From Bacteroidota bacterium (GTDB lineage Bacteria > Bacteroidota > Bacteroidia > Chitinophagales > Chitinophagaceae): a DNA stretch of 42,609 nucleotides. Positions 1-42,609 of this stretch are shown in pieces. Every line of letters starts with the position of its first letter. Positions within the stretch are counted from its first letter, which is position 1. Where the stretch lies: contig JANYIM010000054.1 of NCBI GenBank assembly GCA_025362055.1, forward strand, positions 1-42,609, read 5' to 3'. The translations under genes were made by a program, and so were the position numbers. The notes under the pieces were generated by a model. It did no database searches, was not told the DNA's origin, and saw only the letters and a program-made list of their open reading frames with translations.

Positions 1-632
1 TTCCCCTTGTGAATGAAAAGCATCCGGTTGGCCACTAATTCTATTTCCCCCAGAAGGTGCGATGAAACCAGTATTGTTTTACCCCGCTCCCTGCTTAAGT
101 TCAAAATAAGGTTACGCATGTCGGCAATACCCTGGGGATCCAGCCCGTTTGTGGGTTCATCCAGGATGATCAGTTTGGGGTCATGTACTAAAGCAACGGC
201 AATACCTAAACGCTGTTTCATCCCCTGGCTGAATGTCTTTACTTTGCTGAATGCCCTTTCTTCCAGGCCCACCCGGTGCAACTGCTCTAACAAAAAAGGT
301 TTTGCAGGTTTAATACCGCTCATCTTTGCAAAAATGGCAAGGTTGTCATAAGCAGAAAGGTATTTATACAGATCGGGCTTTTCAATAACAGCGCCCACCT
401 GTTTAAGGATCTCCGTACGATTGCCGGAAAGGTCTTTGCCAAAAATATTGATCTTGCCGGTGCTGGGTTTCACCAGGGTAAGCAACATCCGGATGGTAGT
501 GGATTTTCCGGCACCATTCTGCCCTAAAAAACCATATACATCGCCCTCATTAACTGTAAAGGAAAGGTCCTTTACCGCAGTGATATCATTAAAATGTTTG
601 GAAAGGTTATTAACCTGTATGACTGATGGCAT
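1..632 (-). CDS. ABC transporter ATP-binding protein, C-terminus cut by window edge
   Basis: This is the ATPase subunit of an ABC-2 type exporter or membrane-remodelling system. The reading frame starts at the ATG at 630-632 and stays open to the window edge, so about 210 residues are seen and the end is missing. The Walker A motif GQNGAGKST lies at about residues 37-45. The signature FSQGMKQRLG is followed by the Walker B LIILDEPTNGLDP and an H-loop segment (VSSHLL). These order correctly for a drug/antibiotic-type ATPase (CcmA/NatA-like). The permease partner is expected beyond the left edge. The substrate cannot be told from the sequence. It follows the membrane/regulator cluster on the same strand, separated by a dispersed C-rich repeat, so it may be a separate transcript. 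Confidence 0.93.
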   Translation of the reverse strand, partial: MPSVIQVNNLSKHFNDITAVKDLSFTVNEGDVYGFLGQNGAGKSTTIRMLLTLVKPSTGKINIFGKDLSGNRTEILKQVGAVIEKPDLYKYLSAYDNLAIFAKMSGIKPAKPFLLEQLHRVGLEERAFSKVKTFSQGMKQRLGIAVALVHDPKLIILDEPTNGLDPQGIADMRNLILNLSRERGKTILVSSHLLGEIELVANRMLFIHKG

Positions 633-691
633 GTATCAAAATATGTGCAAAGGTAAAACGGATGAGGGAAGAAAAGGTTTAAAATTTATTA

Positions 692-725
692 CCTCACCCC
701 AGCCCTCTCCTTGAGGAGATGGAGG
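692..725 (+). repeat. Dispersed C-rich palindromic repeat, copy A
   Basis: The intergenic stretch has CCTCACCCCAGCCCTCTCC followed by TTGAGGAGATGGAGG, which can fold as CTCTCC/GGAGAT-type arms. The same element recurs at 4362-4396, 4467-4501 (inverted), 16638-16670 (inverted, inside a gene) and 40243-40268 (inverted). The remainder of the 633-773 gap shows nothing else clear. Confidence 0.7.
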
Positions 726-773
726 ATGATCACATTAAAATTATTAAGTTCCCTTTTTTTAATAATTCCTGAA

Positions 774-1223
774 TCAATAAACCCCGTTGTAAAAACTCTT
801 TTTCGATCTCAGTTGCATAATGGCATACATTACCAATTGAATGCCGATATAGAAAAAACCAAATATCCACCAGCGCCCCAGGTGACTTGTCCTGTTTGAA
901 AGCAGATCATTAACCCAGGTCGCCAAAGCAAATAATGGGATGGAACTTAAAAACCAATAACAAATCCTTACAGAATATAAAATGAAAATGTTTTTTGGTA
1001 AGGCAAATTTTATACGGTTAACAAACAACAATTCCAGCCAATGGCCACCAAAGACTATGCAAAATACAAATGCCCAAATTGGGCCAAATACTGCAAGACC
1101 GGTTTTCCCAGCAGATGGAAATATTTTACACAAAGATAAAATGAGCGCTATTATAGTTGTTGTAATAATGGTACGCGTAACCGTTTGAATAAATGACTCC
1201 GTGTTTTTTTCCGGGTTTTCCAT
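774..1223 (-). CDS. Predicted inner-membrane protein, unknown function
   Basis: A 149-residue protein. I place the start at the ATG at 1221-1223 (MENPEKNTES). A longer frame reaching 1289 would overlap the upstream gene and add a poor N-terminus. Four hydrophobic segments are visible: a helix with TIITTTIIALILSL, a second around AVFGPIWAFVFCIVFGG, a third around RICYWFLSSIPLFALATWV and a fourth around WIFGFFYIGIQLVMYAIM. I do not recognise a family. It lies 44 bp downstream of the GyrI-like gene on the same strand, so it may be cotranscribed with the small regulator/membrane cluster. It could be an accessory of the neighbouring ABC system, but nothing in the sequence shows that. Confidence 0.75.
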   Translation of the reverse strand: MENPEKNTESFIQTVTRTIITTTIIALILSLCKIFPSAGKTGLAVFGPIWAFVFCIVFGGHWLELLFVNRIKFALPKNIFILYSVRICYWFLSSIPLFALATWVNDLLSNRTSHLGRWWIFGFFYIGIQLVMYAIMQLRSKKSFYNGVY

Positions 1224-1267
1224 GCGATTATATTTTGTTAGTGTCAGTATGATGATTTTTAAACACC

Positions 1268-1732
1268 CTATGCCTGCTCCATCACACAAGATTCCTGTTC
1301 AAGGCTCACCAAAAGCTCTGTTTCCAATTTAGTATCGTCATCTGTCCAGTGCCCGTAAATTTCAATATATGGTAAAGTGGTCTTGTAACCTTTGCTGCGG
1401 AGTTCATCTATCATATTTTGTCCCGCTTGTTTTAACAGGCTATATGAGCCAATGTGTTTGTAGTATCCATATTTGGTAAGAGTGATAATATTTTGTTCCA
1501 GCCCCATACCAGGATCAGGAATATCGTTGAGTTCCACTCCCGCAAAAACTTTATGATCTTGTTCATATACCCAGGTATTGAGCCCTTTATTTTTTAAGTT
1601 GTTCGATTTAACTATCTGCCACATTTTATCCATCAATTTAAAGGCAGTTCCGGCATAGTCTTTATTTGCGGCTATCCCGGAGAATCCGTAAATGTTTAAT
1701 ATGAGGTCTTTTTGGATTATTTCTACATTCAT
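1268..1732 (-). CDS. GyrI-like / effector-binding domain protein
   Basis: A stand-alone 154-residue protein resembling the GyrI-like small-molecule-binding domain (SOUL/BacT fold) that also occurs at the C-terminus of AraC- and MerR-type regulators. Visible family-like features are the opening strand, the central GVELNDIPDPGMGLEQNII segment, the GYYKHIGSYSLL stretch (the usual 'Y..F.H.G' region) and the ending YIEIYGHWTDDD. No DNA-binding domain is fused. The winged-helix gene next upstream may supply one, but that is inference. Members bind hydrophobic ligands or, in E. coli SbmC/GyrI, DNA gyrase. Family assignment is by pattern only. Confidence 0.72.
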   Translation of the reverse strand: MNVEIIQKDLILNIYGFSGIAANKDYAGTAFKLMDKMWQIVKSNNLKNKGLNTWVYEQDHKVFAGVELNDIPDPGMGLEQNIITLTKYGYYKHIGSYSLLKQAGQNMIDELRSKGYKTTLPYIEIYGHWTDDDTKLETELLVSLEQESCVMEQA

Positions 1733-1781
1733 TGTCTGTAAGTTTTAAAGGTTCAATGAAATTCTACATAACCGCAGTCAA

Positions 1782-2075
1782 CTATTGCCCATTCGGGTTC
1801 ATATAACTCTGCAGCGCTTTCACATAGGCCTCAAAAGCTTCAATCCCTTTTTTAGTGACCTTACAAATAGTTTGAGGATAATTGTTACTGAATTGTTTAG
1901 TTACATCAATATAGCCTGCGTCTTTCAGTTTGTTGATCTGCACACTTAGGTTGCCGGCGGTGGAGTTTGTCTTTTCTTTCAAAAAAGTAAACTCCGCTTC
2001 CTTTACGCTGATGAGCAGGCTCATGACGGCCAGCCTCAACTGTGAGTGCAATATGGGATCCAGTTCTTTAAACAT
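1782..2075 (-). CDS. Winged-helix transcriptional regulator (HTH_34-like)
   Basis: A 97-residue DNA-binding protein. The start is the ATG at 2073-2075 (MFKELDPILHSQLRLAVMS); the longer frame to 2198 lies inside the upstream membrane gene. The pattern is that of the small MarR/ArsR-like winged-helix family PF13601: an LDPILHSQLRLAVMSLL helix, a recognition region NSTAGNLSVQINKLKDAGYIDV and a wing followed by CKVTKKGIEAFEAYVKAL. It overlaps the stop of the preceding membrane gene by 8 bp, which points to translational coupling in one operon. In Bacteroidota such regulators often sit beside membrane proteins of this type, so autoregulation of this cluster is plausible but not shown. Confidence 0.85.
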   Translation of the reverse strand: MFKELDPILHSQLRLAVMSLLISVKEAEFTFLKEKTNSTAGNLSVQINKLKDAGYIDVTKQFSNNYPQTICKVTKKGIEAFEAYVKALQSYMNPNGQ

Positions 2076-2664
2076 TGCAGGATTGTTGCTTTTTATAATT
2101 GTTCCAGCAAATGATCCCGGGCAGTAACCACGCAAATAAACCGCAGGCAGCCATGAATAACATATCGGTAGTAAAAGGGGTAAACATGGAACCAACACTA
2201 AGGCCCCAGCAAATGAGGCCTCCCCATATCATCGGTTTAAATTTAAAAACACCTCCGGTGACAAAAGTAGGAATGCCGTACAACATCATAAAGAGGCTGG
2301 CACTACTGTTGGCGCCAACTTTATTGCCGTAAATTGTAAGTATAAGGATACAAATGCCGAAAGCGGTCCACAGGTAAGCCATGATAGTTTCATTATGTCC
2401 GACAAATGTGCGCTGCTTTTTTTCTTTTATTGAAAAATAGACCTGTGGCACTACAGCAAAAAAAACAAGCAGCCATATATCAAAGCCAAGGCTAAACTTA
2501 TATTGCACCTGTGCCCATGTTAACAGGCTGCATATTACAATAAGCGCACCCCATACCATCGATGCAATGCCCTTAGACACATAACTTTGCTTTGCCTTAC
2601 CGATCATTTCATTGATCAGTTTCATGCTTTCGTCACCCGAGAGTGGTGTTTCATTTTCGTTCAT
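2068..2664 (-). CDS. Predicted membrane protein, paralogue of the next gene
   Basis: A 198-residue protein with a soluble N-terminal helix (SGDESMKLINEMIGKAKQSY) and five or so hydrophobic segments, among them ASMVWGALIVICSLLTW, IWLLVFFAVVPQVYFSI, MAYLWTAFGICILILTIYG, ASLFMMLYGIPTFVTGGV and LFAWLLPGIICW. The layout and several short motifs (YFSIKEK, LYGIPTFVTGG, FKPMIWGG) match the upstream protein at 2675-3262 (YFSIKER, LYGLGTFVSGC, FRPLVTGG), so the two are tandem paralogues 10 bp apart. Its 3' end overlaps the winged-helix gene. Function unknown. A role as membrane partner or target of the regulator is inference from position. Confidence 0.82.
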   Translation of the reverse strand: MNENETPLSGDESMKLINEMIGKAKQSYVSKGIASMVWGALIVICSLLTWAQVQYKFSLGFDIWLLVFFAVVPQVYFSIKEKKQRTFVGHNETIMAYLWTAFGICILILTIYGNKVGANSSASLFMMLYGIPTFVTGGVFKFKPMIWGGLICWGLSVGSMFTPFTTDMLFMAACGLFAWLLPGIICWNNYKKQQSCNV

Positions 2665-2674
2665 AAAAAAATTA

Positions 2675-3262
2675 TTAAACGGTTACTGACCTGGTTTTTT
2701 TTCGCAACATATATGCGGGGATGATATAACTGACAAGAATGGCCAATGCACCCATCAGCATCTGGTAATCATAGTCTAAATAGGCAGCTACTGCCGCAAT
2801 GACCCAGGCGAGAATACCTCCTGTTACAAGTGGGCGGAACTGTAAAAAGCAACCTGAGACAAATGTGCCCAACCCATAAAGTAAAATATAAAATGGGAAT
2901 ATAGTATTACTCCATCCCGTTTTTGATAAAATGATGCTCAATACAAAATACGTTATACCCATCCCGATCCATAAAAATTTCATACTCTCACTGATATAGG
3001 TTTTCACCCTGCTTTCTTTTCTTTCCTTTATGCTGAAATAAATAGTAAATACAATTCCAACCATCATAAGCCACCAAACCTGGTAATGCCTGGGGTAGTG
3101 CACCAGGTTCTTTAAAATGAATTGGCCGGTGCAGGCGATAAAAGTGATCCATCCCCAAACAAGGAAATAAATATCATCCCTGGAAAAATCCTCCCTGGTT
3201 TTTTCCAACATCGATTGTATGATCTTCAGGCTATCCTGTGGTGAAAAACTTTCCTGTTCCAT
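2675..3262 (-). CDS. Predicted membrane protein, paralogue of the downstream gene
   Basis: A 195-residue protein with an N-terminal soluble helix (SPQDSLKIIQSMLEKTREDF) and about five transmembrane segments (YFLVWGWITFIACTGQFIL, WWLMMVGIVFTIYFSI, FLWIGMGITYFVLSIIL, FPFYILLYGLGTFVSGC, LMGALAILVSYIIPAYML). It ends in a basic tail KKTRSV. It is clearly related to the 198-residue protein encoded directly downstream, with the same length, helix order and shared motifs. The start is the ATG at 3260-3262. It likely begins the transcription unit 3262-1782, since a 93-bp gap separates it from the secreted-protein gene upstream. Function unknown. Confidence 0.82.
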   Translation of the reverse strand: MEQESFSPQDSLKIIQSMLEKTREDFSRDDIYFLVWGWITFIACTGQFILKNLVHYPRHYQVWWLMMVGIVFTIYFSIKERKESRVKTYISESMKFLWIGMGITYFVLSIILSKTGWSNTIFPFYILLYGLGTFVSGCFLQFRPLVTGGILAWVIAAVAAYLDYDYQMLMGALAILVSYIIPAYMLRKKTRSVTV

Positions 3263-3355
3263 AGTATTGAGTTTAATTGTTACAAGCTTGTAGCGGGTGT
3301 GGAAGGCAGCTAGGAAATCCTTCCAGCCACTTACTGTTCCATACTCCTACCGTTT

Positions 3356-4000
3356 TTATTGTTTGCACTCATTCATTAATTGCTCTACGCGCTGCTTGCC
3401 CCACACAGGATGTAAGTCGCTGGCAGCCTTAAACGTTGCAAATTTATTCAGCGCAGTTTGTAACTCAGGTGTTGCTGTTTTGCAGCCCCCGCCAAATTGC
3501 TCAGGTGTATACTTTAAATTTTGGCCTTTCAGCAAATAAGGCCTTGGGTTGGTTGGATCCTGTTCCATTGCATCTTCCATATTGGTGGTGCTTTCCTGGC
3601 CATACTGCATATAACGTTGCATGGGATTTACCATCATGTGGCAACTTGCGATCATGCTTTTAATGCAGGATATCTCAGAATTTTTGGGTGCAAGAGAATC
3701 TGCTTTTGCGATCAACACTGTTGCTTTATCTGCAATGCCGTCTGTTTTTGTCTTATCCTGTTCCATAAAACCATAATTCACCTGGCAGTAAGCTGCATAA
3801 TAATAAGCCAGCCATTGATTTTTTTCTGCATTAGCGATGCGTTCAAAATTATTGGCCAAACCCAACAGATTAGCCGGATTACGAAAACTGCTATCGATAG
3901 CAGCAATATTGCTTTTCATCGCAGCAATATATTTATCGCTTTGAGAAAAAGATACAATTGAGGTAGCTGTTAAAAGCGTTACGAGGAATAATTTTTTCAT
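3356..4000 (-). CDS. Secreted helical (TPR-like) protein of unknown function
   Basis: A 214-residue protein with a signal peptide (MKKLFLVTLLTATSIVSFSQ, cleavage probably after SFS or FSQ). The mature part is alpha-helical with TPR-like pairs, e.g. NNFERIANAEKNQWLAYYYAAYC and ATVLIAKADSLAPKNSEISC. The DPTNPRPYLLKGQNL segment is typical of TPR loops. A Gly-Gly-Gly-Cys segment (QFGGGCKTATPELQTAL) follows. The product is probably periplasmic. It lies 24 bp downstream of the 2TM-domain gene and follows the TonB-dependent receptor on the same strand. The exact role is unknown. Confidence 0.8.
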   Translation of the reverse strand: MKKLFLVTLLTATSIVSFSQSDKYIAAMKSNIAAIDSSFRNPANLLGLANNFERIANAEKNQWLAYYYAAYCQVNYGFMEQDKTKTDGIADKATVLIAKADSLAPKNSEISCIKSMIASCHMMVNPMQRYMQYGQESTTNMEDAMEQDPTNPRPYLLKGQNLKYTPEQFGGGCKTATPELQTALNKFATFKAASDLHPVWGKQRVEQLMNECKQ

Positions 4001-4024
4001 TTTTTTGATTTTTTAATTGGTTAT

Positions 4025-4345
4025 CTATTTTTTTTGTTGGTCTTTTAGTTTTTCATATTCCCTTTCCACTGCATTTGCTTTGGGGAATACATAGGCTGCA
4101 GCAAAATGAAACGCAAGTCCGATACCCCATCCCAGGGTTGTCCAGATAGGCCATGGAAAACGATCCCCACTCCAGTTCTCCACATCAAATTCATGATCTC
4201 CATTTCCGGTAAAATACCAGACTCCCCATAAGAAAAGGTTAACGATAATATAGGAAAGTACATGCGATTTAAAACTGGCCCTTTTTTGTGCGATCTCCCA
4301 CAAGGCAGGGTCTTTTCCTTCAGGAACAGGTTGACAGTGTGACAT
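4025..4345 (-). CDS. 2TM domain-containing protein
   Basis: A 106-residue membrane protein matching the 2TM domain family (PF13239) that is widespread in Bacteroidota. It has a short N-terminal helix (DPALWEIAQKRASFKSHVLSY), a first transmembrane segment around IIVNLFLWGVWYF, a loop with a WPIWTTLGWGIGLAFHF second segment, and the usual charged end (NAVEREYEKLKDQ). A second frame of similar length on the same strand (4045-4368) is a shadow without family features. The family is often found alone or fused to LytTR/histidine-kinase partners; neither is present here. It lies between the receptor gene and the secreted protein gene. Confidence 0.88.
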   Translation of the reverse strand: MSHCQPVPEGKDPALWEIAQKRASFKSHVLSYIIVNLFLWGVWYFTGNGDHEFDVENWSGDRFPWPIWTTLGWGIGLAFHFAAAYVFPKANAVEREYEKLKDQQKK

Positions 4346-4361
4346 GATTGTAAAGTTTTTA

Positions 4362-4396
4362 GCCTCACCCCAGCCCCTCTTTTTCAGAGAGGCAAC
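4362..4396 (+). repeat. Dispersed C-rich palindromic repeat, copy B
   Basis: GCCTCACCCCAGCCCCTCT is followed by a short T-rich loop and AGAGAGGC. The CCTCT/AGAGG arms can pair. It lies between the 2TM gene and the receptor gene, in the same orientation as copy A at 692-725 and opposed to copy C 70 bp away. The two opposed copies could pair with each other in RNA. Confidence 0.75.
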
Positions 4397-4466
4397 CGGA
4401 AGGTATCAGCGATGATTAATCCTTTATTATATAAAAAAACTTAAAAATTCAATACGCCCAATTCGC

Positions 4467-4501
4467 GCTCCTTCCCTTCTGTGAAGGGTTGGGATGGGGC
4501 T
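4467..4501 (-). repeat. Dispersed C-rich palindromic repeat, copy C, abutting a stop codon
   Basis: Read on the minus strand the element is GCCCCATCCCAACCCTTC, then ACAGAAGGGAAGGAGC, with CCCTTC/GAAGGG arms around a short loop. It begins one base after the stop codon of the TonB-dependent receptor gene. It may therefore act as the 3' structure or terminator of that transcript. Confidence 0.7.
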
Positions 4502-6766
4502 TTATAAATTATTATTAATAGCATCCTGTGTCCGGTCGATCCCAAAACTCAGGAAGCACCCGATAAAAAGAAATCGTTTAGACGGTGACGTTACTGCCTC
4601 TTTCCTTTTACCGTCATTTGAATAATTGTACGTAAAGACCTGATTCTGTCCCAATACATTATTAATACCCAGCACCCACACGGCAAAGGTCCTGGGGTTC
4701 TTCTTACCAATATTGGGTAAGTAGTTCACACTAAAACTCATGCTGTTATAATTAATGGTCTTTCCGGCGTCACTGGTAAAATATTTTTTTTGTAGGGTAT
4801 CATAAGCAATGCGGTAATAGGGTCTTCCCGTTGCAAAATTATAACTCAGGTTAAATTGTGTTTTCCAGGGCAATACAAAACGCTTGAATACAAAGGCGGC
4901 AGTATGATTGGTTGCAAAAGAAGGCTCAATGGCTGTTGGATAATTCAAAAAATCCCGTTTGGTATCCAGGTAAGAATAGGATATCCAGTAGTCTACATTC
5001 TTGATCGTCTTCTTGTCTCTCCAGAAAAATTCAAGCCCTCTTGCATAACCAAAGCCATTGTTATAAGCAGCCAGGTCCCTGCCGATATTATTCCTTGCCG
5101 TTTTATACAAGTCATCGTATTGTTTATAAAATGCTTCCACCCTAAACGTGCGCAGACTGCTTATTTTCTGGTATTGCAGGATATAGTGGGTTGCTTTGGA
5201 ATAATTGAGACTGGCAATAGCAGGTAAAAGTTTTGTTTCGGGGTTCTGGTAAAAAATGCCATAGGCAAAAGAAGCCTGGCTGTTATCCGGAAATTTATAG
5301 GCCACAGAAAGCCTGGGTGCTGCATTCCATTTATTAACGATCTCAGAATGTTCAAGCCGTCCGCCAATTTTAGCGGCAAGATTATTGGTGAGATAAATAT
5401 CTCCTTCTGCAAAAGCGGCAAATAAATTATCCCTGATGGCCTGTGTGAATTTTGTGCCGTCATACAAAGTATAAGTTGATCTTTCGTCGCTATAAAAATA
5501 ATCGCTTCCAAAACGTATGGCGCTTAACCCCTTCAGCTTTTTCTCCAGCACAAATCTTGCCTGTGCATATTTTGCTTTATTGTTCAGTATAAAATTCTTG
5601 CTGGCATATAAAGAAGAAGAAGTGATCAGTTGCTTCTGGTTATTGCCATCCTGTAATTCATTGCTGATATCATCCTTATTGGTGCTGAAGCTGATGCCGG
5701 TATTTATTTTCCAGCCGTTACCGATCCTTTCTTTCCAATTGATGTTCTGGTAAGTGTTCAGGTTCTCAATAGCGAAAGCATCTTTTAAAACAGTGGAATC
5801 GATATCGCCATTCCGGAACCCGGTTTTATTAGCGCTGATATATCCAAAGTATTTTATGAAGCCACCATTCTTTGTTTTGATCCTGAAATTGGCATCGCCC
5901 TGGTGGTAAACGGGTACCTGATAAAAATCTTGTTTGAATTTTATGAAGGTAAATGCCAGCCAAAGATTAGTGTAGTTATAAGATACACCCCAGGATGATC
6001 TTTTATTTTTTGAAAGGTGCTGTATCCCTCCGCCTGCGCCGATCACAGAGATAGCCAGGTCGGCTTCTGTTTTTTCAGGAAGATCCTTGCTCTCTAATAT
6101 GAGTGCCGATGAAAGTGCCTGGCCATACAGTGCCGAGTAGCCGCCGGTGCTGAAAACAGTTCCTTTAAATAAAAATGGATTGAACCGCCCTCTTGTTGCA
6201 ATACCCGGTGTACTACTGTAGAAGAAATTATTTACCAGGTTCCCATCCATATATATCTTACTCTCGGTTGCAGTACCACCCCGTACAAACAGGCCCTCGC
6301 TTTCACCAACCTGTTGCGTACCCGGCAATGTTTTAAAAGCGCTCGTTACATCCCCGTTGGCACTTGGCGTGGTAACAATATCGATTGGGTTCAATACTGC
6401 CCCTTTATTTTTATCACTTGCTTCAAATGAACCTGCAGATATCACCACAGCTTTTAATTCTGTAATCAGTTCCTTTAATGCAATATTCAACACAAGTGGA
6501 GTACCTTTTAGTATGATCTTTTCTTCCGCAGTTGCGTATCCAATGATGGTGATCGCTATCGTTTGCTCTCCTTTTTCGGTGGTAAGAAAAGAATAAGCCC
6601 CCGAAGAATCGGTAGTAGCCCCATCATAACTATTCTTTAAACTTATGCTTGCTCCTGCCAGTGGCTTGTTCTTTGTATCGGTAATTTTTCCGGTAACCCT
6701 AACCTGGCTTTTTGCCGACAAACTGCCCAGAATTAGTACCAGCATCAATATCCTTTTCATTCTCAT
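4502..6766 (-). CDS. TonB-dependent outer-membrane receptor
   Basis: A 754-residue outer-membrane protein for energised uptake. A signal peptide (residues 1-20) is followed by a carboxypeptidase-regulatory-like domain at about 21-105 (VRVTGKITDTKNKPLAGASI). The plug follows at about 130-245, with FVRGGTATESKIYMDGNLV and the GGYSALYGQALSS segment typical of Bacteroidota receptors. The rest is a beta-barrel. It is SusC-like in N-terminal layout but shorter than SusC proteins (about 1000 residues), and no SusD gene is adjacent. The substrate cannot be told. An ATG two codons downstream (6758-6760, MKRILML) is an alternative start. A strong promoter lies immediately upstream, which leaves a leader of only a few bases. 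Confidence 0.93.
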   Translation of the reverse strand: MRMKRILMLVLILGSLSAKSQVRVTGKITDTKNKPLAGASISLKNSYDGATTDSSGAYSFLTTEKGEQTIAITIIGYATAEEKIILKGTPLVLNIALKELITELKAVVISAGSFEASDKNKGAVLNPIDIVTTPSANGDVTSAFKTLPGTQQVGESEGLFVRGGTATESKIYMDGNLVNNFFYSSTPGIATRGRFNPFLFKGTVFSTGGYSALYGQALSSALILESKDLPEKTEADLAISVIGAGGGIQHLSKNKRSSWGVSYNYTNLWLAFTFIKFKQDFYQVPVYHQGDANFRIKTKNGGFIKYFGYISANKTGFRNGDIDSTVLKDAFAIENLNTYQNINWKERIGNGWKINTGISFSTNKDDISNELQDGNNQKQLITSSSLYASKNFILNNKAKYAQARFVLEKKLKGLSAIRFGSDYFYSDERSTYTLYDGTKFTQAIRDNLFAAFAEGDIYLTNNLAAKIGGRLEHSEIVNKWNAAPRLSVAYKFPDNSQASFAYGIFYQNPETKLLPAIASLNYSKATHYILQYQKISSLRTFRVEAFYKQYDDLYKTARNNIGRDLAAYNNGFGYARGLEFFWRDKKTIKNVDYWISYSYLDTKRDFLNYPTAIEPSFATNHTAAFVFKRFVLPWKTQFNLSYNFATGRPYYRIAYDTLQKKYFTSDAGKTINYNSMSFSVNYLPNIGKKNPRTFAVWVLGINNVLGQNQVFTYNYSNDGKRKEAVTSPSKRFLFIGCFLSFGIDRTQDAINNNL

Positions 6767-6776
6767 AAATTTTAAA

Positions 6777-6808
6777 CAAACATAAAGTAGTTTATTTTAT
6801 AAACCAAA
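6777..6808 (-). promoter_or_regulatory. Bacteroidota-type promoter for the TonB-dependent receptor
   Basis: On the minus strand TTTG (plus coordinates 6805-6808) is separated by exactly 20 bp from TATGTTTG (6777-6784). This is a full match to the TTTG / 19-21 bp / TAnnTTTG promoter consensus of the Bacteroidota housekeeping sigma factor. Transcription would begin near 6771, only about five bases before the ATG. Confidence 0.75.
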
Positions 6809-6943
6809 TATTTTAGAGAAAATATTTTTTTTCTATTACTGGGCCTATTCAAAAACTCGATTTATAACAAGGCTATATATTAATGATAATCAATAATTTA
6901 GATCATATTTACCTGGTATACCCGTGGCTGTTACTTTGCCGCA

Positions 6944-7061
6944 AAACTTATTAACATCGGCCAAAATTTATTTTTTTATGTGGGGGCAATTTGTAATTTA
7001 GCAATAGAATTTAATGGGTTAGTAAGTACAAAGGGTCAACAGAAATGTTGACCCTTTTACT
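6944..7061 (+). ncRNA. Candidate small RNA ending in an orphan terminator
   Basis: The -7-like TTACTTTG at 6931-6938 could start a transcript near 6944 that ends at the terminator at 7031-7061, about 115 nt long. A second motif at 6994-7001 would give a transcript of only about 55 nt. No coding frame fits and no plus-strand gene lies upstream that would need this terminator. It resembles no RNA family I can name, so it is a proposal from promoter-terminator spacing only. Confidence 0.3.
7031..7061 (+). terminator. Orphan Rho-independent terminator
   Basis: AAGGGTCAACA, a GAAA tetraloop and TGTTGACCCTT form a perfect 11-bp stem followed by TTACTTTTT. The nearest plus-strand gene is downstream (radA) and the gene on the left runs the other way. 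It therefore ends either a small RNA or a radA leader. Confidence 0.8.
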
Positions 7062-7149
7062 TTTTAAGAAGTCCTGAAAAAATATCAGGGCATTGCCGGT
7101 GGATCTGTTTTTATAATGCGGCTTCTCGCACTTATTTGATTTCTCCATC

Positions 7150-7170
7150 TTCTATTTACATTTTACATTT
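7150..7170 (+). repeat. Heptameric repeat (TACATTT units) upstream of radA
   Basis: Three 7-bp units (TTCTATT, TACATTT, TACATTT) end five bases before the radA ATG. They share unit length with the heptameric arrays at 9327, 11614-11703, 12456, 22290 and 27440. Confidence 0.5.
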
Positions 7171-7175
7171 ACGGT

Positions 7176-8549
7176 ATGAGTAAAACAAGGTCGGCATTTT
7201 TTTGCCAGAGTTGCGGCTATGAAAGCGCTAAGTGGTCGGGTAAATGTCCTAACTGCAATAATTGGAACACTTTTGTAGAGGAGGTGATCGTAAAGGGTAC
7301 CGATAAAAAAGAAAAAGATGAGTGGGCTTCTTATAATAATGCCGGAAAATTAAAGACCATTTCCATTAATGATGTAAGTAGTGCTGAAGAAAAAAGGATC
7401 ATAACAACCGATGCGGAATTAAATCGTGTATTAGGTGGCGGAATTGTTTTGGGTAGTATTGTTTTGGTAGCAGGCGAACCTGGTATCGGTAAATCAACAT
7501 TGTTCTTACAGATCGGGTTACAGTTAAAAGAGGTGGTTACATTATATATAAGTGGTGAAGAAAGCGAGCAACAAATAAAAATGAGAGCAGACCGCGTTGG
7601 TATTAAAACCGATAATTTTTATTTGCTTACAGAAACAAACACCCAAACAATTTTTCAGGAAATAAAAAAACTAAAGCCACAATTGGTCATTGTGGATTCT
7701 ATTCAAACCTTGCAGTCGCCCTTTGTCGAAAGCGGGCCCGGCAGCATCAGCCAGATAAGGGAATGTGCTGCTGAACTACAGCGCTTTGCCAAAGAAACCA
7801 ATACACCCGTTTTCCTGATCGGCCATATCACAAAAGACGGCAATATAGCAGGGCCAAAGATCCTGGAACATATGGTGGATACGGTTCTCCAGTTTGAAGG
7901 CGATAGGAATTATGCCTACCGGATATTAAGGACATTAAAAAATCGTTTTGGTTCAAATTCAGAATTGGGTATTTATGAAATGACGGGCGAAGGCATGCGG
8001 GTGGTAAACAATCCATCCGAATTACTGATCACACAAAAAGAAGAACAACTCAGTGGTATTGCTATCGCTGCTACTATCGAAGGGCTAAGGCCCTTATTGA
8101 TCGAAGGACAGGCATTAGTAACACAAAGCGTCTATGGCACACCGCAACGAACGGTCAGTGGATTTGACCTCCGCCGTTTACAATTATTATTAGCCGTCCT
8201 GGAAAAACGAGGTGGTTTTCATTTCGGGGTTAAGGATGTATTTATAAATATTGCCGGTGGTTTAAAAGTAGAAGACCCTTCTATCGACCTTTCCATCGTA
8301 AGTGCATTGCTGAGTAGTTATGAAGATGTACCCATTAACCAACATTATTGTTTTGCCGGAGAGGTTGGACTAAGCGGCGAGATAAGGGCAGTGAACAGGA
8401 TCGAACAGCGGATTGCAGAAGCCGAGAAACTTGGTTTTGAAAAGATCATACTTAGTAAATACAATGCCAAGTCATTGGGAAAATTAAAATTTAATATTGA
8501 AGTAGTACCATTGGCAAAAGTGGAGGAATTGTATCAATATTTGTTTTAA
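7176..8549 (+). CDS. radA: DNA repair protein RadA (Sms)
   Basis: A 457-residue RecA-like ATPase that acts in homologous recombination by promoting branch migration. The N-terminal C4 zinc finger has Cys10, Cys13, Cys24 and Cys27. The RecA core carries Walker A GEPGIGKST at 100-108 and the RadA-specific KNRFG motif near residue 254. The C-terminal part has the Lon-protease-like fold without a protease catalytic pair (VKDVFINIAGGLKVEDPSIDLSI). Length and motif order match the family. The ATG at 7176 gives the standard MSKTRSAFFC start. comF follows 27 bp downstream, so the two are probably cotranscribed. Confidence 0.98.
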   Translation: MSKTRSAFFCQSCGYESAKWSGKCPNCNNWNTFVEEVIVKGTDKKEKDEWASYNNAGKLKTISINDVSSAEEKRIITTDAELNRVLGGGIVLGSIVLVAGEPGIGKSTLFLQIGLQLKEVVTLYISGEESEQQIKMRADRVGIKTDNFYLLTETNTQTIFQEIKKLKPQLVIVDSIQTLQSPFVESGPGSISQIRECAAELQRFAKETNTPVFLIGHITKDGNIAGPKILEHMVDTVLQFEGDRNYAYRILRTLKNRFGSNSELGIYEMTGEGMRVVNNPSELLITQKEEQLSGIAIAATIEGLRPLLIEGQALVTQSVYGTPQRTVSGFDLRRLQLLLAVLEKRGGFHFGVKDVFINIAGGLKVEDPSIDLSIVSALLSSYEDVPINQHYCFAGEVGLSGEIRAVNRIEQRIAEAEKLGFEKIILSKYNAKSLGKLKFNIEVVPLAKVEELYQYLF

Positions 8550-8576
8550 CTTGTACACGAATCGTACCCTAACACC

Positions 8577-9278
8577 GTGTCTCTTTTAAAAAACATATTC
8601 AGCGATACGCTGCATTTATTCTACCCGCATGTATGTACGGGCTGCGGAAGCGACCTGTTACAGAAAGATAATTTACTCTGCCTTAAATGCATCAACGACC
8701 TGCCTCATACCGGGTTTGCACCCTATAATAATAACCCGGTAGAAAAATATTTTTGGGGAAGATTACCATTGATAGCCGCCCACAGCGAGTTTTATTTTGA
8801 AAAAGGGTCTTTGATACAGCACCTGATCCACCAGCTCAAATACAAGGGCGACACCGGTATCGGTTCCTACCTGGGAGAATTAATGGGGCTTTCCCTATTA
8901 AAGAGTAGCCGCTTCAATACCATTGATGCACTGGTTCCTTTGCCACTTTTTGCTGATAAAGAGCGTCAACGTGGCTATAACCAGGCAGCGATCATTTGCC
9001 AGGGCATCGCTGAAACAATGAACATACCGGTTATTACTGGCAATATCATTCGCCTGCATCCTACAGAAACACAAACACGCAAACACAGAACGGAAAGATG
9101 GGAAAATGTAAGCGAAAGTTTTGCTATACAAAATAAAATATCCCTGAAGGGTAAACATCTATTGCTGGTAGATGATGTTGTAACCACCGGTGCCACACTG
9201 GAAGCTTGTGGCAATGTGATCATACAGGCAGAAAATGTACAACTGAGTATTGCAACACTGGCACATGCTTCTAAATAA
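8577..9278 (+). CDS. comF: ComF family amidophosphoribosyltransferase-like protein
   Basis: A 233-residue protein with an N-terminal zinc finger (Cys20, Cys23, Cys35, Cys38) and a phosphoribosyltransferase fold. The PRPP-binding loop is LLLVDDVVTTGATLEAC near the end, and the middle has the family segment PLPLFADKERQRGYNQA. ComF/GntX proteins are linked to DNA uptake in naturally competent bacteria; in other bacteria their role is unclear. The start codon is GTG at 8577, as no upstream ATG fits and the homologous N-terminus begins here. It follows radA closely, a pairing that fits a DNA-processing theme. Confidence 0.94.
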   Translation: MSLLKNIFSDTLHLFYPHVCTGCGSDLLQKDNLLCLKCINDLPHTGFAPYNNNPVEKYFWGRLPLIAAHSEFYFEKGSLIQHLIHQLKYKGDTGIGSYLGELMGLSLLKSSRFNTIDALVPLPLFADKERQRGYNQAAIICQGIAETMNIPVITGNIIRLHPTETQTRKHRTERWENVSESFAIQNKISLKGKHLLLVDDVVTTGATLEACGNVIIQAENVQLSIATLAHASK

Positions 9279-9303
9279 GCCCAAATACCATTAAATTTGA
9301 ACT

Positions 9304-10713
9304 ATGAAGAAATACGCATTCCTTTATTGCTTATTGCCTCTTGCCTGTTGCCTGTTATACAGTTCCTGTAAAAAAGATTCTTTCATCACAAGTGCCGATG
9401 CCAGATTGAACATTACTGCAGATTCTTTAAAATACGATACCGTTTTCACTACAACCGGTTCTATAACAAAATCATTTAAGATCATCAATGCCAATGATCA
9501 GAAACTAAAGTTGAGTAAAGTAAAATTAATGGGGGGTGTAGGATCGGCTTATAAAATGAATGTAGATGGTTCAGCTACTACTGAGGTAAGTGACCTGGAA
9601 ATTGCAGCCAATGACAGTATCTATGTTTTTGTTTCCGTTACCATCAACCCCAATGCAATCAATCTTCCCTTTATTGTTTCAGACAGTATACTCATCAGTT
9701 ATAATGGCAATAACCGTTTTGTGCAATTGCAGGCTTACGGGCAAAATGCCAATTTTTTGCGTAACAGGGTAATTACCGGAAATACAATCTGGGCCAACAA
9801 CTTACCCTACGTAATCCTGGGAAGTATCAGGGTTGACACCACCGCTTCTTTAACCATCCTGCCCGGTTGCAGGATCTATTCTCATGCCGATGCGCCTTTT
9901 ATTATTGATGGCACATTGATCATTAACGGAACCAAGACAGATAGTGTGGTATTTGCAGGCGACAGGCTGGATGCAGATTATAAGGACCTTCCCGCAGGCT
10001 GGCCCGGGCTTTATTTTCGCGGCACCAGCAAAAACAATGTGCTCAAATACGCCATCATAAAAAATGCTTACCAGGCTCTCGTTGCAGAAAAGCCTTCATC
10101 AAATGCCAACCCTAAGGTGATCTTGCACCAATGTATCATTGACAATGCTTATGATGCAGGGATACTTTGCGTAAATACCAGCCTGCAGGCCGATAACAGC
10201 CTTGTGAGTAATTGCGGAACCAATATTGCCTTAACATACGGTGGCGATTACACGCTTACGCATTGCACCGTTGCCGGCTATTCAAATTATTTTGTTTCGC
10301 ATAAAACACCCGTGTTATCGGTCAATAATTTTACACAGCAGAACGGCACCCTCCTTACTGCCAATCTGAATGCAATTTTCCGTAACTGCATTTTTTGGGG
10401 AGATGGGGGTTTTGTAAATGATGAGGTATCCGTTACCAAACAGGGCGCTACTCCTTTTGCTGTTTTATTTGATAAAAATATTTACCGCGTAACCGCCGAT
10501 CCAACCAACAGCACCCTCAGCGGGAATATTAAAAACCAGGATCCTTCCTTCGACAGCATTGATGTATATAAACAGATCTATAATTTCAGGATAACAAAGA
10601 ATTCATTGGCCCCAGGCATCGACAAAGGCACCCCAACGGGCTTTCCGAAAGACCTTGATAACAATAACCGTAATAACGGCTTGCCAGACCTGGGTTGTTA
10701 TGAGAAACAATAA
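9304..10713 (+). CDS. Lipoprotein with parallel beta-helix and choice-of-anchor Q-like end
   Basis: A 469-residue surface or periplasmic lipoprotein. The signal peptide MKKYAFLYCLLPLACCLLYS ends in a lipobox with Cys22 (YSSC), followed by KKDS. An N-terminal beta-sandwich-like region (about 30-150) is followed by a right-handed beta-helix-type stretch with repeating short strands (LTILPGCRIYSHADAPFIID, FIIDGTLIINGTKTDSVVFAG, LKYAIIKNAYQALV). The end, PGIDKGTPTGFPKDLDNNNR...DLGCYE, is the pattern named choice-of-anchor Q in this phylum. The signal-peptide codons are built from a heptameric DNA repeat. The role is unknown; many relatives bind or process polysaccharide. Confidence 0.85.
   Translation: MKKYAFLYCLLPLACCLLYSSCKKDSFITSADARLNITADSLKYDTVFTTTGSITKSFKIINANDQKLKLSKVKLMGGVGSAYKMNVDGSATTEVSDLEIAANDSIYVFVSVTINPNAINLPFIVSDSILISYNGNNRFVQLQAYGQNANFLRNRVITGNTIWANNLPYVILGSIRVDTTASLTILPGCRIYSHADAPFIIDGTLIINGTKTDSVVFAGDRLDADYKDLPAGWPGLYFRGTSKNNVLKYAIIKNAYQALVAEKPSSNANPKVILHQCIIDNAYDAGILCVNTSLQADNSLVSNCGTNIALTYGGDYTLTHCTVAGYSNYFVSHKTPVLSVNNFTQQNGTLLTANLNAIFRNCIFWGDGGFVNDEVSVTKQGATPFAVLFDKNIYRVTADPTNSTLSGNIKNQDPSFDSIDVYKQIYNFRITKNSLAPGIDKGTPTGFPKDLDNNNRNNGLPDLGCYEKQ
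9327..9354 (-). repeat. Heptameric repeat encoding the lipoprotein signal peptide core
   Basis: Four consecutive 7-bp units (TTGCTTA, TTGCCTC, TTGCCTG, TTGCCTG) lie inside the signal-peptide coding region. On the opposite strand they read CAGGCAA-like, the same unit as the AGGCAAC repeats in holB. They encode the hydrophobic core CLLPLACCLL. Confidence 0.75.
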
Positions 10714-10755
10714 CCGTTCATCCAGTCTAACATACTGGTCTTACTGAAATTATGT

Positions 10756-10763
10756 TAACTTTA
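10756..10763 (+). promoter_or_regulatory. Candidate -7 element upstream of the glutathione peroxidase gene
   Basis: TAACTTTA lies 20 bp before the ATG at 10783 and matches TAnnTTTG except for the last base. No clear TTTG is seen 19-21 bp upstream. Confidence 0.4.
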
Positions 10764-10782
10764 GTATCCTAAATTATTACTC

Positions 10783-11352
10783 ATGATAAAGTTATTAGCG
10801 ATCACTGCTGCATTTTTATCTGTTGGAACACAAACCAGCACAAAAGTTGTTATGCCGGCCTTACCAGAAAATACGGTTAAACCAATATCCATTTATGATT
10901 TTAAAGTCCCGGCCCTGGATGGCGGTACCATTGACTTTGCTGCTTTTAAAGGGAAAAAGATACTTATCGTAAATACTGCAAGCCAGTGTGGTTATACGCC
11001 ACAATATGAAGGACTGGAAAAATTATATGAAACCTATAAAGAAAAATTAGTGATCGTTGGTTTTCCCGCTAATAATTTCGGTGCACAGGAACCCGGTACC
11101 AATAGTGAGATAAAAGAATTTTGCAAAAAGAATTATGGTGTTAGTTTTCCCATGGCTGCAAAAGTTTCTGTTAAAGGAGACGATATGGCAGCCATCTATC
11201 AATGGCTTACCAATAAAAGTGAGAATGGCGTAATGGACGCAGATATCAAATGGAATTTTGGAAAGTTCTTATTGGATGAAAATGGAAATTTAATCACTTA
11301 TTTCCCCAGCAAGATCACACCTATGAGCGACGAGATCACGAGCAAATTATAG
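10783..11352 (+). CDS. Glutathione peroxidase family thiol peroxidase, predicted exported
   Basis: A 189-residue peroxidase of the GPx family. The peroxidatic residue is Cys69 in NTASQCGYTPQY, not selenocysteine, and Gln102 (GAQEPG) and the WNFGKF motif complete the usual tetrad. Cys114 (KEFCKKNYGVSFP) is positioned like the resolving cysteine of thioredoxin-dependent members. In the usual FPCNQFG motif the sequence reads FPANNFG. Residues 1-20 form a hydrophobic leader (MIKLLAITAAFLSVG), so the enzyme is probably exported to the periplasm, unlike the cytoplasmic BtuE type. It is flanked by a candidate promoter and a terminator and looks monocistronic. Confidence 0.93.
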   Translation: MIKLLAITAAFLSVGTQTSTKVVMPALPENTVKPISIYDFKVPALDGGTIDFAAFKGKKILIVNTASQCGYTPQYEGLEKLYETYKEKLVIVGFPANNFGAQEPGTNSEIKEFCKKNYGVSFPMAAKVSVKGDDMAAIYQWLTNKSENGVMDADIKWNFGKFLLDENGNLITYFPSKITPMSDEITSKL

Positions 11353-11383
11353 GCTAAGGGTTTGATGTAAAAAATATTTCAGC

Positions 11384-11417
11384 GCATTCTGTAATCCATG
11401 ATTCGGGATGCTTTTTT
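11384..11417 (+). terminator. Rho-independent terminator after the glutathione peroxidase gene
   Basis: GCATTCTG and CGGGATGC form an 8-bp stem with G-U pairs around a 12-nt loop, followed by TTTTTTA. The T tract runs directly into the -7 element of holB. Confidence 0.6.
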
Positions 11418-11420
11418 ATT

Positions 11421-11428
11421 TTACTTTG
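11421..11428 (+). promoter_or_regulatory. Candidate -7 element of holB, abutting the start codon
   Basis: TTACTTTG is followed by only CACCC before the ATG at 11434. If functional, transcription would start at or within a base or two of the start codon, giving a leaderless message. Confidence 0.5.
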
Positions 11429-11433
11429 CACCC

Positions 11434-12669
11434 ATGCAATTCCAGTCCATCATCGGCCAAAAAGAAACCAAAGAACAGTTGGTTCAAATGGTACAGCATA
11501 ACCGGCTGAGCCATGCTTTGTTATTTTTAGGCAAAGAAGGAAACGGCGCTTTATCGCTGGCATTGGCATTTGCACAATATGTTGTTTGCGAAAACGCGAA
11601 TGGAAGAGAAGCCGCAAGTAGCAAGGCACAAGTAGCAACCGGGCCCTCTTTGTTTGGAGAACCTCAACCGCCAACGAGTAACGGGCAACGGCCAATGGCC
11701 AACGACTCCTGCGGCACCTGCCCTGCCTGTATCAAAGCCGGTCAGCTCATTCATCCCGATATTCATTTCACTTATCCTGTAATTACCAAAAAGCCAGGGG
11801 AAAAACCTGTTAGTGCCGATTTTATAAAAGAATGGAGGGGGTTCATTTCGTCTACCCCTTATGGTAATGTGTACGACTGGTTGCAGTTCATTGATGCAGA
11901 AAATAAGCAGGGCAATATCACTGCCAACGAATGCAATGATATCATCCGCAAATTGAATTTAAAAAGTTTTGAGAGCGAATACAAGATCCTCATCCTGTGG
12001 ATGCCCGAATTCCTGGGTAAAGAAGGCAATAAATTACTGAAGCTGATAGAAGAACCGCCATCCAATACCTTGTTCATTTTTGTAGCAGAGAATGAAGACC
12101 TTGTCCTTCCCACCATTTTATCCCGTTTACAATTGGTAAAAATTCCGGCATTGACCAATCTGGAAATAGAAGCCACGTTGGAATTAAAAGCCGGGCTTTC
12201 TATTGAAAAAGCACAACAGATCGCCGCAGTCAGCGAAGGCAATTACAGGGAAGCCCTGCAACTGGCTCAAAATGCTGAAGATGATTGGCAGGTATTATTA
12301 AGGGAATGGCTCAATGCCATCATTAAGACCGGCCCCCTGGCCCAGGTAAAATGGATCGAAGAAACTGCCAAACTTGGCCGGGAAAAGCAAAAACAATTCC
12401 TCAAATATTTTATCCACCTTCTTGAACAGGCTATACGCCTCAGGGTGATTGAGCCGGCTAACGGACAACGGGCAACAGGCAACGAACAGGATTTTGCCCT
12501 TCGGCTTAACAAGCTCTGTGACATTGGGCAACAGGAAGCCATTATTAACGAATTAGACCGGGCCAGCTATTATATTGAGCGTAATGCCAACGCTAAAATG
12601 CTTTTTCACGCCCTTTCCATCAGGTTATATCACATTATTAACAACAAATCATTAATTTTGGTGAATTGA
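11434..12669 (+). CDS. holB: DNA polymerase III delta-prime subunit, with repeat-derived insertions
   Basis: A 411-residue clamp-loader subunit of the replicative polymerase. I take the ATG at 11434 (MQFQSIIGQKETKEQLVQ); an in-frame ATG at 11398 would lie in the terminator. The P-loop is degenerate (GKEGNGAL), normal for delta-prime, which does not hydrolyse ATP. The zinc module has Cys52, then Cys93, Cys96 and Cys99 (CGTCPAC). In E. coli the first two cysteines are nine residues apart; here they are 41 apart because of an insertion rich in heptameric DNA repeats. A second repeat tract encodes EPANGQRATGNEQD near residue 345. The conserved LLKLIEEPPSNTLFIF segment is intact, so the protein is probably functional. 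Confidence 0.93.
   Translation: MQFQSIIGQKETKEQLVQMVQHNRLSHALLFLGKEGNGALSLALAFAQYVVCENANGREAASSKAQVATGPSLFGEPQPPTSNGQRPMANDSCGTCPACIKAGQLIHPDIHFTYPVITKKPGEKPVSADFIKEWRGFISSTPYGNVYDWLQFIDAENKQGNITANECNDIIRKLNLKSFESEYKILILWMPEFLGKEGNKLLKLIEEPPSNTLFIFVAENEDLVLPTILSRLQLVKIPALTNLEIEATLELKAGLSIEKAQQIAAVSEGNYREALQLAQNAEDDWQVLLREWLNAIIKTGPLAQVKWIEETAKLGREKQKQFLKYFIHLLEQAIRLRVIEPANGQRATGNEQDFALRLNKLCDIGQQEAIINELDRASYYIERNANAKMLFHALSIRLYHIINNKSLILVN
11614..11703 (+). repeat. Heptameric repeats inside the zinc-module loop of holB
   Basis: Two arrays lie in frame within the gene. Units at 11614-11641 are of the GCAAGTA type. Six consecutive units at 11662-11703 are of the GGGCAAC/GGCCAAY type (CCTCAAC, CGCCAAC, GAGTAAC, GGGCAAC, GGCCAAT, GGCCAAC). 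Together with a short spacer they account for most of the extra residues between Cys52 and Cys93. Confidence 0.8.
12456..12483 (+). repeat. Second heptameric repeat inside holB
   Basis: Four units (GGCTAAC, GGACAAC, GGGCAAC, AGGCAAC) are translated as part of the C-terminal domain (PANGQRATGNE). The units match the array at 11662-11703 in the same gene and, inverted, the one at 9327-9354. Confidence 0.78.
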
Positions 12670-12736
12670 GGGGTTTGAACCGGGGCAAAGGTTTTACTAA
12701 GCAGGATTATTTTGTAGTCAGCATATAATCAAATAC

Positions 12737-12756
12737 CGGTCCCGGTAGTTATCGGG
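12737..12756. repeat. Palindromic element (CCCGGTAGTTATCGGG)
   Basis: An imperfect 16-bp palindrome at 12741-12756 lies in the holB-ricT gap. It resembles the CCCGATAGCTATCGGG-type palindromes common in Bacteroidota intergenic DNA. That likeness is from memory and not verified here. Confidence 0.45.
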
Positions 12757-12897
12757 ATGTGTCAATCACTTGTACGGCAAACCAATATTGAACTTTACCT
12801 GCCGAATATAGAAATACAGTACAAGAGTGCGATGCCACCGAGGTGTAATAGTAATTCTCCCGCCGGGTTCCCACCATTTTTATTCATTAATTTTTAA
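12757..12897 (+). other. Possible 46-residue small ORF between holB and ricT
   Basis: An ATG at 12757 directly after the palindrome opens a 46-codon frame (MCQSLVRQTNIELYLPNIEI...) that ends 11 bp before the ricT start. I recognise no family and see no ribosome-binding site. It may be part of a dispersed intergenic element, not a gene. Confidence 0.2.
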
Positions 12898-12908
12898 TTG
12901 ACCATCAT

Positions 12909-14264
12909 ATGGGATGTGGAAGCGGAGGTTGTGGAACTTCAAAGAACGGGGCACCGGGTGGTTGCCAAAGTCATGGCAGTTGCGCAAGCGGCGGTTGTAA
13001 CCGCATGAATGTACACGACTGGTTGGCGAATCTGCCCTTCAGTGATCCGGAAAGTAATTGCCGCGTCATAGAGGTTAGCTTTAACAACGGCAGCCGCAAG
13101 GATTTTTTCAGGAATACCACTTTACAATATTTTGAAAAAGGTGATATGGTTGCCCTTGAAGGGGTGAGCGGTTTTGACGTGGGCATGGTAAACATAACAG
13201 GAGAGCTTGTACGCCTGCAAATGAGGAAACACAGGATTGATGAGAAGAGCCCGGAAATAAAAAAGGTATTGCGCCGCGCCAGCGAAGCCGATCTGGCCAA
13301 AATGAAAGAGACCAAGACAAGAGAAGCACAGGTATTGATACGCAGCCGTGCCATGGCGCGCCAGCTGAAACTGGAATTAAAAATGGCCGAGGTAGAGATA
13401 CAGGCCGATGGCAGGAAAGCCACTTTCTTTTATATTGCTGATGACCGGGTTGACTTTAGGGAACTCATAAAATTATATGCCGGGGAATTTAAGGTAAAGG
13501 TTGAAATGCGTCAGATAGGTGCGCGCCAGGAAGCCGGAAAGGTAGGTGGGATAGGCAGTTGTGGCCGCGAATTATGCTGCAGCAGCTGGCTCACCGATTT
13601 TAAAAGTGTGAATACCAATGCAGCCCGTTACCAGAGTTTAAGTATCAATCAAACCAAGTTAAGCGGACAATGCGGCCGCCTGAAATGTTGTTTGAATTAT
13701 GAACTAGATACCTACATGGATGCATTGCAATTCTTCCCGGATGATGCCGATATGATTGAAGTGGCAAAGAGCCGTGCCTTTTTGGTGAAGAAAGATATTT
13801 TCCGCAACCTGATGTGGTACACCATGCCCGACAGTAATAAACAGTACCCGTTAACTATAGAGCGTGTAAAAAAAATAAAGGAACTGAACAGGCAGGGGAT
13901 CAAACCCGAAGAGTTGGAACCGGTAGAAGTAACAACCGGTAAACCTAAAGAGATAGAACCTGTTTATGTAGATGTAGTAGGACAAATAAGTTTGAAGAGC
14001 CTTGAAAAAACAAGCAGGAAAAGAAGGGATAATGAAAGAAACCAGCAGCAGTCTGGAAGGCAGCAGGACAACAGGCAAAATAAAGGTGGGCAGGGGCAGC
14101 AAAGTGGTGGCAACCAGCAAAACCGTGGCGGGCAAAATAGAGGCGGGCAAAATCAGCAAAGGCCCAACCAGCAGAACCGGCAGCAAAGGCCTCCGCAAAA
14201 CCGCAATCATAATCAACAGCGGCCAAATCAAAATCCCAATAGTAATAGCGGGGATAAAAAATAA
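12909..14264 (+). CDS. RicT/YaaT-like PSP1 domain protein with Cys-rich head and Q/N/G/R-rich tail
   Basis: A 451-residue protein of the PSP1 C-terminal family. B. subtilis RicT (YaaT), a member, binds iron-sulfur clusters with RicA and RicF and helps RNase Y maturation; whether that role holds here is unknown. The N-terminus is unusually cysteine-rich (Cys3, Cys8, Cys19, Cys25, Cys30, in Gly/Ser). The core follows, with GSCGRELCCSSW at about 215-225 and GQCGRLKCCLNYE at about 253-262, both hallmarks. From about residue 375 the tail is low complexity (Gln, Asn, Gly, Arg, Pro) and probably disordered. The holB-ricT neighbourhood is also seen in Firmicutes. A hairpin terminator follows. Confidence 0.92.
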   Translation: MGCGSGGCGTSKNGAPGGCQSHGSCASGGCNRMNVHDWLANLPFSDPESNCRVIEVSFNNGSRKDFFRNTTLQYFEKGDMVALEGVSGFDVGMVNITGELVRLQMRKHRIDEKSPEIKKVLRRASEADLAKMKETKTREAQVLIRSRAMARQLKLELKMAEVEIQADGRKATFFYIADDRVDFRELIKLYAGEFKVKVEMRQIGARQEAGKVGGIGSCGRELCCSSWLTDFKSVNTNAARYQSLSINQTKLSGQCGRLKCCLNYELDTYMDALQFFPDDADMIEVAKSRAFLVKKDIFRNLMWYTMPDSNKQYPLTIERVKKIKELNRQGIKPEELEPVEVTTGKPKEIEPVYVDVVGQISLKSLEKTSRKRRDNERNQQQSGRQQDNRQNKGGQGQQSGGNQQNRGGQNRGGQNQQRPNQQNRQQRPPQNRNHNQQRPNQNPNSNSGDKK

Positions 14265-14280
14265 CAGACCATTAAAAAGT

Positions 14281-14309
14281 AACGTCAGGTTTTTAAGCCT
14301 GGCGTTTTT
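14281..14309 (+). terminator. Terminator after the ricT-like gene
   Basis: AACGTCAGG and CCTGGCGTT form a 9-bp stem with one G-U pair around an 8-nt loop, followed by TTTACTTTTG. The T tract overlaps the -7 element of gldA. Confidence 0.75.
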
Positions 14310-14316
14310 ACTTTTG
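14309..14316 (+). promoter_or_regulatory. Candidate -7 element of gldA
   Basis: TACTTTTG is an exact TAnnTTTG match 16 bp before the ATG at 14333. It begins inside the T tract of the preceding terminator. No TTTG is seen at the usual upstream distance. Confidence 0.5.
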
Positions 14317-14332
14317 TAACATAATATCGCAC

Positions 14333-15238
14333 ATGTCTATATCAGTAAGCAATCTCACTAAAATATACGGAGCCCAAAAAGCAGTCGACGATATTTCATT
14401 TAATGTAGGCAAGGCGGAGATTGTTGGTTTTCTTGGGCCAAACGGAGCGGGCAAATCAACTACCATGAAGATCATTACTGGCTACCTGCAAGCCAGTAGT
14501 GGTGATGTGGAGGTAAGCGGAATTAAAGTTGACACAAATAATAATGAAACAAAAAAGAAGATCGGTTATTTACCCGAATCAAATCCGTTGTACCATGACA
14601 TGTATGTGAGGGAGTACCTGGAATTTGTTGCAAATGTTTACAGCCTGGGGGATGCGAAACAAAAGATCGAAAAGATCATTGAAACAGTAGGGCTCACCAT
14701 TGAAGCCAATAAAAAGATTGGGCAGCTTAGTAAAGGATATAAACAACGGGTAGGCTTAGCCGCAGCCCTGATACACGACCCTGAAATATTGATCCTCGAT
14801 GAACCCACCAGTGGCCTTGATCCCAACCAGATCGTAGAGATAAGAGAAGTGATAAAAAAACTGGGGCAGGATAAAACGGTATTGTTCTCTTCTCATATTT
14901 TACAGGAAGTACAGGCCATGTGCGACAGGGTGATCATCATCAACAAAGGAAAAATTGTGGCAGATGATATGCTGAGCAATTTGCAGAAAGGAAAGGAAGG
15001 GAAATATTATGTGTTAGTTGGGTTTAAAGAAAATATTTCAGCTGATAGGTTAAGAAGTTTAAAAGATATTTCTAATGTAGAACAGCAAACCCTGTCGGGC
15101 TACAAGCTAGAAACATCAAATCCCGAAAATGTAAAAAAACAATTACTGGAATTGAGTTTGCAGAACAATTGGAACATTGTTTCTTTGCAGAGTGAGAGCA
15201 GTAGTTTGGAAGAGGTGTTCAGGAGCTTGACAAATTGA
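14333..15238 (+). CDS. gldA: Gliding-motility-type ABC transporter ATP-binding protein GldA
   Basis: A 301-residue ABC ATPase closely resembling GldA, the ATPase partner of GldF and GldG in Bacteroidota gliding. Walker A GPNGAGKST is at 35-43, the signature is LSKGYKQRVGLAAAL, and Walker B is ILILDEPTSGLDPNQ. A C-terminal extension (about 220-301, ending SSLEEVFRSLTN) is typical of the GldA/CcmA subgroup. gldF and gldG are not adjacent: the next gene is eno, 26 bp downstream on the same strand. The symbol follows closest family likeness. Whether the cell glides cannot be judged from this window. Confidence 0.88.
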   Translation: MSISVSNLTKIYGAQKAVDDISFNVGKAEIVGFLGPNGAGKSTTMKIITGYLQASSGDVEVSGIKVDTNNNETKKKIGYLPESNPLYHDMYVREYLEFVANVYSLGDAKQKIEKIIETVGLTIEANKKIGQLSKGYKQRVGLAAALIHDPEILILDEPTSGLDPNQIVEIREVIKKLGQDKTVLFSSHILQEVQAMCDRVIIINKGKIVADDMLSNLQKGKEGKYYVLVGFKENISADRLRSLKDISNVEQQTLSGYKLETSNPENVKKQLLELSLQNNWNIVSLQSESSSLEEVFRSLTN

Positions 15239-15264
15239 TCTTAAAATATTAAATAAAAAAATAA

Positions 15265-16560
15265 ATGAGTTACATCGCCTCCATCCATGCACGCCAGATA
15301 TTAGATAGTCGTGGTAATCCAACCGTAGAAGTTGATATATTGACCGAGAACGAGCACTTAGGCCGTGCTGCCGTGCCAAGTGGTGCCAGCACCGGTGTTC
15401 ATGAAGCCGTAGAGTTACGCGATGGCAATAAAAAATTATATGGCGGGAAAGGTGTGTTGAAAGCAGTTCAGCATGTAAACACTATTCTTACTGAAAATTT
15501 ATTGGGTTGGGATGTGGCCGATCAAACAGGCATTGATGCCATGATGATAAGCCTTGATGGTACGCCCAATAAAGGTAAGTTGGGCGCTAATGCAATGCTT
15601 GCCGTTAGTATGGCTGTAGCAAAAGCCGCTGCACTGGAAGCTAATCTTCCTTTATACCGTTATATCGGTGGTACCAATGCAAAGATCTTACCCATGCCCA
15701 TGATGAATATCTTAAATGGTGGGGCGCATGCCGATAATAAAATAGATTTCCAGGAATTTATGGTGATGCCTGTTGGCGCCTCTTCCTTCAGCGAAGGTTT
15801 GCGATGGGGCGTTGATATTTTTCATGCATTAAAAACAGTGTTGAAGAAAAAAGGATTCAGCACCAATGTGGGTGATGAAGGTGGATTTGCCCCCAACATT
15901 CAAAGTAATGAGGAGGCCATTGAAACCGTATTGACCGCTATACAAAGTGCAGGATACAAAACCGGTAGCCAGATCATGATCGCTATGGATGCCGCCAACA
16001 GTGAACTATGGAATGCCAAAGAAAAAAGATACATCTTTCATAAAAGTGATGGCAAAAAAATGACCAGTGAGCAATTGGTAAAATACTGGGAAAGCTGGGT
16101 TAAAAAATATCCCATCTGTTCTATTGAGGACGGTATGGCCGAAGATGACTGGAAGGGATGGAAGATGTTAACCGAAGCCGTTGGAAAAAAATGCCAGTTG
16201 GTAGGAGATGACCTCTTTGTTACCAATGTGACCCGTTTGGAAAAAGGCATTAATGAAGGTATTGCAAATGCATTGCTTGTAAAAGTGAACCAGATCGGTA
16301 CCGTCACTGAAACCATTAATGCAGTAACGATGGCACAAAATAACGGGTACAATACCATTATGAGCCATAGAAGCGGTGAGACAGAAGATACCACTATTGC
16401 CGACCTTGCAGTGGCATTGAACTGCGGACAGATCAAGACCGGCTCTGCCTCAAGAACCGATCGTATGGCTAAGTACAACCAGTTGATCCGTATTGAAGAA
16501 ATATTGGCTGAAAGTGCGATATATCCAAAAGGAAAGATTAAATTTGGAAGCCGTAGCTAA
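15265..16560 (+). CDS. eno: Enolase (phosphopyruvate hydratase)
   Basis: A 431-residue cytoplasmic glycolytic enzyme that interconverts 2-phosphoglycerate and phosphoenolpyruvate. The N-terminal domain starts [20 protein letters not shown] and carries the GASTG loop. The barrel has the metal and substrate residues in [18 protein letters not shown] and [10 protein letters not shown], the catalytic lysine in [10 protein letters not shown], and the [17 protein letters not shown] motif. Full family length. It follows gldA by 26 bp, so it may be read from gldA's promoter as well as its own. The downstream ftsB-like gene begins 22 bp after the stop. Confidence 0.99.
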
Positions 16561-16582
16561 ATCTTCTTCGCCGGTTGGCGGA

Positions 16583-16957
16583 ATGACTTTGAACAGCCTG
16601 TTAATGGAAAAGAATGCTGAAAATACATACACTTCAAAGTCCCTTCTTCGGAGGGGTTTGGGGAGGCTCCCATCCTGGCTGAAGAATAAATACCTGCTGG
16701 CAAGTGCGTTCTTTATAATATGGATGTTCTTCTTTGATCCAAAAGATGTGGGTTCTGACCTTAACAGGAGGGCCAAGTTGAAGGATCTGCAAAGAACCGA
16801 GCGGAATTTGGATCAGCAGATCACAGATACCCGTAAAGAACTATACCTTTTGAAGACAAATGCCCAGACCATTGAAAAGTATGCCCGGGAAAAATATATG
16901 ATGAAAAAAGATAATGAAGACCTTTTTATAGTAGATCCCTCCCCAGAAAGCAACTAA
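16583..16957 (+). CDS. FtsB/DivIC-like septum formation initiator with a repeat in its N-terminus
   Basis: A small bitopic division protein. With the ATG at 16583 it has 124 residues. A later ATG (16604) or an earlier frame overlapping eno (16493) are possible. A transmembrane helix at about 37-51 (YLLASAFFIIWMFFF) is followed by a coiled coil at about 60-92 and the family end KTNAQTIEKYAREKYMMKKDNED. Residues 19-29 (KSLLRRGLGRL) are encoded by a copy of the dispersed C-rich palindrome. The N-terminus is therefore probably not ancestral and the true start is uncertain. FtsB-type proteins form a complex with FtsL and FtsQ in other bacteria. It lies between eno and a small anti-sigma-like gene. 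Confidence 0.85.
   Translation: MTLNSLLMEKNAENTYTSKSLLRRGLGRLPSWLKNKYLLASAFFIIWMFFFDPKDVGSDLNRRAKLKDLQRTERNLDQQITDTRKELYLLKTNAQTIEKYAREKYMMKKDNEDLFIVDPSPESN
16638..16670 (-). repeat. Dispersed C-rich palindromic repeat, copy D, inside the ftsB-like gene
   Basis: On the minus strand this reads GCCTCCCCAAACCCCTCC then GAAGAAGGGACT, the same element as at 692, 4362, 4467 and 40243. Here it is translated in frame, just before the conserved PSWLKNKY start of the membrane segment. Confidence 0.8.
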
Positions 16958-17045
16958 TTTGCTTTAAAAACAATATTCTTCCTTAACCACCGTTTAATAC
17001 GCGGATAATGGATATTTAATTCTTAACAAGCAACTTAACTTGTCT

Positions 17046-17285
17046 ATGCACAACTTTACACCGGAAGATTTACTATTGTATTTGTACAACGAAACTTCCC
17101 CTGAACAAACAGCCGAAATAAAGGCAGCTTTGGAAAACGACTGGAGTCTCCGTGAAAAATTTGAAGTGATAACCTCGGCCCAAAAAAGGCTGGAAGCACT
17201 TAAAATGTCACCCAGCCAGCAAACAATTGATACAATACTAAACTATGCTGAAAAAGCAGTTGGTGAACTTACGCCACAGGCTTAA
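17046..17285 (+). CDS. Small protein resembling an anti-sigma-factor N-terminal domain
   Basis: A 79-residue protein starting at the ATG at 17046 (MHNFTPEDLLLYLYNETSPE); a TTG two codons earlier is a less likely start. The pattern 'F..EDLL.YLYNE.S..E...I...L..D..L...F' followed by a helix resembles zinc-free anti-sigma N-terminal modules such as those at the start of FecR-like proteins. No transmembrane segment or sigma factor gene is nearby. A -7-like TTAACTTG sits immediately before the ATG. A terminator follows directly. Related small proteins near FtsB-like genes seem common in Chitinophagaceae, but I have that only from memory. Confidence 0.7.
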   Translation: MHNFTPEDLLLYLYNETSPEQTAEIKAALENDWSLREKFEVITSAQKRLEALKMSPSQQTIDTILNYAEKAVGELTPQA

Positions 17286-17311
17286 TTCATTTGTTCAATT
17301 AACGTAATTTT

Positions 17312-17336
17312 ATCTCGCCTAAGGCGAGATTTTTTT
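17312..17336 (+). terminator. Hairpin terminator ending at the nth start codon
   Basis: ATCTCGCC, a TAA loop and GGCGAGAT form a perfect 8-bp stem, followed by TTTTTT. The next base is the A of the nth ATG (17337). Confidence 0.85.
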
Positions 17337-17987
17337 ATGACCAAAAAAGAGCGGTACCGGTTTTTAATTGACTATTTTTTACAACATAGTCCCGATGCGG
17401 AAACAGCGTTATTATATGATGGCCCTTTTCAATTGTTGGTATCGGTCATATTATCTGCCCAATGTACCGACAAGCGAGTGAACCTGACGACTCCTGCCCT
17501 TTTCAAAAAATACCCCGATGCGCTGTCTTTAAGCAATGCTTCTTTTGATGATCTTTTTGCACTTATTAAAAGTATCTCCTATCCTAATAACAAGACCAAA
17601 CACTTAATTGGGATGGCAACGATGTTGATGGAAAGCTTTGATGGAAAGGTGCCAATGACCGTGGATGAGCTGGTACAACTGCCTGGTGTTGGAAGAAAAA
17701 CGGCTAATGTTATTACATCCGTGATTGATGAACAGCCCAATATGGCAGTTGATACACACGTGTTCCGGGTAAGCACAAGGATAGGATTAATAACAAATGC
17801 CAAAACGCCCCTTGCTGCCGAAAAACAACTGATCCGGGAACTGCCGGAGCAATACATTCATAAAGCACACCACTGGTTGATATTGCATGGAAGATATGTT
17901 TGTACTGCACGTAATCCACATTGTAACGAATGTGGACTACGTGCAATATGTAAATTTGTCAACAAAAATGTGAAAGTTGAAATATAA
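17337..17987 (+). CDS. nth: Endonuclease III (DNA glycosylase/AP lyase)
   Basis: A 216-residue base-excision repair enzyme that removes oxidised pyrimidines and nicks abasic sites. The helix-hairpin-helix LPGVGRKTANVI is at about 115-126, with catalytic Lys121 and Asp139 (VDTHVFRVSTRIG). The iron-sulfur cysteines have the exact spacing C-x6-C-x2-C-x5-C (Cys189, 196, 199, 205). Length and N-terminus match E. coli Nth, which supports the ATG at 17337 even though it directly follows a terminator. No ribosome-binding site can fit. A weak -7-like TAATTTTA at 17305-17312 precedes the hairpin. Confidence 0.97.
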   Translation: MTKKERYRFLIDYFLQHSPDAETALLYDGPFQLLVSVILSAQCTDKRVNLTTPALFKKYPDALSLSNASFDDLFALIKSISYPNNKTKHLIGMATMLMESFDGKVPMTVDELVQLPGVGRKTANVITSVIDEQPNMAVDTHVFRVSTRIGLITNAKTPLAAEKQLIRELPEQYIHKAHHWLILHGRYVCTARNPHCNECGLRAICKFVNKNVKVEI

Positions 17988-18072
17988 TTGAGGAATAATC
18001 GTTTTATTTGTACTTCAATCTCTATCCTTTCAAAGCCCAACCGATCATTTTTTACTAAAGGACTTTTTTCGC

Positions 18073-19011
18073 ATGAAAAAACTAACACTTGTTTTGGGCA
18101 TTATTGTGCTGTTGGCCGGCTTCGCAGATAAGGCAGTTGCCCAATATTATTTTTATGATGGTAGGTACTATGATAACCCTTTATTAATTGAATTGGGTGG
18201 ATCAGTTGGTGCAATGAATTGTCTTACCGACATAGGTGGAAGAAAGGGCATTGGTAAAAAATTCATTAAAGATCTGAATCTCGGAAAAACAAATTTTGCC
18301 GGCAGTTTTTACATTTCTGCCAATTATAAATATGCCGTATCATTAAGGGCAGAAGCCACTTTTGGCCAGTTGAAAGCAGATGACAAGGTATTGGAAAGTG
18401 TTAAAAGCACCACCTATGGAAGGTATGAACGCAACCTGAGTTTTAGAACTAATATCTCCGAATTCATGCTTGCAGCAGAGATCCACCCCTTATTTATTTT
18501 TATTCCTAAAGATAATGATGACTGGACGCCACCCATGCTCTCTCCTTATTTATTGGCAGGTGTTGGCTTCTTTCATTTTAATCCCCAGGCCCAGTCAAAT
18601 GGCAAGTGGGTTGACCTTCAGCCATTGAGTACAGAAGGGCAGGGCTTTAAAGAATACTCCGACCGGAAACCTTATAAATTAAATCAAATCAGTATTCCTG
18701 TAGGTATTGGAGTAAGGTATGAATTAAGTTCTGTAATTAACCTAAGGGCCGAATTCGTTTACCGGATCCTGAATACAGATTATCTTGATGATGTAAGTAC
18801 CACTTATATTGACCCATCAGTATACCAAAATTATTTTACAGGGGGCAAACTCACCAATGCCTTGCTTTTGAATGACCGTCAATATGAATTAGACCCTACA
18901 CATATTACCGAACCGGGGGATCAACGCGGAGATCCAAGCAAAAAAGATTCTTATTTTTCCTTTAATGTTAAGATCGGTTACACTTTTGGAAGAGAGGCTA
19001 TAAAACGGTAA
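18073..19011 (+). CDS. Predicted outer-membrane beta-barrel protein
   Basis: A 312-residue exported protein. The signal peptide is MKKLTLVLGIIVLLAGFADKAVAQ, with cleavage after VAQ likely. The mature part alternates aromatic strands with loops: LLIELGGSVGAMNCLTDIGG at the start, later YLLAGVGFFHFNPQ, ISIPVGIGVRYELSSVINLR and a last strand YFSFNVKIGYTFG. This is the pattern of small outer-membrane barrels (DUF6089/porin-like). The function is unknown. It has its own convergent terminator with korA. The ATG at 18073 is supported by the signal peptide. Confidence 0.85.
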   Translation: MKKLTLVLGIIVLLAGFADKAVAQYYFYDGRYYDNPLLIELGGSVGAMNCLTDIGGRKGIGKKFIKDLNLGKTNFAGSFYISANYKYAVSLRAEATFGQLKADDKVLESVKSTTYGRYERNLSFRTNISEFMLAAEIHPLFIFIPKDNDDWTPPMLSPYLLAGVGFFHFNPQAQSNGKWVDLQPLSTEGQGFKEYSDRKPYKLNQISIPVGIGVRYELSSVINLRAEFVYRILNTDYLDDVSTTYIDPSVYQNYFTGGKLTNALLLNDRQYELDPTHITEPGDQRGDPSKKDSYFSFNVKIGYTFGREAIKR

Positions 19012-19031
19012 TCTCAAAAGATAAATTATCT

Positions 19032-19065
19032 AAAAGCCCTCCTGTCTATAAGCAGGAGGGCTTTT
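19032..19065. terminator. Bidirectional terminator between the barrel gene and korA
   Basis: AAAAGCCCTCCTG and CAGGAGGGCTTTT form a perfect 13-bp stem around an 8-nt loop, with T tracts on both strands. It serves the convergent genes ending at 19011 and 19097. Confidence 0.9.
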
Positions 19066-19096
19066 ACTAACGTAAGGCATTAAGCGCTCTTACTTC

Positions 19097-20953
19097 TTAT
19101 AACATTTTCTTTATTTCTGTTACCAATTCGCCTTTTGTAATGGGTATTCCCATGATCTTATTATATCCTTTGGCATCTACAAAATAAACATCGCGGATAA
19201 TTCTTACCAACTGGCCGTTATTTATTTCGGGTACCAGTACCTGGTCATAGTTTTTCAATATATCTCCCAGGTTTTTAGGGAAAGGCCTTACATAACGTAA
19301 ATGCGCATGCGCTACCGCGTGGCCTTCTTTTTGAAGATCGGCACAGGCACTTTTAATAGCTCCATAGGTACTTCCCCACCCCAATACCAGCACTTTGCCT
19401 TTCTCCAGGCCGCTGTCTAATTTTTGTTCAGGAATATAATTAGCGATAAGATCAACCTTAGCCTGTCTTGTTTTCACCATATGCTGGTGATTATCGGGTT
19501 CATAACTGATATTGCCGGTCACATCCTGCTTTTCAAGTCCGCCTACACGGTGCTCCAGTCCTGGTGTTCCCGGTATGGCCCATGGCCGAACCAGTTTCTC
19601 ATCTCTTTTATATGGTTGAAACTTGCCCTTATCATCCATATCGGTTGCAATATTTTGAGAAGCAAATTCCGTTTTTATTTCGGGTAGATCTGCAGCAACG
19701 GGAAATTTCCAGGGTTCTGCACCATTGGCAATGTATCCATCACTTAGAAAAAGTACTGGTGTCATATGTTGTACTGCAATGCGTATGGCTTCATACACAG
19801 CACTGAAACAATCACTGGGTGTAGATGCAGAAACTATCGGCATCGGGCACTCGCCATTCCTTCCATAGTATGCCTGCATCAGGTCACTTTGTTCTGTCTT
19901 GGTGGGCAATCCTGTTGAAGGTCCTCCACGTTGTATGTTAATGATCAACAAAGGGATCTCCAGCATTACCGCCAGTCCCATGGCCTCGCCTTTTAAAGCA
20001 ATGCCGGGGCCGCTGCTGGTGGTTATCCCCAGGCTTCCGCCATAACTGGCACCAATAGCCGAAGTAATGGCTGCGATCTCATCTTCTGCCTGGAAAGTTT
20101 TGACCCCGAAAGCCTTGTATTTACTGAGGTCGTGTAAAATATCGCTGGCAGGAGTAATAGGATAACTTCCCAGGAATATGGGCAAGCCACTTTTTTGTGA
20201 AGCCGCGATCAATCCATATGACAAGGCCTGGTTACCCATGATGGAACGGTAAGCACCCGGTTCCATTTTTGCCTTTTCTACTTTAAATCTTGTAGTAAAG
20301 GTTTCTGTAGTATCGCCAAAATTATAACCCGCCTGTAATGCTTTCACGTTGCTCTCAAATATCTCCGGTTTCTTTCCAAATTTGTCTTTTATAAAATTGA
20401 TCGTTGCTTCCATTTCGCGGTTGTACATCCAATAGAGGAAGCCCAGCACGAACATATTCTTTGCCCGATCCTTTTCTTTAACACCCATGGTGATATCCTT
20501 CAATGCTTCCCGGGTCATTTTGGTAACATCTATTTTTATCACATCATAGTTACCAAGGCTGTCGTCTTCCAATGGATTAACGCCTTCGGGATAATTGGCC
20601 AGACGAAGGTTTTTTGCATCAAATCCATCCACGTTGGCAATGATCTTACCCCCGGGTTTGAGGCCTTTTAAGTTTGTTTTCAATGCGGCTGCATTCATTG
20701 CCACCAGCACATCGCAGGCATCGCCGGGAGTAAATATCCTGTCGGACGAAAAACGGAGCTGGTAACCACTAACCCCCGGAAGCGTGCCTATCGGGGCCCT
20801 TATCTCCGCGGGGAAATCCGGGAAGGTTGCCAGGTCAATCCCCAGCATGGCTGTATTATTGGTAAACTGGCTGCCTGTTAATTGCATTCCATCACCACTA
20901 TCTCCCGCAAATTTTATGACCACATCACTGAGTATCTCTTCTTTATTATTCAT
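19097..20953 (-). CDS. korA: 2-oxoacid:ferredoxin oxidoreductase, fused gamma-alpha subunit (KorA-like)
   Basis: A 618-residue subunit with the gamma domain first (VVIKFAGDSGDGMQLTGSQF..., about 1-190) and then the alpha domain (GNQALSYGLIAASQKSGLPIFLGSYPITPASDIL..., about 235-618). The Thr/Ser-rich TTSSGPGIALKGEAMGLAVM segment and NIQRGGPSTGLPTKTEQ are family motifs. The enzyme oxidises 2-oxoglutarate (or a related 2-oxoacid) to the acyl-CoA using ferredoxin. It needs the TPP- and iron-sulfur-binding beta subunit (KorB), normally encoded next to it. No korB is adjacent on either side here. Substrate assignment as 2-oxoglutarate is by overall resemblance. Confidence 0.93.
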   Translation of the reverse strand: MNNKEEILSDVVIKFAGDSGDGMQLTGSQFTNNTAMLGIDLATFPDFPAEIRAPIGTLPGVSGYQLRFSSDRIFTPGDACDVLVAMNAAALKTNLKGLKPGGKIIANVDGFDAKNLRLANYPEGVNPLEDDSLGNYDVIKIDVTKMTREALKDITMGVKEKDRAKNMFVLGFLYWMYNREMEATINFIKDKFGKKPEIFESNVKALQAGYNFGDTTETFTTRFKVEKAKMEPGAYRSIMGNQALSYGLIAASQKSGLPIFLGSYPITPASDILHDLSKYKAFGVKTFQAEDEIAAITSAIGASYGGSLGITTSSGPGIALKGEAMGLAVMLEIPLLIINIQRGGPSTGLPTKTEQSDLMQAYYGRNGECPMPIVSASTPSDCFSAVYEAIRIAVQHMTPVLFLSDGYIANGAEPWKFPVAADLPEIKTEFASQNIATDMDDKGKFQPYKRDEKLVRPWAIPGTPGLEHRVGGLEKQDVTGNISYEPDNHQHMVKTRQAKVDLIANYIPEQKLDSGLEKGKVLVLGWGSTYGAIKSACADLQKEGHAVAHAHLRYVRPFPKNLGDILKNYDQVLVPEINNGQLVRIIRDVYFVDAKGYNKIMGIPITKGELVTEIKKML

Positions 20954-21058
20954 ATTATCATTGATTGTGCAACGAAGTTAAGATTTTACCGTTTCGAAAA
21001 AGCATAAGGCATACCGGAATTTTTGTAGCGGTACATCCACAATCTGAAATTATTAAAT

Positions 21059-21066
21059 TAGGTTTG
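21059..21066 (+). promoter_or_regulatory. Candidate -7 element of the arginase-like gene
   Basis: TAGGTTTG is an exact TAnnTTTG match, 14 bp before the ATG at 21081. No TTTG is seen at 19-21 bp upstream. Confidence 0.45.
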
Positions 21067-21080
21067 TCCCAAAAATTTGA

Positions 21081-22211
21081 ATGTACGACCTGCATGATTT
21101 CCTGGAGCCCGTTGTTGTTGCCGAATTAAACGGTGATAATGGTTATAATGATGGCCAGTTAGCTAAAAACATGGCAATATATGAAACCGAATTGCCCGAT
21201 ATTACAACCGTGGATATTGTTTTGGTTGGGATTGCCGAAACCCGGGGTAATCGTATTGCAGATGTGCTGGGCAGTGCCCCTGATTGTATCCGCAAACAAT
21301 TATACCAGTTACACTATTGGCACAAGGACATAAATATCGCTGATATTGGCAACATCAAAACCGGTGCCAGCCTGGCAGATAGTTATGCTGCCGTAAAAAC
21401 CGTTTTGGCTGAATTACTAAGGATGAATAAGACGGTGGTGTTGCTGGGTGGATCTCATGATATTACGCTGGCACAGTACTACGCTTATAAAGAATTACAA
21501 CGGGTTGTGGAAGCTACAGGCATTGATGCCATGATAGACCTGAGGGGGGAGAGCCCGGTACGAAGTGAAAATTTTTTGATGGAAATGCTTACCAGCGAAC
21601 CCAACCTAGTAAGGCACTATAATCATATCGGTTTTCAGAGTTATTATGTGCACCCGCGCATGCTTGAAACCATGGACAAACTCCGTTTCGACTGCCACCG
21701 CGTTGGTGTGGCAAAAGAAAATATGGAGGAGATGGAGCCGGTATTGCGCAATACGCATTTATTGAGTTTTGATATCAGTGCCATTAAGTACAGCGATTCG
21801 CCAGCCAGCCAGTTAAGTCCTAATGGCTTCAGTGGCGAAGAAGCGTGTATGCTTGCCCGGTATGCCGGGATGAGCACCAATATCAACAGTTTTGGTATCT
21901 ATGGCTACCTGCCGCAACTGGATGTGAATGACCTTAGTGCCCGGCAGGTTGCACAAATGCTCTGGTATTTTATTGATGGTAAAAGCAGGAGTAAGCAGGA
22001 AGCGCCTATTGATGACCGGAATAGTTTCAATGAATACCATTCTACTTTTACAGAAGTAGAAACCGTTTTTCTGCAAAGTAAAAAGACCGGCCGCTGGTGG
22101 ATACAATTACCCAATAAAAAATTCATTGCCTGTAGTTATAATGATTATGTGACCGCAAGTCAAAATGAGATCCCGGAGCGATGGTTGAGGGCGCAGGAAC
22201 GCAATATTTAA
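21081..22211 (+). CDS. Arginase/formimidoylglutamase-fold protein with degenerate metal site
   Basis: A 376-residue ureohydrolase-fold protein of the group often annotated formimidoylglutamase in Bacteroidota. Arginases bind two Mn ions with six ligands. Here GGSHD (His126) is intact. The DAHxD motif reads D149-A-M151-I-D153, with His replaced by Met. The SFDxD motif reads S-F-D231-I-S233, with the second Asp replaced by Ser. Two of six ligands are therefore lost, and the canonical binuclear site is unlikely. An N-terminal extension and a C-terminal region of about 90 residues (GRWWIQLPNKKFIACSYNDY) go beyond the arginase core. It may be non-catalytic or use another chemistry. The ATG at 21081 is preceded by a -7-like motif. 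Confidence 0.88.
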   Translation: MYDLHDFLEPVVVAELNGDNGYNDGQLAKNMAIYETELPDITTVDIVLVGIAETRGNRIADVLGSAPDCIRKQLYQLHYWHKDINIADIGNIKTGASLADSYAAVKTVLAELLRMNKTVVLLGGSHDITLAQYYAYKELQRVVEATGIDAMIDLRGESPVRSENFLMEMLTSEPNLVRHYNHIGFQSYYVHPRMLETMDKLRFDCHRVGVAKENMEEMEPVLRNTHLLSFDISAIKYSDSPASQLSPNGFSGEEACMLARYAGMSTNINSFGIYGYLPQLDVNDLSARQVAQMLWYFIDGKSRSKQEAPIDDRNSFNEYHSTFTEVETVFLQSKKTGRWWIQLPNKKFIACSYNDYVTASQNEIPERWLRAQERNI

Positions 22212-22254
22212 TTAAGAAATAAAAATGAGTAATTTTTTCAACTCATAAAAGTCA

Positions 22255-23619
22255 TTGATATTCAAAAGAAACATCTGGCCAAAGGAATTATTAATTTGTA
22301 ATTACTCATTATTAATTATTCTATCCTCCTGCTCCGTATCCAAACAAATTGCCAGGCAGGCAAATACACTTATCACAGATTCGTCTGTCAGCAAGGGTTT
22401 CATTGGTATTAGCATCTATGAACCAGCTACCGGTAAATACTGGTATAATTATAATGCAACAAAATATTTTACACCGGCCAGCAATACAAAATTATTTACG
22501 TTGTATGCGGGGATGAAGTATTTGGGAGACAGTTTGGTGGGAGCAAGGGTGGAGGAAAGATGGGACGGCATAAGTATTTATGGTACCGGCGACCCGACAT
22601 TTTTACATCCTGATTTTAAATTTCAACCAGTATTCGATTATGCAAGATCAAAGAAAGGAAATAGTGTTCATTTCATCGAAAACGAGGATTATAAAAACAT
22701 TGGTGCTTTAAAACAGTTGGGAGAAGGATGGAGTTGGGACGATTATGACCAGGATTATATGGCGGAAAGAAGTTTTTTTCCTATTTATGGTAATGTGGTT
22801 AACTTTTCATTGGATAATTCAAGAAATTTAAAAATAACTCCCGCATTTTTTAATGATTATAGCTGGTGGAATAAAGAAGATACAAATAGTTTTAGCATTG
22901 GGCGAAATCGATCAGGGAATACTTTTTATATTCAGGGTAGCCAGGTAACAAAAAAGCAGATTACCATCCCTTTTCGAACAACAGAATCCTACAATGTTGA
23001 TAAATTCACTACTAATATAATCGCTGCATTACTTTCTGATACATTAGGATATAAGGTGCAGCAAGCAACATCTGGTCTCCAAAACAAAATGTATAAGACC
23101 ATCCACTCCCAACCCACCGATTCCCTCTTTACCCCCATGATGCACCGCAGCGATAATTTCTTTGCCGAACAAACCCTATTAATGGTAAGCAATGAGCGGC
23201 TGGGTTATATGAGTGATGAGGCTATTATTGATACATTATTAAAGACTGCGCTCAAAGATGTCCCCCAAAAGCCTAAATGGGTGGATGGCAGCGGGTTAAG
23301 TCGGTACAATTTATTTACGCCTTTGTCGTTCATATATATCCTAAATAAGCTGAAAACTGAATTTGGCTGGGGCCGTTTACAGCATATTTTACCCACGGGC
23401 GGCCAGGGAACCCTAAATTCCTACTACCTTAAAGACAGTGGTTTTATCTATGCCAAGACGGGCACACTTAGTAATAACTGTGCCCTGAGCGGTTTTTTGA
23501 CCACAAATAGCGGAAAATTGCTGATTTTTTCTATCTTAGCAAACCATTATCAAACCGGGGCAAGCCCCATCAGGAGGGCAACAGAGCGATTTTTAGAAGA
23601 AATAAGGAAAAAATATTAA
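22255..23619 (+). CDS. dacB: D-alanyl-D-alanine carboxypeptidase/endopeptidase (PBP4 type, peptidase S13)
   Basis: A 454-residue penicillin-binding protein that trims or cleaves peptidoglycan cross-links. All three active-site motifs are present: SNTK at Ser76-Lys79, SDN at about Ser299, and KTG at 401-403. The N-terminus is a lipoprotein signal with LSSC (Cys26), so the enzyme is anchored in a membrane. The start appears to be TTG at 22255. No ATG is available in frame, and an ATG at 22225 opens a seven-codon frame in another register. The signal-peptide core is written in a heptameric AT-rich repeat. Some original N-terminal codons may therefore have been replaced. Confidence 0.93.
   Translation: MIFKRNIWPKELLICNYSLLIILSSCSVSKQIARQANTLITDSSVSKGFIGISIYEPATGKYWYNYNATKYFTPASNTKLFTLYAGMKYLGDSLVGARVEERWDGISIYGTGDPTFLHPDFKFQPVFDYARSKKGNSVHFIENEDYKNIGALKQLGEGWSWDDYDQDYMAERSFFPIYGNVVNFSLDNSRNLKITPAFFNDYSWWNKEDTNSFSIGRNRSGNTFYIQGSQVTKKQITIPFRTTESYNVDKFTTNIIAALLSDTLGYKVQQATSGLQNKMYKTIHSQPTDSLFTPMMHRSDNFFAEQTLLMVSNERLGYMSDEAIIDTLLKTALKDVPQKPKWVDGSGLSRYNLFTPLSFIYILNKLKTEFGWGRLQHILPTGGQGTLNSYYLKDSGFIYAKTGTLSNNCALSGFLTTNSGKLLIFSILANHYQTGASPIRRATERFLEEIRKKY
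22290..22317 (-). repeat. Heptameric AT-rich repeat in the dacB signal peptide
   Basis: Four 7-bp units (ATTAATT, TGTAATT, ACTCATT, ATTAATT) encode the hydrophobic core of the lipoprotein signal (LLICNYSLLII). On the minus strand they read AATGAGT / AATTAAT-like. Confidence 0.6.
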
Positions 23620-23723
23620 AATTTTTACAACTCAGGCAACAGAACCAACATTCACCGTATCTCTATAATATCTCAATATCCTAAACAAAAAAGATCCTAT
23701 TACCCAAACCAAAAACCTTTTTT

Positions 23724-26699
23724 ATGAAAAAATTCTTTACGCTTTTATGGCTTGCAATTGCCGCCTTCACTTTTAAGGCAACGGCACAGACAACTTCCTG
23801 TAATGCTAATTTTACAGCCCAGTTCGTAACAAACACAATGGTTAAGTTTAACCCGGTTACAACTGATTCGCCCATGGTGCAACACACCTGGACCTTTGGT
23901 GATGGCAGCCCGGTTAGTCACGCTGTTTCACCAACCCATACCTTTGCGGTGGGTGGTTATGCAGTTGTTCACACAATTGTGAGAGTGGGCACTAATGGAA
24001 CCGTCATCTGTACACAATCATTCACACTCCAGATTGTGATACAAGAATGTAACCTTGTGGTTGACTTTAGCTGGACGGTTGCTGCGGGTAACCCTTTAAC
24101 CTATGCATTTCAAAATCTAAGTGTGCCATTATCGTCAACAGATTCCATTACATGGACATTTGGTGATAACACCCAATCGCACGATGTAAATCCAACACAT
24201 ACTTACGCCAATTACGGCACATATAATGTTTGTCTTATCGTTAAGAAAAATGTGAGTGCAACCGCCTCCCCTTGTATAAAATATATATGCAAGAGCATTA
24301 CCTCAGTTGCGCCATGTACCCTTGTGGTTGATTTTAACTGGACAGTTTCTACCACCAATCCTTATACTTACGAGTTTCATAATTTAAGTACGCCTTTATC
24401 GCCTGCAGATTCTACAATATGGACTTTCGGTGACGGAACTTCATCAACTGCGGCGAACCCTACACATACTTACGCCAATGCAGGTTCCTATACCGTTTGT
24501 TTAACTGTAAAGAAAATGAGTACTGTTGCGGGAGCCCCACCTTGCATAAGATATACCTGTAAAACATTTACAGTAACATCTCCTTGTACGCTTGTAGTGG
24601 ACTTTAGCTGGAGTTCAAGCCCAACCAATCCATTGGTGGTAGCATTCCAGAATTTAAGTACGCCCTTGGCTCCAACTGATTCGATCACCTGGACATTTGG
24701 TGACGGAACTTCATCACATGATGTCAGTCCAACTCATACTTATACTACCGGAGGTTCTTATAATGTTTGTTTAACTGTAAAGAAAAACAATGCCGGCACT
24801 ACTGCTCCATGTATCAGGTATATCTGTAAAACAGTAGGAGTAACAACGCCTTGTAACCTGGTTGTGGACTTTAGCTGGACTGCAACTGCAAGCAATCCGT
24901 TGGTAGTAGCCTTCCATAATTTAAGTACGCCTTTGGCTTCAACAGATTCTATCACCTGGACATTTGGTGACGGAACCTCATCACATGATGTGAATCCAAC
25001 TCATACTTATACTACCGGAGGCTCTTATAATGTTTGTCTGATAGTAAAGAAGAATAACAGTAATGCTGCTCCATGTATAAGGTACATCTGTAAAACAGTT
25101 GTAGTAGCAAATCCTTGTAACCTGGTTGTAGACTTTAGCTGGACTGCAACTGCAACTAATCCGTTGATGATAGAGTTCCATAACCTGAGCACTCCATTAT
25201 CACCAACAGATTCTATTAAGTGGACATTTGGTGACGGGGGTACATCTATGGATGTTAATCCAACACATACTTATGCCAATTCAGGAACTTATAATGTTTG
25301 CCTGATCGTTAAGAAAAATGATAACCCTCCGGGTACCACTCCATGCATAAGGTATATCTGCAAAACAGTTGTTGTGCAGGCACCTTGTACACTGGTAGCC
25401 AATTTTTCATGGTTGGCAGCTACAACCAATGCACAAAATATACATTTCACCAATACTTCTTCGGCAGCTAATTCTACCGATTCAGTACGCTGGACATTCG
25501 GTGACGGAACTTCTTCCAACCAGTATAGCCCGGATCATACTTATGCTCAGCCAGGCACTTATAACGTTTGCCTGAGAATGCAAAAAAGAGGTACTAACGG
25601 AACAGTAACAAATTGTGTGAGTGAAATATGTAAGACAGTTGTTGTGCAATCAAGCTGTACTTTCCAGGCAAGCTGGACATCACATCCTGATTCAGTGAAC
25701 ACCAAGAAAATATACTTTACAAACACTACGATCTTACCAACTGCAACGGGAACGGCTATCTGGACATTTGGTGACGGAACAACAGCCACATCATGGAATG
25801 CAATTCATGAATATGCGAATGCAGGCAGGTATTATGTTTGTCTTCGTGTGGAAATAGCGCCTAATTGCGTACGTTACAAATGCGATTCTATTACGGTTAC
25901 CTTACCACCACCGCCATGTAACAATCAAAGTAATTTTACCGTGGTGGCAGCGTCGACCAATAGCCAAACCTTTACATTCACTCCAGCTTATCAAAGCAGT
26001 TCGGTTCAATACACCTGGTCATTCGGAGATGGAACCGGTAGCAGTACCATGATCGCCACACATCATTATGCACAGTCCGGCACTTATACTGCATGCCTTA
26101 CTGTATGGAGTAGCAATACCTGTGTTTCTACAACTTGTAAAACAGTAGTGGTAACGTCACAGATCAATTGCGATAGTATTCACGTATCATATACTTACCA
26201 GAGAGATCCGTTCATACCGAACAAAGTGTACTTCTATGCGAATGCCAATTTCCCAATACTGGATGAAACATGGACGATCACAAAGCTTCCTGCTGCAACA
26301 CCTCCTAACCAGGTAATACTGCACACAAACAATCCTGTGTATGTATTTAATGATACCGGCTATTACAATGTATGTTTAAGAGCTGTTACATTGGGTGGTT
26401 GTATCAAGGAATATTGCACGGTGATACATATTGAACAAGTACCTGCTCAGTGCCAGTTGACCGCATATCCAAACCCGGCAAGCACAGAGGTACATATAAA
26501 TGTAGCACTCACCGCTCCCGACATGATCAATGTTTATGTGTACAACAACTTAAATGTTTTAGTACTCGAAAAACATCAGCAAGGTGTCGTGGGCAATAAT
26601 GTAGTTACGCTTGGTATCGGAAGCCTTGTTTCAGGATTCTATACCGTGCGGTTGATCTATGGTAATCATTATTGTAATTCAGCGTTTCAGAAATTATAA
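23724..26699 (+). CDS. Large secreted PKD-repeat protein with type IX secretion C-terminal domain
   Basis: A 991-residue secreted protein. A signal peptide (ending TFKATAQ) is followed by nine canonical PKD domains, each with a W(T/S)FGDG-type motif and a THTY-type motif. The motif recurs every 255-270 bp (codons at 23889, 24153, 24420, 24690, 24957, 25221, 25491, 25761, 26016). A tenth, degenerate domain follows (TWTITKL...YVFNDTGYYNVCL). Each repeat carries conserved cysteines: one before LVVDFSW, one in VCL and two in PCIRYICK. They probably form disulfides outside the cell. The last 75 residues (YPNPASTEVHINV) are a type A sorting domain for the type IX system. It is a likely adhesin or scaffold; no catalytic domain is seen. 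Confidence 0.93.
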   Translation: MKKFFTLLWLAIAAFTFKATAQTTSCNANFTAQFVTNTMVKFNPVTTDSPMVQHTWTFGDGSPVSHAVSPTHTFAVGGYAVVHTIVRVGTNGTVICTQSFTLQIVIQECNLVVDFSWTVAAGNPLTYAFQNLSVPLSSTDSITWTFGDNTQSHDVNPTHTYANYGTYNVCLIVKKNVSATASPCIKYICKSITSVAPCTLVVDFNWTVSTTNPYTYEFHNLSTPLSPADSTIWTFGDGTSSTAANPTHTYANAGSYTVCLTVKKMSTVAGAPPCIRYTCKTFTVTSPCTLVVDFSWSSSPTNPLVVAFQNLSTPLAPTDSITWTFGDGTSSHDVSPTHTYTTGGSYNVCLTVKKNNAGTTAPCIRYICKTVGVTTPCNLVVDFSWTATASNPLVVAFHNLSTPLASTDSITWTFGDGTSSHDVNPTHTYTTGGSYNVCLIVKKNNSNAAPCIRYICKTVVVANPCNLVVDFSWTATATNPLMIEFHNLSTPLSPTDSIKWTFGDGGTSMDVNPTHTYANSGTYNVCLIVKKNDNPPGTTPCIRYICKTVVVQAPCTLVANFSWLAATTNAQNIHFTNTSSAANSTDSVRWTFGDGTSSNQYSPDHTYAQPGTYNVCLRMQKRGTNGTVTNCVSEICKTVVVQSSCTFQASWTSHPDSVNTKKIYFTNTTILPTATGTAIWTFGDGTTATSWNAIHEYANAGRYYVCLRVEIAPNCVRYKCDSITVTLPPPPCNNQSNFTVVAASTNSQTFTFTPAYQSSSVQYTWSFGDGTGSSTMIATHHYAQSGTYTACLTVWSSNTCVSTTCKTVVVTSQINCDSIHVSYTYQRDPFIPNKVYFYANANFPILDETWTITKLPAATPPNQVILHTNNPVYVFNDTGYYNVCLRAVTLGGCIKEYCTVIHIEQVPAQCQLTAYPNPASTEVHINVALTAPDMINVYVYNNLNVLVLEKHQQGVVGNNVVTLGIGSLVSGFYTVRLIYGNHYCNSAFQKL
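23889..26105 (+). repeat. Tandem PKD-domain coding repeats (about 267 bp period)
   Basis: Nine in-frame repeat units of 255-270 bp are visible at DNA level. The units starting at 24690 and 24957 are the most alike, with long identical stretches, which suggests recent duplication. Later units are more diverged. Confidence 0.85.
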
Positions 26700-26715
26700 T
26701 TGAGTTTAGAAATTA

Positions 26716-26747
26716 AAAACCTGCAACAAGTTGTTGCAGGTTTTTTT
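26716..26747. terminator. Strong, probably bidirectional terminator between the PKD gene and mutL
   Basis: AAACCTGCAACAA and TTGTTGCAGGTTT are a perfect inverted repeat around a single G, with A and T tracts on each side. It ends the PKD gene and probably also the convergent mutL transcript. A second short hairpin (GGCCC-AGGA-GGGCC) lies at about 26778-26791. Confidence 0.88.
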
Positions 26748-26881
26748 ATGCCTTTGTCTGAACAGGAATTTAGAAGGCCCAGGAGGGCCGCTTACTATAC
26801 CAACAATATTTTACTGGGGCCAACATCATTCGCTCATCTGCTGGGCAACCCTCAGTATCCGGATAGCGACCGGGGCAACGA

Positions 26882-28702
26882 TCATCTTCCAAATAACTTA
26901 TCCAACTCATCTTTTTTAAATTCAAGATAAGTAGGTTTGCCATTGGGTGTAATATTGGGCATATCGCAATCAAATAACTCATCCAGCAGATTCTTAATTT
27001 CCTTTTGGCCAAGAGATGTTCCAGCCTTGACAGATTGCTGCAAGGCAAGTGAGCGCAATAGTTTTTCCCTTTTGCTGAATTTGAGGTCCATGCTAAAATG
27101 CTTGTACTGCTCCAGCATCTTTTCTATTGCCGTTCTTTCATTGCCCTGATCCACATCTGCAGGGGTTCCCTGTATCACAAAAGTGTTGTTGCCAAAAGGT
27201 TCCAGCAAATAACCGAGGTGGTTAAGGTCGGGCAATAATTCATTCAATAGTACCGTATCCGCTACTGCCAGCTCCATAGTAGCAGGAAATAAGCTTCGTT
27301 GCGTAGCAATGGGCTTACCGTCTACGGCTTTATTAAAGCGTTCGTATAAGATACGTTCATGCGCATTTTGCTGATGAACCAATAAATACCCCCGCAGATT
27401 TTGAATAATGATGTATGTGTTATGAAGTTGAAATGCATCGCCGATCATTGGTCGCTGATCGTTGGCCGGGTGAATATCTTGCTGACTATTGGAGTACTTC
27501 GCATCAGCCATTTTTTTCCCGGGTTCATAAAACTCTTTCCAATGCTTTAACTCGCTTTTACTTTCAATAAAATGCGACTGATTCTTTTGCGTGAATGTAT
27601 TGTACAAAGAAGAGGCTGCGGCAGATGATCTTTTTTCTTCTGTAAAAGGTTTGCTCACCGCATCTGTTTGCTGTATGGATATGTCCAGGTCAAAGTCGAG
27701 CGTAGGTGTTATACTGAACTGTGCCAGCGAATGTTTAACAGCGCTTTGTACAAAAGCATATACGATCTTCTCGTCTTCAAATTTTATTTCCTGTTTGGTT
27801 GGATGCACATTAATATCGAGTTGAGCAGGGTCAAGGTCGATGAATAAAGCATACATGGGGAAACTGTCTTTCGCGATCATCTCGTTAAATGCATTCATCA
27901 CCGCATGGTTCAGGTAAGCGCTTTTAATGAACCGGTTATTCACAAAAAAATACTGGTCACCCCTCGTCCTCTTTGCTGTTTCGGGTTTGCCCACAAAACC
28001 ATAGATATTCATGTAATCCGTATTTTCCTGAACACTTACCAGTTTTGCATTATAATTATTTCCAAGTATCTGTACGATACGATGTTTCAATGTACCTTTT
28101 TCCAGGTGAAAAACTTCCTGTCCATTACTCGTAAACGAAAAGAAAATATCGGGGAATGACATGGCTACACGGGTAAACTCATCAACGATATGCCGGAGTT
28201 CGGCTGCATTACTTTTTAAAAAATTCCTTCGCGCCGGAACATTGAAAAAAAGATTTTTCATTGCAATGCTTGTACCAACCGGTGAAGCAACGACTTCCTG
28301 TTTTTTTACAATACTATTCTCGATCTCTATGTAAACTCCTGTTTCATCTTCCTGTCTCCTTGTCTTCAATTCCACCTGCGCAACGGCAGCAATACTTGCA
28401 AGCGCTTCTCCACGGAAGCCCATTGTCTTTATGCGGAACAGGTCTTCAATGATGGATATCTTGGATGTTGCGTGTCGTTCAAATGCCATCCTGGCATCGG
28501 TCTCACTCATGCCCCGTCCATTATCAATAACCTGTATCAGAGCTTTCCCCGCATCATTAACGATCAGTTTAATTTCATCAGCACCTGCATCCACGGCATT
28601 TTCCATTAACTCTTTTACCGCACTGGCAGGGCGTTGAATAACCTCTCCCGCAGCGATCTGGTTAGCGATGTTATCAGGCAATAATTGAATGATATCGGGC
28701 AA
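26882..28702 (-). CDS. mutL: DNA mismatch repair protein MutL
   Basis: A 606-residue mismatch-repair coordinator. The N-terminal GHKL ATPase has motifs IAAGEVIQRPASAVKELMENAVDAGA, DNGRGM and TMGFRGEALASI. The C-terminal dimerisation domain follows a variable linker. The start is TTG at 28700-28702: the conserved MPDIIQLLPD begins exactly there and no ATG fits. In the C-terminal domain the canonical metal motif DQHA(x)2E(x)4E reads H443-Q-Q-N-A-H-E-R-I-L-Y-E. The cysteine of the terminal CPHGRP motif is absent (PNGKPT). The endonuclease site is therefore altered. The linker carries a heptameric repeat tract. The gene is divergent from the GH3 fusion, with 63 bp between. Confidence 0.96.
   Translation of the reverse strand: MPDIIQLLPDNIANQIAAGEVIQRPASAVKELMENAVDAGADEIKLIVNDAGKALIQVIDNGRGMSETDARMAFERHATSKISIIEDLFRIKTMGFRGEALASIAAVAQVELKTRRQEDETGVYIEIENSIVKKQEVVASPVGTSIAMKNLFFNVPARRNFLKSNAAELRHIVDEFTRVAMSFPDIFFSFTSNGQEVFHLEKGTLKHRIVQILGNNYNAKLVSVQENTDYMNIYGFVGKPETAKRTRGDQYFFVNNRFIKSAYLNHAVMNAFNEMIAKDSFPMYALFIDLDPAQLDINVHPTKQEIKFEDEKIVYAFVQSAVKHSLAQFSITPTLDFDLDISIQQTDAVSKPFTEEKRSSAAASSLYNTFTQKNQSHFIESKSELKHWKEFYEPGKKMADAKYSNSQQDIHPANDQRPMIGDAFQLHNTYIIIQNLRGYLLVHQQNAHERILYERFNKAVDGKPIATQRSLFPATMELAVADTVLLNELLPDLNHLGYLLEPFGNNTFVIQGTPADVDQGNERTAIEKMLEQYKHFSMDLKFSKREKLLRSLALQQSVKAGTSLGQKEIKNLLDELFDCDMPNITPNGKPTYLEFKKDELDKLFGR
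27440..27467 (-). repeat. Heptameric repeat inside the mutL linker
   Basis: On the minus strand four consecutive units read GGCCAAC, GATCAGC, GACCAAT, GATCGGC. They are translated as PANDQRPMIGD in the linker between the ATPase and C-terminal domains. The units are akin to GGCCAAY units of holB. Confidence 0.65.
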
Positions 28703-28722
28703 AATCCTGTAATTTAGAACAT

Positions 28723-28730
28723 CAAAAATA
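28723..28730 (-). promoter_or_regulatory. Candidate -7 element of mutL
   Basis: On the minus strand TATTTTTG matches TAnnTTTG and lies 20 bp before the TTG start codon. No matching upstream TTTG at the usual spacing. Confidence 0.4.
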
Positions 28731-28765
28731 ATACATCCTTGCCACTATAAAATTATTTCAAAAGC

Positions 28766-31696
28766 ATGCGGAAGATTCTAGTAATTATCGTTTTTCTTAT
28801 AAGTGGCCGGTCATTAGCCCAGCAGTATACCGCAGCTGCCTGGGCCGATAGTGTGTTCAAGACCCTTAGCCCCGATGAACAGATAGCACAATTGATGATC
28901 GTGCGCCTTTCTTCTATTGATGTAAAGACAAAGGCCATCACCTTTTATGATGAACTGGTGGCCGGGTTAATAAAGCAATACAATATTGGTGGTATCTGCG
29001 TATTCCAGGGCAATCCTGTTAAGCAGGCAAATTTGCTGAATTCCTTCCAGGCGAATGCTAAAACACCCTTGTTGACCTGCATTGATGCAGAATGGGGCGT
29101 GGGTATGCGCATGACCGATAGTGTACTTGCGCTGCCCAAACAAATGATGCTGGGCGCCATTGATGATGCAGCAATTGTTTATCAATACGGAAAGATCGTG
29201 GCAGAACAGTGTAAGCGTATAGGGATCTACGTAAACTTTGCCCCCGTGGTTGATATTAATAATAATCCCGACAACCCTGTTATAAATGACAGAAGTTTTG
29301 GAGAAGATAAATACAAAGTGGCTTTGTATGGAACACAATACATGAAAGGTTTGCAGGACAATGGCGTGCTGGCATGCGCAAAACATTTTCCCGGCCATGG
29401 TGATGTATCTGTTGATTCGCATTTGGACCTCCCGGTGATCAGCAAATCGATCGCACAATTAGATTCACTGGAATTGTATCCTTTCCGGGAAGTCTTTAAA
29501 GCGGGTATCGGCAGTGTAATGATCGCACACTTGTATATTCCTGCAATTGACAATGGGGCCAACAGGGCAACTTCTCTTTCAAAGAAAAATGTGACCGGTT
29601 TAATGAGAGACCAGTTGGGTTACCAGGGATTAACCTTTACTGATGCACTGGGTATGCAAGGTGTAAAAAAATTCTTCCCTGATGGTGAGGCTGCTGTTCA
29701 ATCATTGATCGCAGGAAACGATATGCTTTGCCTTCCCGATGATGTACCACAGGCCATTCAAAAAATAAAGGCCGCCATTGCAAATAAAAAATTAAGCTGG
29801 GCCGATATTGAAACCCATTGCAAAAAAGTATTGATGATAAAATATCAATATGGTTTATCTCAGCTTCATCCCATCAATACAGTTAATCTTACCAATGACC
29901 TTAACAGCAAAGTGAATGACATGAAAAAAGTAATTGCCGAAAATGCAATAACTCTTTTAAAACGTACTGACCCGGTATTCTTTCCACTACCTGCTCCTGA
30001 AAGATTTACTGATAATGACATCGCATATGTAAGTGTGGGTGCAACACAAGACAATGCCTTTGCCAGGCGCATGTGCAATGAGTACAATGCCGATGTGTTT
30101 TATTTTAATTACAAACAGGATTCCGGTGTTTTATTTTCTAACCTGAATTTTATCAAGGGCAGGTACAAAAAAGTGATCATTGGTGTATATGGGTACAATC
30201 GTGTACCCGCCAATAATTTTGGAATAAGTAAAGCCGCTGCTGAACTGGTAAGCCGGCTGCAACAACAAACCAATGCCATCACTTTTATTTTTGGAAATCC
30301 TTATGCGATTAAGAACTGGTGCGATGCAAAAAACCTGGTAGCCTGTTATGAAGACGATGACATCATACAAAATACTGCAATAGACCTGTTGCAGGGGAAA
30401 GTTCCATTCAAAGGGCATTTACCCGTAACCGTTTGTCCAGATCATAAATTCGGCAGCGGTATCATGAGCAACGCTTTTTTTTTGCCCCGGGCAGAACCAA
30501 TTGAACTGGGCTTTGACCCGGTGAAACTTTCTGCCATTGATTCCATTGCCAATGATGCGATCACAAAGGGCGCTACACCAGGCTGTGTGGTATTGGTAGC
30601 AAAGAACGGGAAGGTCGCTTACCAGAAAGCCTATGGTCATTTTACTTATGACAGGGCCGAGCCTGTAAATACGGGGTCGATCTATGATATGGCATCTGTT
30701 ACCAAGATCTGTGCCACCACGATCGCTATCATGAAATTATATGATGAGGGAAAAATAAGTCTCGAAAAAAAGTTAGGGGATTACCTGCCTTGGGTAAGAG
30801 GAACAGATAAAGAGAACCTGCGCATTGAAAATATTCTATTACACCAGGCCGGATTATCAGCATTCATTCCTTTTTATAAAGAAACCGTGGATCCCAATGG
30901 AATTCCATATCCTAAATATTATTCCGCCAAACAAAATGAACAGTTTACTATACCGGTAGCCCAGGATCTTTTTATGCGAACCGATTGGAGAGATACGATC
31001 TATCATCGCATATTGCAAAGTCCACTGGGTGCCGCAGGCAAATATGTATACAGCGATAATGATTTTATTTTTTTAGGTAAGATAGTAGAGGCCCTTAGTG
31101 GCTTATCGCTTGATGAATATGTAAAGAAGGAATTTTATGAGCCACTGGGCTTAACCATGACCGGGTTTAAACCAAAAGAACATCACCCGATCAACCACAT
31201 TGCGCCAACAGAGCAGGAAAAATATTTTAGACTGCAATTAATACGTGGTGATGTACACGATCCCGGAGCAGCTATGTTTGGCGGCGTTGCAGGGCATGCG
31301 GGCTTATTCAGTAATGCATACGATATAGCCATCATCATGCAAATGTTACTGAATGGTGGGACATTTAACGAAAAAAAATATTTGAATGCATCCACCATAC
31401 AGCTTTTCACTACCTATCATAGTGCGAATAGCCGTAGGGGTTATGGATTTGATAAGCCCGAAAAAGATAATGCTACCCGGCCTGAAGCCTATCCTTGTTT
31501 ATCAGCATCGTCGCTAACTTTTGGCCATACAGGCTTCACGGGTACCTGTGCCTGGGCCGATCCTGCACATGATCTTGTATTTGTTTTTTTAAGTAACCGT
31601 GTTAACCCTGCCGGGGGTGATAATAAAAAACTGTTGAGCATGGATGTTCGGGGAAAGATCATGGAAGTGGTATATAAAGCGATGAACAACCGTTGA
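28766..31696 (+). CDS. GH3 beta-N-acetylhexosaminidase fused to a serine hydrolase (beta-lactamase family)
   Basis: A 976-residue exported bifunctional protein. After a signal peptide (MRKILVIIVFLISGRSLAQ), residues about 30-390 form a GH3 domain of the NagZ type with KHFPGHGDVSVDSHLDLP and nucleophile Asp293 (FTDALGMQGV). A second alpha/beta region runs to about 580. Residues about 590-976 are a class C beta-lactamase-like serine hydrolase with SVTK (Ser644, Lys647), a YSD motif (YVYSDNDFIFLGK) and HTGFTG near the end. NagZ cuts GlcNAc from muropeptides, so the fusion suggests coupled sugar and peptide-side processing of cell wall. Substrates of the hydrolase half are not shown. Divergent from mutL. 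Confidence 0.93.
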   Translation: MRKILVIIVFLISGRSLAQQYTAAAWADSVFKTLSPDEQIAQLMIVRLSSIDVKTKAITFYDELVAGLIKQYNIGGICVFQGNPVKQANLLNSFQANAKTPLLTCIDAEWGVGMRMTDSVLALPKQMMLGAIDDAAIVYQYGKIVAEQCKRIGIYVNFAPVVDINNNPDNPVINDRSFGEDKYKVALYGTQYMKGLQDNGVLACAKHFPGHGDVSVDSHLDLPVISKSIAQLDSLELYPFREVFKAGIGSVMIAHLYIPAIDNGANRATSLSKKNVTGLMRDQLGYQGLTFTDALGMQGVKKFFPDGEAAVQSLIAGNDMLCLPDDVPQAIQKIKAAIANKKLSWADIETHCKKVLMIKYQYGLSQLHPINTVNLTNDLNSKVNDMKKVIAENAITLLKRTDPVFFPLPAPERFTDNDIAYVSVGATQDNAFARRMCNEYNADVFYFNYKQDSGVLFSNLNFIKGRYKKVIIGVYGYNRVPANNFGISKAAAELVSRLQQQTNAITFIFGNPYAIKNWCDAKNLVACYEDDDIIQNTAIDLLQGKVPFKGHLPVTVCPDHKFGSGIMSNAFFLPRAEPIELGFDPVKLSAIDSIANDAITKGATPGCVVLVAKNGKVAYQKAYGHFTYDRAEPVNTGSIYDMASVTKICATTIAIMKLYDEGKISLEKKLGDYLPWVRGTDKENLRIENILLHQAGLSAFIPFYKETVDPNGIPYPKYYSAKQNEQFTIPVAQDLFMRTDWRDTIYHRILQSPLGAAGKYVYSDNDFIFLGKIVEALSGLSLDEYVKKEFYEPLGLTMTGFKPKEHHPINHIAPTEQEKYFRLQLIRGDVHDPGAAMFGGVAGHAGLFSNAYDIAIIMQMLLNGGTFNEKKYLNASTIQLFTTYHSANSRRGYGFDKPEKDNATRPEAYPCLSASSLTFGHTGFTGTCAWADPAHDLVFVFLSNRVNPAGGDNKKLLSMDVRGKIMEVVYKAMNNR

Positions 31697-31791
31697 TCTG
31701 ACTATTGTAAAAGTCGCCGGCGTTTTATATTTTACACAGTATTTTACAGATTTGGAAGGATCAACATTTATTCTATTTAAAAAATAATGTT

Positions 31792-32262
31792 ATGGCTGCT
31801 AAAGCTACTCCCGATATTCTGGGCCTGGGTATGGGTCTTACCAGTTGGGTATTTCCCGATATTCATATTGCTATTAAGATTGGCCTTACTGTATTGGTGA
31901 TGGTGATCGTTATTTTCCTGAAAATGGATAAAGCAAAACAAACCAGCGCACTTAATGCAATGGGAAAGTTTACAGAAAATTATCTCATGCCGGGTCTTGG
32001 CGGGGGCTTAAGGGCATTGTTCTTTGCATGGCTTGGTATTCTTGCTGTGGATCTTATTTTTAACATCCACCTTATTGATCTAAAAGACTATTATAATTTT
32101 GGCAACAGGGCTTCTTACGGTACAGCCTCTTCAATCGATTTTTTTCTTCATACGCTGGGTAATTTGACCCGTACTGGGAATATTATCCTGATCATCGCGG
32201 TAATTTGGGGTGCGGCAAAGAGCATCAATGATATACCCAAAGAGCAAAAAGGGTCGGCATAA
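31792..32262 (+). CDS. Small predicted membrane protein, unknown function
   Basis: A 156-residue protein with three or four hydrophobic segments: IAIKIGLTVLVMVIVIFL, ALFFAWLGILAVDLIFNI and GNIILIIAVIWGAAKSI, plus a weaker one near the N-terminus. A glycine-rich PGLGGGLRALFFAW segment stands out. I do not recognise a family. No signal peptide or catalytic motif is seen. It has its own 95-bp upstream gap after the GH3 fusion gene and faces the alginate-lyase gene tail to tail, so it is probably transcribed alone or from the GH3 promoter. The ATG at 31792 gives MAAKATPDIL. Confidence 0.75.
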   Translation: MAAKATPDILGLGMGLTSWVFPDIHIAIKIGLTVLVMVIVIFLKMDKAKQTSALNAMGKFTENYLMPGLGGGLRALFFAWLGILAVDLIFNIHLIDLKDYYNFGNRASYGTASSIDFFLHTLGNLTRTGNIILIIAVIWGAAKSINDIPKEQKGSA

Positions 32263-32298
32263 AATTCCTGGCCTTTCGAATCTTCATTAACCGATATC

Positions 32299-32982
32299 TT
32301 ACTCTGCTTCAAACGACCGTATATAAACTTTAAAATTGCCTTTTTTTAACTGTGGATAGCACCCGAGTTTATAATAGTTATTAAATTTCCAATAGTCCAG
32401 TTTTTTATTCAGGCATTCCTTACCATCTATGTAAATTTTCAGTATCCTGTCTTGGTTTTTTATATCAAGCTTAAAGTAATCATTCTTAACGCCGGATCTA
32501 AGTAATGCCCTTTCAGTATTATTCCCGGCCGAATCGGTTTTCAAAAAAGCGTACAGGTCTTCATTTACCATCGCGATCCTTAATAAGGGTGGTGCATTTT
32601 CATTTAAAGAAGTGACCCCGTGAATTTGAGCCACTGTAACTTGGTATTCATCCAGGTTACAGCTGATCTTAATTGTTGCCGAAAGATGATGCGTTTCTTC
32701 AATGCTCCAATCCGGTAAATGGCGCAGCTCTGACCGTACAAATTCTGAATGCTGTGTATGCCCTTTTTCTTCTGCATTGAGATCAAAGCAGATACTGGAA
32801 TCATTGTTCAGGTAAAAATATGATGATGTATAATTCTTAAGTGCCTTTATTTCGATCGGGCCCGGGATCTGCAATTTCCAGTTTGACAGGTTAAAGATAT
32901 GTGACGGAGGAATGGAATCCGAATAACATTTTAGGGAGAAAAAAGAGATAAAAGATAAAAATAATAAACTGATTTTTTTCAT
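32299..32982 (-). CDS. Polysaccharide lyase family 7 (alginate lyase-like)
   Basis: A 227-residue exported lyase. The signal peptide is MKKISLLFLSFISFFSLKCYS. I start at the ATG at 32980-32982, because the 26 extra codons to 33060 carry no signal and would hide it. PL7 hallmarks are all visible: RSELR at 83-87, QIH at 119-121, and YYKLGCYPQ near 203-211, which supply the catalytic Arg, Gln, His and Tyr. Family members cleave alginate or polyguluronate by beta-elimination. It is a single gene: no SusC/SusD pair or other alginate genes adjoin it, so it is not in a polysaccharide utilisation locus in this window. The substrate is not proven. Confidence 0.9.
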   Translation of the reverse strand: MKKISLLFLSFISFFSLKCYSDSIPPSHIFNLSNWKLQIPGPIEIKALKNYTSSYFYLNNDSSICFDLNAEEKGHTQHSEFVRSELRHLPDWSIEETHHLSATIKISCNLDEYQVTVAQIHGVTSLNENAPPLLRIAMVNEDLYAFLKTDSAGNNTERALLRSGVKNDYFKLDIKNQDRILKIYIDGKECLNKKLDYWKFNNYYKLGCYPQLKKGNFKVYIRSFEAE

Positions 32983-33163
32983 GCTGTATATTAAAAATTC
33001 CGTTTCACAAATATATACCCAATTTAAGTAGTGAGGCCCACGCTGGTTTTCGAAGGTCATGCGGGTGTAGTTTCAGTTAAATACATCATCCTGATTCGAT
33101 CCAAAAGATAGTCTTCTTCCTCTCCCCGCAATTTTATATTTTTATAGTATAAAACGATCAGTT

Positions 33164-35089
33164 ATGCCTTATTCTTACCAGGTCCGGTCTTCGGAACAAT
33201 ACCAGGAGGCCTATAAAAAAAGTGTGGTTGACCCGGAAGGTTTTTGGGCCGCCGTTGCAGAAAATTTTTACTGGCATAAAAAATGGGATAAGGTGTTGGA
33301 TTGGAATTTTACCGAACCCAAAATAGAATGGTTCAGCGGTGCCAGGTTAAACATCACTGAAAATTGTATTGATCGTCATTTAGCTACAATGGCCGATCAG
33401 CCTGCCATCATCTGGGAACCCAATAATCCCGACGAAAGGACAAGAACTGTTACCTATGCCAGTTTGCATAAAAGGGTTTGCCAGTTTGCACAGGTATTAA
33501 AAAACAATGGTGTAAAAAAAGGGGATCGCGTTTGTATTTATATGGGCATGGTACCCGAACTGGCTTATGCCATATTGGGCTGTGCCAGGATCGGTGCGGT
33601 TCACAGCGTTATTTTTGGCGGCTTTAGTGCACAAAGTATCGCAGACCGGTTGGAAGATGCAAAAGCCGAATTCATTGTTACCTGCGACGGGGCGTACCGC
33701 GGTGGAAAAGACATCCCTTTAAAAAGTGTGATCGATGATGCATTGATCGGCAATAAAACAGTAAAGCGGGTGATCGTATATACAAGAACAAGAACGCCTG
33801 TTTCAATGATCAAAGGAAGAGATGTTTGGTGGGAAGATGAAATGGAATTCGCAGAAACACAAATTGAAAAAGATGGTGTGGTTTCATTTCCTGCCGAAGA
33901 AATGGATGCAGAAGATCCATTGTTCATCTTATACACATCGGGCTCTACGGGTAAACCAAAAGGTGTTGTGCATAGCGTTGCAGGCTATATGGTATGGGCT
34001 AATTATACTTTTGTGAATGTATTTCAATACCGGCAGGGGCAAATACATTTTTGCACGGCCGACATTGGCTGGATAACCGGCCATAGTTATATTGTATACG
34101 GCCCCCTGAGTGCAGGCGCCACTTCATTGATGTTTGAAGGTGTTCCTACTTATCCTGATGCAGGAAGGTTTTGGGATATTGTTGATAAGCACAAAGTGAA
34201 CATATTATATACAGCGCCAACGGCTATACGCAGTTTAATGGGATTTGGTACTGCACCTTTAGCCGGCAAGGACCTGTCATCATTACAAATTCTGGGTACG
34301 GTTGGCGAACCCATTAATGAAGAGGCCTGGCATTGGTATGATGAAAATGTAGGGAAGAAAAAATGCCCGGTGGTGGATACCTGGTGGCAGACAGAAACGG
34401 GCGGCATACTCATTTCTAACCTGGCAGGCGTAACTCCTTCAAAACCTACTTACGCAACATTACCCTTGCCCGGCGTACAACCCGTACTGGTAGATGAGAA
34501 TGGGGCGATCATTGAAGGCAATAATGTAAGCGGTAATCTTTGCATTAAATTTCCATGGCCCGGCATATTGCGTACCACTTACGGTGACCATGAACGCTGC
34601 AGGCTGAATTATTTTTCTACTTATAAAAATTTATATTTTACCGGTGATGGTTGTTTACGCGATGAAGCAGGCAATTACCGCATCACAGGCAGGGTGGATG
34701 ATGTACTGAATGTAAGCGGCCACCGCATTGGTACTGCCGAAGTGGAGAATGCCATCAACATGCACACAGGTGTTGTGGAAAGCGCCGTGGTAGGCTATCC
34801 GCATGATATCAAAGGGCAAGGCATTTATGCTTATGTTATCTACAACGGGCATCATGAAGATGAAAGTTTAAGAAGAGCTGATATTGCACAAACCGTTGCA
34901 AGGGTAATTGGCGCCATTGCAAAACCGGATAAGATCCAGTTCGTGACCGGTCTTCCAAAAACACGCAGCGGAAAGATCATGCGCAGAATTTTGAGAAAGA
35001 TCGCCGAAGGTGAAACGGCTAACCTGGGAGATACTACTACATTGCTTGATCCGGGTGTGGTGGAGGAAATTAAGAATGGAAAACTTTAA
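33164..35089 (+). CDS. acs: Acetyl-CoA synthetase
   Basis: A 641-residue AMP-forming ligase that turns acetate, ATP and CoA into acetyl-CoA. The N-terminal segment FWAAVAENFYWHKKWDKVLDWNF is the ACS domain. The P-loop-like YTSGSTGKPKGVVHS lies at about 256-270, the Trp-rich acyl pocket segment is DTWWQTETGG, and the hinge follows FTGDGCLRDE. The C-terminal TRSGKIMRRIL has the catalytic lysine, the site of reversible acetylation in relatives. Full family length. A weak -7 motif (TATATTTT region) lies about 25 bp upstream. No actP or patZ-type gene is adjacent. Confidence 0.98.
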   Translation: MPYSYQVRSSEQYQEAYKKSVVDPEGFWAAVAENFYWHKKWDKVLDWNFTEPKIEWFSGARLNITENCIDRHLATMADQPAIIWEPNNPDERTRTVTYASLHKRVCQFAQVLKNNGVKKGDRVCIYMGMVPELAYAILGCARIGAVHSVIFGGFSAQSIADRLEDAKAEFIVTCDGAYRGGKDIPLKSVIDDALIGNKTVKRVIVYTRTRTPVSMIKGRDVWWEDEMEFAETQIEKDGVVSFPAEEMDAEDPLFILYTSGSTGKPKGVVHSVAGYMVWANYTFVNVFQYRQGQIHFCTADIGWITGHSYIVYGPLSAGATSLMFEGVPTYPDAGRFWDIVDKHKVNILYTAPTAIRSLMGFGTAPLAGKDLSSLQILGTVGEPINEEAWHWYDENVGKKKCPVVDTWWQTETGGILISNLAGVTPSKPTYATLPLPGVQPVLVDENGAIIEGNNVSGNLCIKFPWPGILRTTYGDHERCRLNYFSTYKNLYFTGDGCLRDEAGNYRITGRVDDVLNVSGHRIGTAEVENAINMHTGVVESAVVGYPHDIKGQGIYAYVIYNGHHEDESLRRADIAQTVARVIGAIAKPDKIQFVTGLPKTRSGKIMRRILRKIAEGETANLGDTTTLLDPGVVEEIKNGKL

Positions 35090-35156
35090 CAAAGCTAGTG
35101 GGAAGGCTGTTCAAATAATGCCGGCTCCTTTCCATTAACCACTAACTTTTTTAATT

Positions 35157-35164
35157 TAACTTTA
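35157..35164 (+). promoter_or_regulatory. Candidate -7 element of the FG-GAP protein gene
   Basis: TAACTTTA (TAnnTTTG with one mismatch) lies 19 bp before the ATG at 35184, in the 94-bp gap after acs. No matching upstream TTTG. Confidence 0.35.
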
Positions 35165-35183
35165 CAGCCTCTACAATCATAGC

Positions 35184-37391
35184 ATGAAATACATTTCTTC
35201 CGTTATTTTTTTATTTTTTGGCTGTATCCCTTTTGCAACAACTGCACAGATGAAAAGCTGTTGTGAACCAACGGGTGTTAAACTTGTTTCAACCGTAAAG
35301 CAATCAAAAGGCACTTTAAGAATGGTGAAGATACTTGACAGCCTTGCCAATGCTGCCAATGCAGATGATTTTTACATGATGAATTCACAGCGTGCTGACC
35401 TGGCAAAAAAAAGATTGCAAACAGAAAAAGATCCTGATAAAAGAGTAAACCTGTACTTCCGGTATTGTGTTGAATCATTAAATGCGGGAAATACCGATGA
35501 AGCGATCGCTGTGATGAAACAGGTAATGGCTGCAATGAACATTACAGGCGAAAGCCTTACTGCACAAACCAAGCCCTTCTTTGATCAATTAGCGATCTCT
35601 TACATGAGAAAAGGAGAACTGGAAAATTGTGCAGCTAATCATAACCCGCAAAGTTGCATTATTCCCATACAAGGCAATGGCATTCACAAACTGACTTCGG
35701 GCTCAGATTCAGCCGTAGCAATATACAAGACGATACTAAATAAATTTCCCGATGACATGCAATCAAGGTACTTATTGAACATTGCATACATGACATTAGG
35801 CAAATGGCCTGCCGAAGTACCAAAGCAATGGTTAATAGAATCGGGCATCTTCTCAAAAAACACAAGCAATATCGTATTAAAAGATGTGGGCGCCAATAAA
35901 GGAGTTGATATGAACGGTTTGGCGGGAGGCTGTGTAGTCGAAGATCTTGACAATGATGGTTTATTGGATATCATGGCATCTTCTTCGGGCATGAATGACC
36001 AGATAAGGTATATGCACCAGATGAAGGATGGTACATTTAAAACGGAAACGGTTTCTTCTGGACTGGTGGGCATAACAGGCGGACTAAACCTTATTCACAC
36101 CGATTATAATAATGATGGTTTTGCCGACATCATGGTACTAAGGGGTGGCTGGTGGGGGAAAGATTCCAAATGGCCTTTCTCTTTATTAAAAAATAAAGGC
36201 GACAATAGTTTTGAAGATGTTACAATAGAGAGCGGATTATATTCTCCCGGATCAACACAAACTGCAGCCTGGGGAGATTTTAATAATGACGGATGGCTAG
36301 ACGTTTTTGTAGCACACGAAAATCAACCCTGCCAGTTATTCATCAATGAAAAAGGGAAGTTCAGAGATGTAGCGCCACAATATGGTTTAAATATCAATGC
36401 TTTTGTGAAAGGATGTGTATGGGGCGATATCAATAATGATGGTTATCCGGATCTGTATATTTCTATTATAGGTAAACCCAATAAATTATTTCTCAATAAA
36501 CCCGGCGCTTTACCTGGCGAGAGAATATTTGAAGATATTAGCAAGTCTGCAGGTGTTGAAGAACCCATCTATAGTTTTCCCTGCTGGTTCTTTGATTTCG
36601 ATAATGATGGTTTTCCTGATCTTTTTGTTTCGGGGTATGGCAATAGCAGCGGCTTTTACACGCTGGCAGCTGAAGATGCGGCCCGTGATATGCTGGGATT
36701 GCCGCCGCTATCAGAAACGCCACGCCTCTACCACAACAATGGTAATAACACATTTACCGATGTTACTAAAGAATATGGCCTTGATCATGTGAGCTTTACC
36801 ATGGGTTGTAATTTTGGTGATATTGATAATGATGGTTGGCTCGATTTTTACCTTGGCACTGGTGCACCTCCCTTTACAAGCATTGTCCCTAATAAATTAT
36901 ACCATAACCTGGGTGGCAAAAAATTTGAGGACATTACTTATGCTACTAATACCGGGCACATTCAAAAGGGACATGGGGTAGTATTTGCTGATATTGATAA
37001 TGATGGTGACCAAGATATCTATGAAGTGCTGGGTGGCGCATTTGAAGGGGATCATTTCAGGAATGTACTTTTCGAAAATACTTCCACCACAGGTAACCAT
37101 TGGATAAAATTAAAGTTAGAAGGTGTTACATCTAACAGGGCCGCAATCGGCGCAAGGGTAAGGATAAAAGTAAAGATGCCGGATGGAAGCTTTCAGAATT
37201 TTTATCATACTGTTTGTACCGGTGGAAGTTTTGGTTCAAAGCCGCTAAGGATAGAAGCCGGACTGGGTAAGGCAACGGGTATCGAAGAAATAGAGATCAA
37301 ATGGCCCAATGCAAAACAAACCAAAGAGATCATAACAAACGTTTCGATGGATACATTGGTGAAAATAAAAGAAGGTGTAGGCAAACAATAG
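35184..37391 (+). CDS. FG-GAP/VCBS repeat protein with ASPIC/UnbV domain (CRTAC1-like)
   Basis: A 735-residue exported protein. A signal peptide (MKYISSVIFLFFGCIPFATTAQ) is followed by a helical TPR-like N-terminal part (about 40-230) with the family segment ENCAANHNPQSCIIPI. Seven calcium-loop motifs of the D-x-[DN]-N-D-G-x-x-D kind follow (DLDNDGLLD, DYNNDGFAD, DFNNDGWLD, DINNDGYPD, DFDNDGFPD, DIDNDGWLD, DIDNDGDQD), giving a beta-propeller of integrin type. The end is an ASPIC/UnbV domain (IGARVRIKVKMPDGS...GLGKATGIEEIEIKWPN). Members are extracellular and Ca-binding; their roles are mostly unknown. A hairpin terminator follows. Confidence 0.93.
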   Translation: MKYISSVIFLFFGCIPFATTAQMKSCCEPTGVKLVSTVKQSKGTLRMVKILDSLANAANADDFYMMNSQRADLAKKRLQTEKDPDKRVNLYFRYCVESLNAGNTDEAIAVMKQVMAAMNITGESLTAQTKPFFDQLAISYMRKGELENCAANHNPQSCIIPIQGNGIHKLTSGSDSAVAIYKTILNKFPDDMQSRYLLNIAYMTLGKWPAEVPKQWLIESGIFSKNTSNIVLKDVGANKGVDMNGLAGGCVVEDLDNDGLLDIMASSSGMNDQIRYMHQMKDGTFKTETVSSGLVGITGGLNLIHTDYNNDGFADIMVLRGGWWGKDSKWPFSLLKNKGDNSFEDVTIESGLYSPGSTQTAAWGDFNNDGWLDVFVAHENQPCQLFINEKGKFRDVAPQYGLNINAFVKGCVWGDINNDGYPDLYISIIGKPNKLFLNKPGALPGERIFEDISKSAGVEEPIYSFPCWFFDFDNDGFPDLFVSGYGNSSGFYTLAAEDAARDMLGLPPLSETPRLYHNNGNNTFTDVTKEYGLDHVSFTMGCNFGDIDNDGWLDFYLGTGAPPFTSIVPNKLYHNLGGKKFEDITYATNTGHIQKGHGVVFADIDNDGDQDIYEVLGGAFEGDHFRNVLFENTSTTGNHWIKLKLEGVTSNRAAIGARVRIKVKMPDGSFQNFYHTVCTGGSFGSKPLRIEAGLGKATGIEEIEIKWPNAKQTKEIITNVSMDTLVKIKEGVGKQ

Positions 37392-37417
37392 TTTTATCAT
37401 TTAAGAAGGCAACTTAT

Positions 37418-37450
37418 AAAAAACGGTCCGTGAAAACACGAACCGTTTTT
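37418..37450. terminator. Bidirectional terminator between the FG-GAP gene and the small secreted protein gene
   Basis: AAAAACGGT-C-CGTG, an AAAA loop, CACG-A-ACCGTTTTT: a long stem with one C/A mismatch and T tracts on both strands, between convergent genes. Confidence 0.85.
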
Positions 37451-37471
37451 GGCTGAATCGGTTATTGATCT

Positions 37472-37915
37472 TTACCCCTTTATTTGTCTTACCAGTTTAT
37501 CACAAGGTCGCAATTTCAGGTCACCTTCATGTAGCAAGGTTCTTTGCCCGGCGGAATCTGATTCTATTTTATATTTATAGATACCTGCTCTTACATCATA
37601 TAGACTTTCTTGTGATAAGGGTGCCACTTTCATTGAAAGCGATTCTGTTTCATACGTATTCCCGTTTCTCAGGTATATAGTAACCAATATCATTTTATCT
37701 GTGCTGTTTTTAAACGAGATGTCGGCACGTTTTTTTATAGCGCAACTATCCGTACTGTTGTAAGATGTTGCAGTGATGGCAGGTTTGGGTACTCTAATTG
37801 CTTTGATCAGGTCGATCAATGTTCTTCCCCCTTCTATCAGGTCTGAAGTGAGTGTGCCTTGTGCTTGTAATGCAATAGGGATATACATTACAGCGAATAA
37901 TAAAAACTTTTTCAT
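37472..37915 (-). CDS. Small secreted protein of unknown function
   Basis: A 147-residue protein. I start at the ATG at 37913-37915 because it opens a signal peptide (MKKFLLFAVMYIPIALQAQ); the frame to 37996 adds 27 residues without features. The mature part has a helix (TLTSDLIEGGRTLIDLIKAI) and then beta-rich sequence with two cysteines (SCAIKKRADISFKNSTDK and RPCDKL). No family is recognised. The phrase KMILVTIYLRNGNTYETESLSMKVAPLSQESLYDVRAG resembles small immunoglobulin-like periplasmic domains. It is convergent with the FG-GAP gene and shares its terminator. Confidence 0.72.
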   Translation of the reverse strand: MKKFLLFAVMYIPIALQAQGTLTSDLIEGGRTLIDLIKAIRVPKPAITATSYNSTDSCAIKKRADISFKNSTDKMILVTIYLRNGNTYETESLSMKVAPLSQESLYDVRAGIYKYKIESDSAGQRTLLHEGDLKLRPCDKLVRQIKG

Positions 37916-38050
37916 ATACTTTATTTTAGGGTAACGGGTATGCTTACAGGATGCATTTTTATAAAAAATTACATACTCATTAAATAAATCCTGCATAATA
38001 AAATATTAAAACAGCTTTACTGCATATCTTTATTATATTCAAAAATATAT

Positions 38051-38989
38051 ATGAAAAAAATTCTGCGGATAACATTAAAGATCGTATTGATCCTTTTTTT
38101 ATTGATCAATATCATCACTGCATTTCATGCATATAAGTTCACTCATTTTTATAATTCCGGTGAAGTAGTAATTAAAAAGAAAGAAGAGAAATCGGGTTGG
38201 GATAAAACAAGAGAAGCGCTGTTTGGCATCAACGCAGTAAAAAAACAAAATACGGTTATTCCCGACTCTACTTTTAAAACAGTTTTTCTTACTACAAAAA
38301 GCGGATTGAAACTGGAGGGCTGGTATATTGCTACCGACAGTGCAAAAGGTACCGTGCTGTTATTTCATGGGCACGGTGGTAATAAATCCGATATTTTTAA
38401 AGAGTCGGAAGAATTCAGGAAGATGCATTACAATACTTTTTTGCTCGACTTCAGTGCACATGGCAGCAGCGAGGGAAATACCAGTACCATTGGTTATAAC
38501 GAAACAGAAGACGTACAGTTGTCTTATGATTTTATAAAAGCAAAAGGAGAAAAAAATATTATACTCTGGGGTATCTCAATGGGAGCCGCTACCATTGCCA
38601 AGGCGATGACCGATTATCCGCTACAACCCAATAAAATAATTTTAGAAATGCCCTTCGGGTCAATACTGGATGCTGCTGAAGGGAGGATTAAAATGATGGG
38701 GATACCCGGAGAGCCATTAGCTGTTTTGATCACTTTTTGGGGTGGTATTGAACATGGGTTCTGGGCATTTAAGATGAAGCCCACTGAATTTGTAAAGAAA
38801 ATAAGTTGCCCTGTGTTAATTCAATGGGGTAAAAATGATCCGCGGGTATCACGGGGAGAGATAGACGAAATTTATAATAACATATCTTCTGCCAAAAAAC
38901 TGGTAGTGTATGATAGTTGCGGGCACGAATCACTTTGTAAAAAAGAGAATGAAAAGTGGAAGGTTGAAGTAAGTGCATTTTTAAAATGA
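38051..38989 (+). CDS. Alpha/beta hydrolase, membrane-anchored
   Basis: A 312-residue serine hydrolase with an N-terminal membrane anchor (about 7-26, LKIVLILFLLINIITAFHAY). The fold is marked by VLLFHGHGGNKSD (oxyanion region), the nucleophile elbow GISMG with Ser176, acid Asp263 (WGKNDPRVS) and His292 (SCGHESLC). It resembles the BEM46/YqkD-type family of periplasmic-facing or membrane hydrolases; substrate unknown. Its stop codon overlaps the queA start in an ATGA, so the two genes are translationally coupled. No clear promoter motif is seen, and the 54 bp upstream are AT-rich. Confidence 0.9.
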   Translation: MKKILRITLKIVLILFLLINIITAFHAYKFTHFYNSGEVVIKKKEEKSGWDKTREALFGINAVKKQNTVIPDSTFKTVFLTTKSGLKLEGWYIATDSAKGTVLLFHGHGGNKSDIFKESEEFRKMHYNTFLLDFSAHGSSEGNTSTIGYNETEDVQLSYDFIKAKGEKNIILWGISMGAATIAKAMTDYPLQPNKIILEMPFGSILDAAEGRIKMMGIPGEPLAVLITFWGGIEHGFWAFKMKPTEFVKKISCPVLIQWGKNDPRVSRGEIDEIYNNISSAKKLVVYDSCGHESLCKKENEKWKVEVSAFLK

Positions 38990-40215
38990 CCGGCCCCAAA
39001 AATATATCTATAAAGGATTATACCTATTCACTTCCTGATGAAAGAATAGCAGTACATCCTGCTACGGAAAGAGATGCTGCTAAACTACTTATTTATTCAA
39101 ACGGCAGCATCAAAGAAGACATTTACAAAAATATTGCCCGGTATCTCGCCGAAGGCAGCCTGCTCATCTTCAATAATACTAAAGTAATTAAAGCAAGGAT
39201 CCGTTTTCAAAAACAAACCGGTGGTGTGATCGAGATCTTTTGCCTGGAACCTTATGAAGCCATTAATGAGTACAGTACCGTGATGAATAAAAAGGGAAGT
39301 GTACGATGGAAGTGTATGATCGGCGGAGCAAGCAAGTGGAAGGATGGGATGTTGATTAAGCGTTGGGGGCCGCAAGTTGGGGGCCTGGCCCTAAGCGCCA
39401 AATTGATTGAGAAGTTAACAGATGCTTATGTGGTAGAGTTTTCATGGGAGCCTGCCGATCTGTCTTTTGCAGAAGTGATCGGGCATGCAGGAGATATTCC
39501 TTTGCCACCTTATATAAAAAGAAACACAGAGGTTAGTGACAGCGAACGTTATCAAACCATTTATGCAAAAGATGAGGGATCGGTTGCGGCACCAACTGCC
39601 GGGTTGCATTTTACCAATGAAATTTTTGAGGATCTTAGTAAAAAAAATATTCAAATTGATTTTGTTACATTACACGTTGGCGCAGGTACGTTTAAACCTG
39701 TAAAAGCAACTACCATGCAAGAGCATGAAATGCATGCCGAATGGATAGATGTTTCCGTTGAAACCATCGAACAGTTGTATTCAAATATAGGCAACCCTGT
39801 TATCGCCGTTGGAACCACTTCATTGAGAACACTTGAAAGCCTTTACTGGATGGGGTTTAAGATACTGCTGCAACCATCGTTGAAACAGGTTCATTTAGGC
39901 CAGTGGGAGGTATATGAGGAACCATTGATCAACAATGACATCACCGCAAAAGCCGCATTGGGTGAATTATTAAACTGGATGAAACGAAATGATCTTCCCC
40001 GGCTGTTTACACAAACACAGATACTCATCGCTCCGGGTTACACATTTAAAATAGTGAATGCGCTTGTCACTAATTTTCATCAGCCACAGTCAACCTTACT
40101 GTTATTAGTAGCCGCAGCTATTGGAAACGATTGGGAAAAAATATACGCTCATGCGCTGCAAAATGATTTCCGGTTCTTAAGTTATGGGGATGGTAGCCTG
40201 CTTTTTATCAGTTAA
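38986..40215 (+). CDS. queA: S-adenosylmethionine:tRNA ribosyltransferase-isomerase-like protein
   Basis: A 409-residue QueA-family enzyme that transfers and isomerises the ribosyl of SAM onto preQ1-modified tRNA to make epoxyqueuosine. Family landmarks are the start DYTYSLPDERIAVHPATERDAAKLL, the GDIPLPPYIKR motif and the SVAAPTAGLHFT segment. Later ones are LHVGAGTFKPV, the H-x-H-x-E-like segment EHEMHAEWIDV, and VNALVTNFHQPQSTLLLLVAA. It is longer than E. coli QueA (about 356 residues), with additional sequence around residues 85-140. Coupled by a 4-bp overlap to the hydrolase gene. Other queuosine genes are not in the window. Confidence 0.92.
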   Translation: MTGPKNISIKDYTYSLPDERIAVHPATERDAAKLLIYSNGSIKEDIYKNIARYLAEGSLLIFNNTKVIKARIRFQKQTGGVIEIFCLEPYEAINEYSTVMNKKGSVRWKCMIGGASKWKDGMLIKRWGPQVGGLALSAKLIEKLTDAYVVEFSWEPADLSFAEVIGHAGDIPLPPYIKRNTEVSDSERYQTIYAKDEGSVAAPTAGLHFTNEIFEDLSKKNIQIDFVTLHVGAGTFKPVKATTMQEHEMHAEWIDVSVETIEQLYSNIGNPVIAVGTTSLRTLESLYWMGFKILLQPSLKQVHLGQWEVYEEPLINNDITAKAALGELLNWMKRNDLPRLFTQTQILIAPGYTFKIVNALVTNFHQPQSTLLLLVAAAIGNDWEKIYAHALQNDFRFLSYGDGSLLFIS

Positions 40216-40242
40216 AAAAATCTGGAAATTATCATGCGCTGA

Positions 40243-40268
40243 TTCCCCTTTTAGGGAGTTGGGAATGG
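40243..40268 (-). repeat. Dispersed C-rich palindromic repeat, copy E
   Basis: On the minus strand CCATTCCCAACTCCC is followed by TAAAAGGGGAA, with CTCCC/GGGGA arms. It lies between the convergent queA and L,D-transpeptidase genes and starts three bases after the latter's stop. It may therefore serve as their terminator. Confidence 0.6.
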
Positions 40269-40271
40269 TTA

Positions 40272-40859
40272 TTATTGCTGAATGGTAACCGGCGTTCCCA
40301 CAGGTATATAACTATACAGGTCCTGCATCTCGGTATATTTCGCAGAGATGCAACCGTCGGTCCAGTTGTAAAAATTATCGACCGTCCATTCTTCCTGCGG
40401 ACGGGTAGCATGGATTGCGATGCCACCGCCGGGTTTTGCTGTTTTAGGTATCAACCCTTTCGCCTTTCTATCATTGAAGCGTTGCAGGGTTTCATCATTT
40501 GGATAATCAAGTAAAAGCTCGGGGCCCCATTGCGGGTGGATCTTTTTCAGGATCACCTTAAAATTACCTTCGGGCGTACGCTTATCACCTTCTCTCATTT
40601 TATCACTCAGGTCCTTGCTTCCAAAAACGATCGGGTAGGTTGCATACCAGCCCTCTTTATCATATACTCTTAATTCGTAATCACTTTTGTCAACAATGAT
40701 ATAATAAGGATTGGCAAGGCTGTCATGTGTTGTTTTAACTACTGTGGTTGCAACCGGCCGGGGCACAGTGCTTTTCTTTTTTTTTCGTATCGGCACAAAA
40801 GATAACAATGCAATGCCTGTAAACAGCAATAATAATTGATATGAACGAATGGCCTTCAC
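40272..40859 (-). CDS. L,D-transpeptidase (YkuD family)
   Basis: A 195-residue cell-wall enzyme. An N-terminal signal or anchor (about 5-24, then KKKK) is followed by the catalytic YkuD domain at about 50-195. The catalytic motif is His150 (IHATRP) to Cys170 in TDGCIS. The usual S/T-x-GC reads T-D-G-C. Relatives (YafK/YcbB group) form 3-3 cross-links or tether proteins to peptidoglycan. The start is GTG at 40857-40859, since no ATG fits before the hydrophobic leader. It is convergent with queA and monocistronic. Confidence 0.92.
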   Translation of the reverse strand: MKAIRSYQLLLLFTGIALLSFVPIRKKKKSTVPRPVATTVVKTTHDSLANPYYIIVDKSDYELRVYDKEGWYATYPIVFGSKDLSDKMREGDKRTPEGNFKVILKKIHPQWGPELLLDYPNDETLQRFNDRKAKGLIPKTAKPGGGIAIHATRPQEEWTVDNFYNWTDGCISAKYTEMQDLYSYIPVGTPVTIQQ

Positions 40860-40950
40860 CTGGTAAATAATTTGTGTAAACTTATTTCAAACGTTATGCC
40901 ACACAAAAATATTTCAATCTTCTGAAAAACATTAACAAATATTACTGATT

Positions 40951-40989
40951 ACAAAAAAAATAACAAAACCTTCAGTGATGCTGAAGGTT
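40951..40989 (-). terminator. Minus-strand terminator after the outer-membrane barrel gene
   Basis: On the minus strand AACCTTCAG, a CATCA loop and CTGAAGGTT form a perfect 9-bp stem followed by TTGTTATTTTTTTTG. It would end transcripts of the gene at 41060-41959. Confidence 0.75.
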
Positions 40990-41009
40990 GTATGATAAAC
41001 CCTTCCCCT

Positions 41010-41050
41010 ACCCGTTTTGGCCAGGGCCGCTACGGGCAAAAGGATCGGGT
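41010..41050. repeat. Imperfect inverted repeat near the barrel gene stop
   Basis: ACCCG at 41010-41014 and CGGGT at 41046-41050 flank partly pairing TTTTGGCC and GGGCAAAA arms. It lies directly downstream of the stop of the barrel gene. It looks related in style to the C-rich repeat family, but the match is weak. Confidence 0.4.
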
Positions 41051-41059
41051 GAGAGAGCG

Positions 41060-41959
41060 TTACCAGTTGCTGAAACGAAAGCCTATCGTGTATGGTTTTA
41101 TATCGAGGCCCCTTTGATACATTGACCCGGGGCTATAAGAACCATACAAACGTATCGGCCCCAGTCCCAATTCTGCGATATAGGATAATTTGAATCTTTC
41201 CAGGTCATAATCCCCTTTATTCCTGTCCTTACCCCTTTCGCTGCTTTTTTGTTTATTCCGCTCACTGTATAAGTAACCGGCACTAACGCCAAGGCTAACA
41301 CTAATTCCTTTATCGTGCCTGAAAGGATTGGAAGTAAAGTTCAGCATCAATGGAACGGTGACGTAATCAGCTGCCAGTTTATTTTTTGAAAAGGAAATGG
41401 AATCCCTGAAAATGAAAGGAGCATTTGTTTGTGTACCGGTGGTATAGGGAACCTGCCCGCCTTCTTTGTAACTTATGGCAGCGGCTGATCTATAACGATA
41501 GTTGTTAAGTTCAAGTCCCAGGCCATACTTCAGGTTCACATAATGTTTGCTAAGATTAAGACGCTGCATCAGTATCCAGATATTTACATTAATGCTTTTA
41601 CCTGCATTAAGTTTAAGGTCATTCTTATCCAGCGCAGGGTAGCCCGGCCTGTTCACCAGGTAAGAACCTGCAGTTCCATAATTGGTATTATCAATATAAT
41701 TGGAAAATCCAACATCAAATATCCACCAGTTGGTGCTTACATTGGACTGCTTCTTTCTTTCCCTGGCATTCCTGCCCATGGCAATGGTTGAATCGCTGTG
41801 GTGATCCCTGTTTTTTTTGTTGATCCATCCCTTTTTAATGATAGTGATGCTACCTATACGAATCGTATCGCTTTTGTTTCCTGCAACAGTTGTATCCTTT
41901 TGTGCAGATGCACTAAGGCAAAAGACCACTGTCCCTGCGAGTAGGATTAGCTTTTTCAT
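41060..41959 (-). CDS. Outer-membrane beta-barrel protein (PorT-like)
   Basis: A 299-residue exported protein. The signal peptide is MKKLILLAGTVVFCLSASAQ. A basic spacer (KKNRDHHSDSTIAMGRNARERKKQ) leads into a barrel of the PF13568-like kind. Typical strands are WWIFDVGFSNYID, LKYGLGLELNNYRY, ADYVTVPLMLNFTSNP, ISVSLGVSAGYLYSE, LSYIAELGLGPIRLYGSYS and the last YTIGFRFSNW ending in an aromatic residue. It follows the low-complexity gene by 17 bp on the same strand, so they are one operon. In Bacteroidota such barrels often end operons of a sigma factor and an anti-sigma-like protein; here the upstream part lies outside the window. Confidence 0.87.
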   Translation of the reverse strand: MKKLILLAGTVVFCLSASAQKDTTVAGNKSDTIRIGSITIIKKGWINKKNRDHHSDSTIAMGRNARERKKQSNVSTNWWIFDVGFSNYIDNTNYGTAGSYLVNRPGYPALDKNDLKLNAGKSINVNIWILMQRLNLSKHYVNLKYGLGLELNNYRYRSAAAISYKEGGQVPYTTGTQTNAPFIFRDSISFSKNKLAADYVTVPLMLNFTSNPFRHDKGISVSLGVSAGYLYSERNKQKSSERGKDRNKGDYDLERFKLSYIAELGLGPIRLYGSYSPGSMYQRGLDIKPYTIGFRFSNW

Positions 41960-41976
41960 ATTTTCCGTTTTACTGA

Positions 41977-42609
41977 TTATTTTATTGCAATTTCAAAACC
42001 GGCAACCTTTATTCCGTCGCCCGTTTTTATGTTGGTGTTTCGTTCTATCACCCTTTTTAATTTGCGGAAGATCCCTCCGATCTTAGTTCGTTTTACTTTG
42101 TCTTCATCCATATACAATATCTTATTATCATTTTTTTGCCCCTCCGTTTCACTGTACACTGCATTTTTTGCTAACAAGTTGGTAGCTGCAGTACCATTAA
42201 TGTCTGTGATGGCCTTCGCCGGTTCATTTTTCTTTTCAATCTTATTAATGGCCACATCAATTTTTTTATCCAAAGGATGTTGTACACTGCTATTATTCTC
42301 TGCCGGTATTGTAGGTTGAACGGCTACTATTTCTGTTTTGTTACTTTCGGGCTTGTTAATGTTTTCCAAAAGGGGTTTGGGTAAATTATTGTTCGGTTTT
42401 TTATCACTGGGATGTTGAGCATTGCTATTGTCTTCTTTCACCAGGTTGTTATTATCTTTTTGCGGAGTAGCTCTTTGCTTCATCTCTTTTTCAGCAACAA
42501 GGCTGTTCTTTTCAACAAGGTTTTTCTTTTCAGCGGCAGGTTGTATCACATCTTTTTGTATTGAAGGTATCTTTACTGTTTCAGATCCGTCACTTTCTTT
42601 AGGTGCCGG
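41977..42609 (-). CDS. Low-complexity protein, N-terminus cut by window edge
   Basis: The frame is open from the window edge to the stop at 41977, so only the last 210 residues are visible. An internal GTG at 42549 is probably not the start, since the 20 codons before it are open and in the same style. The sequence is rich in Asn, Lys, Glu and Pro. It has short near-repeats (AQHPSDKKPNN / VQHPLDKKIDV) and then a more ordered end (KIGGIFRKLKRVIERNTNIKTGDGIKVAGFEIAIK). The NNLPKPLLENINKP segment suggests a disordered periplasmic linker. It could be the C-terminal part of an anti-sigma-like membrane protein, by position next to the barrel gene, but this is inference. Confidence 0.7.
   Translation of the reverse strand, partial: PAPKESDGSETVKIPSIQKDVIQPAAEKKNLVEKNSLVAEKEMKQRATPQKDNNNLVKEDNSNAQHPSDKKPNNNLPKPLLENINKPESNKTEIVAVQPTIPAENNSSVQHPLDKKIDVAINKIEKKNEPAKAITDINGTAATNLLAKNAVYSETEGQKNDNKILYMDEDKVKRTKIGGIFRKLKRVIERNTNIKTGDGIKVAGFEIAIK

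Follow-up and report, generated by a model that had tools for sequence, protein, structure and literature searches.

Recurrent heptamer arrays and a conserved [S/D]LFG motif in the zinc-module loop of HolB in the Chitinophagaceae

Introduction

The delta-prime subunit of the E. coli clamp loader, the product of holB, carries a four-cysteine zinc module in which about 8 residues lie between the first two cysteines. The corresponding interval is several times wider in holB of a Bacteroidota bacterium of the family Chitinophagaceae (assembly GCA_025362055.1, contig JANYIM010000054.1, positions 1 to 42,609, this whole stretch of 42,609 nucleotides being referred to here as the window), and short tandem repeats are found within it at the DNA level. 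A first-pass annotation, made from the letters alone, had proposed that tracts of 7-bp units were inserted into the loop and widened it, and that the loop is a tolerated target for such insertion. The locus thus raises the question of whether the repeats made the loop or have come to occupy one that was already there, and of what else the loop may carry.

The holB gene and the repeats of the window

The following features of the window bear on this question; all lie on the + strand.

9324..9356, +, heptamer array (unit TTGCCTG) in the signal-peptide core of a 469-aa predicted lipoprotein encoded upstream, score 19.4
11434..12669, +, holB, delta-prime subunit of the clamp loader (Pfam PF13177 DNA_pol3_delta2, E 1.1e-35)
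11587..11589, +, Cys52, first cysteine of the zinc module, from sequence reading and alignments
11614..11640, +, left arm of the loop, imperfect 14-bp duplication recognized by its period-14 score (the GCAAGTA tract of the first-pass annotation)
11641..11664, +, GPSLFGEP, conserved [S/D]LFG motif between the tracts, recognized by conservation in long loops
11665..11704, +, right arm of the loop, heptamer array with units AACGGGC, AACGGCC and AATGGCC (TRF period 7, 5.7 copies, 72% match)
11710..11730, +, Cys93, Cys96 and Cys99, remainder of the zinc module, invariant in a 25-row alignment
12455..12483, +, second heptamer array of holB, in a variable C-terminal loop (EPANGQRATGNEQ), period-7 score 13.2

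The holB reading frame is open from an ATG at 11398, and the family start at 11434 was adopted. Numbering from the latter places the cysteines at residues 52, 93, 96 and 99, as had been reported, in a C-Xn-C-X2-C-X2-C pattern that forms a putative zinc module. Both the sequence and the fold of the protein are those of the DNA_pol3_delta2 family. More specifically, an AlphaFold model based on a 50-row alignment has a mean pLDDT of 84, and the Foldseek matches listed for it are clamp-loader subunits, with E. coli gamma/tau top-ranked and E. coli delta prime at rank 32 (1jr3_E) and rank 36 (1a5t). The window protein resembles E. coli delta prime (PDB 1a5t, 1jr3) in sequence family and in fold, but has 40 rather than about 8 residues between the first two cysteines, together with the motif. 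Model confidence within the loop is middling (55, 72 and 69 in successive ten-residue blocks), and the motif lies inside the 72 block.

The right tract is not reached by any of 2000 codon-order shuffles of holB; when the protein is held fixed, 114 of 2000 synonymous shuffles reach its score, which means that a large share of the signal comes from the amino-acid sequence. The C-terminal tract, for which TRF places a period-7 array at 12460-12484, is likewise matched by none of 2000 shuffles of the part of the gene that follows the loop. When the window was compared with itself at periods 4-13, a score of 14 was passed solely by period 7, at two places. The left tract was ruled out as a heptamer array, with 598 of 2000 shuffles reaching its period-7 score; its period-14 score is equalled by one shuffle in 2000. 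Tandem 7-bp units beyond chance are found in the right and C-terminal tracts and not in the left. The original observation of two 7-bp tracts in the zinc loop is thus partly confirmed, since it holds for the right tract and fails for the left, and it had included neither the C-terminal tract nor the GPSLFGEP sequence between the two loop tracts.

The upstream array lies in a gene spanning 9304-10713, and TRF identifies period 7 at 9334-9356. A related genome (G022), whose HolB is 78% identical, has a period-7 tract at each of the three positions that carry one in the window, built from other units. Its orthologue of the 469-aa gene carries a different heptamer, TTTTTGC, at the same signal-peptide site, and AACCACA and AACGAAC are the units in its zinc and C-terminal loops. 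No signal-peptide tract was found in six other orthologues with a readable start (L224, L218, L211, L222, L213 and L220). A repeat of another kind occupies 24546-25371 of the window, where a 267-bp unit is present in 3.1 copies with 80% matches.

A long loop with or without repeats

A HolB match was found in 58 of the 59 nearest genomes, some of the weak matches being probably to the paralogue DnaX. In a family sample, 187 of 195 genomes reach 1e-60 against the HolB profile, and the eight that do not are 60-79% complete; one scan of named genomes yielded 80 loci. The set used for comparison holds 118 rows after removal of duplicates by identical loop or protein: 33 are genus rows (L021-L053), 75 are named rows, and the remaining 10 represent nine further families within the order. 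Row L054, which contains a masked stretch (N), was excluded from the counts, and the truncated L055 was left out of the motif and zinc tallies, the tree, the whole-gene scan, the length test and the motif shuffling. The named rows, some of whose titles say only Bacteroidetes, are assigned to the Chitinophagaceae on the ground that they cluster with the genus rows and apart from the other families.

A long region (at least 36 residues) is present in 100 of 108 Chitinophagaceae rows, whether or not these have a tract, and the loops of these 100 rows span 26-47 residues as cut for the motif test. All 33 rows of the genus set are long, while a tract is found in six of them and none in the other 27. 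In the ten rows from nine other families, the spacing of the first two cysteines is 8 residues, and the short loop of L114, a row titled Ferruginibacter that also lacks the motif, indicates that short forms do occur nearby. Among rows with both the zinc pattern and the motif, the median region length is 50 for the 11 with a tract and 48 for the 53 without (P=0.086); the longest regions are two with a tract at 60 residues and one without at 61. Because region length is similar with and without a tract, the tracts do not explain the width of the loop. The spacing of 41 residues from Cys52 to Cys93 is real but is not accounted for by the tracts, and the repeats as the cause of a widening from 9 to 41 residues were rejected on the evidence of the relatives' loops. 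Insertion as a single event is unlikely, and turnover within an older loop fits better. The view that the region might instead be an old protein feature shared among relatives holds for the loop and its SLFG core and fails for the arms, which are not conserved as protein; in some species, including that of the window, the arms are DNA repeats.

A conserved motif that outlives the zinc site

The loop is long throughout most of the family, and one element within it is conserved. Of 100 long loops, 88 contain the sequence [SD]LF, as compared with a mean of 1.4 and a maximum of 6 in 300 shuffles, and LF occurs in 97 of 100 as compared with 8.6 expected by shuffling. The phenylalanine is followed by G in 84 of the 97 rows having the motif. 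Across 20 further genomes from 19 genera, hand-picked among the matches listed and possibly overlapping the named species, [SDN]LF or SMF was found in all nine long loops and in none of the 11 short loops. The motif is dispensable in places, as eight of the 108 rows have no long loop and L099 is the sole long region without LF or MF.

The four-cysteine pattern is absent from 33 of 108 Chitinophagaceae rows, mostly members of one Sediminibacterium-type group and so not 33 independent cases, and the motif is retained in all 33. Parsimony on a quick tree, 38 of whose 115 inner branches are open, requires nine changes of the zinc state and six of the motif state. Retention of the motif after loss of the zinc cysteines suggests that it is not part of the zinc site. 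This conserved [S/D]LFG island outliving the zinc site is less familiar than the heptamer arrays, which are of a known kind as discussed below.

Two further observations concern the form of the loop. Two LF motifs can be found in one HolB loop, as in L231 (DLFGGGTDLFGA) and in L094 (DLFG and ALFDEE). In the Sediminibacterium-type rows among L104-L144, where the zinc cysteines have been lost, the former loop is now well conserved in its own right (VEDLFGGMTALEP onward), which would fit the acquisition of a fixed structure.

Recurrence of heptamers in two loops of holB

The arms present a different history. When the zinc loops were scanned for periodicity (118 unmasked distinct loops), period 7 reached a score of at least 9 in 12, and at the same threshold the other periods from 4 to 13 gave period 4 in two loops, period 9 in one and the rest in none. 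Every one of the 12 tracts follows the LF motif, and in 10 cases the tract stops 2-13 bases short of the next Cys codon. Their units include AACGAGA, AACTATC, ACTCACG, AACATCT, AACCACC, AACCAGC and AACCTCA; one unit, AACAAGA, is found in the zinc loops of two species, and the units mostly differ between species. AAC stands on the coding strand in 10 of 12 typed units. None of the 12 tract loops interrupts the reading frame, and 11 of the 12 consensus units give stop-free arrays in the coding orientation. The remaining unit, TAACATC of L069, would encode a stop, and a hand reading of its array finds GTACATC where TAA would be in frame.

A scan of the whole gene in 118 holB sequences gave a best period-7 tract scoring at least 11 in nine genes, all at residues 80-86 or 345-347, seven being in the zinc loop and two in the C-terminal loop; the best tract per gene was taken, so that a gene with tracts in both loops counts once. 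Periods 5, 6 and 8-11 together gave two tracts in the same scan. Taken separately, the C-terminal loop has a period-7 tract scoring at least 9 in four of 118 genes. Placement of 11 zinc-loop tract rows on the quick tree, which was built without the loop, requires 10 changes by parsimony, suggesting that the tracts come and go or are often rewritten. With tracts in 12 of 118 loops and 10 changes on the tree, the description of the loop as a tolerated and recurrent target of heptamers is upheld. The first-pass interpretation is thus partly supported overall, in that the loop is a tolerated, recurrent site while the repeats are not the cause of its width.

Dispersed heptamer arrays in the genomes

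The holB tracts appear to belong to a class of dispersed heptamer arrays, a kind already known. In the genome of the window, the loose class RRCAAYR gives 20 matches, whereas the reversed control gives 6. The 20 matches are spread over 11 places, of which one is the C-terminal tract of holB and 10 lie elsewhere. Stricter patterns are less productive in this genome. A search for (GCAAGTA)n with at most 2 mismatches, a pattern too strict to recover the left tract itself, found no array, and (GGGCAAC)n with 3 mismatches, which misses the zinc-loop tract, found only the C-terminal tract of holB. Close units of the holB tracts, sought with these strict patterns, are in holB only or nowhere, and the units may or may not have spread by copying.

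Among the relatives, AACNNNN arrays are present in 35 of 36 genus genomes, and the reversed control is lower in 25 of the 36, equal in one and higher in 10. This control, like that of the search with the holB unit of G018, is weak because CAAC arrays and units identical when read backwards also match. The G018 holB unit is found at five other places of G018 and in five other genomes of the 36, and the G006 holB unit at one other place of G006 and in two other genomes. Units from one genome resemble each other more closely than units from different genomes do (0.630 versus 0.540, a result reached by 3 of 5000 label permutations for 26 tracts in six genomes), and this likeness leans largely on G011, which contributes 12 of the 26 tracts. 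Heptamer arrays of like kind are also found in intergenic DNA.

In 203 kb of the window's genome, including the window, five period-7 tracts score at least 12, as compared with 0, 1, 0, 0 and 0 in five Markov shuffles; periods 4, 6, 9 and 11 gave one tract each and period 15 gave three. Crude gene calling, under which 92% of the sample is coding, puts four of the five period-7 tracts inside ORFs. Four of the five also lie within the window, with one in the 161 kb outside it, and because the window had been chosen beforehand by the earlier reader, a tract density derived from it is biased.

For Xanthomonas (GGGAATC) and Nostoc (GGGGAYT), degenerate heptamers have been described that are scattered over many places, chiefly between genes but in some cases inside them, in both orientations and as inverted pairs (PMC4692102). 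In contrast to that account, the units here differ widely from species to species within one genus, most of them built on an AAC core, and they recur at orthologous loops of one replication gene. The TAACTGA direct repeats of Beggiatoaceae, Cyanobacteria and some Bacteroidetes are similar in that the heptamer contains AAC and in that intragenic copies are mostly at protein edges (PMC4679880). That system is portrayed there as one fixed unit located mainly upstream of starts (PMC4679880), whereas mixed units in internal loops of HolB are found here.

Some arrays of the relatives are notable for their arrangement. G011 has oppositely oriented heptamer arrays that face one another with a short spacer between them (L206:7304-7432, L205:15657-15704 and L207:10421-10491), some beginning about 5 bp past a stop codon and others ending 6-11 bp before a start, as judged from crude ORFs; inverted pairs have been described for the Xanthomonas heptamers as well (PMC4692102). 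In G030, an 84-bp array of GTGAAAA/GTAAAAA heptamers (L222:3948-4031) starts 7 bp past a stop, again by crude ORFs.

Evolution of the loop and its arms

These findings are probably best explained by an old tether that carries a selected short motif and whose free arms have been recurrently colonised by heptamers. The zinc-module loop of HolB would be an old and probably flexible tether of the Chitinophagaceae displaying the selected [S/D]LFG motif, which most likely docks on a clamp-loader partner, the beta sliding clamp being the best single candidate. The arms would need little beyond an open reading frame, a freedom from other function that we infer, and AAC-type arrays dispersed through the genome may repeatedly invade, extend and rewrite them, with birth and turnover of the arrays occurring presumably by slippage or by exchange among dispersed arrays.

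Alternatively, the arms may be selected as a polar protein linker rich in N, Q, T and P, of which the period-7 DNA would be a by-product. The tract peptides are indeed polar, and the synonymous shuffles that reach the score of the right tract agree with this explanation; however, the arm sequences are unconserved, period 7 is no multiple of the codon, other periods are hardly raised and similar arrays occur in intergenic DNA, so that a selected linker is an unlikely account, though it is the least unlikely of the three alternatives to heptamer colonisation weighed here. The earlier proposal, that heptamers widened the loop by recent insertion and that the loop is merely a tolerated site, draws on a tract that is real and in frame and on the two tract-bearing regions of 60 residues, but it must contend with a tractless region that is longer still, with nearly equal medians, with a genus set that is uniformly long and largely tractless and with a conserved motif in the middle of the loop. 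It appears largely refuted by the sequences of the relatives and is distinctly improbable. Least credible of all, and very nearly negligible, is the suggestion that the tracts are phase-variation switches of HolB. By arithmetic, gain or loss of one heptamer would shift the frame by one base, but the arrays are degenerate and short, the frame is open in every tract loop, and holB is expected from general knowledge to be essential.

The heptamers make holB, a replication gene, a natural experiment. Arrays of mostly different units recur in two of its loops, none having been seen elsewhere in the 118 genes scanned, and it should be possible to measure there how dispersed heptamers arise and turn over and what limits selection sets on them. 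Both this recurrence and the persistence of the [S/D]LFG island beyond the loss of the zinc site merit further attention.

The motif and the beta clamp

The identity of the partner on which the motif may dock is less certain. The clamp-binding rule as set out in a review consists of Gln, an aliphatic residue, any residue, L or M, and F or L, and to its authors' knowledge delta (AMSLF) is the only natural ligand named as lacking the Gln (PMC11139829). The [S/D]LF motif fits this rule at positions 3 to 5, with L or M followed by F or L. Residue tallies give neither Gln at position 1 nor an aliphatic residue at position 2, and the motif was not classed as a canonical clamp-binding motif. It is nevertheless comparable to QL(S/D)LF and to the likewise Gln-less AMSLF of delta, as these are given in the same source, in having [S/D], L or M, and F in a loop of a clamp-loader subunit; it differs from QL(S/D)LF in its missing Gln and aliphatic second residue, in its location in delta prime and in the G that follows (PMC11139829). 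Translesion polymerases of the genus do carry the Gln (QTNLF, QGNLF and the like), and delta of the genus has RYPMF in the 17 rows caught by the pattern.

In what follows, the subunit lettered E in one structural report is taken by us to be delta prime. Contacts with the clamp are ascribed in that report to subunits A, D and E (PMC11044049). For the closed E. coli clamp, the review cites one cryo-EM study with minimal contact by delta prime and another with substantial contact (PMC11139829). Since such contacts have been reported, a tethered motif on delta prime could, by analogy, reach the clamp.

Binding of the [S/D]LFG motif to the beta clamp is a possibility of lower confidence, at less than an even chance. 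Docking instead on delta prime itself or on another subunit of the loader or replisome comes closer to an even chance. The missing Gln at position 1 favors such a partner, as do the G that usually follows the F, for which the clamp rule does not ask, and the predicted model, in which the block with the motif has a confidence of 72 as compared with 55 for the block before it; against it stand the fit of L or M then F to the clamp rule and the one of the two E. coli cryo-EM studies that reports substantial contact of delta prime with the closed clamp, the other reporting minimal contact (PMC11139829). More tentative than either is the full proposal that in delta prime of the Chitinophagaceae a tethered clamp-binding motif without Gln takes the place of the short zinc-module loop, forming a second motif-type grip on beta, with a motif that would have outlived the zinc site in some lineages and arms kept in flux by genome-wide heptamer arrays. 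If the motif does bind the clamp, the loader of one bacterial family would have a second motif-type contact, located on delta prime, which would then be a further natural Gln-less clamp ligand besides delta, a prediction that is directly testable. A search by title and start of abstract, outside of which most subscription journals lie, found no paper on repeats in holB or on a clamp motif in delta prime.

The idea that the clamp-binding element of delta shifts together with the delta-prime motif was also considered and found not to be so. The comparison covered 20 genomes with 19 readable ORFs, 15 from the family and four from other families. Within the family, PMF is present in six of seven genomes with the delta-prime motif and in seven of eight readable ones without it, the exceptions being PVS in G191 (with the motif) and PVF in G072 (without). 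In the other families, delta has PMF in G037, PMM in G050 and G055, and PTF in G053. The HolA of G191 (L259) reads RYPVSADKQ where most have PMF, and the delta prime of this genome carries an SLF motif.
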